Assembly (NCBI RefSeq): GCF_008033235.1 | Contig: NZ_CP042432.1 | Location: forward strand, 1,240,001 to 1,304,000 | Origin: Anseongella ginsenosidimutans | GTDB taxonomy: Bacteria > Bacteroidota > Bacteroidia > Sphingobacteriales > Sphingobacteriaceae | Reading direction: 5' to 3' | Length of the DNA: 64,000 nt | Shown: positions 1 through 64,000 of the stretch, one piece after another | Numbering within the stretch: the stretch's first letter is position 1 | Layout: every line of letters starts with the position of its first letter | Translations under genes and position numbers: made by a program | Notes under the pieces: model-generated | Seen by the model: the letters and a program-made list of their open reading frames with translations, nothing else | Database searches by the model: none | Told to the model about the DNA's origin: nothing

Positions 1-1866
1 CCCGTCTTCTCCGATTGCCTCCATGTATTTGGATATAAGGCGGTCGCCAAATGCCCTGATCTTGCGCAGCGGTTCCTGGAGGTCATGAGACGCTACATAG
101 GCGAATTGTTCCAGCTCTCTGTTGGAGTTGTTCAGTTCTTCAATATGCTGTTTTAGCTCCTTTTCATAGTTTTTAACGTCGGTAATGTCCTGCGCCACGC
201 ACATACCTGCAAATATTTCCCCGTCTGTATTCCTGATAGGAACATTATGTACCTTGAAAAGCATGCCGCGCATCTTTACCTCCAGGCTCGATTCTTCCCC
301 TTCCAGGGTCCTCTCAAAAAGGGGAAGCAGGAGCTTCATGTAATATTTATCAAAGGTGTCGGCAAATTTTCTTCCTACGAAATCTTCCCGCTTCAGCTTC
401 AGCATGTCAAAGGCAGAGCCATCGGCGAGCGTGCAGTTAAGTTCCTTGTCAAAAAGAAAGATGAGCGAACTGGGCATGTTCTTGGCAAAACTGCGGTAAA
501 GACTCTCGCTGTGCTGGATCCGTTCCTCTGCCAGCTTACGCTCGGTAATATCGTCAAAGGTGATCACCAGGCCGTCCTGGAACCGGACGCCTGTTATATA
601 CAGCCATTTTGCAATAGCCGAACTGTTGTGCTGCAGGCGGAAGGAACTATTATTTTCCACCACGTCCACATACTTGTCAAAAAGCCCGTCTTTAAAATTA
701 TGAGAAAAGATCTCCGACATCCGGCTTCCCTCCACTGTCCGGTTCGGCGCCATATCATAATGCCCTATCACATACCTGCTTGCCGAGGGATTGGCAAGGA
801 TGATCGCGAAATCAATAATTTTGCCCTCTTCGTTACGAATGCTTCTGAAGGCGATGATCCCGCTGATAGAACTATTCAGTACGCCGTTAACCAAGTCTTC
901 GGCTTTCTTTCTTTCCGCAGCTTCTTCGTTCAGATTCCGGATCACCAGCCGCTCGGTTCTGTGCATTTGCTGGTAATTGAGGCTAATACCAAGGAAGGGA
1001 ATGAGGTAAGTAACGAATTTTTCGTAGTGGGCGATATTGAAATAATTATCAAAGTTTGCCGCTGACCCGTATACCATGCAGAGCTGGGCAAAAATTGCCG
1101 GAACAAGGCTTAGCAGCAGCATTTGTGAAAAAATAGAAGGATACTTCCGGATGAAGCGCGGCAAAATGAAGGCCGCCGAAACAAGGTAAAGGACCAGGGG
1201 AATGTTGTTCAGCAATTGCGTGATCCTTGGATTCTGGTTATATAATTCTGAAACGCCGTCTATCCGGAAGATAATATTGATCGTCAGGGCAGAAAGCAGG
1301 ACGAAAATCAGGCTGATGTATAAAATATAGGTATTGGCTTTTCGCTCGGTTTCCTGCCTGGTACGGAGCTGGGAGCTGACAAGAAAAATGCCGGTACCCA
1401 TCATCAGGATCAGGGCATGATAGCAGCGACTGATAAGCCAGCTGAAATTATCAATGTTCCCTGACCAGTCGGGCCCAACTGACACGAGCCTTGCGGAAAC
1501 CAATACGTGAAAAACGTCTAGCATTCCGGCGCAGAAAAGGGCAACCCCGATGATTGGGGTGGAAATATCCTTTTTCATTCCGTATTCCACGAAACAAAGG
1601 ATGGCGGTAAGCAGCGCTGTGATGATAGAGATCAGTTCCAGGATCACATGAATGAAATTGCCCCGGAGAAAGCGGTGAACAATAGCTTGCTGGCTCTCAT
1701 AAACCAATTCTCCAACCTGTTCAAAGACCGGGTACAGGTTGACAATTCCGAAATCAACGCCAAGTAAATTCAACAGCAAGGGCAGCAGGCAGGCGAGCAG
1801 GGTAAGCGCCACGAATTGCCAGGGAAGCCTGTATGCCTGTTTTTCCAGAAAACGCGTTAACACCAT
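1..1866 (-). CDS. Membrane-bound PAS sensor histidine kinase, C-terminus cut by window edge
   Basis: Translating the minus strand from the ATG at 1866 gives 622 open codons running off the left edge. Residues 1 to about 300 hold some seven or eight hydrophobic segments, resembling a MASE3-type sensor domain. Two PAS-like regions follow (about 330-450 and 465-590), each ending in a D-I-T-E/D-I-T-D type linker, then the start of a HisKA domain with the phospho-acceptor His594 in the box SHDLQEP. The ATP-binding domain lies outside the window. The gene follows the sigma-54 response regulator by 14 bases on the same strand, so the two probably form one two-component system. The signal is unknown. 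The family call is from motifs; the MASE3 label is tentative. Confidence 0.88.
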   Translation of the reverse strand, partial: MVLTRFLEKQAYRLPWQFVALTLLACLLPLLLNLLGVDFGIVNLYPVFEQVGELVYESQQAIVHRFLRGNFIHVILELISIITALLTAILCFVEYGMKKDISTPIIGVALFCAGMLDVFHVLVSARLVSVGPDWSGNIDNFSWLISRCYHALILMMGTGIFLVSSQLRTRQETERKANTYILYISLIFVLLSALTINIIFRIDGVSELYNQNPRITQLLNNIPLVLYLVSAAFILPRFIRKYPSIFSQMLLLSLVPAIFAQLCMVYGSAANFDNYFNIAHYEKFVTYLIPFLGISLNYQQMHRTERLVIRNLNEEAAERKKAEDLVNGVLNSSISGIIAFRSIRNEEGKIIDFAIILANPSASRYVIGHYDMAPNRTVEGSRMSEIFSHNFKDGLFDKYVDVVENNSSFRLQHNSSAIAKWLYITGVRFQDGLVITFDDITERKLAEERIQHSESLYRSFAKNMPSSLIFLFDKELNCTLADGSAFDMLKLKREDFVGRKFADTFDKYYMKLLLPLFERTLEGEESSLEVKMRGMLFKVHNVPIRNTDGEIFAGMCVAQDITDVKNYEKELKQHIEELNNSNRELEQFAYVASHDLQEPLRKIRAFGDRLISKYMEAIGEDG

Positions 1867-1880
1867 ATTGTGATACGACA

Positions 1881-3299
1881 CTAAGTCAGATTCATCGCCT
1901 TCATCTTGTTATAAAGAGTTTTCCGGTCAATGTTCAGGATTTTCGCCGCTTTCGTTTTATTATAATTTACCTGCTTCAGCACTTTGAGGATGGTCTCGTA
2001 TTCGGCTTCAAGGGCTACATTCTTGAGATTAGGCGTATTGTCGTCCTCAGCAGTTTCCATACTCATACTGGTCATGATCTCCGGTACTGCGCCTGTTGTT
2101 GCCATTTCAAGCGGAAGGCAATTCATAGACACGGTCTTACCTTCGGGCGTCAGCAGCGCTGCGCGCCGGATCACGTTTTTCATCTCACGGATATTTCCCG
2201 GCCAGTGATAGGTTTCAAAGCAGTCGATCACCTCTTCGTCAAAACCGGGTATTTCCTTTCCAAGCTCCCTGGAAGTGCTTTCCAGGAAGTGTTGGGCAAA
2301 TAACATAATGTCTTCTTCCCTTTCGCGCAGGGGAGGAAGATAGATGCTGAATTCATTGAAACGGTGGAACAAGTCCTCCCGGAATTTGCCTTTGCCGACA
2401 GCTTCCCAGAGGTCTTCATTGGAGGCCACCACGATCCGGACGTCCAGGTCTATCTCCTTGGTGCTGCCTATTCTTTTAACTTTTCGTTCCTGCACTACCC
2501 GCAGCAGGGAAACCTGGATGTCGTAGGAAAGGTTTGCCACCTCGTCCAGCAGGAGGGTACCCCCGTTAGCAGTTTCGAAGTGGCCGATCTTCGTACCCAG
2601 GGCACCGGTAAAGGAACCTTTTTCATGGCCGAACAATTCGCTCCCGGCCAGCTCCTTGGTCAGTGAACCGCAGTCCACGGCTACAAAGGGCTTGTCTTTC
2701 CGTTTGCTCATCTGGTGGATCCGCTGGGCTACTGCTTCCTTACCGGTCCCGCTTTCGCCGAAAAGAATAATGCTGAAATTGGTTGGGGCCACCAGGTCAA
2801 TCTGCCGGTAAAGTTCCTGGGAGATCTCGCTTTCTCCCATTATATAGCCTTCCGTATTTCCGTTGGAAACGGATTTGGAGCCTTTGCTTTCTTTTTTCGG
2901 AGCCTGTTCCCCGGAATTCCTCTGAAAGCCTTCCTCACGCGGCTGATCCAGGGCTTTATGAATCGTTTCCAGTATTTCGTCCGGGTAAAGGGGCTTTGAA
3001 ATATAGTCATAAGCTCCCATTTTGATCATTTCCACGGCGATCTTTATATCCGAGTACCCTGTAATGATGATCACGATGCTGGAAGGATGGAGTTCCTTTA
3101 TTTTGGCCAGCATTTCCTTCCCGTCAGTATCTTCGAGCCTGAAATCGCAAAGAATAAGATCAAAAAAACGCTCTTTCAGCATCTCCAGTGCTTTTGCTCC
3201 CGATACAGCCGTGCTGACGTCGAAATTATGCTTGCCGAGAAACCGCGTAAGCAATACACCTATATTAACCTCATCATCAATTACCAGTACTTTTTTCAT
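1881..3299 (-). CDS. NtrC-family sigma-54-dependent response regulator
   Basis: A 472-residue protein with the classic three-part layout. The receiver domain covers 1-120 with acidic residues D8/D9 and the probable phosphorylation site D52. The AAA+ domain covers about 155-390, with Walker A GESGTGKE and the sigma-54 contact loop GSFTGA (a permitted variant of GAFTGA). A Fis-type helix-turn-helix closes the protein (NYNKTKAAKILNIDRKTLYN). It would activate sigma-54 promoters after phosphorylation, most likely by the kinase encoded 14 bases downstream. It is the first gene of the pair. Length and motifs are normal for the family; target genes cannot be named from this window. Confidence 0.95.
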   Translation of the reverse strand: MKKVLVIDDEVNIGVLLTRFLGKHNFDVSTAVSGAKALEMLKERFFDLILCDFRLEDTDGKEMLAKIKELHPSSIVIIITGYSDIKIAVEMIKMGAYDYISKPLYPDEILETIHKALDQPREEGFQRNSGEQAPKKESKGSKSVSNGNTEGYIMGESEISQELYRQIDLVAPTNFSIILFGESGTGKEAVAQRIHQMSKRKDKPFVAVDCGSLTKELAGSELFGHEKGSFTGALGTKIGHFETANGGTLLLDEVANLSYDIQVSLLRVVQERKVKRIGSTKEIDLDVRIVVASNEDLWEAVGKGKFREDLFHRFNEFSIYLPPLREREEDIMLFAQHFLESTSRELGKEIPGFDEEVIDCFETYHWPGNIREMKNVIRRAALLTPEGKTVSMNCLPLEMATTGAVPEIMTSMSMETAEDDNTPNLKNVALEAEYETILKVLKQVNYNKTKAAKILNIDRKTLYNKMKAMNLT

Positions 3300-3353
3300 C
3301 GTTATGTATTATTCTGTCAAAGTTAACTAAAAATCGATACCCGTGCGAAAACC

Positions 3354-4130
3354 TTAGTCTTCGAACCTCAAATGTTTAATGGTCAACCCCTTGTTTATCA
3401 GCTCATACAGGGAGTCAATCCCAATGCGCAGTTGCATTTCCAGGAAATCCGCACTTACCCTGCGGTCACTTTCTTCGGTTTTTACCCCTTCGGCGATCAT
3501 GGGCTGATCCGAGACGAGCAACAAGGCTCCGGTAGGAATGCCGTTATAGAAGCCGGTTGAAAAAATGGTGGCGGTTTCCAGGTCAATTCCCATGCATCGT
3601 AACTTCCGGAGGTAATTTTTGAATTCATTATCATGTTCCCATACCCTCCGGTTGGTGGTATAAATGGTTCCCGTCCAATAATCCCGCTGGTGGTTGCGGA
3701 TACTGGTGGAAACTGCCTTTTGAAGGCTGAAAGCCGGCAGGGCCGGAACTTCCGGGGGAAAATAATCGTCCGAAGTGCCTTCTCCCCGGATGGCTGCAAT
3801 GGGAAGTATCAGGTCGCCCAGGTTATTTTTCTTTTTCAGTCCGCCGCATTTTCCCAGGAAAAGAACCGCTTCGGGTTTTACGGCGCTAAGCAGGTCCATG
3901 ATCGTCGCCGCATTGGCGCTGCCCATGCCAAAGTTAATAATGGAAATATTCCCGGAAGTTGCGCTGGGCATTTGCCGGTCCAGGCCCTGAACGGGAACCT
4001 GTTCCCACTCCGAAAACAACTGTACATAGCGCTGGAAGTTCACGAGCAGAAAGTACTTCCCGAAGTCTGCCACAGGTGTTCCTGTATACCTGGGCAACCA
4101 GTTTGCCACAATGTCTTTTTTTGTTTTCAT
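3354..4130 (-). CDS. amn: AMP nucleosidase (nucleoside phosphorylase family)
   Basis: A 258-residue protein of the short Bacteroidota-type AMP nucleosidase family, which splits AMP into adenine and ribose 5-phosphate in the cytoplasm. Supporting stretches are INFGMGSANAATIMDLL, LFLGKCGGLKKKN, RGEGTSDDYFPPEVPALPAF and the substrate-site region GIDLETATIF followed by SDQP. The frame stays open to an ATG at 4184, which would overlap the crotonase gene by 8 bases, but family members start at the equivalent of MKTKKDIV, so the ATG at 4130 is preferred. It is the last gene of a three-gene minus-strand run with the crotonase and B12 domain; no functional link to them is evident. Confidence 0.9.
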   Translation of the reverse strand: MKTKKDIVANWLPRYTGTPVADFGKYFLLVNFQRYVQLFSEWEQVPVQGLDRQMPSATSGNISIINFGMGSANAATIMDLLSAVKPEAVLFLGKCGGLKKKNNLGDLILPIAAIRGEGTSDDYFPPEVPALPAFSLQKAVSTSIRNHQRDYWTGTIYTTNRRVWEHDNEFKNYLRKLRCMGIDLETATIFSTGFYNGIPTGALLLVSDQPMIAEGVKTEESDRRVSADFLEMQLRIGIDSLYELINKGLTIKHLRFED

Positions 4131-4176
4131 TGATTTTCTCGATCTTCTCACGGAAAGCGGGGACGTGAATATCGCT

Positions 4177-4956
4177 TCACTCACCCTTGAAAGCCGGTTT
4201 CCTTTTTTCCAGGAAAGCCTGTACGCCTTCTTTAAAATCGGCGGTCCCGAAAAGCTGGCCGAACTCCCTGATTTCGGTTTCGAACCCGTTCCTTTCCGGA
4301 TGAAAGCAATCGTTCACCGTTCTGATAGCCGCAGCCAGCGCGAGCGGGGCATTCTTCAGCATGTCATTAAGCAGATCCCTGCAAAAGGGGAGCAATTTGT
4401 CGCTCTCCCCGATAGTATGATTTACCAGGTTCATTTCCAGGGCCTGGCTGGCATCGATAATTTTGCCGGTGAGGATCAGCTCCAGGGCTTTTCCCTTTCC
4501 GGCAAGCCTGCTTAACCGCTGTGTGCCTCCATAACCGGGAATCAGTCCCAGGGAAACTTCAGGCAGCCCCATCCGGGCATTTACTAATGCTATACGAAGG
4601 TGGCAGGCAAGCGCCAGTTCCAAACCGCCACCCAATGCGTAACCATTTATGGCTGCCAGTACCGGTTTAGGGAATTTCTCTATCAGATCAAAGACCCGCT
4701 CCTGTCCCTGTCGAGCAAGTATCGTGCCTTCCTCCGGTCCGAAATCCGCAAATTCCGAAATATCAGCTCCGGCCACAAAAGCTTTTTCACCGGTTCCGGT
4801 AATAATAACACCTCCGGTTGCCGGGTCGGCGGCGGCTTTGCGAAGCACCTGGTGCAGTTCTTCAAGCGTGGCCTTGTTCAGGGCATTCAATTTTCCGGGC
4901 CTGTTAATAGTGATGAGGAGCTGTCGGCCGGTGGTTTCCGTGAGAATGTTTTGCAT
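4177..4956 (-). CDS. Enoyl-CoA hydratase/isomerase (crotonase family)
   Basis: A 259-residue crotonase-fold protein, usual length for enoyl-CoA hydratases, which hydrate 2-enoyl-CoA to 3-hydroxyacyl-CoA. Visible family marks are the CoA/oxyanion segment AFVAGADISEF, the glycine-rich NGYALGGGLELALACHLRIA and the catalytic glutamate region LPEVSLGLIPGYGGTQRL with both glutamates expected for a hydratase. It begins nine bases after the stop of the B12-binding protein, so they are probably co-transcribed. Substrate chain length cannot be read from sequence; crotonyl- or methyl-branched CoA are possible given the B12 neighbour. Confidence 0.92.
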   Translation of the reverse strand: MQNILTETTGRQLLITINRPGKLNALNKATLEELHQVLRKAAADPATGGVIITGTGEKAFVAGADISEFADFGPEEGTILARQGQERVFDLIEKFPKPVLAAINGYALGGGLELALACHLRIALVNARMGLPEVSLGLIPGYGGTQRLSRLAGKGKALELILTGKIIDASQALEMNLVNHTIGESDKLLPFCRDLLNDMLKNAPLALAAAIRTVNDCFHPERNGFETEIREFGQLFGTADFKEGVQAFLEKRKPAFKGE

Positions 4957-4965
4957 ACTCCTGCT

Positions 4966-5376
4966 TTAAAAATTCCGGTGTTCTTTTACCCATTCCCTGA
5001 TATAGGCCGCAATTTCGGTGGTGGGAGTGCCTGGCGGGAATAATTTGCCTACGCCCATCCCATATAGCCTTTTCATGTCTTCTTCGGGTATGATCCCTCC
5101 GCCGGTCAGCAGCACGTCATCCAGCCCCTTTTCCTTCATGAGCTGCATTATCCGTGGAAAAATAGTCATATGCGCGCCCGAAAGAATGCTTAATCCTATG
5201 GCATCCACGTCTTCCTGCAGGGCCGCGCTTACCACCATGTCAGGCTGCTGCCGGAGGCCGGTATAAATTACTTCCATCCCCGCGTCGCGGAGCGAAAGCG
5301 CGATGACTTTGGCTCCCCGGTCATGACCGTCAAGACCGCATTTGGCAACTAATACACGTATTGGGCGTGTCATCAT
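4966..5376 (-). CDS. Stand-alone cobalamin-binding domain, methylmalonyl-CoA mutase C-terminal type
   Basis: A 136-residue protein consisting only of a B12-binding Rossmann domain. The signature with the lower axial histidine is present (GLDGHDRG, the D-x-H-x-x-G motif), as are SILSGAH and the nucleotide-tail segment [12 protein letters not shown]. It matches the C-terminal domain of acyl-CoA mutases or their small partner subunits. No mutase catalytic subunit lies in this window. It would bind adenosylcobalamin for a mutase encoded elsewhere; that partnership is inferred. It heads the run with the crotonase and AMP nucleosidase. No cobalamin riboswitch was recognised in the 150 bases upstream. 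Confidence 0.9.
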
Positions 5377-5403
5377 CTGTTGATGCTAATCTAAGGTTAT
5401 TTT

Positions 5404-5437
5404 ATAAAAAAACACCCCGCGGCCAGGCGGGATGTTT
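5404..5437 (-). terminator. Rho-independent terminator after galK
   Basis: Read on the minus strand, an 11-bp stem (5427-5437 with 5410-5420, one T-G wobble) closes a 6-base loop and is followed by a run of seven T. It lies about 95 bases past the galK stop and separates galK from the B12/crotonase genes. Confidence 0.75.
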
Positions 5438-5530
5438 GCAGCACAAGTAAACAATTTTGATAAATATTACGCTTTTATATTTACTAACATCTCTCAGGCG
5501 GTAAAGTTTTTTAACCGGGTTGCCATGCCG

Positions 5531-6682
5531 TTAAAGCTGTCTTACTCCCCCCTCGATCTTCACAGGGAATATCTGCGGTTCATAACCAATTACCTTTTCA
5601 TAGGCTTTTATGAGGTGGCAGCAATAATTCTTCAGTTCAGCCTGGTGAACCAGGGCTATTGCGCTTCCTCCAAAGCCGGCGCCCGTCATGCGGGCTCCTG
5701 CAACTCCCTTCCGCTGGCTAAGTTCTACGATCAGGTCAAGCTCGCGTCCTGTTACTTCGTATAATTCACGGAGGGAGGCATGCGAATCAAACATAAGCTG
5801 CCCCAGTAATTCAATGTCGCCCTTGTTGAGCGCATTGGCAGCAAGGTTAACCCGGGCATTCTCTTCAACCACGTGACGGGCCCTCCTGGCAATAACCGGG
5901 TCCGGGATCAGGTATTGCAGGTTTTCAAACTGTGCTGGCGATAGCTCGCAAAGCGACTGCAGGGAACTTTCCTGCTGCAACAGGGACAGCGCCTCGCGGC
6001 ATTGCGCAAAGCGTTCGTTATATTTTGATTCCGTCAGCGAACGCGATTTATTGGTATTGATGACCAGCAGCGTGTACTCTCCCAGTTTGCAGGGGACCGG
6101 CCTGTGAGTAACCGTTGAACAATCCAGTGCCAATGCCGTATCCTTTTCGCCGAAAGTGACCGCGTATTGATCCAGAATGCCGCAATTGACGCCAACAAAG
6201 TTGTTTTCAGCTTCCAGGGCCATTTTTACCAGTTCAATCTTCTCCAGCCCTCCCTGGAAGATCCGGTTTAACGCAAGAGCTGTCGCCATTTCTATCGAAG
6301 CAGAAGAAGAAAGGCCCGCTCCCTGCGGAATATTCCCCGAAAACAGCATATTCAACCCGGAAATGTTGCCGGAAGCTTCCTGCGTGAACCGGCTGATAAG
6401 GCCCAGAGGGTAATTAACCCAGGCAATATTGGTAGGACGGTAATGAGGGGAAACGAGTACCTCGGCGTAATCGTCAAGATTAAGTGTTCTCAGTACGAAT
6501 TTATTTTTATTGTTGGGGCTGACGAGCAGCCAGGTGCCCTGAGAAATAGCAGCCGGCAGGGCCATGCCCCCGTTGTAATCGGTATGTTCCCCAATGAGGT
6601 TCACCCGGCCCGGGGCGAAAAATATATACTGTGGGGTTTCCTTGTAAATCCGTTTAAATTCTTCTTTAAGAGACTCGATCAT
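5531..6682 (-). CDS. galK: Galactokinase
   Basis: A 383-residue GHMP-family kinase of normal galactokinase length; it phosphorylates galactose to galactose 1-phosphate in the Leloir pathway. The galactokinase signature PGRVNLIGEHTDYNGG sits at residues 24-39, the ATP-binding loop GAGLSSSASIE near 120 and the third motif GARMTGAGFGGSA near 330. It diverges from galM across a 150-bp gap, an arrangement that fits joint control of galactose use. No galT or galE is present here. No operator was recognised in the gap. Confidence 0.96.
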   Translation of the reverse strand: MIESLKEEFKRIYKETPQYIFFAPGRVNLIGEHTDYNGGMALPAAISQGTWLLVSPNNKNKFVLRTLNLDDYAEVLVSPHYRPTNIAWVNYPLGLISRFTQEASGNISGLNMLFSGNIPQGAGLSSSASIEMATALALNRIFQGGLEKIELVKMALEAENNFVGVNCGILDQYAVTFGEKDTALALDCSTVTHRPVPCKLGEYTLLVINTNKSRSLTESKYNERFAQCREALSLLQQESSLQSLCELSPAQFENLQYLIPDPVIARRARHVVEENARVNLAANALNKGDIELLGQLMFDSHASLRELYEVTGRELDLIVELSQRKGVAGARMTGAGFGGSAIALVHQAELKNYCCHLIKAYEKVIGYEPQIFPVKIEGGVRQL

Positions 6683-6832
6683 TTTTAATGTGTTTCCACG
6701 CTCCCTGGTTCCGCGGATTAACGCAGCGTTACTAGTGACGTGTCAGGAATAGATGACACTAAAGAAGGGAACTCCATTGGGTTAAATTAGAATATTTTTT
6801 GCAGAACGCTTTAATTTTTATTTCTTTATTTC

Positions 6833-7891
6833 ATGAGCGTCATAAAGGAAAACAGCAACCTGGCAATAGATGGCAAGACTCTGTGCCTCATTCGCCTGGA
6901 TAACGGCCGGCAAACTTCCCTGATCATGAGCAATTACGGATGCCTGGTCCTTTCCTGGACCGTTAAAGATAAACGGGGGGAGCCCTGCGACATCGTGCTG
7001 GGATTTGACAACCTCGAAAATTACCTGGAAAAGGATTACCTGGAAAATTACCCTTATTTCGGGGTATTGGTGGGAAGATACGCCAACCGCATTAAGGATG
7101 CGCGCTTCACCCTTGACGGTGAGCTTTACCGCCTGCCGGCTAATAAGGGAAAAGACCATCTTCATGGAGGATTCAGGGGTTTTGACAAGGCGGTTTGGGA
7201 TGTGCTGGAAATAGATGAAGTGAATAACCGCGTAGTGTTCGCCTATACCAGTCCCGCTGGTGAGGAAGGCTATCCCGGTAACCTGGAGGTACAGGTTTCC
7301 TATACCCTTACCGAAGACAATAAGCTCGTGCAGGAGATCAGGGCCCGCACGGACCAGGCTACCCCCTTGAATTTAACCCATCATGATTACTTTAACCTGA
7401 ACAATGGAAGGGGGCAAATAAATGATCACCTGCTGGAGATCCCGGCGGACGCTTACCTGGAGCAGGATGCAAACCTGGTTGTGAACGGAAACCTGGTTCC
7501 CGTTGAAAACACCTGGCACGACTTCCGGAAAGAAAAGAAAGTAGGCCTTGACCTTTCCCGCGTGGGCGAATACGACCAGAGCTTTGTGCTGAACAAGAGA
7601 TCCGGGGATCTATCCCTGGCGGCAACGCTCAGAAGCGCTGATACCGGGCTTTGCCTGCGTGTTTATACGACCGAGCCGGTTTGTCATCTTTACACCGGCA
7701 AATGGATACCCGGGATAAAGGGAAAAGGCGGTCAGCAATACGGTCCCTTTTCAGGCCTTTGCCTGGAAGTGCAGGGCCATCCGAATGCGGTAAATATCCC
7801 TGCTTTTCCGGCTACGGTGCTTCGGCCGGGGGAAACCTACCGGCAGGCCAGCAGCTACGAAATTTCTGTCGAAGCCGAATCAGCCAGGTAG
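6833..7891 (+). CDS. galM: Aldose 1-epimerase (galactose mutarotase)
   Basis: A 352-residue mutarotase interconverting alpha and beta anomers of galactose or glucose. Family marks are GRYANRIKDARFTLDG, the catalytic histidine region NLTHHDYFNLN, and the catalytic base region CLEVQGHPNAVN. No signal peptide is evident, so it probably works in the cytoplasm with the divergent galK. A run of six G at 6975-6980 is in frame here. The 3-prime end overlaps the convergent RDD gene by 37 bases. Confidence 0.95.
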   Translation: MSVIKENSNLAIDGKTLCLIRLDNGRQTSLIMSNYGCLVLSWTVKDKRGEPCDIVLGFDNLENYLEKDYLENYPYFGVLVGRYANRIKDARFTLDGELYRLPANKGKDHLHGGFRGFDKAVWDVLEIDEVNNRVVFAYTSPAGEEGYPGNLEVQVSYTLTEDNKLVQEIRARTDQATPLNLTHHDYFNLNNGRGQINDHLLEIPADAYLEQDANLVVNGNLVPVENTWHDFRKEKKVGLDLSRVGEYDQSFVLNKRSGDLSLAATLRSADTGLCLRVYTTEPVCHLYTGKWIPGIKGKGGQQYGPFSGLCLEVQGHPNAVNIPAFPATVLRPGETYRQASSYEISVEAESAR

Positions 7892-8580
7892 TAGTAGTCG
7901 TTCAGGACGGTAGTCAGAAAGGCATATGGCTCCCGGTTTGATTGTATGCCCATGATGCCGCTAACTTTTTCCGCCAGTGGCTTCAGCATTTCCAGTTTAC
8001 CCGTGTGAACGCTTTTCTTTAAAATTCTTTTAATGGTGGAAATATCCCTGTCGCTAAGCGTCAGTACTTCAGGGTAGGTAACCTGGTAGTCAGGGGGTGT
8101 TTCCCTGATCCGGATATCTTCCAGCCTGGTAGAACGCCGTGTCCTTACCACCGTAGTTCCGGCAGCGATATCGCCAAGCCGCTGGCCTTTTCCGTTGATG
8201 AGTATGCAAATAACCGCCACGCTCCCGGAGGCTATTCCGCAATCCACGATGCGGAAGATCCAGCGCATAAGATAGTCCCCCAGTGAAGGCTGCGTTCCAT
8301 CTTTTTTCAGCACCCGGATATTCAGCGTACGTTTGCCAATGCTTTGCCCGTTAAAGAAAACCTCGCAGACAAGATGATAAAAAACCACCGGCAGCGCCAG
8401 GATAACGCCGGTAAGCAGGCTGAGGTTAAGGCCAAGTATACTAATTACAATAGAGAACAATGTAAACCACCCGATGAATATAAAATAATCCAGCAGGGCG
8501 GCCAGAATACGTTCTCCCACACTTGCAATTTCATATTCCAGCCTTACATTTTGCGCAGTATCAATAGCTATCGCCCTCAT
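7855..8580 (-). CDS. RDD family membrane protein
   Basis: A 241-residue membrane protein starting MRAIAIDTAQNVRLEYEIAS, with the RDD-family pattern of an arginine near the start of the first helix (GERILAALLDYF), a second helix pair and a third segment near IFRIVDCGIASGS. About three to four transmembrane helices occupy residues 20-150, followed by a soluble tail. It diverges from the SpoIIM-like gene by about 40 bases and belongs to the RDD/SpoIIM/DUF4129/MoxR neighbourhood common in Bacteroidota. Its molecular role is unknown. It overlaps galM tail to tail. Confidence 0.88.
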   Translation of the reverse strand: MRAIAIDTAQNVRLEYEIASVGERILAALLDYFIFIGWFTLFSIVISILGLNLSLLTGVILALPVVFYHLVCEVFFNGQSIGKRTLNIRVLKKDGTQPSLGDYLMRWIFRIVDCGIASGSVAVICILINGKGQRLGDIAAGTTVVRTRRSTRLEDIRIRETPPDYQVTYPEVLTLSDRDISTIKRILKKSVHTGKLEMLKPLAEKVSGIMGIQSNREPYAFLTTVLNDYYYLADSASTEIS

Positions 8581-8611
8581 GCAGCATTCTTTTAATATTC
8601 AAACATACGAT

Positions 8612-8619
8612 TATCTTTG
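8612..8619 (+). promoter_or_regulatory. TAnnTTTG promoter core directly before the SpoIIM-like gene
   Basis: TATCTTTG matches the Bacteroidota -7 consensus TAnnTTTG and ends only three bases before the ATG at 8623. If used, transcription would begin at or very near the start codon, giving a leaderless message. No clear upstream TTTG was seen, so confidence is moderate. Confidence 0.45.
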
Positions 8620-8622
8620 TTT

Positions 8623-9615
8623 ATGCGGGAAGCAGTTTTTGTGAAGCATAATGCCGGTAAATGGAAAGCCTTTGAAGATATTCAGGGAACCGCTGCGGAT
8701 GAGCTGGCCCGGAATTTTATTGAACTTACTGATGATCTTTCCTACGCAAGGACCTTTTACCCCGGATCCGAAACTGTCCGGTACCTGAACGGGATCGCAT
8801 CCAGGTATCACCTGCTTATTTACCGAAATAAACGGGAAAACCGCAACCGTTTCCTGAAGTTCTGGACAAGGGAGCTGCCGATTGAACTGGCTGCTTCCCG
8901 GAGGTACCTGCTCTATTCTTTCCTGATATTCCTCCTGGCTTCTTGCTTCGGGGTGTTTTCCACGGCGCAGGATGAATCCTTCGTGCGCCTGATCCTGGGT
9001 GACCGGTATGTGAATATGACTCTGGAAAATATTGAAAAGGGAGACCCTATGGCCGTCTACAAGAGTATGGACCAGGCGGAAATGTTCCTTTTCATAACGT
9101 TCAATAATATAAAAGTATCTTTCCTTGCATTTGTCGCCGGCGCCCTGTTTTCATTCGGCACGGTTTGGATACTGTTCAGGAACGGGATCATGCTGGGGGC
9201 TTTTCAGTACTTCTTTTACCAAAAGGGGCTGCTTACAAGTTCTGTACTGACTATCTGGATCCACGGAACACTGGAAATTTCAGCGATTATCATCGCAGGG
9301 GCGGCCGGTATGGTAATGGGCAACAGCCTGCTGTTCCCTGGCACCTGGTCGCGGCTTGAGTCATTCAAGCGGGGTGCCCGGAGAGGATTAAAGATCGTGA
9401 TCGGCCTTGTTCCGGTATTTATTGTCGCCGGTTTCCTCGAAGGATTCGTGACGCGCCATACCGGCATGCCCATGTGGTTAAGTATCGGGATCATTACCTG
9501 CTCGGCGGCCTTTATTTTATATTATTTTGTAATTTACCCCATTAAATTAAGAACCTCCTTTGCGAATGGAAAAGATCAACCTGAGGGAAGAACGGGATTT
9601 CGGCCAGAAGATTAG
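8623..9615 (+). CDS. SpoIIM-like (DUF95) integral membrane protein
   Basis: A 330-residue protein with a soluble N-terminal 90 residues and then five to six hydrophobic segments (from about residue 100), matching the stage II sporulation protein M/DUF95 family as found in non-sporulating Bacteroidota. The conserved central part is around the segment GTVWILFRNGIMLGAF and the following IHGTLEISAIIIAGAAG. A TTG at 8617 is in frame, but the ATG at 8623 is the better start. It overlaps the next gene by 50 bases, a sign of tight co-translation in the envelope module. Function in this phylum is unknown. Confidence 0.9.
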   Translation: MREAVFVKHNAGKWKAFEDIQGTAADELARNFIELTDDLSYARTFYPGSETVRYLNGIASRYHLLIYRNKRENRNRFLKFWTRELPIELAASRRYLLYSFLIFLLASCFGVFSTAQDESFVRLILGDRYVNMTLENIEKGDPMAVYKSMDQAEMFLFITFNNIKVSFLAFVAGALFSFGTVWILFRNGIMLGAFQYFFYQKGLLTSSVLTIWIHGTLEISAIIIAGAAGMVMGNSLLFPGTWSRLESFKRGARRGLKIVIGLVPVFIVAGFLEGFVTRHTGMPMWLSIGIITCSAAFILYYFVIYPIKLRTSFANGKDQPEGRTGFRPED

Positions 9616-10549
9616 CGATACATTTCTCTTTCTGCAGCAGAATTTCGGACCCCTCTTTAAGAGCCTCCTGTATTACGCGGGGCCTGTAAGTCTTGTGGCC
9701 GGTGTTTTCATGGGATTATACCAGTCAAACTTACTGACCCTTAACGTGGAAAGTATGGGAGAAAGCAGTGATCCTTTTCAGTTCATGTCCCGGAATATAT
9801 TCAACGTCAACTATATTGTAACATTGATCGTTACGGGTATCGGAAGAATTGTTGTTATTGGCGTCACTTTCGCCTATATGTGCGCTTATCTTGAGCGTCC
9901 GGGCGAAATGATCAGCACCGGCGAAGTATGGGAACGTTTCAAGCAACGCTTTGTGAGTCTGTTCCTTGCTACCTGGGTTTACCTGTTCGGCCTTTTTTTT
10001 ATGACGCTGGCGATCTCGCTGATTTTGATGCTTGTGTTTTTCGGAACCCTCACGGACTTTGCCGCCATCGGGGAGCGGGCCTTCCTGGTACCTGTTGCAG
10101 CTATTTTTATTCTTTGCCCCCTGCTATTCGTCGCTGTCAGGACCGGGCTTTTTGCTCCCGTTATCTTTGCCGAGGGAAAAAGCTGGCCGGCCTCCTATAG
10201 CCGGAGCTGGAAGCTGGTAAGCGGCAAATGGTGGTCCACGTTCGGACTCATAGTCGTGGTGAGCATTATCGTTACCATCATAGGGATCGCTTTCCAGATC
10301 CCTATCCTGCTGATCTCTTTTTTCAAGGAGATCCTGCAATGGGAAAACGGAAGTTCTGTCCAGATGATCATTATCCTGGCGTCTATTATAGGTATGCTTG
10401 GCGAAACGCTTTTGTACAGCATCCTGCATATCGCCATAGGCTTCCAGTACTTTAACCTCGTAGAAAGGCAGGAAAGCATTGGCCTGATGCGCGAGATTGA
10501 TTCCCTGGGCCGGGAAAAGGATTTTAACCCAAATGAAGGTGAGTATTAG
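9566..10549 (+). CDS. Multi-spanning membrane protein of the SpoIIM/DUF4129 module
   Basis: A 327-residue protein with about six transmembrane segments and no recognisable catalytic motif. The shape, with two halves of paired helices and a central AEGKSWPASYSRSWKLVSGKW motif, recalls the membrane domain of glycerophosphodiester phosphodiesterases (GP_PDE membrane/DUF7847-like), though I give that only as a resemblance. The ATG at 9566 lies inside the end of the SpoIIM-like gene; a TTG at 9560 is less likely. It overlaps the DUF4129 gene by 17 bases, so the four plus-strand genes to 12430 form one operon. Confidence 0.8.
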   Translation: MEKINLREERDFGQKISDTFLFLQQNFGPLFKSLLYYAGPVSLVAGVFMGLYQSNLLTLNVESMGESSDPFQFMSRNIFNVNYIVTLIVTGIGRIVVIGVTFAYMCAYLERPGEMISTGEVWERFKQRFVSLFLATWVYLFGLFFMTLAISLILMLVFFGTLTDFAAIGERAFLVPVAAIFILCPLLFVAVRTGLFAPVIFAEGKSWPASYSRSWKLVSGKWWSTFGLIVVVSIIVTIIGIAFQIPILLISFFKEILQWENGSSVQMIIILASIIGMLGETLLYSILHIAIGFQYFNLVERQESIGLMREIDSLGREKDFNPNEGEY

Positions 10550-11258
10550 GGTACTGCTTTTTTGCATTTGCCTCGTCATTCCCGCGGCGGCGGCGGAGCT
10601 GCCTTCCGACAGTTCAAGGGTGCCTCTCAGGATCCCTTCGCGGGAAGCGTTGGAATCCCTGAAGACGGATAAAGATTTTTCCTACTTGTATGCTGTTCCC
10701 GATAATGATTCCTGGTGGGCGAATTTCTGGATATGGCTGGGGCAGCAATTGACCCAGGTATTTCAAAATGGCGAAGGCCTTGGCTTCTGGAGCTTTTTTC
10801 TGACCAGGGTTATCCCATGGACAATTGTCTTGCTGGCGATTGCATTGGTTACCATGAAGTTGCTTGGAATAGACCCGGATTCATTTCTGCGGAAAAAAAC
10901 TGTTTCAAGTAATATTCCTTTTCGGGAAGCAACAGCAGGCCTGGCGCACGACGATTTTAAAGAACGCATGGAAGAAGCCCTCGGACAGCGAAACTTCCGG
11001 CTGGCGATCCGCCTGTATTACCTGGATATTTTACGGCACCTTTCCGGCGCCGGGCTAATAGAATGGCATCCGGATAAGACCAACCGGCAGTACTTCCGGG
11101 AGATCAGCAGCAAAGAACTCCGCGACCGGTTCGGCCGCCTGACCAGGCTTTTCGAATACGTGTGGTACGGGGAAACTTCACCCGGGGAAGCAGATTTTGA
11201 AGCCGCAAGGGCGGAATTCCATGCGCTGAAAAATTCCATAGGCGGCCAGTCCACATGA
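10533..11258 (+). CDS. DUF4129 domain protein with signal peptide
   Basis: A 241-residue protein. The ATG at 10533 gives a signal peptide (KVSIRVLLFCICLVIPAAAA), a periplasmic stretch, one membrane helix near 95-115, and a C-terminal DUF4129 region (AIRLYYLDILRHLSGAGLIEWHPDKTN is the characteristic part, split here over about residues 165-190). DUF4129 often accompanies transglutaminase-like and DUF58/MoxR genes. The stop overlaps the DUF4350 start by four bases. Role unknown; membrane anchoring is inferred from hydropathy. Confidence 0.85.
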   Translation: MKVSIRVLLFCICLVIPAAAAELPSDSSRVPLRIPSREALESLKTDKDFSYLYAVPDNDSWWANFWIWLGQQLTQVFQNGEGLGFWSFFLTRVIPWTIVLLAIALVTMKLLGIDPDSFLRKKTVSSNIPFREATAGLAHDDFKERMEEALGQRNFRLAIRLYYLDILRHLSGAGLIEWHPDKTNRQYFREISSKELRDRFGRLTRLFEYVWYGETSPGEADFEAARAEFHALKNSIGGQST

Positions 11259-12430
11259 AAAAGAGAAAGATAAACGGCTATATGGTCCTGCTGCTGCTCC
11301 TGGCGCTGGCCTATATACTGGTGGAATGGTACCGTCCGGAACCTGTAAGCTGGTCGCAAACCTATATCAATACTGATAAGATTCCCTACGGTACCTATGC
11401 CTTATTTGAATTGCTGAATGAATCCTTTCCCGGAGCCGATGTTGAAACGGTTCGCGTCCCGGCCTATAATTTATTCAGCGATTCCACACTTACCGGAAAT
11501 TACTTATTTATCGGGCCGCGCTTTCGTACCGATGAGTACGACCTGGAAGCCTTGCTCGGCTTTGTCGGCAAAGGCAATACGGCATTTATTGCCGCCGGGA
11601 TATTTGAACAGGCCTTCCTGGATTCCCTTCATATCGAAACAGAAACCGGCGTGATGCCTCCCGACAGCCTGGTACGCTTTGTAAGCCCTTATCTGGCTAA
11701 CGAGCGTTATTCCTATCCGCCGCTTGCTCCGTTTACGTGGTTCTCCGGCGGCGATTCGCTGAGGTCGGTAAAAATTTCTGAGGACCTTTCAGGGAAAGCA
11801 AATTTTATACGCGTAAGTCACGGGCAGGGAAATTTTTACCTGCACAGCCAGCCGGCTATGTTCAGCAATTATTATGTGCTGCGGAACCGGGGCCACGAGT
11901 ATGCCTTCAGGGCCCTTTCTTACCTGCCGCTGAAGCCGGTCTTGTGGGACGAATATTATAAACAAGGGCGGGTAGGCAGTAAATCCCTCCTGGGCATTAT
12001 CGGGAGGTATATTACGCTGCGTTGGGCCTGGTACCTCCTGCTTGGGGGAGTTATCCTGTATATCGTTTTCCTGGGAAAGCGCAGGCAGCGGGTGATTCCC
12101 CTTGTGGAACCGCTGAAAAATACCAGCCTGGAATTTGCAGGTGTGGTAAGCAGCCTGTATTATAACCAGCGTGACTTTAAAGATATCGCTTTGAAAAAGT
12201 GCGGGTTTTTCCTGGAACACCTGCGCAACCGGTACCAGGAAGCATCAGAAGACCCGCTTGCTGATCCGGGCTTTGTCAGCCGGCTTTCAGCCAAATCGGG
12301 CATTGAAAAGGCAAGCCTTGAAGAACTGTTTCGCAGCATTGCTTATGTGAAAGTCGTTGACCTGATCACTGAGGCGGAACTGCATGCCCTTAACAACCGG
12401 ATAGAAGATTTTTACAAAAAGCGAGCGTAG
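11255..12430 (+). CDS. DUF4350 domain membrane protein
   Basis: A 391-residue protein with an N-terminal helix (about 9-24), a DUF4350-type periplasmic domain (YGTYALFELLNESFPGA onward, a GATase-like fold in this family), a second helix near residue 245-270 and a cytoplasmic tail of about 120 residues. It is the last gene of the plus-strand run beginning with the SpoIIM-like gene, joined by an ATGA overlap. DUF4350 normally sits directly before MoxR and DUF58; here two unrelated genes intervene. Function is not established. Confidence 0.85.
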   Translation: MKKRKINGYMVLLLLLALAYILVEWYRPEPVSWSQTYINTDKIPYGTYALFELLNESFPGADVETVRVPAYNLFSDSTLTGNYLFIGPRFRTDEYDLEALLGFVGKGNTAFIAAGIFEQAFLDSLHIETETGVMPPDSLVRFVSPYLANERYSYPPLAPFTWFSGGDSLRSVKISEDLSGKANFIRVSHGQGNFYLHSQPAMFSNYYVLRNRGHEYAFRALSYLPLKPVLWDEYYKQGRVGSKSLLGIIGRYITLRWAWYLLLGGVILYIVFLGKRRQRVIPLVEPLKNTSLEFAGVVSSLYYNQRDFKDIALKKCGFFLEHLRNRYQEASEDPLADPGFVSRLSAKSGIEKASLEELFRSIAYVKVVDLITEAELHALNNRIEDFYKKRA

Positions 12431-12455
12431 CCGGGGCTGCGCTCGCTCACAGCAA

Positions 12456-12851
12456 TTACTGGCTGTCGGGCCTTGGCCGGCGCCGCTGGCCTTGCTGCCG
12501 TTCCTCTCTCCATGCTTTCAGTTCCTTTTGCTGCTCTTCTGTTAAAACAGCATGGATGTCTTGCTGCTGCTTTTTTCGCAGCTCCCTTAATTTCTCCCGC
12601 TGCTGGTCATTTGCTTCCGCATTCTCCTGGCGAAACTTCCCGAATTCTTCCCGTGATTTTTTATAGATTTCCCGGATCTTCACTACCTGGTCTTCACTCA
12701 GGTCCAGCCGCTCCTTCATGGCCGTGATCATTTGCTCGCTGCCCGGTCTTGCCCGGCGCTGTCCCCCGGCCTTTTCCTGTGCCAGGGCCGGCAAGCTGAC
12801 AGCAAAAAGTAACATGCTGAACAGCAAGGTCTTTTTCGTATTCATATTCAT
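12456..12851 (-). CDS. Spy/LTXXQ-like periplasmic protein, Q/E/R-rich
   Basis: A 131-residue protein beginning MNMNTKKTLLFSMLLFAVSL, a signal peptide ending near ALAQ. The mature part is a charged helical protein with the motif LDLSEDQVVKIREIYK and a second LTEEQQKELKAWREER, which match the paired LTxxQ repeats of Spy/CpxP-like periplasmic chaperones or metal-stress proteins. The frame extends further upstream to 12926, but that part lacks a signal sequence. It lies on the opposite strand between the DUF4350 gene and the MacB-type permease and so interrupts the envelope module. Confidence 0.75.
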   Translation of the reverse strand: MNMNTKKTLLFSMLLFAVSLPALAQEKAGGQRRARPGSEQMITAMKERLDLSEDQVVKIREIYKKSREEFGKFRQENAEANDQQREKLRELRKKQQQDIHAVLTEEQQKELKAWREERQQGQRRRPRPDSQ

Positions 12852-12967
12852 TATATTTATCACATTAGAGCTGTCGGGATGAAAAAGGTTTAACCTTGCT
12901 AGTGCGGCTTGTCCGGAAACGGACAATGATCGTTCATTTCCGGACAGAGGGAAGGTTAAAAGCTGCT

Positions 12968-12975
12968 TATTTTTG
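12968..12975 (+). promoter_or_regulatory. TAnnTTTG promoter core before MacB-type permease
   Basis: TATTTTTG fits the Bacteroidota -7 element, 50 bases before the permease ATG at 13026. No upstream TTTG at the usual spacing was found, so this is a weak call. Confidence 0.35.
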
Positions 12976-13025
12976 ATTTGCAGCGGCTTTCAGTGCATGG
13001 CAGGTTTCTTGCGTCAGAGCCCATT

Positions 13026-15439
13026 ATGCTAAAGAATTACCTTAAAATCGCTTTTCGCGGCCTTTGGAAAAGTAAGGGCTATGCCGCTATTAATGTATTG
13101 GGTCTTTCAGCGGCCTTTTGTACGTCCATTTTTCTGTTTCTGACTGCCTGGTTTCATTTGAATTATGATTCCTTTCACCAGGATAAGGACCGCATATTCC
13201 AGGCTTACTTCTTTTCCAATGATCCTGAGAATGCAGAGAGGAAGGGCTCTATGCCCATGCCGCTTACCCCGGCTCTCAAAGAGGAATACCCGGAAGTGGA
13301 AGCGGCCGCAAGGGTTATGACCATGGGAAGCCAGGTGGAGTACCAGGGAAAATATTTCGACAAAACGCTCACCATGACCGACGCGGATTTTTTGCGGATA
13401 TTTTCCTTTCCCATGATTAAAGGGAACCGGGAAACTGCGCTGAAAGATCCGGGCAGCATTGTCATTAGCAGCGATATGGCCGCGGATATTTTCGGCGAAG
13501 AGGATCCCTTGAACAAGCAGCTGCAGATTGGAACCATGGGCGAAAACAAGGTATATATTGTTACAGGCGTCCTGGAAAACGCCCCTGAGAACTCTTCAAT
13601 CCGGTATAATGCCTTGATGCGGATAGAAAATCATCCCGCCTACCAAACCGATAAAGATAAATGGGATGCCTATTCACACACGGTTTTCCTGAAGCTGGCG
13701 CCCCATGCAAACGCCGGAACGCTCACAGCCCGGCTAAAGCCCTTTACCCAAAAGTACTTTCCGCGCAGCTTCGAAGTACTGGAAAAAAAAGGCGCCCGGC
13801 CGGACAAGCAGGGGATATTTTCGCGCTGCGGCTGCAATTGCTTTCCCGGGTTCATTTTGATACGGAAATAGGGGGAGGAGTACCCGCAACGGTGATCTAT
13901 GCCATACTGGGTATCGCATTTTTTATTCTGCTGATCGCAGGTATCAACTTTATTAACCTGAATGTGGCAAGGTCCTTTACCAGGGCCAGGGAAGTGGGGG
14001 TCCGTAAATCGTTGGGGGCGCTTAAAAGCCAGCTTTTTGTTCAAATATGGGGAGAAGCTGCTATGATATGCGTTGCGGGTTTCCTGGTTGGAGGCCTGCT
14101 CGCCTGGCTGCTTTTGCCGCAATACAATGCATTGTTCCAGGCCCCGCTCAACCCTTCCTGGCTGTTTAGCCCGGGTTTTGCCGCCCTGATGCTTGGGGTG
14201 CTGGCCCTTCTCACGCTGGCAGCCGGCGGTTATCCTGCCTGGCAGCTTTCCAGGTTCAACCCGGTAGAAGTACTGAAAGGGAAAGTATCGCTAAAGCGCC
14301 CCGGCCTTTTGCGAAATTCCCTGATCGTGATGCAGTTTGCGATGGCGAGCTTGCTTATCTGCTGTACAATTACTGCCGCCCGCCAGGTGAATTACCTGCG
14401 GAAGCAGCCGCTTGGCTTTGAAAAGGAGCAGGTGATCAGCATTCCCGTGGGAAGCAAAGTAGACGGCAGGCAGGCCCTCGGGCGTATGCGCAACATGCTT
14501 GCGAATGATCCGCAGATACAAGCCATCACAGGAACGGGGGTGAATCTTGGCATTGGCCGCGACCGCAGCAGTACCCGGTCAGTAATAAGTTTTAACTACA
14601 AAGGGCAAGAGGTATCGACAGACTGGCTGCTGGTAGACTATGAATACCTTAAAACACTTGATATTGAATTGCTGGCGGGCAGGGAATTCGATCCAGCTTT
14701 TCCCGCTGATGCAGACCACCGGGTCATTATCAGCGAGAGCCTGGCCCAAAAGCTGGGCATGACTGATCCGGTAGGGAAATTCTTTCAAACCGATACGGGC
14801 GCCACTCCCTACCAGGTGATTGGCCTGGTACCCGACTTTCATTTGTATTCACTGGCCAATAAGGTGCAGCCCATTACCATGCACTTTTCCAATGAGGAAG
14901 CGATAAGCTACATTTTTGTGCGCGTATCCCCCCAAAGCCTGGCAGGTTCGATGGATAAATTAAAGCAGGCCTGGAAAGAGGCGGCCCCCCGCTCGGAATT
15001 TCTCGGCTCCTTTCTGAATGAGAACATTGATGCCCAGTACAGGGATGAAGAGAGGCTCTCGCAGGTCTTTGGTTTTGCTTCCGGCATTGCCATCCTGCTT
15101 TCCTGCCTCGGGCTGTTTGCGGTGGCTTTGATGGTTATCGAACAGAGAACCAAGGAGATAGGGGTAAGGAAAGTGCTGGGAGCGAGTATCCCCGGAATTA
15201 TCATGGTTCTTTCGCATGATTTTATGAAGCTTGTGCTTGCCGCCCTGCTTATTGCTATTCCGGCCGCATGGTTTTTTATGCAGCAATGGCTGAATAATTA
15301 TCCCTACCGGGTGGAGATGAGCCTGGGCGTGTTCGTTTTGACCAGCCTGGCCATTCTGCTGATCGCACTTTTGACAATAAGTTTTCAAAGTATCCGGGCG
15401 GCCTTGATGAATCCTGTCAGATCATTACGCTCGGAATAG
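13026..15439 (+). pseudogene. MacB/FtsX-type ABC transporter permease, one-base frameshift
   Basis: Two frames together encode one permease. Frame one runs from the ATG at 13026 (MLKNYLKIAFRGLWK, typical N-terminus) through the first MacB periplasmic domain; the second frame carries the FtsX domain (GINFINLNVARSFTRAREVG), a second periplasmic domain and a final FtsX domain (EQRTKEIGVRKVLGAS). They join at a G4 run at 13811-13814: one extra G gives a continuous 804-residue protein, the standard length for Bacteroidota two-domain permeases. The ATPase partner is not encoded nearby. Since everything else is intact, a sequence error is more likely than decay. Confidence 0.82.
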
Positions 15440-15512
15440 CCCTTCATCGGCTGATGCAAGCGGGTAATTGACGGGGACTGTATTTTTCCGTCCGGATTAT
15501 TACCTTTACCTT

Positions 15513-16568
15513 ATGGATAAAAATGATATGGACCAGGCCGGGGAGCCTTCTCCGGAAGCGTCTTCAACACCGGCATCAGAAGAACTTTCCGCCGGAAACC
15601 TGGCACCCGATTTTCCCCAACGCACCGATTTCAGCAGTTTGAACGAAAGCGTGCAGAAAATAAAAGAAGAGTTTTCCCGCGTGGTAGTGGGCCAGGATGA
15701 AGTAATTGAACTATTGATTGCCGCTATTCTCGCGGACGGCCACGTGCTGATAGAAGGCGTGCCTGGTGTTGCAAAAACCCTCATGGCCAAGACACTGGCG
15801 AAAACCCTGGATACCGGTTTCAGCCGCATCCAGTTCACGCCCGATCTGATGCCCTCCGATGTCCTGGGTACCTCCGTTTTCCACCCGGCAAAAACACAGT
15901 TCGAATTCCGGAAGGGCCCCATTTTTTCCAATGTTATCTTAATAGACGAGATCAACCGGGCGCCGGCAAAAACGCAGGCCGCCTTATTTGAAGTAATGGA
16001 AGAGCGGCAGGTAACCAATGACGGGACCACTTATCTAATGGACATACCCTTCCTTGTCGTGGCCACCCAGAACCCTATAGAGCAGGAAGGAACCTACCGG
16101 CTCCCCGAAGCTCAGTTAGACCGCTTTCTGTTCAAGATCCAGGTGCCTTACCCCAGCCTGGAAGAAGAGATCAGGATACTTGCCGGTCATCACGATGTGG
16201 CCGGCCCTGCCTCCGGCATTGCTTCTGTCGTTTCAACAGCTGCCATAGCCGATGCCAGAGAGAAGGTACGCCAGGTGCATGTGGAACCTAAACTAATGGA
16301 ATACATTGCCAAACTGGTAACCGGAACACGGAATAATCCTTTTCTTTTTCTCGGCGCCTCTCCCCGCGCATCTGTAGCGCTGCTGAACGCTTCCAAAGCG
16401 CTTGCCGCCATACGGGGAAGGGATTTTATTACCCCCGAAGATATCCAGGAGCTGGCCGTGCCGGTTTTGTGCCACCGGATCCAGCTTACCGCCGAACGGG
16501 AAATGGAGGGGCATGCCGTAGAAGGTGTTATCAAGCAGATCGTGCAGAAGCTGGAAGTCCCCCGGTAG
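15513..16568 (+). CDS. MoxR-family AAA+ ATPase
   Basis: A 351-residue AAA+ protein with a disordered acidic N-terminal 45 residues, Walker A GVPGVAKTLMAK, Walker B VILIDEINRAP, sensor 1 VVATQNPIEQEGTYRLPEAQ and the MoxR-type lid domain. MoxR proteins act as ATP-driven maturation factors for vWA or DUF58 partners, and the DUF58 gene follows after a single base. The ATG at 15513 is chosen over an in-frame TTG at 15468. It is separated from the DUF4129/DUF4350 genes by the permease and Spy-like gene. Confidence 0.94.
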   Translation: MDKNDMDQAGEPSPEASSTPASEELSAGNLAPDFPQRTDFSSLNESVQKIKEEFSRVVVGQDEVIELLIAAILADGHVLIEGVPGVAKTLMAKTLAKTLDTGFSRIQFTPDLMPSDVLGTSVFHPAKTQFEFRKGPIFSNVILIDEINRAPAKTQAALFEVMEERQVTNDGTTYLMDIPFLVVATQNPIEQEGTYRLPEAQLDRFLFKIQVPYPSLEEEIRILAGHHDVAGPASGIASVVSTAAIADAREKVRQVHVEPKLMEYIAKLVTGTRNNPFLFLGASPRASVALLNASKALAAIRGRDFITPEDIQELAVPVLCHRIQLTAEREMEGHAVEGVIKQIVQKLEVPR

Positions 16569-16569
16569 C

Positions 16570-17895
16570 ATGTTAAAAAGGCTCTATTTAAAAGGACGGT
16601 TCTTTATCGCTGTGGGGATAATCACTGCCCTGTTCCTTTTCGCCTTTCCCTTTCCTTCTCTTTTCCCTATTGCCCGGCTGGCCTTTTTCCTGCTGATCCT
16701 GCTTTCCGTTTTTGATATATACGCCCTTTTCCGTTTAAAGGACCCGCTCTTTGCCAGGCGGCTTTTGCCGGAACGTTTGTCCAACGGAAACGCTAATGAT
16801 ATTTCTATCTATCTTGAAAACCGCTACCCTTTTTCCATCCGGCTGGAATTGATCGATGAATTACCTTTCCAGTTCCAGAAACGCGATCTGCTATACCGGA
16901 CTAGCTTGCGCAGTGCGGAAACAAAAGAAATTATTTACCAGCTCAGGCCGGTAAAGCGGGGCGAGTACGATTTCGGAGCGCTTAACTTATTTGCTTCAGG
17001 GCGCCTGGGGCTGGTGCAGCGGCGGTTCCGGTTCGAGCAGGAAGAAACGGTAAAGGTGTACCCCTCCTTTCTTCAGATGCGACGCTTTGAACTGCTGGCC
17101 ATTTCCAACCGGCTGCAGGAAGCGGGAATAAAAAAAGTGCGCCGCCTGGGTAACAGCATGGAATTTGAGCAGGTCCGTAACTATGTGATCGGGGATGATC
17201 CGCGTTTTATTAACTGGAAGGCTACGGCCAGGAAAGGGGATATCATGCTGAACGCTTTCCAGGAAGAACGTTCCCAGCAGGTATACAGCCTGATTGACAA
17301 GGGCAGAGGCATGCAAATGCCCTTTGAGGGGCTTAGCCTGATGGATTATGCGATCAACGCCTCTCTTGTCCTTGCCAATACGGCATTGCTGAAAGGCGAT
17401 AAGGCAGGGCTGGTCACTTTTTCAAATAAAATGGGAAACATGGTACAGGCCGGGAAGCAACGGTCTCACCTTAATACGATCCTGGAGGTACTTTATAACC
17501 AGCGTACCCAATACCTGGAATCCAATTATGAATTACTGTATGCTACCCTGCGGCGTAAGGTAACGCAACGCAGCCTGCTGGTGCTTTTTACTAATTTTGA
17601 AAGCCTTTCCGGAATGAAGAGGCAGCTGCCCTATTTAAAGGGCCTGGCAAAGTACCATCTGCTGCTGACCGTTTTCTTTGAAAATACCGAGCTGAAAGAA
17701 GTGCTGGACAGTTATCCCGCCGATACCGAAAGTATTTACCTGAAAACAACTGCCGAAAAGTTCGCCTACGAAAAACGGCTGATCGTGAAAGAACTTAACC
17801 TGCACGGGATCCAGGCCCTGCTGACCCCTCCGGCCGACCTTACTATTAATACCATCAACAAATACCTTGAATTTAAGGCAAGAAGCCTTCTCTAG
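16570..17895 (+). CDS. DUF58 domain protein (MoxR partner)
   Basis: A 441-residue protein with two N-terminal membrane helices (about residues 9-50), a beta-rich middle, and a C-terminal DUF58 region with the hallmark FEQVRNYVIGDDPRFINWKA and a vWA-like fold after it. The ATG at 16570 follows the moxR stop at once, so co-translation is likely. In related systems MoxR ATPases act on such proteins; a direct interaction here is inferred from gene order. The TAG stop lies within the left arm of the palindromic element starting at 17895. Confidence 0.92.
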   Translation: MLKRLYLKGRFFIAVGIITALFLFAFPFPSLFPIARLAFFLLILLSVFDIYALFRLKDPLFARRLLPERLSNGNANDISIYLENRYPFSIRLELIDELPFQFQKRDLLYRTSLRSAETKEIIYQLRPVKRGEYDFGALNLFASGRLGLVQRRFRFEQEETVKVYPSFLQMRRFELLAISNRLQEAGIKKVRRLGNSMEFEQVRNYVIGDDPRFINWKATARKGDIMLNAFQEERSQQVYSLIDKGRGMQMPFEGLSLMDYAINASLVLANTALLKGDKAGLVTFSNKMGNMVQAGKQRSHLNTILEVLYNQRTQYLESNYELLYATLRRKVTQRSLLVLFTNFESLSGMKRQLPYLKGLAKYHLLLTVFFENTELKEVLDSYPADTESIYLKTTAEKFAYEKRLIVKELNLHGIQALLTPPADLTINTINKYLEFKARSLL

Positions 17896-18053
17896 TGTGG
17901 CAAATACTAAATTGGTTTACTTAAGCCAATGCTGTTTTTGTTCCTGACAATGAAAAAAAAATCTGCCTAGCGGTGACTATGGAGATTTTTTTTAAAGCAG
18001 GCAGGGGCAAAAACAGCCAGGTTTGGGGTGAACGAATTTAGTATTTGCCACAC
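17895..18053. repeat. 159-bp nested palindrome with 19-bp perfect terminal inverted repeats
   Basis: The ends are a perfect 19-bp inverted repeat, GTGTGGCAAATACTAAATT at 17895-17913 and its complement at 18035-18053. Inside, CTGTTTTTG pairs with CAAAAACAG (18008-18016) at equal 18-base offsets, and an A-rich/T-rich pair (ending ATCT and starting AGAT) flanks an 18-base centre. The segments between are partly complementary, so the whole is a decayed foldback. It occupies half of the 324-bp gap between DUF58 and glnS. No clear target-site duplication is seen. A MITE, an old inverted duplication, or a structured RNA are all possible. Confidence 0.7.
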
Positions 18054-18142
18054 GCGTATTTCGATCACCAGGCAGTACGCAGGTACCCGGATCAGGACCG
18101 CGCTGCGTAACGAAGCTGCGTATAAATAATGCGCCGGCGGCA

Positions 18143-18177
18143 ACAAAGGAGGGACCTGGCGGCGCCCGCTCCTTTGT
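18143..18177. other. Short inverted repeat upstream of glnS
   Basis: ACAAAGGAG at 18143-18151 is complementary to CTCCTTTGT at 18169-18177 across a 17-base GC-rich loop. It lies just before the putative glnS promoter and could be an operator-like site or a remnant. The rest of 18054-18142 shows nothing I recognise. Confidence 0.4.
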
Positions 18178-18192
18178 AATCAACAGTTTTGT

Positions 18193-18200
18193 TAGATTTG
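18193..18200 (+). promoter_or_regulatory. TAnnTTTG promoter core of glnS
   Basis: TAGATTTG fits the Bacteroidota -7 element 19 bases before the glnS ATG. A TTTG at 18173-18176 lies 16 bases upstream, slightly closer than the usual spacing. Confidence 0.5.
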
Positions 18201-18219
18201 CAGGATATTTAAACAGACG

Positions 18220-19887
18220 ATGAGCGAAGAACGGTCGAATAACTTCATAGAAGATATTATTGAAAAGGACATTGCCGATGGGAAACACGGGGGAAGGGTA
18301 CATACCCGTTTCCCTCCTGAACCTAACGGCTTCCTCCATATAGGTCATGCCAAGTCCATCTGCCTGAATTTTGGGCTGGCGAGGCGTTTCGGCGGAAAAT
18401 GCAACCTTCGTTTTGATGATACTAATCCCGCAAAGGAAAAAGCCGATTATGTTGCCTCGATAAAAGAAGATATTAAATGGCTGGGTTTTGAATGGGCGGA
18501 AGAGCATTTCGCTTCCGATTATTTCGAACAGCTGTATCAATACGCCCTGCAACTGATCAGGGACGGCCATGCCTATGTGGACGACGCTTCGGCCGAAGAG
18601 ATCGCGCGGTTAAAAGGCACGCCAACCGAACCCGGGAAGGAGAGCCCCTGCAGGAACAGGAGCGTTGAAGAAAACCTGGACTTGTTTGAGCGAATGCGCA
18701 AGGGCGAATTCCGGGAGGGCGAAAAGGTGCTGCGTGCTAAAATTGACATGGCCAGCCCCAACATGCATTTGCGCGATCCTCTAATGTACCGCATTAAATT
18801 TGCGCATCATCACCGTACAGGCGATAACTGGTGCATATACCCGATGTACGACTTTGCCCACGGGCAGAGCGACAGCATGGAAGCGATCACCCATTCCATA
18901 TGCACGCTGGAATTTGTGGTACACCGTCCCTTATACGATTGGTTTATTGAGAAACTGAACATCTTTCCTTCGAAACAATATGAATTTGCGCGGCTGAACC
19001 TGAGTTATACCGTCATGAGCAAGCGCAAGCTGCTGCAGCTGGTGGAAGAGAAGATCGTGGATGGATGGGACGATCCCCGCATGCCTACCATCAGCGCCTT
19101 CCGGCGAAGGGGTTATACGCCTGCTTCTATCCGCGATTTCTGCGAGAAGGTGGGTGTGCAGCGCCGTGACAATATGATAGACGTAAGCCTGCTGGAATAT
19201 TGCATCCGGGAAGATCTTAACAAAACGGCCACCCGGGTTATGGCCGTCCTGGACCCGGTAAAGCTGGTGATCAGCAATTACCCGGAGAACAGCTTTGAGG
19301 AGATGGAGACGGATAATAATCCGGAAGACCCTTCGGCAGGTACGCGTAAGGTACCCTTCGGCCGGGAACTGTATATCGAGCGGGAGGACTTTATGGAAAA
19401 TCCTCCGAAAAAATTCTTTCGCCTTGCGGTAGGCAATATGGTCCGCCTCAAGAGCGCATACATTGTAAAATGCGAGAATTTTGAAAAGGACGCGGACGGA
19501 AATATCACTGTCATTTACTGTTCCTACATTCCCGAAAGCCGGAGCAGCCAGGACACCAGCGGCCTCAAAGTAAAAGGGACCATCCACTGGCTGAGCGCCG
19601 CACATGCAAAACAGGCCGAAGTACGGTTGTACGATCGCTTATTCCTTACGGAAAACCCGGCAGGGGAAGAAGCAGACTTCCGCGAACTGGTAAACCCCGA
19701 TTCTTTACAGGTTATTCCGGACGCCATGATTGAACCCTCGCTTGCCGAGGCGAAACCCGGCGACCGTTTCCAGTTCATGCGAAAAGGCTATTTCTGCGCC
19801 GACATGGACAGCCGGGAAGGAAAGCCGGTATTCAACCGCACGGTTACCCTGAAGGATACCTGGGCGAAAATGGCTGGTAAAGGATAA
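18220..19887 (+). CDS. glnS: Glutaminyl-tRNA synthetase
   Basis: A 555-residue class I synthetase charging tRNA-Gln. The HIGH element appears in [15 protein letters not shown], the KMSKS element as [11 protein letters not shown], and the central GlnRS region includes [21 protein letters not shown], which marks GlnRS rather than GluRS. The C-terminal beta-barrel anticodon domain is complete. Length is normal. It converges on gltX with an 11-base gap. Having both enzymes implies direct charging of tRNA-Gln, as in other Bacteroidota. Confidence 0.96.
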
Positions 19888-19898
19888 TTTTACCGCCT

Positions 19899-21461
19899 TC
19901 AGTCGAAAGCCGGCAGGGCCGTACGGATGCGATAAATGGTTTCTTCGCGGCCAAGCAGGGCGGCGATGCTGAAAACAGCCGGGCCGAACTTGCCGCCGGT
20001 GAGCATAATGCGCAGCGGCAGCATAACCTCGCCTGGTTTCAGGCCTTCCTCCTGCATCAGGGCTTTGAATTTTTCTTCCAGCAGCTGCTCGCCGGGAACA
20101 GGTTCCGGGGAAGATGCGGCGTCGGCTGCCCATAGCGCCTGATCCGACTCAAAGAGCTGGATAACCTTATCAAAAAATGCCTTTTTCCCGGCATCCCATT
20201 TCTTTTTCACGGATTCCGTATCGTAGCTTTCAGGGCGAAGGAAAAAGAACCAGCTTTGTTCCCAAAGGTCGGCGCTAAGGCTGCAGCGCTCCTTTACCAG
20301 GCCCGCTACCCGGGTGGTGAACGCTTCGCTTGCCTGCACACCCTTTTCCGCAAGCAAGGGCAGGAAGAGGCCCGCCAGTTCATGATCGCTTTGCTGCTGC
20401 AGGTATTGCTGGTTAAACCACAGCGCTTTTTCGTAATTGTATTTGGAGCCGGCTTTATGGACTTTTTCCAGCTGGAAAGCTTCGGTAAGTTCCCGGAGGT
20501 TCATTATTTCCCGCTCATCAGCAGGACTCCATCCGAGCAGCGCCAGCATATTGATAAACGCTTCCGGAAAGAAGCCCTTTTCGCGGTAACCGCTGCTGGT
20601 TTCCCCGCTTATTGGATCCTTCCATTCAAGAGGGAATACCGGGAAGCCCAGGCGGTCCCCGTCACGCTTGCTTAGTTTTCCATTGCCGTCAGGTTTCAGC
20701 AATAAGGGCAGGTGGGCGAATTCCGGCTGCTCCCAGCCGAAAAGGCGGTACAAAAGTACATGAAGCGGCGTGGAAGGGAGCCATTCCTCACCCCTGATCA
20801 CATGGCTGATCTCCATCAGGTGGTCATCTACCACGTTGGCCAGGTGATAGGTGGGCATACCGTCCGACTTGAACAATACTTTATCATCAAGGGTGGCGGT
20901 TTGCACGCGTACTTCGCCGCGTATGATATCGCGGAATACCACTTCCCCGCTGGCCGGCATTTTCATCCGGATCACATAGGGTTCGCCCCTTTCTATTCGG
21001 CTGCGGACTTCCTCCTTGTCTAAAGAAAGAGAATTATTCATGCCCTCGCGGGTGGATGGGCCGTACTGCTGCACGGCCGACTTTTCGGCCTTCAGCCGTT
21101 CCCGCAGGGCGTCCAGTTCTTCCGGCGTATCAAAAGCATAATAAGCGGATCCCTGTTGCACCAGCTGTTCCGCATAAAGGCGATAATGTTCTTTCCGTTC
21201 AGATTGGCGATAGGGAGAAAAGGGCCCGTCTCCAAACCCAGCACCCTCGTTGGGTGGGATTCCGCACCAGCGCAGGGCTTCCACGATATAGTTTTCCGCG
21301 CCGGGCACATAGCGGTTCTGATCCGTGTCTTCTATGCGCAGCAGGAAATCGCCGCCATGTTTCCTGGCGAACAAATAATTGTATAAGGCGGTGCGGATAC
21401 CGCCCATGTGCAGCGGGCCGGTAGGGCTGGGTGCAAAACGTACCCTCACTTTTTTCTCCAT
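19899..21461 (-). CDS. gltX: Glutamyl-tRNA synthetase
   Basis: A 520-residue class I synthetase attaching glutamate to tRNA-Glu. HIGH is present as PSPTGPLHMGGIRTALYNYL and KMSKS as GKLSKRDGD. The discriminating stretch HVIRGEEWLPSTPLHVLLY is typical of bacterial GluRS. A helical anticodon-binding domain completes it. The coding region is intact. A TAnnTTTG element ends five bases before its ATG. Confidence 0.96.
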   Translation of the reverse strand: MEKKVRVRFAPSPTGPLHMGGIRTALYNYLFARKHGGDFLLRIEDTDQNRYVPGAENYIVEALRWCGIPPNEGAGFGDGPFSPYRQSERKEHYRLYAEQLVQQGSAYYAFDTPEELDALRERLKAEKSAVQQYGPSTREGMNNSLSLDKEEVRSRIERGEPYVIRMKMPASGEVVFRDIIRGEVRVQTATLDDKVLFKSDGMPTYHLANVVDDHLMEISHVIRGEEWLPSTPLHVLLYRLFGWEQPEFAHLPLLLKPDGNGKLSKRDGDRLGFPVFPLEWKDPISGETSSGYREKGFFPEAFINMLALLGWSPADEREIMNLRELTEAFQLEKVHKAGSKYNYEKALWFNQQYLQQQSDHELAGLFLPLLAEKGVQASEAFTTRVAGLVKERCSLSADLWEQSWFFFLRPESYDTESVKKKWDAGKKAFFDKVIQLFESDQALWAADAASSPEPVPGEQLLEEKFKALMQEEGLKPGEVMLPLRIMLTGGKFGPAVFSIAALLGREETIYRIRTALPAFD

Positions 21462-21465
21462 GGCA

Positions 21466-21473
21466 CAAAGGTA
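21466..21473 (-). promoter_or_regulatory. TAnnTTTG promoter core directly before gltX
   Basis: Read on the minus strand, TACCTTTG is followed by four bases and the gltX ATG at 21461. If used, the message would have almost no leader. No upstream TTTG at 19 bp was found. Confidence 0.45.
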
Positions 21474-21523
21474 AGTAATCCGGTAAGGTCTTTGTGCAGA
21501 GGTTTTCGTAATTTGCTCGATGA

Positions 21524-22726
21524 ATGAGTTATTTTGAACAAAAACGGCGATGGAAGTACTTCCTGCTGATCACGGCTACGATGATTGGCATACTATCGCT
21601 TTATTATACCAATTACCTGGTAGACCAGATTTCCGAATCAGAGCGAAAGGGAGCGGAATTATGGGCAAAGTCGCAGCTGGAACTGGCGGAAACCGAGGAT
21701 GAGGAATTTATCGATTTTCTGCTCTTCGTGGTAAAGGAAGGAACCAGCGTTCCCGTGATCGTTGTCAATGGCGAAGGGGATATCCAGGCAACCAAAGACC
21801 TGGATTCCACCCGCACCTTTAAAAAGGAAACCGCCAGCTTGTCCGGAACCAACGGGAATAAATCGCTGAAGTACGACCCCGGTTATTTCAGGCAGCAACT
21901 GGAATACATGAGGGAGCAGCATGAGCCCATTGTCTGGGAAACGGCGCAGGGTGTGAAGCAGTATGCTTATTACAAGGATTCCTGGCTGCTTACCCAGATG
22001 CGCTATTTTCCCTATATTCAGCTGAGCATCATCACCGTATTCCTGGTCGTGGCTTACCTGGCTTTCAGCAATTCGCGCCGCTCGGAACAGAACAAGGTAT
22101 GGGTTGGCATGTCGAAGGAAACAGCGCACCAGCTGGGTACGCCTATTTCTTCCATGATGGCCTGGATGGAACTTTTGAAAGACAAGTACAATACCACGAA
22201 CGATCCTATTTTCGAGGAAATGGACAATGATGTGAACCGTCTGCAGTTGATCGCAGACCGGTTTTCGAAAATAGGGTCCACTCCTGTACTTAAGCGGTAT
22301 AATATCCGGGAAGAGATTGTTCGCTGCGTGGGTTACCTGCGAAAGCGAACGTCTAAAAAAATAACCTTCGAGATCAACGGCGATCCGGCGGAAGGCTTGA
22401 TCAGCACGCAGTTATTTGAATGGGTCATTGAAAACCTTTGCAGGAACGCGGCCAACGCAATTGGGGGCAATGAGGGAAAAATAAGCATTCATATTTCCCA
22501 GAATAAGAGTCATGTTTACGTGGATATTAAAGATACCGGTGTGGGAATTCCGCGGTCAAAGCACGAGACGGTTTTTCAGCCGGGTTATACGACGCGTAAG
22601 CGGGGATGGGGACTGGGCCTTTCTCTTACCCGGCGCATTGTGGAAAACTATCATAAGGGGCAGGTATTTGTGAGGGAGTCTGAAGTAGGGAAAGGGACTA
22701 CTTTCCGGGTGGTATTGAATAAATAG
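21524..22726 (+). CDS. Membrane sensor histidine kinase
   Basis: A 400-residue kinase with a transmembrane helix at about 12-30, an extracytoplasmic region of some 130 residues, a second helix near 165-185, then a HisKA-type box KETAHQLGTPISSMMAWMELL (read as two adjoining parts) with the acceptor histidine near residue 205, and a HATPase domain with N box ENLCRNAANA, G1 DTGVGIP and G2 GWGLGLSLTRRIV. No response regulator gene adjoins it, so its partner lies elsewhere. The signal is unknown. Confidence 0.93.
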   Translation: MSYFEQKRRWKYFLLITATMIGILSLYYTNYLVDQISESERKGAELWAKSQLELAETEDEEFIDFLLFVVKEGTSVPVIVVNGEGDIQATKDLDSTRTFKKETASLSGTNGNKSLKYDPGYFRQQLEYMREQHEPIVWETAQGVKQYAYYKDSWLLTQMRYFPYIQLSIITVFLVVAYLAFSNSRRSEQNKVWVGMSKETAHQLGTPISSMMAWMELLKDKYNTTNDPIFEEMDNDVNRLQLIADRFSKIGSTPVLKRYNIREEIVRCVGYLRKRTSKKITFEINGDPAEGLISTQLFEWVIENLCRNAANAIGGNEGKISIHISQNKSHVYVDIKDTGVGIPRSKHETVFQPGYTTRKRGWGLGLSLTRRIVENYHKGQVFVRESEVGKGTTFRVVLNK

Positions 22727-22755
22727 TGTTTGTGCTTCACGTCCTGCTTAATGCA

Positions 22756-22839
22756 GCAAGGCCCTGCCTGTTCTCTGTAATCGCCGGTATGGTACAGGAT
22801 ATGCCGGCGCAGGAGAAGTTCGGGACAGGGCTTGCTTTT
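22756..22839 (+). terminator. Long imperfect hairpin with short T run after sensor kinase
   Basis: GCAAG-G-CCCTG at 22756-22766 pairs with CAGGG-CTTGC at 22826-22835, followed by TTTT. An inner CGCCGG/CCGGCG pair lies inside. It sits just after the kinase stop. The bulges make a terminator call uncertain. Confidence 0.4.
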
Positions 22840-22879
22840 CAGACCGGAAACGATCAATAACCGGGCCTGTATCCTTGCA

Positions 22880-23245
22880 TTAATAATTCCGTTCTTCTTT
22901 TTCCCGTTCCTTCTTCTCGGAGATCAGGTAAGAGGCAGTAAGCCCCAGGCCCCCAAAAATGAAGATCATGGAAAAATAAATAGCGACAGCGTTTTCGGTT
23001 GAAAGATAGCCAAAGGCCACTTCGGTAAGCAGAAAAGCAATAAATAAGCCCGTGCCGAAACCGACGAAAAGTAAGCCGAATGCCAGCATGAGGCTGTAAT
23101 TCCGTTTCTTTTCTACGCTTGAAAGCCCCCGCTCTATCATGGCCATCTTTTCGCGGTTAATAAAATACCGGATCCCGAAAATCAGGGCGCATATAGCAAT
23201 GGTACTAATAATAGGTACCAGGAAAACAACTACGTCTGCGTTCAT
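22880..23245 (-). CDS. Small membrane protein, DUF6249-like
   Basis: A 121-residue protein with three hydrophobic segments (about 7-27, 52-72 and 86-106) and a highly charged C-terminus rich in K, E and R. The segment REKMAMIERGL after the first helix is typical of the small DUF6249-type proteins often found beside ECF sigma or sensor genes in Bacteroidota. No catalytic motif is visible. It stands alone between the kinase and the TonB receptor, both of which have their own transcription direction. Confidence 0.7.
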   Translation of the reverse strand: MNADVVVFLVPIISTIAICALIFGIRYFINREKMAMIERGLSSVEKKRNYSLMLAFGLLFVGFGTGLFIAFLLTEVAFGYLSTENAVAIYFSMIFIFGGLGLTASYLISEKKEREKEERNY

Positions 23246-23322
23246 TATCTTATTTTTTATTTCTGCAGACTATGACGAAAGAATTGCCGGCCAGGTTACA
23301 CCCGGCCGGCCAGGCCCCGGTT

Positions 23323-25688
23323 TTACAGCCTGGCCGTCACAGAAACGCCGAAAGTTCCCGGATCGCCCAGGTGAGCCGCGCGAAAATCGTACGCGTAATC
23401 TATATAGGTTTTATCCAGGATATTCCGCCCCCAGGCAAATACTTCAAACTTCCCGGTGGCAACACCGGCCCTGGCGTGAAACAAATAATAGCCTGCCTGT
23501 TCGATGGTATTCTTTAAATCAAAATACTGGCTGCCGGTATATTGCCATTGCCCCCCGGCTATCAGTTGAATGCCCGGATGGGATGGCGGGGTATACGTAT
23601 ATTGCAGCGATAACATAGAGGTTGCGTTCGGGGTAAATAATTGCCGGTTGCCGTCCAGGTTCAGCGTTCCTTCCTCACCGGGTACCTGCAGGCTGGTATA
23701 TACGGCATCGGTATAACCGAAATTCCAGGCTGCTTCCAGGCCTTTCAGCGGAGTAGCGGCTACTTCCATTTCCAGGCCCTTGCTTTCCAGTTCGCCAACG
23801 TTCCGGGTAATGGTAATGGCCTGAGGCAGTACCAATGTAGGCACCTGGGCATCAGTAACTTTCATGTAAAAGGCGCTGAAATTCAGGCGAAGTTTTCCGC
23901 CGGCCAGCATATTTTTTATTCCCGCTTCGAAATTATTGGAATACTCCGGCTCGTAAGAGTACAGCGGCGGCTGGTTTGGCTGGCCGGAATACTGCGTAAT
24001 CCCCCCCGCACGGAAGCCCCGGCTGTACGTCAGGTAGGTATGATGGCGTTCCGAAAGGTCGTAGGCAAGGCTTAACTTCGGAGAAAAAGCATTGAAGCCG
24101 GCGTCCGCGGCGGTATCCGGCTGAATGATCATAGGTGGCTGCTCCCCCTGCAGGAATTCCCCTTTTACGCTCAGTTCCTTTTCTTCATGATCATAGCGCA
24201 GGCCGGCGGTGATTGCCAGCTTTTCCGTAAGCCGGTACGTGCCCTGGCCGTAAACTGCCACTCCAAAGCCGCTGCCCTCATTGGTGGTAATCGTTGTCGT
24301 ATTCGCCATGGAAGGGTCCATGTCTGCGAATTCCACGTCTTTCCCCAGATGCGTGCCCTGCCGTACCGGGTTGTCCTGGTAAAAACCGTACAGGCCGGCC
24401 GTCCATTCGAAAGGCGAGTCATCTGAGCCGGTTGAGGAAAATCTGAATTCCTGGGTAAGCACTTTCACGTTGTTCCAGTCCCTTCCGTAGTTATTGATAA
24501 TGGAATAAATATCCGCGGGTGAAAAGTCGCCGTCAATGGGTTGCGTATAGTAACGGTGATTGCTCTGCCAGGCGGTCTGGGAGCTGAAGTTGACCGCTTC
24601 CCCGTAATAGTTTGCGGACAGCGAGGCGTTAAATACTTTATCCACCAGGTCGGTTACGGCGTTCTGGTTTACGTCAAATGGATTTTCCAGGGCTTCTTCC
24701 GGGCTGGATACCAGGGGGAAAGCGCCCTGGTTGCGGTTCTGATCGTGCTTCACGTTCAGGGTCAGGGACCAGCGGGAGCTTGCCAGGTATTTCAGGTAAT
24801 AATTGCCCATGAAGCTTTGTGCCTGGTCATAGTCCGAATCATCAAAGACATTGGTATAATAACCGTCTGTCTGGTCATACATGCCGGCCGCGCCCAGGAA
24901 TAACCTGTTTTCTACCAGCGCGGTACGCAGCCCGAAACCGTAACGCTGCAGGCCATAATTACCAATATCGGCCCGGACATAGCCGCTGGAAGTGTTCCCC
25001 GGCTGACGGGTGATGATATTGATCACCCCGCCCATGGCGTTTCTTCCGTAAAGCGTTCCCTGCGGGCCGCGCAAAACTTCTATCCGCTCGATATCGAGAA
25101 GCTGGGCAATATAGGTATCCAGGCCGAACTGGCTTACTCCGTCAATATACGTGACCACCGCGGGATCATAGGAAGTGGTGGCGATACCCCGTATGGAAAC
25201 CACGTTCCGGTTATCGCCGGGATTTGCGGCATAGAGGTTCGGTACAATAGCCGCCAGGTCCTTGCCGTTCCAGAGATGGTACTCTTCTACCTTTCTGGCA
25301 GGAAGCGTACTGATACTGAGGGGACGCGCTGAAGGTTTTCTTCCCTTTTCTGGGCCGTGACCGTAACAGCATCCAGCTGGTCAGCCGCACGGGAAAGCTG
25401 AAGGTCAAGGCGGCTGTCCGCGGGGAGTTGTACTTCCCGGTGAATGCTTGCATAACCGGCAGCGCTTACCTGGATCACGTAGTCTCCATAAGGAATATCT
25501 ACAAATTGAAAATCCCCATCTTCACTGGTAAACGTGCTGAAGTTCGTATTTAAGATCGTAATGGATGCGCCTTCCAGCGGCGCTGAAAGCTCGTTGCTGA
25601 CCGAACCCTGAAGGCCGGATGTATTTTGAGCGCGGGCGAAAAAATTAAAAGTAATAAAGGCAGCCAGAAGAAGTAATTTTATGTTCAC
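23323..25688 (-). pseudogene. TonB-dependent outer-membrane receptor with CarboxypepD_reg domain, one-base frameshift
   Basis: A GTG at 25688 opens a signal peptide (MNIKLLLLAAFITFNFFARA) followed by a carboxypeptidase-regulatory-like domain of about 85 residues, the stretch VTVTAQKREENLQRVP, then after the frame change a plug domain (GIATTSYDPAVVTYIDG, EVLRGPQGTLYGRNAMGG) and a 22-strand type barrel ending VSVTARL. The break is a C4 on the coding strand (25320-25323); one more C restores 788 residues and the missing plug start. The plug and barrel resemble FyuA/pesticin-receptor types. No SusD gene adjoins, so siderophore, cobalamin or small organic uptake is more likely than glycans. Confidence 0.85.
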
Positions 25689-25812
25689 TTTACGGTATTT
25701 ATATTGTTTACGATGTATATTACAAATGCGGGCCAAACTTAGTTATTTTTTTAAAGAGGGTAAAGGCACCGGTGTAACCAGTGGCAGCCGCCATGCGTCT
25801 TAATGCTGATCA

Positions 25813-26394
25813 ATGACCGGCAGCAATACAGATATTGAACTGATAGAAAAGGCCCTTAGCGGAGAAAGGAGGGCCTATGAAGCATTGGTAAAACGTCATC
25901 AGCAGTACGTTTTTACGCTTGCCATGCGTTTTACCCGTAGTCGCGAGGACGCGGAAGAAATTGCCCAGGATAGTTTTTTAAAAGCTTTCCGCAATCTTTC
26001 CGGCTTCCAGGGGCAGTCAAAATTCACCACCTGGCTGTATACGATCGTTTATACAACGGCTATGACCCATTTACGGAAAAAGCGGCACAGTTTTTTATCC
26101 CTTGATGATGAAGAACGCCCGGTAAATACGGCAGGCTTTCAGTCCGGGGATACGGCATCTTTAATTGAAAAGAAAATTGAAAGGCAGTATATTGAAAAGG
26201 CAATTGAGAGATTGCTTCCTGATGATGCAACTATTCTCACATTGTTTTATCTTGGGGAGCAGTCGCTGGACGAAATAGCCCGCACCATGGGCATGCCGGC
26301 GGGCACGGTGAAAGTGAAACTTCATCGGTCCCGGCAGCGTTTTCGTTCCCGGCTGGAAGTTATTCTAAAGGAGGAAGCGAGGGAATTGTTATGA
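25813..26394 (+). CDS. ECF sigma-70 factor
   Basis: A 193-residue RpoE-like sigma factor with region 2 (YVFTLAMRFTRSREDAEEIAQ, in two parts, and DSFLKAFRNL) and region 4 (LDEIARTMGMPAGTVKVKLHR) and no extra domain. Its stop overlaps the next gene by four bases, and that gene looks like an anti-sigma factor. The operon diverges from the TonB receptor across about 125 bases, which suggests but does not prove that the receptor is a target. Confidence 0.93.
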   Translation: MTGSNTDIELIEKALSGERRAYEALVKRHQQYVFTLAMRFTRSREDAEEIAQDSFLKAFRNLSGFQGQSKFTTWLYTIVYTTAMTHLRKKRHSFLSLDDEERPVNTAGFQSGDTASLIEKKIERQYIEKAIERLLPDDATILTLFYLGEQSLDEIARTMGMPAGTVKVKLHRSRQRFRSRLEVILKEEARELL

Positions 26395-26915
26395 AAAAGA
26401 CAAGGGAAGATCAATTATGGGATTATGCGGAAGGAAGATTGTCCGGGCCCGAAAAGGCGGAGCTGGAACAATGGCTGGAGGCTGACCCCCGGAACCGGAA
26501 GCAGCTGGAAGAGCTTAGCGTGCTAAGCCATGCGCTTAGCTCTATGGAACCGGAAGTGCCTTCCATGCGGTTTACAGCCAGGGTCATGGAAGCCTGGGAC
26601 CAGGAGCTGGCCTTCAGGGCTTCCCCCCTGCAAACCCGTACCGATAAGCGGATCGTTTACGGAGTTGCCGCGTTCCTGGGAGGCGCCCTTTTGTTTACTT
26701 TAGGCCTGTTGTTCGTTTTTTCCGGGGGCAGCGCCTTATTTTCAGGCGGCAGCGGATCTCCGGTAGAGGAAAGGTGGCTTTCCGGTATCAGCAGTTCACT
26801 TGGAAGCCTTTTCGAAGGTTTGGGCCACTATTTTATCGGGCTTATTGCGCTGCTGCTGATGTTACTGGTAGAACGTTACGTGCATTACAGGCAGTATATC
26901 AGGAGCGTGGAATGA
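26391..26915 (+). CDS. Probable anti-sigma factor, membrane protein
   Basis: A 174-residue protein with an N-terminal soluble part (DQLWDYAEGRLSGPEKAELE, a helical start common to anti-sigma domains), then two hydrophobic segments at about 85-110 and 140-162. It lacks the HxxxCxxC zinc motif of ZAS anti-sigmas and a FecR domain. The call rests on the ATGA overlap with the ECF sigma gene and the overall shape. Confidence 0.7.
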   Translation: MKKTREDQLWDYAEGRLSGPEKAELEQWLEADPRNRKQLEELSVLSHALSSMEPEVPSMRFTARVMEAWDQELAFRASPLQTRTDKRIVYGVAAFLGGALLFTLGLLFVFSGGSALFSGGSGSPVEERWLSGISSSLGSLFEGLGHYFIGLIALLLMLLVERYVHYRQYIRSVE

Positions 26916-27322
26916 AGAAAAAGCTCTTAGCGCTCTGCCTGCCTCTCATAATCCTGGCCATTTCTTGTGGAAAAGAAAGGGAAGATAACCGCTACACCCT
27001 CATCGGGCAACATTGGGTGGAATCCGCCCGCACAATCAACGGGAAAAATTCGGATCCCACCCAGCTTCAGCATATTTTTTTCAGTAATGGCTACCAGGGT
27101 CGCCTTGACTACGAATATATTTGCGGCATTACAGGTGATGAATGCCTTCCCGGACAGCATTTTTACGGTTCCTGGCAGCTGCTCAGCGATACATCGCTTT
27201 CTACCCAGCTCAATGGAGCCATCCGGGTTTACGCGATTGAACGCCTTACTCCAACCGAATTATGGCTGAAATTCGACCGGGGAAATGACGAAATAATATC
27301 GAAACTGATCCGCTACCGCTGA
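26912..27322 (+). CDS. Small lipoprotein of the ECF operon
   Basis: A 136-residue protein with a lipoprotein signal (KKKLLALCLPLIILAISC, lipid-bearing cysteine near residue 18). The mature part is short and beta-rich (RYTLIGQHWVESARTING) with a cysteine pair at CGITGDEC. It starts inside the stop of the anti-sigma gene. The three-gene operon may form a signalling unit. I do not recognise the family. Confidence 0.75.
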   Translation: MKKKLLALCLPLIILAISCGKEREDNRYTLIGQHWVESARTINGKNSDPTQLQHIFFSNGYQGRLDYEYICGITGDECLPGQHFYGSWQLLSDTSLSTQLNGAIRVYAIERLTPTELWLKFDRGNDEIISKLIRYR

Positions 27323-27324
27323 TC

Positions 27325-27879
27325 CTATTGATTGAATTCAACCGGCACCTTTACAACGGTGTTGTCCCAGGCGATCACCAGGTCGCTTTTCGCCGGGTTT
27401 TCCCCGTCAAAATAAATGGTCAGTAATTCTACGGTTCCCGCTGTTCGCTGGGCCGGGACTTCTACCCTCGCCACATCTTTGCTTTCGTCATAGGAATAGC
27501 CGCCCCACTGGTCTGTGGCGCTGTTTAGGATTACCGTCCAGTTCTCTTCATCAGGAATAGTGAACAGGGAATAGGTGCCTGCGGGAATGTCCTTGCCGCC
27601 AAAAGATACATCAGTAAAGAAACGGATCTCGCTGCTTTCGTTGGCGCCTGTCCTCCAAACTTTGCCAAAGGGCTCCAGCTCACCAAAAATAGTCCTCCCA
27701 TTTTTGGACGGGCGGGAATACTGCACTTTAGCCAGGGGTTGCTTATCGGCATCGCGGTGATAGGAGATATCCAGAGGACTTTTATCCAGTTTTATATCCG
27801 TTACGGATTCCTGGGCGGCGACATTGCTGCCTGAAAATACAAAAAGTGTTACGGCGAGAATGATTCCTGGCTTTTTCAT
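27325..27879 (-). CDS. DUF2911 family exported protein
   Basis: A 184-residue protein with a signal peptide (residues 1-22, ending VAAQ) and a DUF2911 domain: VQYSRPSKNGRTIFGELEPF, then the GKVWRTGANESSEIRF core and PAGTYSLFTIPDEENWTVIL. The family is widespread in Bacteroidota and of unknown function. It converges on the ECF operon with a two-base gap. A TATATTTG element lies upstream. Confidence 0.92.
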   Translation of the reverse strand: MKKPGIILAVTLFVFSGSNVAAQESVTDIKLDKSPLDISYHRDADKQPLAKVQYSRPSKNGRTIFGELEPFGKVWRTGANESSEIRFFTDVSFGGKDIPAGTYSLFTIPDEENWTVILNSATDQWGGYSYDESKDVARVEVPAQRTAGTVELLTIYFDGENPAKSDLVIAWDNTVVKVPVEFNQ

Positions 27880-27926
27880 GCTATTAAAGATTTTAATGTG
27901 TTATAATTCTTATAAGTCAGCTGATT

Positions 27927-27934
27927 CAAATATA
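27927..27934 (-). promoter_or_regulatory. TAnnTTTG promoter core of DUF2911 gene
   Basis: On the minus strand TATATTTG lies about 47 bases before the ATG at 27879. No upstream TTTG was found at the expected spacing. Confidence 0.5.
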
Positions 27935-27964
27935 GAAAAAAATCCGGGTCCGGCGCGTAATCTT

Positions 27965-28492
27965 TCAGGGCATGATAAATAATTCTACCCGGCGGTTTTT
28001 TTCCTGTCCTTGCGGCGTGCTGTTGGTAGCCACGGGCCGCGCTTCACCGTAACCCGCGGTGTTTATCCGGTCCGGAACTATTCCCTGGTTTACGAGATAG
28101 GTTTTAACGGATTCCGCCCTTTTTTCTGAAAGGGTTTTATTGTAATCGGTAGTGCCTGTGATGTCTGTATGGCCTTCTATGAGGATGCGGCCGGCGGGAT
28201 GTCTTTGTAATACGCCTGCCAGTTTTTCCAGGTATTCCTGAGCCGGAGAAGAGAGGCTGCTGGCATTTACCGCAAACAGGATACCCGATGCAAAAGTGAC
28301 TTTTATTCCCTTGGGAACACGGCTTATTTCCGCTTGCGGAAGCTGCCGCTTCAGCTCCACCAGCTGGGAGTCAGCGGATGAAACAGAAAAAGCTTCCCCC
28401 GGGGAGAAGCTTTTAACTGTTTTCCTGCTTTTGCAGGCATGGATACCTGCCAGCGTAATACCTATGAAAAGTAGAACCAGAATTCTTTTCAT
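27965..28492 (-). CDS. OmpA-family peptidoglycan-binding lipoprotein
   Basis: A 175-residue protein with a lipoprotein-like signal (LVLLFIGITLAGIHAC) and a C-terminal OmpA domain with ILIEGHTDITGTTDYN, LSEKRAESVKTYL and GYGEARPVATN, plus the terminal NRRVEL arginine pair that contacts diaminopimelate. It follows a second OmpA gene by two bases, so both are co-transcribed. It should tether the outer membrane to the wall. Confidence 0.92.
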   Translation of the reverse strand: MKRILVLLFIGITLAGIHACKSRKTVKSFSPGEAFSVSSADSQLVELKRQLPQAEISRVPKGIKVTFASGILFAVNASSLSSPAQEYLEKLAGVLQRHPAGRILIEGHTDITGTTDYNKTLSEKRAESVKTYLVNQGIVPDRINTAGYGEARPVATNSTPQGQEKNRRVELFIMP

Positions 28493-28494
28493 TC

Positions 28495-29181
28495 CTACAA
28501 GGAAGCTTGTTCTTCCGCCTCTTTCTTCAGGGCTTCGTTTGCTACGATCACGAACTGTACCCGGCGGTTATCCTGGCGTCCGGCTTCCGTTTCGTTGGAA
28601 GCAATAGGTTGTGCCTCGCCAAGCCCTTTCGAGGACAGGCGGCCCGGATCAATGCCAAGCGAAAGCGCATAGTCTTCGACGGCCTGCGCCCTTTGCCTGG
28701 AAAGCTTTTGGTTGTAAGTATCGCTGCCAACATTATCTGTATGGCCTTCGATCACTACTTCCGTACTGTCATATTTGTTCAGTACTTCGGCCAGCTGGGA
28801 AATGGCGTCTTTGGATTCATCGCGCAGCGCATAGCTGTCAAAATCAAAAAGTACCTTGGAATCAAACTGGACCACCAGGCCTTCGCCGTATTGCTCTACG
28901 GTAGCTCCGGGGACTTCCCGTTCAATCTCTTCGGCCTGCCGTTCCATGTATTTTCCGATAAAAGCGCCTGCTGTTCCGCCTACCGCAGCACCAATAATTG
29001 CGCCGGCGGCCGTATTGCCGGCTTTTTTACCGATCAATGCGCCAAGCGCACCTCCTGCGACAGCGCCGATGCCGGCGCCTTTCTGCGTTTTCGTCAGGCT
29101 TTCGCAACTCGTGACAGTCATCGCGGACACCGCGACGGCAAGGGATAAGGCAATTGTTCTTGTGTGTATTGACTTTTTCAT
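28495..29181 (-). CDS. Glycine-zipper OmpA-family lipoprotein
   Basis: A 228-residue protein: signal peptide with cysteine at SC near residue 26, a glycine-zipper region (GAGIGAVAGGALGALIG and GAIIGAAVGGTAGAFIG, about 35-80) and a C-terminal OmpA domain (VVIEGHTDNVGSDTYNQ, LSRQRAQAVEDYAL, NRRVQF). This architecture matches the YMGG/YiaD type. It is the first gene of the pair with the OmpA lipoprotein at 27965 and diverges from the ClpS operon. Confidence 0.93.
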   Translation of the reverse strand: MKKSIHTRTIALSLAVAVSAMTVTSCESLTKTQKGAGIGAVAGGALGALIGKKAGNTAAGAIIGAAVGGTAGAFIGKYMERQAEEIEREVPGATVEQYGEGLVVQFDSKVLFDFDSYALRDESKDAISQLAEVLNKYDSTEVVIEGHTDNVGSDTYNQKLSRQRAQAVEDYALSLGIDPGRLSSKGLGEAQPIASNETEAGRQDNRRVQFVIVANEALKKEAEEQASL

Positions 29182-29221
29182 AAAACGTAATAAACAAATC
29201 CTATGCCATACCAGGCGCTTT

Positions 29222-29251
29222 TTTGATTTTGGTTTTTGTTCGGTACTTTTG
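29222..29251 (+). promoter_or_regulatory. Bacteroidota-type promoter of the ClpS operon
   Basis: TTTG at 29222-29225, 18 bases, then TACTTTTG at 29244-29251, an excellent match to the phylum consensus. The first ATG is at 29279. Confidence 0.65.
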
Positions 29252-29278
29252 CAATAGCGGCAACGCTTTATATTAATT

Positions 29279-29491
29279 ATGGAAGAGCTGGTTATTAATG
29301 AAGGTTGGGAGCGGATCAGAGCGAAGATCTTAAGACGTTTTAATCATATAAGGGCTGAACAGCTAAACTTTACTCCGGGAGGAGAAGAACAGCTGGTGGA
29401 TAACCTGCAGAGTCTGACCGGGCTGCGGAAGGCTGAACTGGTGTTCATGATCCGGAAAATGCAGGTGAATTTAAATAATAACCGATTATGA
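29279..29491 (+). CDS. Small conserved-type protein before ClpS, weakly CsbD-like
   Basis: A 70-residue soluble protein with alternating charged and hydrophobic residues (NEGWERIRAKILRRF, then FTPGGEEQLVDNLQ). The pattern of W-x-x-I, a GxEEQLV segment and a final amphipathic helix recalls CsbD stress proteins, but this is only a resemblance. Its stop overlaps the clpS start by four bases, which ties its expression to proteolysis genes. Confidence 0.65.
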   Translation: MEELVINEGWERIRAKILRRFNHIRAEQLNFTPGGEEQLVDNLQSLTGLRKAELVFMIRKMQVNLNNNRL

Positions 29492-29793
29492 GGTGTGCGG
29501 ATACTATCGTGGCGCAGGAATTACCTGAGCCCGAAGTGGCTGAAAAGGAAGAAACAGCGGTAGCTTCCGGGAACCAAAACTCCCTGGTGTTGTGGAATGA
29601 TGATTACAACACGTTTGATCATGTGATCAATTGCATGGTAAAATATCTCAAAAAAACAATGGCAGAAGCTGAAGAAATTGCCCATATTGTTCATAATAAA
29701 GGTAAGTGTGTCATAATGGAGGGCAATAAAACCGACCTGGTGGAATATTACAATATCCTGAAGCTCGAAGGGCTTACTGTTACAATCGAATAA
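29488..29793 (+). CDS. clpS: ATP-dependent Clp protease adaptor ClpS
   Basis: A 101-residue adaptor that delivers N-degron substrates to ClpAP-type proteases. The substrate-binding face is visible in LVLWNDDYNTFDHVINCMV and the ClpA-contact part in AHIVHNKGKCVI. An N-terminal extension of 25 acidic residues is normal for the flexible tail. It is the second gene of the operon leading into the S41 protease, four bases downstream. Confidence 0.92.
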   Translation: MRCADTIVAQELPEPEVAEKEETAVASGNQNSLVLWNDDYNTFDHVINCMVKYLKKTMAEAEEIAHIVHNKGKCVIMEGNKTDLVEYYNILKLEGLTVTIE

Positions 29794-29797
29794 CACC

Positions 29798-31587
29798 ATG
29801 AAAAAATACAAACGGGATACCTGCTTGCGGGTAATGGCGGGAGTCGTACTGGGAGGCGCCTTTTTGCTTTTCTCTTTCCGCGCGGCAGATGACTTGTTTG
29901 ATATATCCAAGAACCTGGATATCATGACTTCGATCTACCGGGAAATCAATGTGAATTATGTGGACGAGATTGAGGCGGGAGAGGTGATGCAGAAAGGCAT
30001 TGAAGGAATGCTGTCCACGCTTGACCCTTACACAGAATTTATTCCTGAATCTGATATTGACGAGTTTAAGCTGAATTACGTCAGCACCGAATACGGCGGG
30101 ATCGGCGCCCTGATCATGTCCCGCAGCGGGGGAGTCTATATTTCCGAAATTTATGAAGATTTTCCGGCCTGGAAAGCAGGTTTAAGAGCTGGAGACGAGA
30201 TCCTGGAAATTGACGGCATTCCTGTGCCGGGGAAGAATCCCGAAGAAGTAAGCGAACTTTTGAAAGGCCCGCGTAACTCAGACCTGAAACTGGTAGCAAG
30301 AAGGCCGGGCCAGGAAAAATTAATCGAAAAGAATATTAAAAGGGGCGGGATCCATTTTAACAATGTATCTTATTTCGGCACCGTGGACGATAAAACCGGT
30401 TACATTAAGCTGGATAAATTTTTGGAAGATGCTTCTGACGAAGTAAAAGAAGCCTTTTTGGAGCTAAAGGAGGAAGAGCAGATCAATTCCCTGATCCTCG
30501 ACCTTCGGGGAACGGCGGCGGTATCCTGCAGGAAGCTGTTAAAATAGTCGGTTTTTTCGTGGAGAACGGGGATACCGTAGTTATTCAAAAAGGCAAAGAC
30601 AACAGGAATGTTATTGCTTACCGTTCTTCGGGGAAGCCCCTGGACATGGAGATCCCGCTTGCGGTGCTGGTAGATAAAAATACCGCTTCCGCTTCGGAGA
30701 TCGTGGCCGGCGCTTTCCAGGATTTTGACCGGGCGGTCATCGTGGGCCAGCGTACCTTCGGAAAAGGGCTGGTGCAGCAAACACTGCGGATGCCTTATAA
30801 TACCCTGCTGAAAATGACCATTGCCAAGTATTATACACCCAGCGGGCGATGTATCCAGGCACTTGATTACGCTCACCGGGCCATGGACGGCAGCGCCGCC
30901 CGCATCGCAGATTCCCTGATATCTGAATTCTATACCGGCAACGGGCGGCAGGTATATGATGGCAGCGGCATTTACCCCGATATCCATACGGAGCCTATGC
31001 GGTACAGCAATGTGACGTATAGCATTATGAACAACCTTTATCATTTTGATTATGCTACGGAATTCAGGAACCAGCATAACAATATTTCTCCCGTCGCTTC
31101 CTTTAGCATCAATGATGAGATATACGAGGATTTTATCGGCTGGCTGGAAGAGAAGAATTTCGATTATCATACCAGCAGTGAGCAACTGATGGACCGCCTG
31201 AAAGAAGTAACCGCAAAAGAAAAGCGGTTCAAAGACCTGGAACCGGAATATGAAGCGCTTCTTGAAAAGCTGCAGCATAATAAGTCCGAAGACCTGCTGA
31301 CATTCCGGCCCGAAATAACCCAGTTGCTGGAAAATGAAATTGTTTCCCGGTATTATTTCCAGGAGGGGCGTATCCTTTCTTCCCTGAAGTATGACAAAGA
31401 CGTTGAGCAGGCCGTTAACACGCTGGGTGATCAGCAGTTATATGCTTCGATCCTAAAAGGCGCCGGAGAATATAAAACCATTGGCAAGCCTGTTTCCATA
31501 CTGGCCCGGGCAAATCATGATAATTTGGAATCCGCTCCTTCCGGGATACAGGATGAAACGGCAATTCCCCTGGAACAGGAGAATTGA
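29798..31587 (+). pseudogene. S41-family C-terminal processing protease, one-base frameshift
   Basis: Frame one gives an N-terminal membrane anchor (about 12-28), a PDZ domain (GGIGALIMSRSGGVYISEI, AGLRAGDEILEIDG) and the protease core start LILDLRG. The second frame continues with VENGDTVVIQ, the catalytic serine region TASASEIVAGA, and the catalytic lysine in RTFGKGLVQ. They meet at a G4 run at 30507-30510; one more G yields the expected LDLRGNGGG and a 596-residue protein. Such proteases cut periplasmic proteins near their C-termini. The gene follows clpS closely. Confidence 0.85.
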
Positions 31588-31601
31588 TGCCGGGAGGTTT
31601 T

Positions 31602-32905
31602 ATGAATGCAAGCGCAGCCGCCGAAATTATTTTCCGGGAAGGGGTTCAGGCAGTCCGGCCGGAAAAGCTGATCAGGTCCGCTGTGCGTATCTGGGGGAAC
31701 AGCTGACGCTATGCGGAAACATTTACTCGCTCCCTTCGCTTAATAACATCTATGTTACCGGCGCGGGAAAGGCGACTGCCGGTATGGCCCGGGCCCTTGA
31801 GCAGGTACTTGGCGAGCATATCAGCGGCGGGCTGATCGCGGTCAAGTATGGGCATGATCTTCCCCTGGAAAAAATAAAACAGATAGAGGCCGCTCATCCC
31901 GTGCCTGACGAAAACGGCCTTAAAGCCGCTGCCGCTATCCGGGCGCTGGTGGATAAAGCCGGTAAAAATGACCTGGTTATCTGCCTGTTGTCTGGAGGTG
32001 CGTCTGCGCTCCTGGCCGACAGCGCGGATGGGATCAGCCTGGATGACCTTCAGAGGGTTTCAGACCTGCTGCTCCGTTCAGGAGCCGCTATTACGGAAAT
32101 TAACACGGTCAGGAAACATCTTTCCACACTCAAAGGCGGGCAACTGGCGCGCTGCGCCAGGCCGGCTGCCCTGGTCTCACTGATCATCTCTGACGTGGTA
32201 GGGAATAATCCGGCTGTGATCGCCTCCGGCCCTACGGCTCCCGATGCCAGTACGTTTAAGGACGCCTTGCAGGTAATAAGGAGATTCCGCCTGGAGGAAG
32301 AGATCCCGCATGCTGTAATGGATCACCTGGAAAAAGGCAGCCGGGGCGCTGTTCCCGAAACGCCGAAACCTGGCGATGCGCTTTTCAAAGATATGAGCAA
32401 CCACGTTATCGGCAGCAACAAGCTGGCCATAGCGGCGGCAGCGCGGCAGGCCGAAGGCCTTGGATACCATCCCCGCTTACTGGGATTCGGCGCCGAAGGC
32501 CGTGCGGAAGAACTTGCCGGTTTCCTGGTAAAACAAGCCCTTGATTATAAAGGCCCGCTGCCGGCCTGTTTACTGCTGGGCGGAGAAAGCACCGTGGAAG
32601 TTCGTGCAAGCGGCAAAGGAGGTCGTAATCAGCACCTGGCCCTGGCCGCCGCCATTGCGCTGGAAGGAAAGGAAAATATTACCCTGCTCTCTGCCGGCAC
32701 CGACGGTACCGACGGGCCTACCGACGTGGCGGGGGCAGTAGTTAGCGCGGCTACCCTGGAAAATGCTCGTCGAAAAGGTCTTCGTCCTGCTGATTTTTTA
32801 CGCGACTGCGATTCCTATCACTTCTTTGAACAGGCTGGCGGGCATATCCATACGGGCCCCACGCAAACCAATGTAATGGACCTGATGATCGCCCTGGTAC
32901 ACTAG
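31602..32905 (+). pseudogene. Glycerate 2-kinase (MOFRL family), one-base frameshift
   Basis: The start MNASAAAEIIFREGVQAV is in one frame; from WGEQLTLCGNI onward the protein is in another. The switch is at a G5 run, 31693-31697, where a sixth G gives 434 residues, normal for glycerate kinases of the DUF4147/MOFRL type. Motifs: VTGAGKATAGMA, LLSGGASALL, SDVVGNNPAVIASGPT and the MOFRL part GKGGRNQHLALAAA. GGGAGG-like purines precede the ATG at 31602; an ATG at 31587 overlaps the protease stop. It converges on the GntP transporter, fitting glycerate uptake and phosphorylation. Confidence 0.85.
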
Positions 32906-32913
32906 CGCGGATA

Positions 32914-34296
32914 TCAGCCCGGGAACAGGGCAAGCAGGATGATGGCGGAAATAAGAATAGCAATTCCCTGCAGTAAAGTGGACATGGTAAAGGTCCGGAG
33001 GGTTTGGGGCATGCTCATTCCGCTGAACCTGGATACGACCCAAAAGTAGGAATCGTTCGTATGAGATACCACCATGCTGCCGGCGCCGGTAACCGAAACG
33101 AGTATTCCCAATTCCAGGCCCCCTGTAAAATTCAAAGCAGGTAAAAACGGCGCCACCAGAGAAGAAGTGATAATGATCGCTGCCGTAGAGGAACCCTGGG
33201 AGGTTTTCAGGCCGGCGGCCAGTAAAAACACCATTGGCAGCAGCCAGATGCCGGAAACGTTTTGTCCCTGTATCCAGGACTCGAACATAAGATTCAGGGG
33301 TGTTGCCTTTAAAACCGCGCCGAAAGCTCCGCCGGCAGCCGTGATGAGAATAATAGGGCCGGCCTGGCTGAGCGCTTTCCCGATCCAGTCATCAAGGGTT
33401 ATTCCTTCCCTTTTCTTAAAAAGGAAAAAGGAGGCGAACACCCCGATCAGCAGGGCCACGACCGGTTTGCAGATAAAGAGAAGCCAGCCCGGGGCGCTCA
33501 GCAAGGCCGCGACCGAGCCGCCTGCGATGAGCAGGACCGGCAACAGCAGGGGAAGCAGCGATAAAAGCAGGGATGGTCTGCCAGCGGCGGCTGGTTCCGG
33601 CGCGTGTCCGCCCGTTCCCGGCGCGTGTCCATCCATCCCGGCGCGGCCTTCCTCCTTCGCGGGCCGGCCTTGCCCGTATTTCCTTCCCGACCGGACCGCC
33701 CACCAGTAGCCGGTTAGTACGCCCGGAACGGAGAGGAGTAAGCCTACGAGTATCACCTGGCCCAGGTAGCTTTCCGCTCCGTAATTAGCCGCGGCCGCCA
33801 GCGGCCCGGGTGTCGGCGGTACAAGCACATGCGTGGTATAAAGCCCTCCGGCCATGGCAACGCTGATACTTACGGCACTTTTACCGGTCTGTGCAGCCAG
33901 ATCCCTGGCAAGTTTCGATAAAATGATAAAGCCGGAATCACAAAATACCGGTATCCCTACGAATCCGCCTACAGAACTCATGGCAAGTACGATCCGCCGT
34001 GCGCCGAAAACGCGTACCAGGCTTTGGGCAATGCGGCCGGCCGCACCCGATTCTTCCAGCGCCACGCCAATAATAGTCCCGAAAACAATAATAAGCCCGA
34101 TACTTGCCGTAATGCTTCCGAAACCGGAAGTAAGGGTATCCAGGATCTTATCCGCCGGCATTCCCACCGCGAACCCCAGCCCCAAAGCCGCCAGCACCAA
34201 GGCAAGAAAAGGATGCAGCTTCCCTATCGAAGACGCTGCTACGACGAAAAGGATAGCCAAAGCAATGAGCAGTAATAAAGCGGTTCCCGAGATCAT
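32914..34296 (-). CDS. GntP-family organic-acid/H+ symporter
   Basis: A 460-residue protein with about twelve to fourteen membrane helices, GntP family. Marks: LGFAVGMPADKILDTLTSGFG, the VAMAGGLYTTHVLVPPTPGP motif and VVSHTNDSYFWVVSRF. A charged Gly/Ala/Pro-rich cytoplasmic loop of about 40 residues in the middle is unusual (three DGHAPG/GGHAPE-like repeats). Family substrates are gluconate, fructuronate or glycerate; the adjacent convergent glycerate kinase favours glycerate, by inference. Confidence 0.92.
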   Translation of the reverse strand: MISGTALLLLIALAILFVVAASSIGKLHPFLALVLAALGLGFAVGMPADKILDTLTSGFGSITASIGLIIVFGTIIGVALEESGAAGRIAQSLVRVFGARRIVLAMSSVGGFVGIPVFCDSGFIILSKLARDLAAQTGKSAVSISVAMAGGLYTTHVLVPPTPGPLAAAANYGAESYLGQVILVGLLLSVPGVLTGYWWAVRSGRKYGQGRPAKEEGRAGMDGHAPGTGGHAPEPAAAGRPSLLLSLLPLLLPVLLIAGGSVAALLSAPGWLLFICKPVVALLIGVFASFFLFKKREGITLDDWIGKALSQAGPIILITAAGGAFGAVLKATPLNLMFESWIQGQNVSGIWLLPMVFLLAAGLKTSQGSSTAAIIITSSLVAPFLPALNFTGGLELGILVSVTGAGSMVVSHTNDSYFWVVSRFSGMSMPQTLRTFTMSTLLQGIAILISAIILLALFPG

Positions 34297-34325
34297 GTTA
34301 TACGAAGATATGATTCAGGGCGAAA

Positions 34326-34333
34326 TATTTTTG
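34326..34333 (+). promoter_or_regulatory. TAnnTTTG promoter core of DUF819 gene
   Basis: TATTTTTG lies 28 bases before the DUF819 ATG at 34362. The upstream TTTG element is not evident. Confidence 0.4.
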
Positions 34334-34361
34334 TATTTTGGGACGCTTAACCAAACCTGTT

Positions 34362-35621
34362 ATGGAAAATACTCCCCTGCCGGAACCCTTGATAAGCAAT
34401 GATGCCGTTGTGCTGGGGCTGCTGGTAATGATCCTGGCGCTGGTTTTCAAAACCTCGGCAAGCGAACGGCCTTTCTTTAAAAAATTCTACGCGGTGGTGC
34501 CTTCGCTCTTGCTTTGTTACTTCCTGCCCAGTGTTTTAAATTCCATGAACATTATTTCCGGAGCCCAGTCGGGATTGTATGACATGGCCTCTAATTACCT
34601 GCTGCCGGCCAGCCTCGTGCTTTTTACCCTGAGCCTTGACATGAAGGAAATATGGAAGCTGCGCCGCAAAGCCGGGCTGATGTTCATTACAGGGACTGTA
34701 GGCATTATTATCGGCGGGCCGCTGGCGATTCTACTGGTTTCTGTTTTCTCACCTGAAACCGTGGGCGGCGCCGGGCCGGAGGCAGTCTGGCGGGGTTTGT
34801 CAACCATTGCCGGAAGCTGGATCGGGGGCGGAGCCAACCAGGCCGCCATGTACCGCGTTTTCGAACCGAGCCCTGATCTCTTTTCGGCGATGATCGCGGT
34901 GGATGTGATCATCGCCAATATCTGGCTAGCCTTTTTACTCTACGGAGCCGGTATATCCGCGCGAATGGACCGTTTTTTCAAGGCCGACGCTTCGGCGGTA
35001 AACGAGCTGAAAAGTAAAATGGAAATCTATCAGCAAAACACGCTGCGGATACCAAAACTGGGGGATACCATGCAGATCATTGGCATTGGGTTGGGACTGA
35101 CAGGAATAGCACACTATCTTTCGGACATCATTGCGCCCTGGATAGGTGAAAACGCCCCTTACCTGGACAAGTTCAGCCTCACTTCCGGATTTTTCTGGCT
35201 GGTAGTGCTGGCTACCGCCTTTGGGATGATCCTGTCCCTGACCCGCGCAAGGAACCTGGAAGGGGCGGGAGCTTCGCGGATAGGCAGCGTGTTCCTCTAC
35301 GTGCTGGTGGCCACCATTGGCATGCAAATGGACGTATTGGCAATTTTCGATAACCCGGGGCTGTTCCTCGTGGGGCTGATCTGGATCAGCATTCACGGGC
35401 TGCTGTTATTTGCGGTAGGCAAACTTATCCGCGCACCTTTCTTTTTCCTGGCGGTAGGAAGCCAGGCCAATGTAGGAGGCGCAGCTTCGGCGCCCATTGT
35501 CGCGGCGGCTTTTCATCCCTCACTGGCGCCGGTGGGAGTACTCCTGGCAGTGCTTGGTTATGCCCTAGGCACTTATGGCGGATATCTTTGCGCCCTTATT
35601 ATGCAGCAGGCCGCACCCTGA
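34362..35621 (+). CDS. DUF819 family membrane protein
   Basis: A 419-residue protein with about ten to eleven helices, matching DUF819 (for example NYLLPASLVLFTLSLDMKEI, split over the first third, and GSWIGGGANQAAMYRVF in the middle; AVGSQANVGGAASAPIVAAAF near the end). The inverted-repeat layout suggests a secondary transporter but the substrate is unknown. The ATG at 34362 is preferred to an upstream in-frame TTG. Its end overlaps the next convergent gene by 23 bases. It diverges from GntP by 65 bases. Confidence 0.9.
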   Translation: MENTPLPEPLISNDAVVLGLLVMILALVFKTSASERPFFKKFYAVVPSLLLCYFLPSVLNSMNIISGAQSGLYDMASNYLLPASLVLFTLSLDMKEIWKLRRKAGLMFITGTVGIIIGGPLAILLVSVFSPETVGGAGPEAVWRGLSTIAGSWIGGGANQAAMYRVFEPSPDLFSAMIAVDVIIANIWLAFLLYGAGISARMDRFFKADASAVNELKSKMEIYQQNTLRIPKLGDTMQIIGIGLGLTGIAHYLSDIIAPWIGENAPYLDKFSLTSGFFWLVVLATAFGMILSLTRARNLEGAGASRIGSVFLYVLVATIGMQMDVLAIFDNPGLFLVGLIWISIHGLLLFAVGKLIRAPFFFLAVGSQANVGGAASAPIVAAAFHPSLAPVGVLLAVLGYALGTYGGYLCALIMQQAAP

Positions 35622-36153
35622 GCCGCCGCAGAAAAATTTTATGATTCCCGTAATCCGCCAGGGCCTTGCCAGGTTCAAACAGATATAACAGCCTGGCTAA
35701 GATATTCCTGGGTTCCTCTTCCCCGAATGCAGATTCTCCTTCCTCAAGGAGCGGGTCCGAAAAGGAAATAAAATAAACCGAAAACCATTGCGGGTTGAGC
35801 AGCAGGCTTCTGTTCGATCTTTCGGGCGCCGGACGTTTCCCGGCGTAAACAGGGCTGGCTTCCTTCGCGATAATCGGAAGCCCTTCGTCTTCCTCTATAT
35901 TTTCCAGGCTGATAAGTTCCGAAAGGATTCCCTTGTTCATCCAGTCGAGTATCTCTTCTCCCGCCACCTTTACCGGCGATTGAAAATAGATCAGCTGTTT
36001 GCCATTCCAGGAGAGTACCGCTTCCTGCTCGGTAAACTGCAATTCCAGGCTCTTTTTAGACAAGGCTTTGTTCGCATAGGAATGATTCGCGCCGGGAGCG
36101 TTTGCAGGGGAATTTTCAAGAACAGGCGCCGCAGGATTAATGGGATAAAGCAT
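35599..36153 (-). CDS. Hypothetical protein, 184 residues
   Basis: A soluble protein without signal peptide or membrane segment. It has an N-terminal 30 residues rich in Ala, Asn and Pro, then a mixed alpha/beta region (KSLELQFTEQEAVLSWNGKQ) and a C-terminal basic tail. No motif is recognised. It starts about 35 bases after the DinB gene stop on the same strand, so they may be co-transcribed. Confidence 0.65.
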   Translation of the reverse strand: MLYPINPAAPVLENSPANAPGANHSYANKALSKKSLELQFTEQEAVLSWNGKQLIYFQSPVKVAGEEILDWMNKGILSELISLENIEEDEGLPIIAKEASPVYAGKRPAPERSNRSLLLNPQWFSVYFISFSDPLLEEGESAFGEEEPRNILARLLYLFEPGKALADYGNHKIFLRRLRVRPAA

Positions 36154-36187
36154 GTGAATTCATTTAAGAACAGGAGATGCAAGGTAG

Positions 36188-36658
36188 CTAAAAAAAATAG
36201 TATTGTGATAATCTTATTGCTTTTTTTAGTAAGGCGATCTGTCCAAGATGATATACGTCGTGCTGCAAAACTCCCCGGGTCATTTTCCATGGCAATTTTG
36301 AATTTTCGGCGCCAATAGCTGTACCAAGCAGCACCATTAGCCTCCTGTGCTGATCATCCAGCGTTTGTTTCAGATTCCGCCAGGCAGCTTCCGGAGCGGA
36401 ACCATAACCGGCGGTCAGATAAGTATCTTTTTGACGCGGCCTGGGCTTTCCGTTTTTTTCCAGCCTGTTGACCAGCACTTGCTTCCAGCTGATCATATGC
36501 GCCAGCAGTTCGGCAATGGTATGCACATGACCTGGAAGCCGCCGGAACGCCATTGCCGGATCAATGCCTTCCAGCACTTTGCAGATAGATTTTCCATACC
36601 AGGGCGACCCCTCGTAAACTGCTTCGAATTGCTCCGGGATGTCGCTTTTCTTTTCCAT
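36188..36658 (-). CDS. DinB-like (DUF664) family protein
   Basis: A 156-residue four-helix-bundle protein of the DinB/YfiT superfamily. The three metal-ligand histidines are placed as expected: HTIAELLAHMISWKQ for the first and DVYHLGQIALLKKA near the C-terminus. Members are metal-dependent thiol transferases or of unknown role. It diverges from the CGNR gene by about 155 bases. Confidence 0.88.
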   Translation of the reverse strand: MEKKSDIPEQFEAVYEGSPWYGKSICKVLEGIDPAMAFRRLPGHVHTIAELLAHMISWKQVLVNRLEKNGKPRPRQKDTYLTAGYGSAPEAAWRNLKQTLDDQHRRLMVLLGTAIGAENSKLPWKMTRGVLQHDVYHLGQIALLKKAIRLSQYYFF

Positions 36659-36754
36659 TTTTGACCTCCTAAGTTGACTGGATCTCCTGATTTGAAGGCA
36701 TAAATATAGATAATTATACTAGCAAATGACAGTTAGATAGTAAAAAATTTATAT

Positions 36755-36762
36755 TAATTTTG
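36755..36762 (+). promoter_or_regulatory. TAnnTTTG promoter core before CGNR gene
   Basis: TAATTTTG at this position lies 52 bases before the ATG at 36815, in an AT-rich stretch. The upstream element is not clear. Confidence 0.45.
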
Positions 36763-36814
36763 TCCTGCCGGCCATGCAGAAAGGATCCATGAACGAACAC
36801 AGGAATGAATAGCA

Positions 36815-37429
36815 ATGAAAGAACGATCTGTTTCCAGCTTGTCGCTTGACGGAGGCTGCCTTAGTTTTCATTTTATCAACACCGTGAGTTCCCGTGTGCA
36901 AACGCCGGGACACGAGTATATCAGGTCCTATGCTGATTTGCTGCAATGGTCCCGGAAAACAGATGCCCTGCCGGAAGATCAAATAGCCCGCCTCGAAATC
37001 CTGGCTTCCGCCCGGCCTGAGCAAGCTGCGGCGGTCCTTGCCTATTTCCGGGAAAGCAGGGATATCCTGTACCGGTTTTTCTCCAGCCTGGCAGCGCGAA
37101 AATCTCCGGGAAAGGAAATAAGCCTTTTGTTCAACAGGGCTTTGAAGGAAGCGCTGCAGCAATTGATGTTTAAGGCCAGCCCTTTTCCGGCAAATCTTGA
37201 ATGGGAGGCAGCAGGTACAAACCTCCGGGAGCCCGTATGGGCAGCATTAAAGTCCGCCTGGGATATTTTAGATAAGGAAGACCAGGAGCGCATTAAAGAA
37301 TGTGAAGCCTGCGGGTGGTTATTTCTTGACCGCACCAGGAATAACCGGAAACGCTGGTGCAGCCCCGCAAATTGCGGAAGCGCAGATAAGGCCAGGCGTT
37401 ATTACCACCGGAAAAAGGCCGGCCTGTAG
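36815..37429 (+). CDS. CGNR zinc-finger (ABATE domain) transcriptional regulator
   Basis: A 204-residue protein: N-terminal ABATE-type stress-sensing region with a GGCLSFHFINTV start, and a C-terminal CGNR zinc finger (CEACGWLFLDRTRNNRKRWC, followed by NCG and a basic ADKARRYYHRKK tail). All four zinc-ligand cysteines are present. These proteins are presumed DNA-binding regulators; ligand and targets are unknown. It stands alone. Confidence 0.92.
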   Translation: MKERSVSSLSLDGGCLSFHFINTVSSRVQTPGHEYIRSYADLLQWSRKTDALPEDQIARLEILASARPEQAAAVLAYFRESRDILYRFFSSLAARKSPGKEISLLFNRALKEALQQLMFKASPFPANLEWEAAGTNLREPVWAALKSAWDILDKEDQERIKECEACGWLFLDRTRNNRKRWCSPANCGSADKARRYYHRKKAGL

Positions 37430-37552
37430 CATTAAGGGTACGCCCGTTTCACGGTTTTTGCATATCAGGCAGATTATACAGATATTTACCTAAGTCCCAT
37501 TATTACATACGGTTCGGGCTGAAACAAATCCGGGCCCCAAAAAAAATCCGGT

Positions 37553-38566
37553 ATGAAAACGCTTCATTTATTTTTATTAGCCGCCCTTGCAGGAACCTTT
37601 AGCTGTAACAATCCGGGAAACGCCGGAGATTCAGCCAATTCAGACAGCACGGCCGCCCAACAGCCGCCCGCGGCAAATGATTCCGGTTTGTTGCTTGTGG
37701 CGAATAAGCTGGATAATACCCTGTTCTTTATTAATGCTGAAACCCTGGAACTTGTAGACAGCACTACTACGGGCAATGATCCGCATGAAGCCGTGGTGAC
37801 CCCGGACGGCCGCACCGCTTATACCGCCAATATGACCGGCAATTCCCTCTCCGTAATTGACATGAATACCCTGGAAGAGGTCCGCCGGATAGACCTGAGC
37901 AAATATCAACAGCCCCACGGCCTTGCCATCACTTCCGACGGAAAAAACTTATACGTCACCACCGAGGGCACCCAAACCGTTCTGGAAATCGACGTGGCAG
38001 CCGACAGTATTCTGCGCGTATTTAAATCCGGGCAGCAAGGTACCCACATGGCCGCCCTCAGCAAGGACGAGTCCACTTTGTACGCACCGAACCTCGGAAG
38101 CGGCACAACAACCGTTATCGACCTGGAAGCGGGAGAAGTGATCAAGACACTCGCTACAGGCGAAGGCACCGAAGGCATTGACGTAAGTCCTGACGGAAAG
38201 GAAATCTGGATTACCGCCCGCTCGGGTTCCGTAGCCGTCGTTAATGCCGAAAGCAATGAAATAGAAGCGACGCTGCCGGCCGCCGGCCTCCCCATTCGCG
38301 TAAAATTCACGCCGGACGGAAAGCAAGCATTGGTTTCCTGTATGCAGGCCGATGAAGTGATCGTCTTTGACGTTGCCGAACGTAAGCCAATAAAACGCAT
38401 TAAAACCGGCGCAGGCCCCGTAGGCGTGTTGATCCGGCCGGACGGAGAAGTAGCATTCGTGGCGAACACGGAAGGCAACAACGTCTCGGTGATAGATATG
38501 AAAACCCTTGAAGTAAGCGAGACCATCCCGGCCGGCGATACTCCCGACGGAATGGCTTTCCGTTAA
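37553..38566 (+). CDS. YVTN-repeat beta-propeller lipoprotein (YncE-like)
   Basis: A 337-residue protein with a lipoprotein signal (LFLLAALAGTFSC), a linker rich in Ala, Asp and Gln, then seven-bladed beta-propeller repeats of the YVTN type, for example NDPHEAVVTPDGRTAYTANM, GTEGIDVSPDGKEIWITARS and GPVGVLIRPDGEVAFVANT. Such surface or periplasmic proteins bind partners or act in stress responses; role here unknown. A weak hairpin follows its stop. Confidence 0.92.
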   Translation: MKTLHLFLLAALAGTFSCNNPGNAGDSANSDSTAAQQPPAANDSGLLLVANKLDNTLFFINAETLELVDSTTTGNDPHEAVVTPDGRTAYTANMTGNSLSVIDMNTLEEVRRIDLSKYQQPHGLAITSDGKNLYVTTEGTQTVLEIDVAADSILRVFKSGQQGTHMAALSKDESTLYAPNLGSGTTTVIDLEAGEVIKTLATGEGTEGIDVSPDGKEIWITARSGSVAVVNAESNEIEATLPAAGLPIRVKFTPDGKQALVSCMQADEVIVFDVAERKPIKRIKTGAGPVGVLIRPDGEVAFVANTEGNNVSVIDMKTLEVSETIPAGDTPDGMAFR

Positions 38567-38618
38567 CGGAGACAAGTTCTTTTGTTGAATTCAAACCGGG
38601 ACCGGCCGTATTCAAATT

Positions 38619-38653
38619 AACAGTTTAGCTTACAGCTGAAAAACTGTTGTTTT
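38619..38653 (+). terminator. Probable terminator after YVTN lipoprotein
   Basis: AACAGTTT (38619-38626) pairs with AAACTGTT (38641-38648) over a 14-base loop, then GTTTTA. Short stem, moderate support. Confidence 0.45.
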
Positions 38654-38690
38654 ACGTAGTGTTGCGATCACTAAGACCTGTCTGGAACCA

Positions 38691-40490
38691 ATGAAAAGAA
38701 CAGTACTCCTGAACTTCCTTTTATTAATAACCGGATCCGCGGCCGGGCAGCGTTTTGAAATGAACCTGGACAGCGTTCACCCCCACTTGCAAAACGACCG
38801 CCATGGAGATACCATCCGCAAGTATTTCTCAAATACTTTTTATAGTTATCCTACCCCTGATCAATACCCGGATGAATACAATTATACCACCGAACTGAAA
38901 GAACCTTATTTGTTGATTGGCGCATTTTATTCAAATAAGCTCGCCGTTAATTACACCTTTGCTGAGGAAAAGATCCCCGAACTTAAAGAGTATGTAAATG
39001 ACACTTCGCATTCCGGCGCAATTTGGCCCAAGAGCTATAGCGGAAAGTATGCCATTCCGGTACTTGATTCATCCGGCATTATTGTCACGGTGAATGGGAT
39101 AAGCTCCCGGAATGCCGGCCGGTACGAATTCAGGGTGTTGGAAAATAAAACCCGGGAAGTTCTCCCCTGGACAAAACCAACCTTGTTTACCGGCTGGTAT
39201 AGGTCCACTTATATCGAAGAAAAAAACAAACACGATGAGGAAGTGGCCTACCTTGGTCATTTTAAAAATGAATTCGGAAAGAGTCTTACGTTCCAGGTCC
39301 GGAAAATTGACCAGCCGCAGCTGATCCAGGCATCTTTGTCTGCTTTGTGGGTAGCCCGAAAGCCGAAGGTACTGGGCGTTTTCACGTTTTCGGAACTCTC
39401 TGATTTCCTGAAAATGTTTAAAAAGCAATGGGTTCCTGCAGCATACCGTCAAACCATGACCGACTGGAGCAGCGACACCACGCTGCTTAAATTGAAAAAT
39501 GCCTTTGAACCGAGGGAGAACAGCATCATCTTTTACCTTGACGATATTGTCAATTCAAAGGAAGTAATAGAATATAACCTGGTAGGAGAAGGAGATAGCA
39601 CCGGCTGGAAGGCGAACGATTTCGACCTGAACTTTATCTGGCTGAAAGATCTTGAACCTGGCCGTTATAATCTGAAGATCAGGTACAGCGTACAGCGGCA
39701 CAATATAGCTGTGTATCCGTTCACCATAGCGGCTGCATGGTATCAGACTGCCGGGTTTAAGCTGGGGATTGTTTTGCTTGGATTACTTTCTGCCGGCTTT
39801 GTCGTCCTGCTGCTGAGATCGGGGAAACAGGCGAAATTGCTGGAAGTGCAGGGAATGCAAAAACAATTAGTGCAAACCGAATTAAGGTCCATTCGCTCGC
39901 AGTTCAACCCGCATTTTGTGTTTAATGCCTTGAATTCCATCCAGGGGCTGATGACCAGGAAGGATACCGGCCAGGCGAATAAATACCTGGCGGAATTCAG
40001 CTCCCTGATGCGGGAATCGTTAAAAAGGAGCGACCGCGAATTTGAAAGCATTTCGAAAGAAATTAAGCTACTCGAAAATTACCTGAACCTGGAACAGCTG
40101 CGTTTCGGCTTTTCCTATAGGATTATTCTCGACGAAGAACTTGACATTCATGCAATGGAAATTCCGGGACTACTCCTTCAGCCTTTGGTTGAAAACGCGA
40201 TAAAACACGGGGTTGCCAAATTATATGATAAAGGAATGTTGTTTATCCGTTTTCAAACAGGCGGCGCCAATCTGACCGTCAGCGTGGAAGATAACGGGCA
40301 GGGATTCGCGTACAACGGGCTAGCGGACAACAAGCTAACGTACAAAGCACAGGGTTACGGGCTGAAGCTGACGAAAGAACGGATTAAGCTCCTGAATGCC
40401 ACCCTTGAGGGGCAGGAACTGGTGTTTGCCATCGCAAGCAACGGCGAGGGAACCTGCGTATCCATCCAATTTAAAAACTGGTTACTATGA
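38691..40490 (+). CDS. LytS-type sensor histidine kinase
   Basis: A 599-residue kinase with a signal peptide (1-20), a large periplasmic domain of about 330 residues, one membrane helix near 355-375 (GIVLLGLLSAGFVVLLL) and a short coiled coil. The His_kinase domain has the box SQFNPHFVFNALNSIQGLM, and the HATPase part has LLLQPLVENAIKHG and EDNGQGF. The histidine lies in NPHFVFN. Its stop overlaps the LytTR regulator start by four bases, so they form one two-component system. The big periplasmic part may sense polymer or envelope signals. Confidence 0.93.
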   Translation: MKRTVLLNFLLLITGSAAGQRFEMNLDSVHPHLQNDRHGDTIRKYFSNTFYSYPTPDQYPDEYNYTTELKEPYLLIGAFYSNKLAVNYTFAEEKIPELKEYVNDTSHSGAIWPKSYSGKYAIPVLDSSGIIVTVNGISSRNAGRYEFRVLENKTREVLPWTKPTLFTGWYRSTYIEEKNKHDEEVAYLGHFKNEFGKSLTFQVRKIDQPQLIQASLSALWVARKPKVLGVFTFSELSDFLKMFKKQWVPAAYRQTMTDWSSDTTLLKLKNAFEPRENSIIFYLDDIVNSKEVIEYNLVGEGDSTGWKANDFDLNFIWLKDLEPGRYNLKIRYSVQRHNIAVYPFTIAAAWYQTAGFKLGIVLLGLLSAGFVVLLLRSGKQAKLLEVQGMQKQLVQTELRSIRSQFNPHFVFNALNSIQGLMTRKDTGQANKYLAEFSSLMRESLKRSDREFESISKEIKLLENYLNLEQLRFGFSYRIILDEELDIHAMEIPGLLLQPLVENAIKHGVAKLYDKGMLFIRFQTGGANLTVSVEDNGQGFAYNGLADNKLTYKAQGYGLKLTKERIKLLNATLEGQELVFAIASNGEGTCVSIQFKNWLL

Positions 40491-41241
40491 TCAGGGCGAT
40501 CATTATTGATGATGAAAAAAATAACATTGAAAACCTGACAGGTTTGCTGGAACTGCATTCGCCGGTTATTTCCGTCGTGGCTACCGCGACTAATGCCGAT
40601 GAAGGTATTGCAAAAATACATGAGCAGCATCCGGATCTTTTATTCCTGGATATCCAGATGCCGGGTAAGAACGGCTTTGAGGTGCTGAAGTCCCTGCCCC
40701 ACCATTTTGTGGAAGTCATTTTTGTGACGGCTTACGACCAGTACGGGATACCCGCCATTAAATTTTCGGCAATTGATTACTTACTGAAGCCGGTTAATAT
40801 CGCGGAACTGAAAACGGCGGTTTCCAAAGCAGTGGAGAAATTAAATCAAAAGAAACAAAACTTTCAGTTGGAAAACCTGCTGGAAATGATGAAAAATAAG
40901 GATGAAAAAAATGAACACCGGCTGGCGCTATCCACCGCAAAGCAAACCCGTTTCGTAAGCCCCGGTGACATTATTCGCTGTGAGTCATCCAATGCTTATA
41001 CAAGTTTTTACCTGGCCGGAGGAGATACAATCATGGTGTCCCGGCCAATTTTCGAGTATGAAGAGCTGCTGGCTGCTTACGGATTTATTCGCTGCCATCA
41101 ATCGCACCTGGTCAATAGAAAACACATTAAAAGCTGGCTGAAAGACGATGGGGATATTTGCTGATGGAAGACGGCGGGAAAGTCCCCATTTCAAGAAATA
41201 AGAAAGAGCAGGTTACCGCTTTGCTCATGGCCATGAAATGA
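40487..41241 (+). CDS. LytTR-family response regulator, frameshift near the 3-prime end
   Basis: Receiver domain (residues 1-120, IIIDDEKNN start, phosphoacceptor D55 in LLFLDIQMPGKNG) and a LytTR DNA-binding domain (IIRCESSNAYTSFYL, the HQSHLVNRKHIKSW part). As written the frame stops at 41164, truncating the last LytTR strand. A G4 run at 41150-41153 is one base short: with a fifth G the frame runs to a TGA at 41241 and restores the expected end (GGYLLMEDGGKVPISRNKK), 251 residues in all. It pairs with the upstream LytS-type kinase. Confidence 0.88.
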
Positions 41242-41268
41242 TCTTTTAAACTCAAAAACAACCTGAAT

Positions 41269-42978
41269 ATGAAATACTTTGTTTTACTCCTCGGCCTGGC
41301 TGCATCCTTTCCGGCGTATTCCCAGGAAACGGCTTCCAAACTGCCACTGGCTATTGAAGATCCGCGAATGGACGCTTACCTGGCCGGCCGGAAACCAGCC
41401 ACGCTGACCATTAAATTGCTGAACGCCCCCGCTGATCTGGGCCCGGTAAACGTCAAAGGCTCATTTGTCCATTATGGGCCGGATTTTCAGACCACGAAAC
41501 ATTACCAGATAGGCAAGGACCGGGAATTGACCGTGGAGCTGGAGCAGAATTTACCCTATCAGCAGATATGGCTGCATGTGGGGGAATACTTGTATGCCGG
41601 TATTTATGTGAATACCGGCCTGACCGTGAATATCGACCTGGACCGGGCAAAAAGTGCGTATATGATCGGGGAGGGAATTAGTTATTCCGGTACGGACGGG
41701 AAATTGAACGCCATATTGAACGAGCATGTCCTGTTCCGGCGTGATGAGCGGCGCGCCTTGTCCAAGCAAAGGGACAGTCTTTTAAAAAAGATGGATGAAT
41801 TGCCGGAAGGAGCCCTTTGGGTGAAATTGGATTCCCTCCGCAGCCAGCGGAAAAAGATAAATGCTGAATTTATCGCGAAATACCCGACTTATGGTTGGGC
41901 CGTGACCAATGAAGAAAACTCCGCCTTTTATAATGAAATGTGCATTGCTTACCGGAGAAAGCGATTCCCCGAAGAACTCGAAAAGGAAGTCAGCGCACAT
42001 AAGCCTTTTTTTACCAGCAATGACGGGGTACAGTTTTACCGGTATCTGTCCTGGTATCTTTCGTCAGGGGACGATCACCCACGTCCACGTGTGCATGAAA
42101 TGATCATGGCGGATTACGATGCATATACCCAAGAGGAACAAGCGCTGCTTGATACCATCAGTAGCATAAGAAAGTTCAGCGAGGAAGAACGAAAGGAAAA
42201 GCAGGAAGTAATAAGAAGCTGGTATAAAAAGTGGAATGAGGTGTTTTATAACGACATTGTAAAAATAAATACACAGCATGAAGCTGCGATCTTCGATAGC
42301 CTTTGTGCCGCGCCCCGGGCCGATATTCTCAAACTGGGTCTGCTGAAACAGGCTAAAAGCACTTTTGCTAAAACCTTTCCACTATTATCTGCCAGCGCCC
42401 AAACAGCCTGGTGCAGGAGAATAATCGAAAAGGAGCTGGAGGAGAGTCTTGCAAGTCAAAAGCAGGTTGACGCCTTACTGGCATCAGGCAACGCGCTGGA
42501 AAACCCGCAAGCGGCTTTCGGACGGCCCGTGACTTCCCTGCCTTTCGGCGCTTCCCTTTACCGGCTGGATAGCCTGGACAATGCGGATGATTTCATTCGC
42601 GCATTGTTATCCAGGTTTAAGGATAAGGCCCTGATCATTGACTTCTGGGCAACCTGGTGCGGGCCCTGTATTTCAGCGATGCCTTATGCGAAAAAGCTGC
42701 AAAAGGAAAACGCCGACCTTCCGGTGGAATATATTTATCTGTGTACGAGCGGTTCTTCCAATGAAACCCTATGGAAAAATAAAGTGGCCGAGCTAAAGAT
42801 CCCCGGCACCCATATTTTTGTGGCGGACAGGATCATCGCCGGATTGAAGAGCAGGATGGATGCTGGCGGCGGGTATCCTGCTTATGTACTGGTGGATAGC
42901 CGGGGGAATATCAACGCGAGAAGGATCAACGGGTTAAGCGAAATAAACCGGGATGTACTGAAAGCCCTTTTGGAATAA
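41269..42978 (+). CDS. Exported thioredoxin-like (TlpA family) protein
   Basis: A 569-residue protein with a signal peptide (1-19, ending AYSQE), an N-terminal DUF4369-like beta domain (about 40-120), a long helical middle, and a C-terminal thioredoxin fold with FWATWCGPCISAMP at about 460-475. The CxxC pair is intact, so it likely reduces or isomerises disulfides in the periplasm. It follows the LytS/LytTR pair after about 27 bases and may be its target. Confidence 0.88.
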   Translation: MKYFVLLLGLAASFPAYSQETASKLPLAIEDPRMDAYLAGRKPATLTIKLLNAPADLGPVNVKGSFVHYGPDFQTTKHYQIGKDRELTVELEQNLPYQQIWLHVGEYLYAGIYVNTGLTVNIDLDRAKSAYMIGEGISYSGTDGKLNAILNEHVLFRRDERRALSKQRDSLLKKMDELPEGALWVKLDSLRSQRKKINAEFIAKYPTYGWAVTNEENSAFYNEMCIAYRRKRFPEELEKEVSAHKPFFTSNDGVQFYRYLSWYLSSGDDHPRPRVHEMIMADYDAYTQEEQALLDTISSIRKFSEEERKEKQEVIRSWYKKWNEVFYNDIVKINTQHEAAIFDSLCAAPRADILKLGLLKQAKSTFAKTFPLLSASAQTAWCRRIIEKELEESLASQKQVDALLASGNALENPQAAFGRPVTSLPFGASLYRLDSLDNADDFIRALLSRFKDKALIIDFWATWCGPCISAMPYAKKLQKENADLPVEYIYLCTSGSSNETLWKNKVAELKIPGTHIFVADRIIAGLKSRMDAGGGYPAYVLVDSRGNINARRINGLSEINRDVLKALLE

Positions 42979-43006
42979 CAGAAATAAGCGGGGTGATGTT
43001 GCTAAA

Positions 43007-43037
43007 GGGGGGCCGGGACGATTGACCGGCAGCCCCC
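43007..43037. other. Strong GC hairpin after the thioredoxin-like gene
   Basis: G5/C5 outer stem (43007-43011 with 43033-43037) and a GCCGG/CCGGC inner stem, two-base bulge, nine-base loop. No T run follows, so it is not a canonical terminator. The remaining part of the 281-bp gap 42979-43259 shows only a promoter core near its end and nothing else I recognise. Confidence 0.45.
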
Positions 43038-43237
43038 GTATTGCATGTGTGTGATTAATAGTATTTCAAAGATGTATGAAAAGGCGCGTTTTGAAAAGCC
43101 CCTGCCGTTTACCTGCGGATAATTGCCGGTGAATGGCGGGTTTTTTCCGGCGAAGGGAACAATCAGTGATCTTAATGATAGCTACACCGAGTTCGGTGAA
43201 TGCTCCAGGTGCAGGATTCGCCCCTCCGGTAAAACGT

Positions 43238-43245
43238 TAACTTTG
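43238..43245 (+). promoter_or_regulatory. TAnnTTTG promoter core of SDR gene
   Basis: TAACTTTG lies 14 bases before the ATG at 43260. A weak ATTCG stands about 17 bases upstream instead of TTTG. Confidence 0.5.
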
Positions 43246-43259
43246 ACAAAAAAATCAGT

Positions 43260-43964
43260 ATGAAGAATATCATCATTACGGGCGCCGCGGGAAATCTTGG
43301 GAAAGCGGTATCCGTTCATTTTCTGAAAAAGAAATACCGGGTAATCGCGCTAGTGCGGGATGCCGGTGAAGCCGAAGCGCTCAGCGGGTCCGTGGATTTG
43401 GATGCGGCGAATTTGCAGGTGGAAGCACTGGACCTTACCGATGAGCAGGCAGTGGAGGCCGTTTCCGGGAAAGTGATCCGGGACTACGGTAATATTGACG
43501 CCGCGCTGCTGCTGGCAGGCGGATTCGCCATGGGCAATATTCATACAACCAGTATGCAGGACATTAAAAGCCAGCTGGCGATTAACTTTGAAACCGCATA
43601 TCCCCTTGCCCGTCATATTTTCAGGCATATGCTGGAAAAGGGCAGTGGCCGGCTGGTGTTCGTGGGAACACGCCCCGCGCTGAAACCTGCGGATGGAAAA
43701 AATATGATTGCTTACGCGCTTAGCAAATCACTACTTTTTAATCTTTCTGAGCAGCTCAACGAGGAAGCCGCCGGCACCAATGTGGTCAGCAGCGTGATCG
43801 TTCCGAGTACCATTGATACCCCCGCCAACCGGGCTGCGATGCCAAAGGCGGATTTCGATAAATGGGTAAAATCTCAACAAATAGCGGAATTGCTGCACCT
43901 GATCTGCTCAGAAACCGGCGCCCCGCTCAGGGAAACGGTGCTGAAGATCTACGGGCACAGCTAA
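43260..43964 (+). CDS. Short-chain dehydrogenase/reductase
   Basis: A 234-residue classical SDR. Nucleotide-binding GAAGNLGKAVSVHF at the start (TGxxxGxG variant with A-A-G-N-L-G), LLLAGGFAMG in place of NNAG, and the catalytic tyrosine/lysine in AYALSKS (Y-x-x-x-K). The serine partner may be the T in FVGTRPAL. Substrate unknown. It is monocistronic and followed by a strong bidirectional terminator. Confidence 0.9.
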   Translation: MKNIIITGAAGNLGKAVSVHFLKKKYRVIALVRDAGEAEALSGSVDLDAANLQVEALDLTDEQAVEAVSGKVIRDYGNIDAALLLAGGFAMGNIHTTSMQDIKSQLAINFETAYPLARHIFRHMLEKGSGRLVFVGTRPALKPADGKNMIAYALSKSLLFNLSEQLNEEAAGTNVVSSVIVPSTIDTPANRAAMPKADFDKWVKSQQIAELLHLICSETGAPLRETVLKIYGHS

Positions 43965-44075
43965 TATGCTGATGAAAGGTGATGCTTCAGGGCGCTGGCT
44001 GCTGACCTGGACCGCGCAATGCCGCGACTAAGGCTTCGTTTTGAAGCCTGTTCGGTGCAGCCGCGCAATAAAAAC

Positions 44076-44120
44076 ACAAAAATGGCCTGTCCGCCACGGT
44101 AGCGAACAGGCCATTTTTGT
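44076..44120. terminator. Bidirectional Rho-independent terminator
   Basis: A perfect 15-bp inverted repeat (44076-44090 and 44106-44120) ending in A5/T5 on both sides with a 15-base loop. It lies between the SDR and the convergent OmpA gene and should stop transcription from both directions. The rest of 43965-44075 shows nothing notable. Confidence 0.9.
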
Positions 44121-44189
44121 ATAAGCCGTACTAGCGCGCTGATCCCATACCGGATGGTATGGCGCGCCGCCCCGGGAATTTCCTTTTCC

Positions 44190-45032
44190 TTAGGAACGTT
44201 CCAGCAGTTTGAAGAACTGGTCCAGCTCCGGCAGGATCACGATACGGGTCCTGCGGTTGGCTGCGCGGCCTTCCCCGGTATCATTCGTGGCAACCGGGAC
44301 GTATTCACTGCGTCCGGCGGCGGTCATGCGTGCCGGGGGAATTCCGTATTCGGTTTGCAATACCCTTACGATCGTGGTTGCCCGTTTCACGCTAAGATCC
44401 CAGTTATCCAGCAGTACACCCTGATGATACGGCACATTATCGGTATGGCCTTCTACCATAAATTCGATATGCGGCTGGTTGGCGAGTACTTTTGCCACCT
44501 TGCCAAGCACTTCGGGCGCCCGGCCGGTCAGCTTGTAATCCCCGCTTTTGAACAGCAGTTTATCGGAAATATCAATATAAACAACGCCTTTATCCACTTT
44601 AATGTTGATATCCTGGTCATCAAGGTTGCCAATGGCGCCCTTCAAATTCATCACCAGGTTCATGGTAAGCGAATCTTTGCGGGAAATCGCCGACTGAAGG
44701 TCCCTGATATAGGCATCTTTGCCGCTGATGTTTTCGAGCGATTTCTGAATACTTTCCGCCTGGGAATTGGATATGACAGACATCCTTTCAAGCTGATCGA
44801 CCATCCGGTCATTGCTGATCTTCTTTTCCGTCAGATCCTGCTGAAGGCTTCCGATCTGGCGTTTATATGCCTCCGAAGAATCCTCACAGGCGGCCAGGTC
44901 ATTTTGCAGCGCCCGGTAAGCGCTGTCCAGGCTGGAATACCTGTTTTCCGCCTGCAGCAGCTTTTTCTTGGCTCCGCAGGACGAAAGCGTGCTAACGCCC
45001 ACGGCCATCGCTAATAAATACACTAATTTCAT
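44190..45032 (-). CDS. OmpA-family lipoprotein with coiled coil
   Basis: A 280-residue protein with lipoprotein signal (VSTLSSC), a coiled-coil stretch of about 120 residues (30-150), and a C-terminal OmpA domain (EFMVEGHTDNVPYHQG, LSVKRATTIVRVL, NRRTRIVIL). Likely anchors the outer membrane to peptidoglycan across the periplasm. An unusually good Shine-Dalgarno AAAGGAG lies just before the ATG. The 221-bp gap upstream (45033-45253) contains a bulged CCTGCC/GGCAGG hairpin but nothing else recognised. Confidence 0.92.
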   Translation of the reverse strand: MKLVYLLAMAVGVSTLSSCGAKKKLLQAENRYSSLDSAYRALQNDLAACEDSSEAYKRQIGSLQQDLTEKKISNDRMVDQLERMSVISNSQAESIQKSLENISGKDAYIRDLQSAISRKDSLTMNLVMNLKGAIGNLDDQDINIKVDKGVVYIDISDKLLFKSGDYKLTGRAPEVLGKVAKVLANQPHIEFMVEGHTDNVPYHQGVLLDNWDLSVKRATTIVRVLQTEYGIPPARMTAAGRSEYVPVATNDTGEGRAANRRTRIVILPELDQFFKLLERS

Positions 45033-45253
45033 GATTTGCTCTCCTTTCTGTTATAGTCAAATTCTCTCGCCTGCCGGGTTGAACCAAATCAAGGCCCGGG
45101 CAGGACTGTCGCACCTGGCCACTTGCAATAACCGTGCAAATTGACGGACTACCGGTAGTGCATGAGAGCGGCAAAGCTGGAAATAGCGCGCGTCCCCATG
45201 AACGGAAAAAAGAAACTTTGCCTGGGAAGTGGCAATTGGAAGTGCGGCAATCG

Positions 45254-46747
45254 TTAAAGTGCAGCTTTTTGTTGTTCGAAGGAAGTGACCAGCCGGGTGG
45301 AGAAATCATTGATGAACGTTCCCTTGGGATTGAAAAAGTGATAGCTGTCCAGCCAGCGTGCGGTATCCGGGTAGAATTCCGCCATCCGCCCGGGGTAATT
45401 GAACAGGCGGTTATGGATCTTCCCCCAGTGCGGAATGCCGCCGAAACGGAACATGGCATCCTGGTATTGGTTCAGCATTTCGTCCGAGCCAATGGTGTGC
45501 AGCAGGAAAGGAGTGTCGATATAACAGGCGGTTTTGTGGTAAGAAGGGCACATAAAAGCGCCGCTTCCTTGTACAAAACGCACGCCGAACGGAGCCGACT
45601 GGTATAACTTGTGATTTTTGGCCAGGTACAGGGCACGGTCCATCAATTCATCAATCGCGTCAACAAAAGCATTGTCTTTCATATCAAAGGCAAATTCGCA
45701 ATCGTAGGCGCGGATCTTCACATATTCTACCCCCTGGTAAAGCACCTTGTACCCTTTATTGATATACGAGCGGTCTTTTAAGGACTTTAATGAATTATTT
45801 ATAAGCCAGGGAATGGCTTTCGGAATATAGCGGACCAGGGCAACCGAGAGCCAGTAAAATATGGGCATGGTGCCCAAACGGGTGAAAATGTTCCGGAACA
45901 GGTCCCCGAATTTAAAGTGCGGCCTGCCCGGGAGAAGCTGATGACGCACAATAATGCAGCGCCGGTGCCCATTCTTGCCGGGGTAAGGAGTCATTTGTAT
46001 CATGATGCCGCGGTATTTTTGTTTTCCTTCCTCGTCGGTTTCAAACAGGGAGCGGTTAGCCAGCATTTCCTTCACCTCATGCCAGTAGCATAATTCCTTG
46101 CTTTCTTTCAGCCAGTACATTGGCTCCAGCTCCATCACCAGCGAATAAATGACTCCCATACAGCCCAGGTTCACAAGCAGGCTATGGAATCGATCGTCGT
46201 CCTGGATAAGTGTGATGCCGGCTTCAGCATGTTTTTCGGGATCGGTGATGCCATTGGACGGTTCTACACGGAACACGCGGGCGTCAGCACTTACCAGCAC
46301 GATGGACCGCATCATTCCGTAAAATGCAGGCAGCTCAATGCCGGTACCGTGTGTACCTGTAGACATGGCCCCGGCCAGCGTCTGGTTGTCAATGCCGCCC
46401 ATGTTCGTAACGCAAAGCCCCCGCTGCTCCATAGCCTTGTTAAAAGCTTCGATGGTAATACCGGCTTCGGCCTCGATAAAATTAGCATAGTCGCCGGCCT
46501 TTAAGCAGGAAGTATCCGGCTCTGAGATGCGTTTCAGGCGCCGGAGGTTCAAAAGGTAACCGCCGGTAATCGCTACATTGGAAAAGGAATGGCCGCCCCC
46601 GACCGCCCGTACCGGGAAACTGTTCTTTTCCGCTTCCCGGATGATCTCCCGGATATCTTCCAGCGATTCGGGTTCGATGTATTTTAAAGGCTGGGTGCGG
46701 TATTTTTTAATGGTGTTTTTCCAGGTTCTCCTTAGTTTGATTACCAT
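45254..46747 (-). CDS. FAD-linked sugar-lactone oxidase family protein
   Basis: A 497-residue flavoprotein of the FAD_binding_4 plus D-arabinono-1,4-lactone oxidase (ALO) type. FAD segment: RAVGGGHSFSNVAITGGYLL, GGIDNQTLAGAMSTGTHGTG. The C-terminal ALO region has PSYHKTACYIDTPFLL and FGGIPHWGKIHN, as in aldonolactone and L-gulonolactone oxidases or alditol oxidases. The substrate is not determined. No signal peptide was seen. It is followed by the OmpA gene on the same strand. Confidence 0.9.
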   Translation of the reverse strand: MVIKLRRTWKNTIKKYRTQPLKYIEPESLEDIREIIREAEKNSFPVRAVGGGHSFSNVAITGGYLLNLRRLKRISEPDTSCLKAGDYANFIEAEAGITIEAFNKAMEQRGLCVTNMGGIDNQTLAGAMSTGTHGTGIELPAFYGMMRSIVLVSADARVFRVEPSNGITDPEKHAEAGITLIQDDDRFHSLLVNLGCMGVIYSLVMELEPMYWLKESKELCYWHEVKEMLANRSLFETDEEGKQKYRGIMIQMTPYPGKNGHRRCIIVRHQLLPGRPHFKFGDLFRNIFTRLGTMPIFYWLSVALVRYIPKAIPWLINNSLKSLKDRSYINKGYKVLYQGVEYVKIRAYDCEFAFDMKDNAFVDAIDELMDRALYLAKNHKLYQSAPFGVRFVQGSGAFMCPSYHKTACYIDTPFLLHTIGSDEMLNQYQDAMFRFGGIPHWGKIHNRLFNYPGRMAEFYPDTARWLDSYHFFNPKGTFINDFSTRLVTSFEQQKAAL

Positions 46748-46864
46748 AATAAGGCGGTTAGGTTATTTCGCTTAGCACAGCACCATCATCACCTTTAAAG
46801 GTATCAAAGCTTATTCGTTTTCGCAAGGTAATTTGCAGGGTCGGTATGCAGGTTCACACCATTC

Positions 46865-47377
46865 TCAGCGTTCCCAGAACGGAGGCGGCGCTATACCAAG
46901 GGAGCGGAGGTAAACATAACCCTGCCCGCGATGGTGTATCTCATTATCAATGAAATAAAGGCATAACCACCATACCTTGCCTTCGTACATACCAAATGCC
47001 AGATCGCTTTCCTGAAAGCGGCCCGGTTCAAGTTTCTCCCATATTTTGTTCATATGCGTGGTTGTCCAGTCCCATAACTCCAGGATACCAGCCTTAGTCT
47101 TCGGAGCTACGTCCAGGCCTTCCTCTTTTGCCAGGTCCTTGAGTTCTATCCATTGTCTGGTTGCCACTCCGTGCGCCCCCGGCGCGGCCATCTGGTTAAG
47201 TTCCGCGGCCAGTTCGCCGAAGGGACGCATTCCGCCGATCGTGTAGGTAAATAATTTCTCTTCCGGAAATGCTTCGATCACGCGACGGGTGAGCGCCCGG
47301 TGGCCCTGCCATTGTTCCAAAAGGTCCGAAGGGGTAAGCGTAATGCCGGCAGCTGCTGTTGTTTCTTGTGTGTTCAT
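46865..47377 (-). CDS. DinB-superfamily protein
   Basis: A 170-residue protein. The ATG at 47377 (MNTQETTAAAGITL) is chosen over the longer frame, whose extra 34 residues read like untranslated leader. Features: WQGHRALTRRVIEAF and the C-terminal histidine pair in DNEIHHRGQGYVYLR, as in DinB/DUF1572 metal-binding proteins. It diverges from the AhpD gene by about 165 bases. Confidence 0.88.
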   Translation of the reverse strand: MNTQETTAAAGITLTPSDLLEQWQGHRALTRRVIEAFPEEKLFTYTIGGMRPFGELAAELNQMAAPGAHGVATRQWIELKDLAKEEGLDVAPKTKAGILELWDWTTTHMNKIWEKLEPGRFQESDLAFGMYEGKVWWLCLYFIDNEIHHRGQGYVYLRSLGIAPPPFWER

Positions 47378-47542
47378 GACTTTATTTTTTATGATTGATC
47401 CTACTGCAAAGAAAAGGCCCTCCGCTGACAACCCTATGTCAGTAAAAAATACTGAAATATTTTTTTCGAAAATGTCCAATTCCCGGAATCCCGTGCATTA
47501 TTAATGCGTAGTTCAAATTCAAATCATTAAAATTTTAGAACA

Positions 47543-48016
47543 ATGGAACAACGACTTAATGTACATGTAAAAGGACAGCCGGCAATGAGGGCATTGTATG
47601 GCATGGCCTCCTACCTTGAAAATTCTAAGGTAGATCGTTCCCTTCTCAATTTGATTCAATACAGAGTTTCCCAGCTGAACGGCTGTGCCTTTTGCCTGGA
47701 CATGCACTCGAAGGACCTCCGCGCGGAGGGAGAGACGGAGCAGCGCCTGTTCGTCCTCGACGCCTGGAGAGATGCGCCCTTTTATACTGAACGGGAGCGG
47801 GCGGCCCTGGCCTGGGCGGAAGCGCTTACCAAACTAAACGGCGGTGTGCCGGATGAAGTTTACAGAGAGGCCAGCTTGCAGTTTTCCGAAGAGGAACTGA
47901 TCGATCTTACGTTCTCCGTGATAGCGATCAATAGCTATAACAGGGTGAATATTGCCTTCCCTGCGAAGGTAGGAACCTACCAGCCGGGTGCTTTCAAAAA
48001 ACAAACAATTTCCTAA
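47543..48016 (+). CDS. AhpD-like carboxymuconolactone decarboxylase family protein
   Basis: A 157-residue protein with the peroxidase-type redox motif CAFCLDMHSKDLRAEG (CxxC, then the downstream histidine) and a typical AhpD helical core (AALAWAEALTKL). Members reduce alkyl hydroperoxides or regenerate peroxiredoxins. It starts a three-gene run with a DGPF/YCII protein and an ECF sigma factor. Such CMD genes are classic neighbours of ECF41-type sigmas; here it sits with an ECF42-like one. Confidence 0.92.
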   Translation: MEQRLNVHVKGQPAMRALYGMASYLENSKVDRSLLNLIQYRVSQLNGCAFCLDMHSKDLRAEGETEQRLFVLDAWRDAPFYTERERAALAWAEALTKLNGGVPDEVYREASLQFSEEELIDLTFSVIAINSYNRVNIAFPAKVGTYQPGAFKKQTIS

Positions 48017-48037
48017 ATTGTCAAAAACAGAAAGGAA

Positions 48038-48376
48038 ATGAAACAGTTCATGTTATTATTCAGGCAGCCGAGTTACGATTACAGCTCGGTGCCGAAAGAA
48101 GAGATCGAGCGGGTGGCGCGGAAATGGAAGGAATGGGCGGACGGCATTAAAGCGCAGGGGAACTTCGAAAGACAAGGTTCCCGGCTGGGTAACGATGGGA
48201 AAGTGCTAAAGCCGGGCGGGGTTATTTCCGACGGCCCCTTCGTGGAAATCAGGGAGCGCCTGGGCGGCTTTGTTATTATAAAGGCCGAAAGCCTGGAAGA
48301 AGCGACCACGCTGGCACACGGTTGTCCGGCGCTGGATGCCGGCGGCAGCGTGGAAGTGCGGCCTGTCATCGTATAA
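48038..48376 (+). CDS. YCII-related (DGPF) protein
   Basis: A 112-residue YCII-fold protein: MKQFMLLFRQP start, SRLGNDGKVLKPGGVISDGP, with the DGPF-like element SDGPFVEIRERLGGFVIIKA, and the acidic EEATTLAHGCPALDAGG. The family is the usual companion of ECF42-group sigma factors and may act as their regulator or target. It lies 21 bases after the AhpD-like gene and six before the sigma gene. Confidence 0.92.
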   Translation: MKQFMLLFRQPSYDYSSVPKEEIERVARKWKEWADGIKAQGNFERQGSRLGNDGKVLKPGGVISDGPFVEIRERLGGFVIIKAESLEEATTLAHGCPALDAGGSVEVRPVIV

Positions 48377-48382
48377 CGTAGC

Positions 48383-49692
48383 ATGGAGGCCTCATTAAAA
48401 CAGTTGTTTCAGCAGGAATTTTCTAAAATGGTTGCCGTTATCAGCAAGCGTTTTGGCCTGGAGCATATCGAAACAGCTGAAGATATTGTCAGTGAAACCT
48501 TTTTGCAGGCCACCGAAACCTGGGGAAGGAAGGGTTTGCCTCCCAACCCCCGGCCTGGTTATATGCGGTGGCCAGGCAAAAGGCGCTTTACCGTTTCCGG
48601 AGAAACAAGATCTATGAAACAAAGGTAATTCCTGCCATTACACAAGACGAAGCGCAGAGCGAATTGCCCGCTTTCGATTTTTCGCAGCAAAATATCCGGG
48701 ACAGCCAGCTGCAAATGCTGTTTGCGGTTTGCACGCCGGTAATTGCCAGCGAAGCGCAGATTGGCCTGGCCCTGCGTATTCTCTGCGGCTTCAGCATCGA
48801 TGAAATTGCAGAAGCCTTCCTGAGCCGGAAAGACACCATCAATAAGCGGCTGTTCAGGGCAAAGGAAAAGTTGCGTGCAGAGGGGGTCCGGATGGAATTG
48901 CCGTCCCCGGCGGGAATTGCCGGGCGGCTGGATAGCGTGCTGCATATTATTTACCTGCTTTTTAATGAAGGGTATTATTCCAGAACCCATCCGCAGACCA
49001 TGCGGGAGGACCTGTGCTTTGAAGCGCTGCGCCTGGGCGCGCTGCTGACTGAATACGATCCCACCAACCTGCCTGAAACAAATGCCCTGATGGCGTTGAT
49101 GTGCTTCCATGCCTCCCGTTTTAGCGCGCGGCGGGCCGGCGGTGCGGAAGCAAACGAGGACAGTATAGCCGGGGAGAGCGGCGCCGGACCTATACTGTAC
49201 GAACAGCAGAACGAAGGGCTGTGGGATATGGCGCTTATTGGCCAGGGTATGCATTTCCTGGAACGTTCCCTGCAGGGCCGAACGATGAGCGCGTACCACC
49301 TGGAGGCAAGAATTGCGTCCTGGCATTGTATAAAGGAAGACAGCCCGGAAAAATGGGAAGCGATTTTAGCGCTTTACGACCAACTGCTGCTGGTCAGTTA
49401 TTCCCCAAGTGCCGCTCTTAACCGGGTGTTTGCCTGTTATAAAGTGAAGGGAGCTGCCACGGCTTTGGAAGAAGCGGAAAAACTGAATATGGAAGATAAC
49501 CACTTTTACTTTGTGCTGCTAGGCGAGCTTTACCGCTTCCTTGATCGCGGGAAAGCAGTGTCCAGTTTTCAAAAGGCTTATGCACTTGCTAAAACGCCGG
49601 TTGAAAAACAGGGGATCCGGGCTATTCTCAATGAACTGGATGTGCAGAATTCCGGAACGGCCCAATCAGTTCGTAAACCGCCGGGACGATAG
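48383..49692 (+). pseudogene. ECF42-like sigma factor with C-terminal TPR/DUF6596 domain, one-base frameshift
   Basis: Frame one supplies sigma region 2 (FQQEFSKMVAVISKRFGLEH, AEDIVSETFLQA), and the second frame continues LYRFRRNKIYE, region 4 (FSIDEIAEAFLSRKDTINKRLFRA) and a C-terminal helical extension with DUF6596-like LLFNEGYYS and RNL-like motifs. A C5 at 48547-48551 should be C6: the restored stretch reads PPNPPAWLYAVARQKALYRF and the protein is 436 residues, normal for ECF42. The extra domain replaces a classical anti-sigma. Its end overlaps the convergent racemase-like gene by 65 bases. Confidence 0.85.
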
Positions 49693-51145
49693 CCTTCAGG
49701 CGTTCGATGGTTTCGGAGGGAATATTTGTCCGGCTGAAGGGAACTATCTTTACGTATTCCTGCACCCGTCCTTCCTCCCTGCCGTATTTATAGGCATACG
49801 TGAATCTTCCCAGGCTGTCGGTTTTTACTTCCTGGTTCCCTTTGTTGGGTACACTGATATAGAATTCGCTGGCGGCGGCACTTCCCCCGGGGTTAAAAAG
49901 CTTTTCCCCGGCAAGGTATTCGTATAATTCCCGGGCTACGTTTTCCGCGGGATCAATTATTCGGATATTTTCGGCCATCAGAGCCCGGTAGCGGTACCCG
50001 CCGTTTTGCCGGTAGTTGTAGAGTTCATCCAGGACTTCCCGGATAGTGTTTGTCAGGTAGGGGTAATGCGTGCAGCCGAGTACCAGCGCTTTTAAGGGCG
50101 CCGCCCTGGGCGTGTTCCGCAGCTTTTCCATCAGGCTTACAAGGTGGTAACGCATATAATTGTCCGCGGAATTTATCTGCAGCAGCTCGCAGTCCCCGGT
50201 ATTGCCCGGGTCACAGAGCATGCGGTGATCGTCGTACTCGAAATTATACACATCGAGCAGCGCTTTTTCAATCTTGTATTCAGAATGACTGAAGGAAGGC
50301 CCCCGGTAATTTTCCCTGGGCCCGGATAAGTAACGGTTCACGTAATCTGTTTCTTCATCCACGGCTTCCGCCATTCCCAGGCCTCCCTGGCTGATCACCC
50401 GGATATTCCCGGTGTAGCCCAGTTCCTTTATAAACCGTTCTATCGTATGCTGGTAGCCGCCGGAAGCCACTGTCCCCACCGTGGCCAGCACGCCAATGGT
50501 CCCGCTGCTGTCTTTCCCGAATACCTCCAGCGCGCCTTCGGCTCCCGCGTCAATCACGCCGATCACTTTCAGGTTGGTCCCGGTCCTGGCAATGAAGTTT
50601 TCTACATCTTCTTTTGCATAAGCCGTGGCCGTATTGCAGGCAATGACCAGCGCTTTCACGGGCTGCTTACTGTTTTCGGGCCCGGCGGCGTTCTCGTTCA
50701 GGTAATATTTGCTGCCAAGCAGGAACTGTACATCTTTTAACACATGTTCCACCAATAAACCGGATTTGTTCTCGCTGTGATAATTCCCGTAAGGCATATT
50801 GGCCTGGTCGGCCAGGTAGATAAACTTTTCCCCGCCAAAGTCGGCCCGGCTGTCGGAACCTTTCGAATGATTCCCGTTGTGATGCCCGTCAAAGCGAAGG
50901 AGGGCATCCAGCACGGTCAGTCCGCCGGTACCCGAATCGAAAATACCGATGGGCAGCTCAGGATTCCCGGAAGGGTACTTATCAAAGTCAATGTAATAAA
51001 AGCTTTGTTCATCAGTAAGAATCGCCTGCTCAATGGGCCGCAAGCCGGCGTTTCCGGTTTCATTGGCCGGGCCCTGGGAACATCCTCCAAGCAGTAATGC
51101 AAAAACGAAGCGGGAGATCCTTATATTGAAGCGTGATGAAACCAT
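49628..51145 (-). CDS. Exported lipoprotein homologue of glutamate racemase (MurI)
   Basis: A 505-residue protein with a lipoprotein signal (VFALLLGGC, cysteine near residue 22), then a MurI-type core: IGIFDSGTGGLTVLDALL, the first catalytic cysteine region VIACNTATAYA, and the second LVLGCTHYPYLTN, both catalytic cysteines present. About 200 extra residues over normal MurI (usually about 270) come as insertions in loops and a C-terminal tail. Exported location is unusual, since MurI normally works in the cytoplasm. It diverges from the exported MsrB gene by 59 bases. Confidence 0.85.
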   Translation of the reverse strand: MVSSRFNIRISRFVFALLLGGCSQGPANETGNAGLRPIEQAILTDEQSFYYIDFDKYPSGNPELPIGIFDSGTGGLTVLDALLRFDGHHNGNHSKGSDSRADFGGEKFIYLADQANMPYGNYHSENKSGLLVEHVLKDVQFLLGSKYYLNENAAGPENSKQPVKALVIACNTATAYAKEDVENFIARTGTNLKVIGVIDAGAEGALEVFGKDSSGTIGVLATVGTVASGGYQHTIERFIKELGYTGNIRVISQGGLGMAEAVDEETDYVNRYLSGPRENYRGPSFSHSEYKIEKALLDVYNFEYDDHRMLCDPGNTGDCELLQINSADNYMRYHLVSLMEKLRNTPRAAPLKALVLGCTHYPYLTNTIREVLDELYNYRQNGGYRYRALMAENIRIIDPAENVARELYEYLAGEKLFNPGGSAAASEFYISVPNKGNQEVKTDSLGRFTYAYKYGREEGRVQEYVKIVPFSRTNIPSETIERLKAIVPAVYELIGPFRNSAHPVH

Positions 51146-51204
51146 AGCCCTCGGTTTGCTGTTATAAAAAATGTTGTCTATATAAAATTACAAAAAACAA
51201 TTAA

Positions 51205-51681
51205 ATGGCTGTTAATCTGAGGCTGATCACTTTTTTGCTCCTGCTGGCGGGAACTTCCGCCTGTGCGCAGGAACCGCAAAAACAAACTACCGCCTCCGCC
51301 CAGCCCGCAGATAGTATGGAATATAACCCCTTAACCCCCGAAGAAGCGCAGGTGATCCTGCACAAGGGGACCGAACGTCCCTTCACCGGCAAGTTGCTGA
51401 ATAACAAGGAAAAGGGAACGTATACCTGTAAGCGCTGCGATGCTCCCCTTTACCGTTCGGAAGATAAATTCGAATCGCATTGCGGCTGGCCCAGCTTTGA
51501 CGATGAAATTGACGGAGCTGTGAAGCGGATCCCTGATGCAGACGGAATGCGCACCGAGATCGTTTGCAACAATTGCGGCGCCCACCTGGGCCATGTATTC
51601 CTTGGCGAAGGATTCACCTCCAAAGACACCCGCCATTGCGTTAATTCGATTTCCATGAATTTCATTCCGGCTGAAAAATAA
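51205..51681 (+). CDS. msrB: Exported methionine-R-sulfoxide reductase MsrB
   Basis: A 158-residue MsrB with a signal ending in a lipobox-like LLLAGTSAC, so likely outer or inner membrane-anchored. Zinc cysteines in TCKRCDAPL and [12 protein letters not shown], and the catalytic cysteine in [13 protein letters not shown]. It repairs oxidised methionine in periplasmic proteins. A 134-bp gap to the next small gene shows no clear element. Confidence 0.93.
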
Positions 51682-51815
51682 ACCCCCGGCGACCACCCGC
51701 CACGGCTTTCCTGTTCAGGCCGCCCGTAGATCCGGACGGGCTCGCACCTTCACCCGACCCGGAACTGTTCAGCTGGCGCGGAAATTGCATTGTTATGGAT
51801 AAAAACTGAATAGCC

Positions 51816-51980
51816 ATGGCAAAGAAAGACAGCCTGCGCATTACCCTTTATGTTTTTATCGGAGCGGTGATCTTAATGGCAATTACCATCTATTATTGTA
51901 CCTCCACCACCGGCGCCGACCGCAGCCCGGAAGAACCAAGGGAGGAAACCCCGGGCCAAATTCCGCCGGATACCGTCTAA
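51816..51980 (+). CDS. Small single-span membrane protein, 54 residues
   Basis: ATG at 51816 to TAA at 51980. Charged start (MAKKDSLR), one hydrophobic helix (about 9-28, TLYVFIGAVILMAITIYYC), then an acidic proline-rich tail (SPEEPREETPGQ). Below the length that automated callers often accept. It lies before the iron-reductase-like operon, but its promoter relation to it is unclear. Confidence 0.6.
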   Translation: MAKKDSLRITLYVFIGAVILMAITIYYCTSTTGADRSPEEPREETPGQIPPDTV

Positions 51981-52016
51981 CGGCCTTCTGTCAATCTCAA
52001 AAGATTTATCCTGCTA

Positions 52017-52047
52017 TTTGTAATTAGTCTAAGTAAGCCTATATTTG
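52017..52047 (+). promoter_or_regulatory. Strong Bacteroidota promoter of DUF3325-DUF3649-PepSY operon
   Basis: TTTG at 52017-52020, 19 bases, then TATATTTG at 52040-52047, a full match to the phylum consensus. The first ATG is at 52085. Confidence 0.7.
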
Positions 52048-52084
52048 CGGCATGATCAGGGCAGCCTGAAAGCTTAGACAATAT

Positions 52085-52417
52085 ATGTTCAGTACCGTTT
52101 TCCTTTTGGTGTTTATAGGATTTTACCTGCAGTATAATCTCTCCAGGAAGATCAAAATACGTAATAAACCTTCGTACCTGGTTTTTATGGAGCGGCATGT
52201 GCTTCTGTCCAGAATCGCGGGCGCCGCTGCGGCCCTGCTGGCCCTGGTGCTGCTCATTGTGCGGCTGGGCCTGGGCTCGGGAATTTTTGGATTCGGGGTG
52301 GTGCTGATGTGTATGGCTTCCCTGATCGTCACGCTTACTCCCTTCCGGTATCTCCGCTGGGGGCACCTGGCCGCCCTTTACGGAGGCCTGGCGGTTTTTG
52401 AAATTTTTATTTTCTGA
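52085..52417 (+). CDS. DUF3325-like membrane protein
   Basis: A 110-residue protein with three helices (about 1-16, 42-60, 62-84 and a last short one), basic loop (SRKIKIRNKPSY). Shape and neighbours match DUF3325, a companion of DUF3649 and PepSY proteins in ferric-siderophore reduction loci. First gene of a three-gene operon, four bases before the next. Confidence 0.75.
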   Translation: MFSTVFLLVFIGFYLQYNLSRKIKIRNKPSYLVFMERHVLLSRIAGAAAALLALVLLIVRLGLGSGIFGFGVVLMCMASLIVTLTPFRYLRWGHLAALYGGLAVFEIFIF

Positions 52418-52420
52418 GTT

Positions 52421-52711
52421 ATGCCAGCCAATAAGAAATACCTTTGTACGTCCGCTTTCCGCCGGTGGATGAAAATAACAGCCGGTTTTTTCGGCGGATA
52501 CGGGGTGACCATTTCCTTTTTCCTGATGCTTACCAGTTTCTTTGATACCAGCAAGGTGCTGATGACCGGCCTTTTCAGCGGGTTTATTATCTGGGCCATA
52601 CTGTTGCTGCTGGCTTTTCTTACAAAGTCCGGTTGGAAGATATGGCTGGTGTACCTCTCGCTGACCCTGCTTTTCTCCCTGCCCTATCTTCTTCATTCCC
52701 CACAGCTATGA
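52421..52711 (+). CDS. DUF3649-like membrane protein
   Basis: A 96-residue protein with a basic N-terminus (RRWMKITAGFFGGYGVTISF) and three hydrophobic segments, fitting DUF3649. Its TGA overlaps the PepSY gene ATG (ATGA), so translation is coupled. Members belong to iron-uptake reductase loci. Confidence 0.75.
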   Translation: MPANKKYLCTSAFRRWMKITAGFFGGYGVTISFFLMLTSFFDTSKVLMTGLFSGFIIWAILLLLAFLTKSGWKIWLVYLSLTLLFSLPYLLHSPQL

Positions 52712-54375
52712 ACCTTAGGAATTACAATATATATTTTCACACCCATACGATCAGCGGTATCATTATCTGCGGTTTGCTGTACGTCATCTTTTTTGCAGGG
52801 TCGTTTTCCTTTTTTAAAGATGAGATCAGTTCCTGGCAGCGCGGCGTTTCCTTTGAACAGCATAAGGAAACGAGCTTCCCCTACGAAACCTTCCTGGATT
52901 CCATGGATCGCGAATACGGCCTGGCAGGCAGGGACCTCACCCTCTATTTTTATGCAAATACCCTGAAGGCCGGAGTTAGCATAGGGCCCTCAAAAGATAC
53001 ACTTAACGAGAAGGCCAGCGAAGGCGGCTTTTTCTCTTATGACTTTATTACTAAGGAAAAGACAACGTACACGGAATCGTACGATATGGCAGAATTCCTG
53101 TACCGGCTGCATTTCCTTGCTCAGCTTAACGGTGTAGTGCCTTTTCGGTTAGGCTATCCCTTCGGTTATATAATTGCAGGGCTTGTTTCCTTTCTGTTCC
53201 TGTTTGCGCTGATCACGGGACTTCTGGTACACTGGGATAAACTGGTGTCCAACTTTTTCCTGTTCCGCCCCTGGTCCAAACTAAAAACGATATGGACCGA
53301 CCTTCACACCGTTCTGGGCGTTATCGGCTTTCCCTACCAGTTTGTTTTCGCCTTTACAGGTATTATTCTGATCACTAATATTGCGTTTATTGCCCCTTTT
53401 ACCCATCTGCTGTATGGCGATAACCCGGACAAGGTATATGAAGACCTGGGATATACCGCTGCGACCGAAGCCGAGTATTTGAACAAACCCCTGGAACAGG
53501 TCCCGGACATCCGCCAGTTTATTGGAAAAACGGAGGAAATGTGGCCGGACGCTTTTATCAAACTTGTCACGGTAAAGAACTACGGAGACCAGGGAATGCA
53601 GCTGGCCATCCAGGCAGATGCGGACCACCGGAAGAGCTTTGCCGGCACAGGAGTTATGGTATACGACCTGCATACCGGCGAGGTGCTGCAGCAAAAATCC
53701 CCCTACGGGCAGGCGACTTACGTAAACGGGTTAAGAAGCCTTATCTATCGCCTTCATTTCGGGGATTACGGCGGTTACTTCCTGAAGGTTATCTATTTTA
53801 TTATGGGTATCATGGGCTGCCTGGTCATTGTTTCCGGGATTCTGATCTGGCTGGTAGCCCGCGATAAGAACAGCGTTCCCCCGCATAAACGGAAATTCAA
53901 TTTCTGGTTGTCCAATGTTTACCTGGCTACCTGCCTGACGATGTTCCCGGTTACCGCCTTTACGTTTATTGCGGTCAAGATGAACGCACCTGCGGACCAG
54001 GATTTTATTTACCATGTTTACTTCTACAGCTGGCTGATACTTGCCCTTTACTACATTGTGCGCCGGGATATTAACCGTACCAACCGGGAAACATTGCTGC
54101 TGGGAGCGGTTTTGTCTCTTTGCGTGCCGGTGACCAATGGCATTTATTCCGGCAACTGGCCCTGGAAAACGTTTGCTGACGGAGCTATGGATATTTTCTT
54201 CCTGGATCTTTTGTGGATAGCGATTGCCGTTGTTGCGTATATCAGCTACCTGAAAGTCAGGACCAGGAAGCTGGAGGACATAAAGCTCAAGCCGAAGAAG
54301 CAGCATAAACATAAAGAAAAGAAACACCGGAAGCAGCGGATGCCCGAAAAACTTGGCGAGCCGGCAGGCGGATAA
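52708..54375 (+). CDS. PepSY-associated transmembrane protein (FpvG-like ferric reductase)
   Basis: A 555-residue PepSY_TM protein. N-terminal helix (HTISGIIICGLLYVIFFAG), a periplasmic domain, then four to five helices with conserved histidines (LLVHWDKL, WTDLHTVLGVIGFPYQF, RLHFGDYGGYFLKVIYFIMG) that could bind heme or metal. The C-terminus is very basic (KPKKQHKHKEKKHRKQ). Related proteins such as Pseudomonas FpvG take part in reductive release of iron from siderophores. The start is the ATG at 52708, not the earlier in-frame one at 52633. Role here by analogy. Confidence 0.85.
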   Translation: MNLRNYNIYFHTHTISGIIICGLLYVIFFAGSFSFFKDEISSWQRGVSFEQHKETSFPYETFLDSMDREYGLAGRDLTLYFYANTLKAGVSIGPSKDTLNEKASEGGFFSYDFITKEKTTYTESYDMAEFLYRLHFLAQLNGVVPFRLGYPFGYIIAGLVSFLFLFALITGLLVHWDKLVSNFFLFRPWSKLKTIWTDLHTVLGVIGFPYQFVFAFTGIILITNIAFIAPFTHLLYGDNPDKVYEDLGYTAATEAEYLNKPLEQVPDIRQFIGKTEEMWPDAFIKLVTVKNYGDQGMQLAIQADADHRKSFAGTGVMVYDLHTGEVLQQKSPYGQATYVNGLRSLIYRLHFGDYGGYFLKVIYFIMGIMGCLVIVSGILIWLVARDKNSVPPHKRKFNFWLSNVYLATCLTMFPVTAFTFIAVKMNAPADQDFIYHVYFYSWLILALYYIVRRDINRTNRETLLLGAVLSLCVPVTNGIYSGNWPWKTFADGAMDIFFLDLLWIAIAVVAYISYLKVRTRKLEDIKLKPKKQHKHKEKKHRKQRMPEKLGEPAGG

Positions 54376-54445
54376 GCCTTCCGCCAGGACGTGTTTCCGG
54401 CCGGGATAAGTTCTCCCGCAGGACGACCGCCGGTGCCGTCAAGCT

Positions 54446-55330
54446 TTAAACTTCCTGCCCCGGCGGAAGGATCAGGCGAATAGCGGAAGGCAAAATACGC
54501 GCCTCCAATGCCTTTACTTTGCCCAGGTATTCTCCGTCCACCTGGAGATGCACCCTGTGCCGGCTCCGGACATGCAAGCGGCTGGTTTGAAAGAACTCCA
54601 CCTTTTTCGGGTTAAATCCTGTGTGGGTAAATCGCATTTTAAGAACTTCCAGCAGGGAATATTTTTTTACAAGCACCACTTCGAAGAGGTCGTCGCTAAG
54701 TTTGCCAACCGGGTTTATTTTTACGCCGGTCCCGTACATCGTGCCGTTGGCGATCACTACCATAGCTGCTTCGGAAACAACCTTTTCCCGGGACATATCA
54801 AGCTCCACTTTCATTTTCCGGTGAAACCATAGCGCATGCCAGGCGGCCCTCGCATAGCCCCACATGCCCCGGTGAGTCAGTGAATCAAATTTTTTTACCA
54901 GGAAAGCATTAAAACCGAGGTCTGCCAGGTGAATACAAAGTTCCCCGTTCACTGAAACGGCATGCACCCAGCAAGGAACGCCTGACACCGCAATTTCCAG
55001 GGCTGCGGGAATTTCCAGCGGTATCCCCAATTCTTTTGCCATGCCATTGGCGGAACCGGTTGGCAGGATCCCGAGGGCTTCCTTGCTTTTTAGAAGGCAT
55101 TCCGCGACTAGTTTTACAGTACCGTCGCCCCCGGCCGCAATGACACGGCTTGCACCGCTGCGGCTGATCGCGGCTTTAATATCCTCTTTGATCTCCCCGG
55201 GAGGGGAATCCTTTTTCAGTTCGTAAATATGGATTTCATGCGGGCTTCCCCTGAAATGGTCTTTTATAGCCGATGTTACGTCCGCCTCATTCCCGCCTGA
55301 ACCGGGATTCACAATAAATTGCAGGACCAT
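54446..55330 (-). CDS. Diacylglycerol kinase-family lipid kinase
   Basis: A 294-residue protein of the DAGK catalytic fold: VNPGSGGNEADV phosphate-binding start, AAGGDGTVKLVAECLL (the GGDGT signature), LPTGSANGMAKELGIP. The ATG at 55330 is chosen because homologues start at MVLQFIVNPGSG. It would phosphorylate diacylglycerol, sphingoid base or a related lipid. It diverges by 71 bases from an App1 lipid phosphatase gene, whose reaction may be the reverse. Confidence 0.92.
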   Translation of the reverse strand: MVLQFIVNPGSGGNEADVTSAIKDHFRGSPHEIHIYELKKDSPPGEIKEDIKAAISRSGASRVIAAGGDGTVKLVAECLLKSKEALGILPTGSANGMAKELGIPLEIPAALEIAVSGVPCWVHAVSVNGELCIHLADLGFNAFLVKKFDSLTHRGMWGYARAAWHALWFHRKMKVELDMSREKVVSEAAMVVIANGTMYGTGVKINPVGKLSDDLFEVVLVKKYSLLEVLKMRFTHTGFNPKKVEFFQTSRLHVRSRHRVHLQVDGEYLGKVKALEARILPSAIRLILPPGQEV

Positions 55331-55401
55331 GGGGTTATCAGCTCTCACAGCACAATATATGAATAAAAACAAGCGCTGCGTCTCTGTGTTTTGTTTGATA
55401 T

Positions 55402-56412
55402 ATGAAAACTTCTTCCGTAAGTGTAAAAGTTTATCATGGTTATGGTCATACGCACAACCTGACTGTATACGGACATGTTTTCAAGTGGAAGTCAGCAGCC
55501 CGGCAGCGTTACAGCAACCGCCTGTTTGCCAATATTGCTTACCTCTTTAACCTGTTCATGCTCAAAACTTACCCTTTTGCCAGGATTCGTCTGAAGTTCA
55601 GGGAGCAGGAGATCTATAATAAGGCCGAATACGATGGTTTCTTCCGGTTCGAATTCGCTTCGATCTCAAAGGTCAATCCCGGCTGGCATGAGGTAAAGGT
55701 AGAAGCCCTAGAAGAAGACGGGCAGGTAGCGGCCCGGGCATCAGGCCTTATCTATGTGCCGCATATTACGCAGTATGCGATCATCTCCGATATTGATGAC
55801 ACGATCATGGTCTCTCATTCCGCTACCATTGGCCGGAGGCTGCGCGAACTTTTCATTAAAAATCCCCGAACCCGTAAAACGTTTCCGGGTATGGCTCATT
55901 ACTATAAGCGACTCTCAGCCGCTTTTGCAAGCCACGAAAAGCCAAATCCCTTCTTCTATGTGTCCAGCAGCGAATGGAACCTTTACGATTACCTGCTGGA
56001 AACCTTCCGTTTCAATAAGCTGCCCGAGGGAGCTTTTTTGCTGAACCAGCTGAAAGAATGGAAAGACCTGCTGAAAACCGGTAAAACCGGTCATACCGGG
56101 AAGTTGTTGCGGGTAATGCGTATTATTGATACGTTCCCGAACCAGAAGTTCGTGCTTTTTGGCGATAATTCGCAGCAGGACCCTGACATCTATAGTACCA
56201 TTGCGGAAAAGTATCCCCGGAACATAGCGGCTATTTATATACGCGACGTTTATGAACCCCATTCGTCCCGCACTCAGGAATTGCTGGAAAAGCTTAGCAG
56301 GCTGAATATCGAAACCCTGCAATTCAGGAGCAGCCAGGAAGCCCTGGATCATTCGCAGCGCGTTGGCTTGCTCGAAAGCGCGCCAATACACCAAGGCCGA
56401 GCAGCGAAGTAG
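55402..56412 (+). CDS. App1-type phosphatidate phosphatase domain protein (DUF2183)
   Basis: A 336-residue HAD-type protein with the catalytic DxDxT motif in SDIDDTIMVSH (about residues 130-140), the second serine/threonine motif FYVSSSEWNLYDYLL and the third acidic motif LFGDNSQQDPDIY. The N-terminal beta domain is typical. It likely dephosphorylates phosphatidate or a related lipid. Its end overlaps the convergent Bcr-like gene by 89 bases. Confidence 0.9.
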   Translation: MKTSSVSVKVYHGYGHTHNLTVYGHVFKWKSAARQRYSNRLFANIAYLFNLFMLKTYPFARIRLKFREQEIYNKAEYDGFFRFEFASISKVNPGWHEVKVEALEEDGQVAARASGLIYVPHITQYAIISDIDDTIMVSHSATIGRRLRELFIKNPRTRKTFPGMAHYYKRLSAAFASHEKPNPFFYVSSSEWNLYDYLLETFRFNKLPEGAFLLNQLKEWKDLLKTGKTGHTGKLLRVMRIIDTFPNQKFVLFGDNSQQDPDIYSTIAEKYPRNIAAIYIRDVYEPHSSRTQELLEKLSRLNIETLQFRSSQEALDHSQRVGLLESAPIHQGRAAK

Positions 56413-57541
56413 CTGCCATGATACTCACCATGGGCAATACCGTTTGCTGCTCAAAAAAGCCGATACAAGCGGAAGCAAAAGCCCCCAGGCCCATCTGCAG
56501 GGCGCCCATCATGGAAGAAGCGCTGCCGGCGTTCCGGCTGAAAGGCGCCATGGAAAGGGCTGCTGCATTGGGATTCGTAATGCCCAGGCAGGACAGGAAG
56601 ATGAACAGCAGGAGAATGGTTTCTGTCAGCCCAAACCAGCCGCCAATGCTGCCGGCCAGAAAGATGATCGCTGTAGCAGCCTGCCCGCTCAACGCGGCAT
56701 AGATCAGCTGCTCGCTTTTAAACTTCTTAAGTAAAAGCGTGTTGACCTGGCTTCCACCGATAAACCCCACCGATAACAGGGCGAAGATCCATCCGTAGGT
56801 TTTCTCCCCTACATTAAAGATGGACATAAATAAGACGGGTGAACTGGTCACGTACACAAATAATCCCGCGAAGGCCAGCGCGCCGGCAATCGCGTACGTA
56901 CTGAACTGAGGCTCCCGCAGAACCGCCAGGAAATTGCTGATGATCGGCTTTGGCTTGAGCGACATGCTGGTATCCGCCTTATAAACTTCAGGCAGCCATA
57001 ACCAGCTTGCCGCCAGGTTGATCAGCCCCAGGACGAGGAGTATCAGGAATACCGCGTGCCACCCGAAAGCAACGGTCACGTACCCGCCCACGGTAGGCGC
57101 AATCATGGGTGAAACCCCGAGTACAAGCATCAGTAAAGAAAATACTTTCGCGTTGTCCTTCACCGGGAACAGATCACGTACCATGGCAATTGCCGCCACC
57201 CCGGCGGAACAACCGCCCAGCGCCTGGAGGAAACGCAGCCAGATAAAAGTATCAATATCCTTCACCAGCACGCATCCCGCCGACGCAAGCACATAAACCG
57301 CCAGTCCCACGTACAAGGGTTTCTTCCTGCCGAAGCGGTCCAGCAAAGGCCCGTAAAGCAGCTGCCCGGCCGAAAGGCCGATAAAGTAACTGGATAAAGA
57401 CCAGGAAACCCGGCTTTCAGTAGTAAGAAGGTCCCTGGCAATCGCTTTAAAGCCAGGCAGGTACATATCGATTGAAAACGGCCCCAGGGCCACCAGCGAT
57501 CCCAGTATGAGGATCAGAGAGAGATATTTTTTCTGTGTCAT
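56324..57541 (-). CDS. Bcr/CflA family multidrug efflux transporter
   Basis: A 405-residue major-facilitator protein with twelve helices. Family marks: LGPFSIDMYLPGFKAIARDL, GLSAGQLLYGPLLDRFGRKK (MFS signature A), and the WLRFLQALGGCSAGVAAIAMVRDLF part (here in two adjoining stretches). Exports drugs or small metabolites by proton antiport. It overlaps the App1 gene tail to tail. Confidence 0.94.
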   Translation of the reverse strand: MTQKKYLSLILILGSLVALGPFSIDMYLPGFKAIARDLLTTESRVSWSLSSYFIGLSAGQLLYGPLLDRFGRKKPLYVGLAVYVLASAGCVLVKDIDTFIWLRFLQALGGCSAGVAAIAMVRDLFPVKDNAKVFSLLMLVLGVSPMIAPTVGGYVTVAFGWHAVFLILLVLGLINLAASWLWLPEVYKADTSMSLKPKPIISNFLAVLREPQFSTYAIAGALAFAGLFVYVTSSPVLFMSIFNVGEKTYGWIFALLSVGFIGGSQVNTLLLKKFKSEQLIYAALSGQAATAIIFLAGSIGGWFGLTETILLLFIFLSCLGITNPNAAALSMAPFSRNAGSASSMMGALQMGLGAFASACIGFFEQQTVLPMVSIMAATSLLGLGVLARFRASQRAANDPGLPGCS

Positions 57542-57693
57542 TGAATTTTGGCGCGTGGAAATAAGATGTAGCCGGAATCATAAACAGCAAAAATCAACTT
57601 ATTGTTCGCGGCGGCCCCAATTTTTTCTGCTTTGGCTTAATGCCCGCTGGTTTGATTTTTGTTTCTCTTTGAGTCCCACATGATTCTGCGCTC

Positions 57694-58704
57694 ATGGAAA
57701 TAGAAACCGGCAAAAAAGAAGAAGTTGAAGTTAAGACGATCAATTCGGTAAAGCGGCATCATAAAGCCTGGCTGGGGACGTATATCCTTCTTGCGCTCGC
57801 CAGTCTTGCTCTTTATTTTATTTTCAGCCTGAATTTGATAAATGGTTTATCGGTATACATGCCCCTGGTGAGGAGAGCTTTCCTCGCGGCCTTCTTTATT
57901 TTTACCGTTTTAAGTATTTCTAAATATACCCAGGCCCTTATTATCAGGCATACGGAAGTAAAGGGTGTAAAATATAATCTCATCCGGCTTATCCGGATAC
58001 TGGCCCTGCTGGCCATATTCATGATCGTTATCGCGTTTTTATTTAAGAACTGGTACACGGCCGCGGTGTCGCTTGGGCTGGTTTCGCTAATACTCGGTTT
58101 CGCACTGCAAACGCCCATATCGTCGTTTATCGGTTGGCTGTACATCATTATCAGGAGCCCCTACAAGATAGGAGACCGCATACAGGTAGGCGATTTCAAA
58201 GGCGATGTGGTGGAGATCGGGTACCTGGATACCACTTTATGGGAGTTCAGCGGCGATTACCTGAGTAATGACCTTCCCAGCGGCAGGCTTATTCGTTTTC
58301 CAAATACGATGGTCCTGGAAACCGAGGTTTATAACTATTCATGGCGCCAGTTTCCCTACATATGGAATGAAATTCCTTTCCATATTGCCTATGAAAGCGA
58401 CTTTGCTTTCGTGGAAGAGGTGTTAAAAAGAACTACCAGCGAGGTGTTGGGTACGGATGTGCATGAAAAAGTAAAGGAACTGAAAATCCTTATCCGTCAA
58501 ACACCTGTTGATGAATTGACGATCAGGGAATATCCTTTTGTGACCTTTCGCACCAATAGCAATACCTGGGTAGAGGCGGCGGTAAACTACCTGGTGGACC
58601 CTAAAAAAGCTTCCGGTGTTAGGAGCAGCATCATCAAAAACGCGGTAGCGGCCTTGCTGCAGGAGCCTGACCGGGTGATGTTCCCGAAATCCAATTCCCG
58701 GTAA
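57694..58704 (+). CDS. MscS-family mechanosensitive ion channel
   Basis: A 336-residue protein with an N-terminal coil, four helices (about 25-145) and the MscS pore/beta domain: SLILGFALQTPISSFIGWLY (TM3-like, in two parts), RSPYKIGDRIQVGDFKGDVV and NTMVLETEVYNYS. It releases solutes during osmotic shock. The gluQ gene ends ten bases beyond its stop once the frameshift there is repaired. Confidence 0.93.
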   Translation: MEIETGKKEEVEVKTINSVKRHHKAWLGTYILLALASLALYFIFSLNLINGLSVYMPLVRRAFLAAFFIFTVLSISKYTQALIIRHTEVKGVKYNLIRLIRILALLAIFMIVIAFLFKNWYTAAVSLGLVSLILGFALQTPISSFIGWLYIIIRSPYKIGDRIQVGDFKGDVVEIGYLDTTLWEFSGDYLSNDLPSGRLIRFPNTMVLETEVYNYSWRQFPYIWNEIPFHIAYESDFAFVEEVLKRTTSEVLGTDVHEKVKELKILIRQTPVDELTIREYPFVTFRTNSNTWVEAAVNYLVDPKKASGVRSSIIKNAVAALLQEPDRVMFPKSNSR

Positions 58705-58713
58705 GAGCTTTGC

Positions 58714-59615
58714 TTAACACAGCGCCAGGGGCAACGTATTGTTTTCTTCAAGCGCGGCGGCCAGGGACTGCCAGGTTTTAACCGGCTCTTTGATTTGCAG
58801 CATGGAACCAATGAGTGAATAGACATCTGCCGCTTTCTTCCCTTCTTTCCGAAGGTATTGAACCGAAATATCACCGGCTGTTTTCGATAGTTTCCGGCCC
58901 CGGGGCCTTTTAGCAATTCATGATGATGAAAAACAGCTTGCCCGAAGGCGGGCCGTTCCAGTACAGCGGCCAGGGAAAGTTGCGCAAGTGTGGAATCCCA
59001 CAAGTCCGCACCCCTTACGATGATATTGATCCCGTAGTGCAGATCGTCCGCTAATGAAGCAAGCTGATAGGAAGGCAGGCCGTCCTTCCGCCTGACAATG
59101 AAATCGCGCATGGACGCCGGAAGGCTGGTGCTTACTACCCCGTTCTGCAGCGTTTTCACCCGCAGCGCTTCCCGCGAAACGGTTTTCAATCTCCAGCTGG
59201 CGTTTTCTGCAGTATGAGGGATCTTCTTAGCCCGGCAGGTTCCCGGGTAGCCGCGGTCCCCGGATTTTTGAAGTACATCCGTCCGGGAACAAGTGCAGGC
59301 GAAAATCCCCTTCTTTTCCAGCAATTGCTGCAAAGCTTCCCGGTACAGTTCCATGCGGTGGAACTGTGAGTATTGACTTTCATATTCCCTGAAATTTGCG
59401 GGCCCCTCCTGCCAGGGTATCTCCAGGAAATTGAGCGTATCAAAAATATCCCGGACGTATTCGTCTTTTACCCGTTCCATGTCAATATCATCGATCCGGA
59501 GTACGGTTTTCGCGCCTGTTTTGGCTGCGAGGCCGGCCGTAAGGGCAAACGATAATACATTTCCCAAATGGAGAAAACCCGTGGGGGTAGGTGCAATACG
59601 CGTCTTCAGTTTCAT
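58714..59615 (-). pseudogene. gluQ: Glutamyl-Q tRNA-Asp synthetase, one-base frameshift
   Basis: GluRS-like catalytic core without anticodon domain: IAPTPTGFLHLGNVLSFAL, the zinc site CTCSRTDV/YPGTC (C-x-C, Y, C) and HHELLKGP. As written the frame drifts after HHELLKGP. One extra C or G in the run C4G4 at 58898-58905 restores RGRKLSKTAGDISVQYL (the KMSKS element) and a stop at 58714, giving 300 residues, the normal length. GluQRS glutamylates the queuosine of tRNA-Asp. A complete glnS and gltX also lie in the window. Confidence 0.88.
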
Positions 59616-59662
59616 AAAGAAGTCAATTTACTAAAAATTAGAAAAAACCCTATTTTTAGGAA

Positions 59663-60229
59663 ATGAATAAGGTACTTTTAATATTTCTAAGCTTGTCCCT
59701 GTTATTATCCTGTAAAGAGGAGCTGCCGGAAGTGGAGGAAGAACAGGAATATATCCAGTATTTCGAAGCGTTGATCAACGGTAAAGAAGTCCGTGTGGAA
59801 AGCTCCTATTCAAAAAACAGGGAAAACCTGCGCGGAAGCTGGACCGGCGTGAGCTTCGGCAACGGTCCGCAGATTGCTATGTACACGATAAATGTAACCT
59901 TTCCCGGGGAAGAGGAATTTGTACCGAAGCTACGGTTCCAGGTATTTGATCTGAGTAAACGAAAACAGGAAGTTACCCATGAAAATTCCTACCACGAGAA
60001 CTTTGGAACCTATGTCGTTTACGTTAAAGATCCTGAGAACGAAGAGGATGAGGCGACGGTTTACGCCCCGGGAAGCAAGCCGTTTATTATAGAAATAACA
60101 AAGATTGACTATCCTGAAGGGAGTTCGATTCCCTATGTAGGCGGTACGCTCAACGGCGTACTCTACTCCCGGGACAATCCTAAAGATTCCGTTATCATTG
60201 AAAATGCGAATTTCGAGGTCAGGTATTGA
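59663..60229 (+). CDS. Lipoprotein preceding sulfatase
   Basis: A 188-residue protein with a lipoprotein signal (VLLIFLSLSLLLSC, cysteine at about 18), then an acidic linker (KEELPEVEEEQEY) and a beta-rich domain. I recognise no family. Its TGA overlaps the sulfatase ATG, so the two genes are co-translated. It may help localise or assist the sulfatase. Confidence 0.78.
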   Translation: MNKVLLIFLSLSLLLSCKEELPEVEEEQEYIQYFEALINGKEVRVESSYSKNRENLRGSWTGVSFGNGPQIAMYTINVTFPGEEEFVPKLRFQVFDLSKRKQEVTHENSYHENFGTYVVYVKDPENEEDEATVYAPGSKPFIIEITKIDYPEGSSIPYVGGTLNGVLYSRDNPKDSVIIENANFEVRY

Positions 60230-61700
60230 TGAAGCTAAAGAATATGAAAGTTAGCTGCTCCGTGTTATGTGTCTCAGGGATCCTTATCCTGGCCGCATTC
60301 ATGCAACCTTTAACAGGTCAGTCAACGCTTCCCGGGCCTCCGCCGGAGTCGCCCGGGCGACCGCCAAATTCGGACGGGCCTCCGCCGGAGTCGCCCGGGC
60401 CGGAAAGGCCGAATATCATTTTCCTGCTTACCGACGATCATCGCTGGGATGGCTTGGGAGCTATGGGGAATTCAATTATTCAAACGCCTAACCTGGACCG
60501 CCTTGCGCGCCGGGGATTACTGTTCCGGAACGCTTATGTTACTACCGCTATTTGCGCCGTTAGCCGGGCAAGTATCCTCAGTGGCCAGTACATGTCGCGG
60601 CACAGCATTCGGAACTTCAGCAGCAATTTCACGCAAGAAGCATTAGCCAAAACATATCCCCTTCTCCTGAAGAAGGCAGGATATACCATCGGATTTGCCG
60701 GAAAATACGGCGTTGGAAACGAACCTCCGGGCGAACTCTTTGATTTCTGGTCCTGTACCGAAAAGGGGCAGCCTCCCTATGAATACGAGACCGGGGCGGG
60801 GAGAACGATTCACCATACCGATAGCATTGGCAATGATATCCGTGAGTTTCTTAATGAGTTTGCCGGCCGGGGCGGAAAGCCTTTTTGCCTTTCGGTCAGC
60901 TTCAAAGCGCCGCACGAGCTGGACGGCAATCCGCCAACGTATCCGGTTCAGGAACGTTTCCGGCATTTGTACGCCGAAACGGAGATCCCGCTACCTGAAA
61001 CCGCGGATCCACGGTACTGGAACAGCTTTCCGGATTTTTTCAGAACCGATAAGAATATTGCCAGGAAAAGATGGAAAGCCTTGTTTTCCACCCCTGAGCA
61101 GTACCAGGAAAATGTAAAGAATTATTACCGGCTGATTACCGGCGTTGATGAAGTCGTCGGCGGATTAGTGCAGCAGCTGAAAGACCTGGGTATTGATAAG
61201 AATACCGTGATCATTTTCATGGGCGATAACGGCTTTTACCTGGGTGAACATGGCCTGGAGGGCAAATGGTACGGGCATGAAGAATCGATTCGTGTGCCCC
61301 TGGTCATTTATGATCCCAGGCCGGGCAGGAAACCGGGAACACCTGATCTCATTGCCCTGAATATTGATATCGCTCCCACTATACTGGGAATAGCCGGTGT
61401 GCCTGCCCCCGGTACGATGCAGGGCAAAGACCTGGCTTTGATGGTAGAAACCCCCGGCTCCGGCGAAATGACTTTTTCTACGAACACACATTCATGGGAA
61501 GCCCCGGTATTCCAAAGGTAGAAGGTGTTGTTAGCCGCGAAATAAAATACATGAACTTCATTGAACACGGCTACGAAGAACTATACGACCTCCGTAAAGA
61601 TCCGAAGGAAAAGGTGAACCTGGCCGGAGACCCCCGGGCGCAAGACATGCTGCAATTAATGCGCACCCGCTACCAGGAGCTGAAAAAACAGGCAAAGTAA
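60229..61700 (+). pseudogene. Sulfatase with proline-rich N-terminal linker, one-base frameshift
   Basis: A signal peptide, a proline-rich linker with two GPPPESPG units, then the sulfatase fold: NIIFLLTDDHRWDGLGAMG (metal-binding DD), the FGly motif CAVSRAS and GKYGVGNEP. The frame breaks at a C5 run at 61451-61455; C6 restores NDFFYEHTFMGSPG and a C-terminal region ending at 61700, 490 residues in all. The maturation motif has V instead of the usual P or A at its third position. A TTG three bases earlier is an alternative start. Hydrolyses a sulfate ester outside the cytoplasm; substrate unknown. Confidence 0.86.
60334..60400. repeat. 25-bp perfect direct repeat in the sulfatase linker
   Basis: Identical 25-bp copies at 60334-60358 and 60376-60400, 42 bases apart (14 codons), encode the GPPPESPG units. 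A spacing of whole codons keeps the frame, so unit number could change by slippage. Confidence 0.85.
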
Positions 61701-61718
61701 CTGCAAGAGCGGTGTTAA

Positions 61719-61770
61719 GCGTGAACTTGCAGTGGGTGTGAGCTTGCGGTAGGTTTGAGCTTGCAGCACG
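61719..61770. repeat. Three near-identical 17-bp tandem units
   Basis: Units centred on GTGAACTTGCAGTGG, GTGAGCTTGCGGTAGG and TTGAGCTTGCAGCACG follow one another between the sulfatase and the DoxX gene. They share the GAGCTTGCAG core with a few changes. Function unknown; a decayed tandem repeat or binding-site cluster is possible. Confidence 0.6.
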
Positions 61771-61773
61771 AGG

Positions 61774-61816
61774 TAAAAAATGACCCGCTTGCAGATCTTA
61801 CGGTATGCAAACGGGT
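61774..61816 (-). terminator. Rho-independent terminator after the DoxX-like gene
   Basis: On the minus strand an 11-bp stem (61806-61816 with 61783-61793, one mismatch) and 12-base loop precede a T-rich run. It ends transcription of the DoxX gene. Confidence 0.7.
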
Positions 61817-61820
61817 AAGG

Positions 61821-62231
61821 TTATGCCCGTACTTTGTCGTTTTTTAATGGGACCAGCTTCCGCAGGTTTTCATTTCTCAGCCAAAGCCCTCCCCAGATCA
61901 GCAACGCAAGGTAAACCGGGAAAAGGATGTGCGAGAAAAGCGGGTTGTCCAGCCGGAAATGGGTAGCCATGGCGCCGCCGAAATAGCCGGTCAGCAGCAA
62001 GGCGCCGAGAACCGAAGTTCGTGGGATAATGTACAGAAGCGTTGATACGAATCCCAGGATTCCGATGGGCAGCAAATGATGTTCGCCGTAGCCCAGGTCC
62101 GTAGTGCCTTTAACCACTTCGTCCGGTGGAAAAAATTTGAAAATACTGTCAGACAGCATGAACAGAATGGCAAGCCCGCTTAATACGCGTGAGGTCCAGA
62201 GTCTTCCTTTTGAAATTTGATTTGTTTCCAT
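61821..62231 (-). CDS. DoxX-like membrane protein
   Basis: A 136-residue protein with four helices (SRVLSGLAILFMLSDSIFKF, LPIGILGFVSTLLYIIP, GALLLTGYFGGAMATHFR, LFPVYLALLIWGGLWLR), DoxX-family pattern. The ATG at 62231 (METNQISKGRL) is preferred over a longer frame. Role probably in redox or membrane stress; substrate unknown. Confidence 0.85.
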   Translation of the reverse strand: METNQISKGRLWTSRVLSGLAILFMLSDSIFKFFPPDEVVKGTTDLGYGEHHLLPIGILGFVSTLLYIIPRTSVLGALLLTGYFGGAMATHFRLDNPLFSHILFPVYLALLIWGGLWLRNENLRKLVPLKNDKVRA

Positions 62232-62354
62232 GTTACATAAATTTTTTAACCGTTGTTTGATAAAGCAAATGTAGCTTGCTTTCCGGGCTGCCGTGAAGTA
62301 CGGAAGCGACAATTAAGAGGGCTTATTGCGACTTTGGATCCCCCCTTGATCCGG

Positions 62355-62385
62355 TTTGAATTCCCGGTAATCAATTGTATATTTG
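62355..62385 (+). promoter_or_regulatory. Strong Bacteroidota promoter of the CHRD gene
   Basis: TTTG at 62355-62358, 19 bases, TATATTTG at 62378-62385. The -7 element and spacing are identical to the promoter at 52017. Confidence 0.7.
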
Positions 62386-62408
62386 AATTAAACCAATATA
62401 TATAAAAC

Positions 62409-62900
62409 ATGATCTCGAATAAAATTTTAACCAGTATCCTGCTTTCTGCTTCAATTCTTGTATTGTCCGCATGCAACAATAAAAAAAATGCAGATAGTCC
62501 GGATAATGAAACAACCCTGACAGCCACCGCTGCATTAGATGCCGTCCAGGAAACAGCGGAAGTGAATTCTGAGGGCGCCGGTAGTTTCGAGGGTACGCTT
62601 GACACAGCAACCGGGGAATTTACTTTTAAGCTGGAGTGGAGCGGTCTTACCGGCCCGCCTTCCATGATGCATTTTCACGGCCCTGCAGATCCCGGCGCTG
62701 ACGCGGGGGTAAAGATCGGAATTACCGATTTCCCGGCGGAAGCCGCTGGTTCGGTAAGCCAGACAGTAACTGTTGAAGAAGCCGACCGGGCGGACCTGCT
62801 TGCCGGCAAATGGTATGTGAACATTCATACCGACGCGTACGGCGCCGGCGAGATCAGGGGACAGGTAGAATTTACGAACAGCGGTGGTGCAGCTCAATAA
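62409..62900 (+). CDS. CHRD domain lipoprotein
   Basis: A 163-residue protein with a lipoprotein signal (SASILVLSAC), a polar linker, and a CHRD domain: LTATAALDAVQE, FKLEWSGLTGPPSMMHFHGPADPG, and the WYVNIHTDAYGAGEIRGQV end. Often metal-binding or extracellular structural. Function unassigned. Confidence 0.9.
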   Translation: MISNKILTSILLSASILVLSACNNKKNADSPDNETTLTATAALDAVQETAEVNSEGAGSFEGTLDTATGEFTFKLEWSGLTGPPSMMHFHGPADPGADAGVKIGITDFPAEAAGSVSQTVTVEEADRADLLAGKWYVNIHTDAYGAGEIRGQVEFTNSGGAAQ

Positions 62901-62940
62901 AGCCTTTGTAGAATTACTTCTAAAAAAATCGAAAAAGTAA

Positions 62941-62970
62941 TTGACATCTAAGCGAAAATTGCTAACTTAG
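62941..62970 (+). promoter_or_regulatory. Possible promoter of the 62975-63042 transcript
   Basis: TTG at 62941-62943, 19 bases, TAACTTAG at 62963-62970 (one mismatch to TAnnTTTG). TTGACA at 62941 is also a sigma-70-like -35. The AATTACTT/AAGTAATT inverted repeat at 62912-62942 overlaps it and may be an operator. Confidence 0.4.
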
Positions 62971-62974
62971 CTGT

Positions 62975-63042
62975 TGCCCACCCAAGGGCATGTTTTTCAT
63001 AGGTAGATGTGGGTCTGGCTACGCAAGTAGCCGGACCTTTTT
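62975..63042 (+). ncRNA. Candidate structured leader or small RNA ending in a strong terminator
   Basis: Two hairpins: TGCCC/GGGCA with loop ACCCAA (62975-62990) followed by T5, then an 11-bp stem with GCAA tetraloop (63012-63037) and T5 (63038-63042). The loop bases ACCCA can pair with TGGGT at 63010-63014 to form an H-type pseudoknot that would break into the terminator stem. Either an attenuator for the methyltransferase at 63128, an sRNA, or the terminator of the CHRD gene. I recognise no known class. Confidence 0.5.
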
Positions 63043-63127
63043 ATGAAATACGTTTTTTATAGAGAGCCGTCCCCGTTTTTTGTTAGCTGCCGCAACCGGG
63101 CGCCGGTAAAACAACACAACAAAAGAG

Positions 63128-63637
63128 ATGACCCTTGATGAAGCCAGGAAGTTAATAGCCGTTCCGGCACTCCATGCGGGCGGCCCCCAGGAATGGGCGG
63201 ATCTGGGCTGCGGACCCGGTTTGTTCAGCCGCGCCCTTTTAAGCCTTCTGCCGGACGCAAGTCGTATTCACGCGGTGGATAACCGGTTTTATGATTTCGA
63301 AGAAGCGGGAATACAGTTCATCAAAGCCGATTTTGAACAGGATGTCCTTCCGCTTCCAGCCCTGAACGGGATCATGATGGCAAATTCCCTGCATTTCGTT
63401 AACAATAAATTGCGCCTTTTACGGAAGCTTAAAATGCAGTTGAGGCCGGGAAGTATCTTTATCCTGGTAGAGTATGACAAAGCCTGGCCAAATCCCTGGG
63501 TGCCTTACCCGCTGAAGTTTTCTTCTGCCGGAAAATTATTCCAGGAGGCAGGCTTGGGCCCGCTGGAAAAGATCGCTGAGCGGAAGTCTGTTTACAGCCG
63601 GGCGAAGATCTATTCAGCCTGGTGCCGGGTGGGCTGA
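63128..63637 (+). CDS. Class I SAM-dependent methyltransferase
   Basis: A 169-residue Rossmann-type methyltransferase: motif I WADLGCGPGLFSRALL, acidic end of strand 2 in IHAVDNRFYD, motif IV-like IMMANSLHFVNN. It is shorter than many family members but has a complete core. Substrate unknown. It lies 86 bases after the terminator-bearing structure. Confidence 0.88.
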   Translation: MTLDEARKLIAVPALHAGGPQEWADLGCGPGLFSRALLSLLPDASRIHAVDNRFYDFEEAGIQFIKADFEQDVLPLPALNGIMMANSLHFVNNKLRLLRKLKMQLRPGSIFILVEYDKAWPNPWVPYPLKFSSAGKLFQEAGLGPLEKIAERKSVYSRAKIYSAWCRVG

Positions 63638-63651
63638 TTAAGGAACAGAAG

Positions 63652-64000
63652 TCAGTTCGGCTTATTTTCTGTCTTGTTTCGCTTTTCGCTTTCTGCTCCG
63701 CTGTTGTTTTCTCCCTTGCTTCCGATCTCTTTTCCCTCCCCGCTTCCAGCTTTCCAGCCTATCAGCAGGATGCCGCCGATGACCAAGGCGGTCCCTGCCA
63801 GCTGCCCCGCAAAAATGGGTTCCCCAAGAAACCAGTGTGCCTGCAGGATAGTGGAAACCGGCCCCACAGCTGAAATAATGGAAACGTTATTCGAGCCAAT
63901 TCTTTTAAGCCCGTTGGCAATCATAAAAGAAGGCAGCACGGTGGCTACCACCGCAAGGAGCAGCCCGTACCATATCAAGCCCGGTTTGATAATGATCAGT
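63652..64000 (-). CDS. EamA/DMT-family transporter, N-terminus cut by window edge
   Basis: The minus-strand frame is open across the right edge. The visible C-terminal 115 residues show the last three to four helices (LLLAVVATVLPSFMIANGL, FLGEPIFAGQLAGTALVIGG) and a charged tail (SEKRNKTENKPN). The motif ISAVGPVSTILQ and LGEP are typical of EamA exporters. It converges on the methyltransferase with a 14-base gap. Confidence 0.86.
   Translation of the reverse strand, partial: LIIIKPGLIWYGLLLAVVATVLPSFMIANGLKRIGSNNVSIISAVGPVSTILQAHWFLGEPIFAGQLAGTALVIGGILLIGWKAGSGEGKEIGSKGENNSGAESEKRNKTENKPN

Follow-up and report, generated by a model that had tools for sequence, protein, structure and literature searches.

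An unannotated, FopS-like small-RNA gene is nearly universal in the Sphingobacteriaceae

Whether the short intergenic segment between a CHRD-domain gene and a methyltransferase gene of Anseongella ginsenosidimutans is a switch controlling the gene behind it, or a gene in its own right, is the question raised by this locus. Within the window, i.e. the whole 64,000-nt stretch of DNA that was analysed, the earlier note had placed a promoter-like sequence, a hairpin and a terminator at 62941-63042, and all three were confirmed there (Table 1). The promoter boxes are separated by a 16-base gap (between 62946 and 62963), and judged by its letters TAACTTAG is best read as a Bacteroidota-type TAnnTTTG-like −7 box. 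The RNA was predicted to fold much more stably than its shuffles (z = −4.3, with 0/200 shuffles as good), leaving the presumed seed mostly unpaired, while comparison of the 64-kb window with Rfam 15 yielded no riboswitch or other RNA family above the gathering score.

Table 1. Features of the small-RNA locus and its neighbours, in window coordinates
Feature	Position	Strand	Description and basis
Promoter	62941..62970	+	TTGACA at 62941-62946 (−33 region) and TAACTTAG at 62963-62970 (−7 box); read directly
Small RNA, ~68 nt	about 62975..63042	+	5′ end inferred from the promoter; sister-species identity, covariance model, own-genome copies
5′ hairpin UGCCC/GGGCA	62975..62990	+	5 pairs, loop ACCCAA; compensatory stem changes in relatives
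Single-stranded core AUGUUUUUCAUAGGUAGAUGUGGG, presumed seed	62990..63013	+	Invariance; alignment with the Rfam FopS 5′ seed
Rho-independent terminator	63011..63042	+	12-pair stem, GCAA loop, U run; terminator scan, compensatory changes
Upstream neighbour, CHRD-domain lipoprotein-like gene	62409..62900	+	Pfam CHRD, 4e-24; context only
Downstream neighbour, class I SAM methyltransferase gene	63128..63637	+	Pfam Methyltransf_11, 6.5e-7; context only

The same sRNA region was found in the nearest relative, an Anseongella MAG (contig L034, relative G001), and a pair-wise comparison of the two delimited the element. The RNA is 98.5% identical between them, versus 76.9% for the promoter region, where TTGACA and CTTAGCTGT are kept, 69.5% for the CHRD gene, 67.8% for the methyltransferase gene and only 20% for the stretch from the terminator to the methyltransferase start; thus, the conserved unit ends at the terminator. 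Because a 68-nt block conserved at 98.5% lies between a promoter and a terminator of its own, with both sides diverged, we favour as the likely explanation an independently transcribed intergenic sRNA of ~68 nt, which would act in trans as an antisense RNA on translation-initiation regions in a FopS-like manner.

Three copies in all are carried by the 4.32-Mb genome (one contig), one of the two further copies being identical over the 39/39 nt of the core and the other 79% identical over 82 nt. Of 60 relatives searched at first, 30 had matches, every one in the window's own family, although the match in G012 is a gene start that resembles a target site rather than an RNA copy; the genera named by one exact genome scan were Anseongella, Solitalea, Sphingobacterium, Parapedobacter and Desertivirga, which makes the family Sphingobacteriaceae in a broad sense. 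The covariance model matched 185 of 201 sampled family genomes, each with 1–11 and mostly 1–2 copies, whereas a draw from the whole class added a single match from another family (G226). Since two further copies reside in the own genome and nearly the whole family sample bears it, the element is more than a chance arrangement, and the short sRNA that the earlier note had entertained as an alternative gains support from this conserved, self-contained unit. No match was obtained by searching plasmids, and the literature search found neither the core sequence nor any work on sRNAs of Sphingobacteriaceae. The element is a self-contained and unannotated small-RNA gene, belonging to a near-universal sRNA gene family of one bacterial family that is absent from Rfam. 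As for copy arrangement, contig L019 bears two tandem copies ~300 nt apart (near 1477-1547 and 1780-1852, minus strand), and 11 copies were counted in relative G031, several clustered on one contig.

The anatomy of the RNA was drawn from 34 to 58 copies, with core invariance taken from a 34-sequence alignment and the hairpin, promoter and loop counts from 54 hairpin-bearing copies. Upstream of the hairpin, 41 of the 54 have an exact TAnnTTTG box, a number that rises to 49 when one mismatch is allowed. The 5′ stem covaries among relatives (UGCCCU/AGGGCA, UGCAC/GUGCA, UGUCCU/AGGACA, UGCCUU/AAGGCA and UACCCU/AGGGUA) and its loop is free, i.e. ACCCAA in the own genome and CCCAA, GCAA, GAAA, GUAA, UUCG or others elsewhere, mostly CCCAA or small tetraloops. 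In the terminator helix, compensatory changes were observed at 10 of 11 modelled pairs, with 94% of cells paired, and the covariation of the structure was reached by no shuffle. Between the two helices lies the single-stranded, nearly invariant core (consensus AUGUUUUUCAUAGGUAGAUGURGG), 21 bases of which, AUGUUUUUCAUAGGUAGAUGU, showed zero variation in the 34 aligned copies; rare core variants occur in a few diverged copies outside that alignment. Within the core, UUUUUCAU is an anti-start-codon sequence complementary to AUGAAAAA, and the entire core is complementary to ACAUCUACCUAUGAAAAACAU.

The earlier note's main proposal was a pseudoknot-controlled terminator upstream of the methyltransferase gene, that is, a cis-acting attenuator or riboswitch whose hairpin loop pairs with the left arm of the terminator and controls read-through into the methyltransferase gene, or into ubiX at the ancestral locus. 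Pseudoknot attenuators and riboswitches, e.g. preQ1-I, form the comparison class, and the window copy resembles them in that its loop ACCCA is able to pair with UGGGU of the terminator arm. However, pairing with UGGGU requires a loop containing ACCC, and four or more contiguous pairs between loop and tail can form in just 13 of the 54 hairpin-bearing copies; the loop pairing, whose conservation in homologous loci the earlier note had itself taken as the measure of such a switch, is not conserved, and the pseudoknot fails by that measure. The genomic contexts bear on both sides. ubiX adjoins 48 of 68 sampled loci, the typical pattern across genera being one orthologous copy beside it, and most commonly the RNA lies a short way upstream of a co-directional ubiX, which often begins just ~25 nt after the terminator, as an attenuator might have it. 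Against this, the remaining sampled loci, the window copy included, adjoin other or convergent genes, extra copies have unrelated or convergent neighbours, and several genomes have kept the RNA and its upstream ankyrin-repeat neighbour while ubiX was not detected downstream, so the 68 loci present no consistent downstream gene such as a riboswitch or attenuator would need. Nor did the locus itself give any sign that the RNA controls the methyltransferase gene, the gap from terminator to gene being unconserved; Rfam offers no riboswitch match, and beyond the invariant core there is no space for a ligand-binding domain. Unlike the pseudoknot riboswitches, the element thus has neither a conserved loop pairing nor a fixed downstream gene, and its conserved unit stops at the terminator. 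The methyltransferase switch was rejected on the non-conservation of loop and spacer, and we regard cis-acting control, ubiX included, as quite improbable; what stands of the earlier interpretation is the sRNA, while the methyltransferase attenuator or riboswitch falls with the variable loop and spacer and with the copies in other contexts.

To which known RNAs the sRNA is related was judged by comparison with 4227 Rfam families. FopS (RF04319) scored 19.2 bits (E 0.28) for an 81-base stretch versus its Rfam gathering cut-off of 56 bits, and the element is FopS-like and not an Rfam FopS member; the weak match is full length, with seed aligned on seed. The weak Rfam matches included no Bacteroidota sRNA other than FopS, and those to sbrA and suhB were set aside as terminator-driven. 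FopS is a paralogous sRNA family of Bacteroidaceae, 65-70 nt long in B. thetaiotaomicron, where a sigma-ABfr promoter is followed by a seed in the single-stranded 5′ part and then by a terminator; it represses translation of the sugar-importer mRNA susC at the start codon and is a major ligand of RbpB, an RRM-1 protein acting as antagonist (PMC11697453). The present RNA is like it in size, in its mostly intergenic location, in having several paralogs per genome (three in the own genome), in its rho-independent terminator and in its TAnnTTTG-type (sigma-ABfr) promoter. FopS genes from other families of the class are laid out as TAnnTTTG-CAATG-TGTTTTTCATAGTATTAGAT-linker-terminator, and the Sphingobacteriaceae RNA as TAnnTTTG-TAATG-[hairpin]-TGTTTTTCATAGGTAGAT-terminator. 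The core resembles the R1 seed of FopS, TGTTTTTCATAG..TAGAT, which faces start codons: TGTTTTTCATAG and TAGAT are common to both, with two bases fewer between them here. With the shared UUUUUCAU held fixed, the bases 3′ of it resembled f33-type FopS better than shuffles did (p 0.006), while the flank resemblance to GGTATTAGAT-type FopS was less clear (p 0.06). Our own R1 model also ranked FopS loci first, but these had been picked with the seed pattern and so are not independent evidence.

The two families differ as well. Instead of a single-stranded 5′ end and one terminator hairpin, the Sphingobacteriaceae RNA has an extra covarying hairpin between transcription start and seed, which is a new feature relative to FopS; the linker from seed to terminator is nearly absent, no preference for SusC starts was seen in the own genome, and many of the genomes lack an RRM-1 partner. 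Common descent with FopS is likely but falls short of proof, since the two seeds are directed at one and the same start-codon motif. A second comparable RNA, GibS of Bacteroides thetaiotaomicron, has the R1 seed in common with FopS and represses mRNAs at translation-initiation regions (PMC7366714); our RNA has a seed resembling R1 and would act at such regions too, whereas GibS is ~145 nt long and is a single gene with a second seed, R2, and a non-canonical promoter.

Related sequences were also observed beyond these families. The FopS core TTTTTCATGGTATTAGAT was present in 44 viral contigs (IMG/VR, L222-L265), often with terminator-like sequence behind it, which suggests that sRNAs of the FopS type are common in phages; a single phage is mentioned in the FopS paper (PMC11697453). 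Another viral contig, L217 (IMGVR_UViG_3300003321_000307), has near 1926-1942 on the minus strand the Sphingobacteriaceae-type seed TTTTTCATAGGTAGATGTAG, then a linker and a terminator; as the 5′ hairpin is lacking, its layout is between those of the two families. In a genome of another family, L285 (G419:C46:78189-78242) has TTTTTCATAGGTTTAGAT and a terminator, its seed being intermediate between those of FopS and the Sphingobacteriaceae RNA.

Three further explanations of the element were weighed. It might be a protein-binding RNA, a sponge or scaffold for RRM-1 or another RNA-binding protein, whose core would be a protein site rather than a seed. The near-invariance of the core across genera exceeds what target variation would suggest, the related FopS binds RbpB as noted above, and an RRM-1 protein is encoded in the own genome; among G000-G036, moreover, RRM-1 was present more often in genomes with several copies (9/12) than in the others (5/19, p 0.012). 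Yet that link is gone once small genomes are removed (p 0.21), genome size being a confounder, and a start-codon motif has its exact complement in the core. Of 31 family genomes with the sRNA, no more than 14 have RRM-1 and the other 17 lack it, so RbpB-like help would not be obligatory. We consider the protein-site reading unlikely. More improbable still, and about on a par with cis-acting control if not slightly below it, is a mobile or selfish repeat (REP-like or phage-borne) that plays no part in regulation: it would fit the dispersed copies, up to 11 per genome, the FopS core of the 44 viral contigs and the core-plus-terminator element in one more, but not the single orthologous copy that typically sits beside ubiX across genera with promoter and terminator, nor a structure preserved by compensatory changes. 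That the invariant core begins with AUG raises a small ORF in a leader transcript (AUG UUU UUC AUA GGU AGA UGU ..., MFFIGRC...), which is scarcely credible: the coding reading was rejected for want of any synonymous change in the 34 copies, and besides, diverged copies no longer have the AUG, and where the frame stops, within the terminator or beyond it, varies.

Candidate target sites at gene starts were sought in an 800-kb sample of the own genome with 1011 candidate starts. The strongest predicted duplex, an outlier among these at −26.2 kcal/mol, spans the start codon of a membrane-fusion gene of the hlyD type, behind which a C39-peptidase ABC transporter gene follows; it comprises 20 consecutive pairs, two of them G-U, and none of 5000 tail-shuffled seeds was as good at this site. 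The sister-species ortholog (protein 53% identical) is also predicted to pair at its start (−22.1), which 3.6% of shuffles match. By these modelled duplexes the HlyD-type exporter gene would be the top candidate target, one candidate and not a regulon: start regions overall were not enriched for complementarity, shuffled seeds doing at least as well on the best 20 of the 1011 starts in the 800-kb sample. Targeting of SusC genes at large, as by FopS, found no support in the own genome (29 susC starts versus background, p 0.18), one susC start, L162, giving a duplex of −20.0; the 4.3-Mb genome has 56 SusC/RagA-type genes, a large polysaccharide-import repertoire. Very long complementarity sites were rare in all genomes, and what such searches turned up in the relatives was for the most part additional copies of the sRNA, besides isolated genes here and there. 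At L131 / L033 (G012:C10:104529), a lipoprotein-like gene begins with CACCTACCTATGAAAAACAT, which comes close to a perfect target site, although no copy of the RNA was found in G012.

From the locus and its relatives we infer transcription, antisense action and translational repression as follows. A vegetative (sigma-ABfr-type) promoter would start the RNA at the hairpin and the strong terminator would end it; the 5′ hairpin may cap the RNA and present the long single-stranded seed AUGUUUUUCAUAGGUAGAUGU, which would pair with ACAUCUACCUAUGAAAAACAU-like translation-initiation regions and block their start codons, so that genes with ACCUAUGAAAAA-like starts would be those repressed. By analogy with FopS, the RNA is probably a trans-acting antisense regulator of translation. 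A wider proposal, which we put forward tentatively and at somewhat less than even odds, is that this is a nearly family-wide core sRNA, built of a 5′ cap hairpin and an invariant 21-nt seed, that has common ancestry with Bacteroides FopS; the start-codon-targeting seed would then be old in Bacteroidota and, outside the gut, might regulate other envelope and export genes, e.g. HlyD/C39 peptide exporters, often without RRM-1.

Knowledge of Bacteroidota sRNAs comes largely from gut Bacteroides. Here, a compact and nearly universal sRNA is found in a large environmental family, and its seed ties that family to FopS. The near-invariance of the seed makes a clear testable prediction, and these soil and water species are tractable for studying how translation is regulated without Hfq in this phylum.
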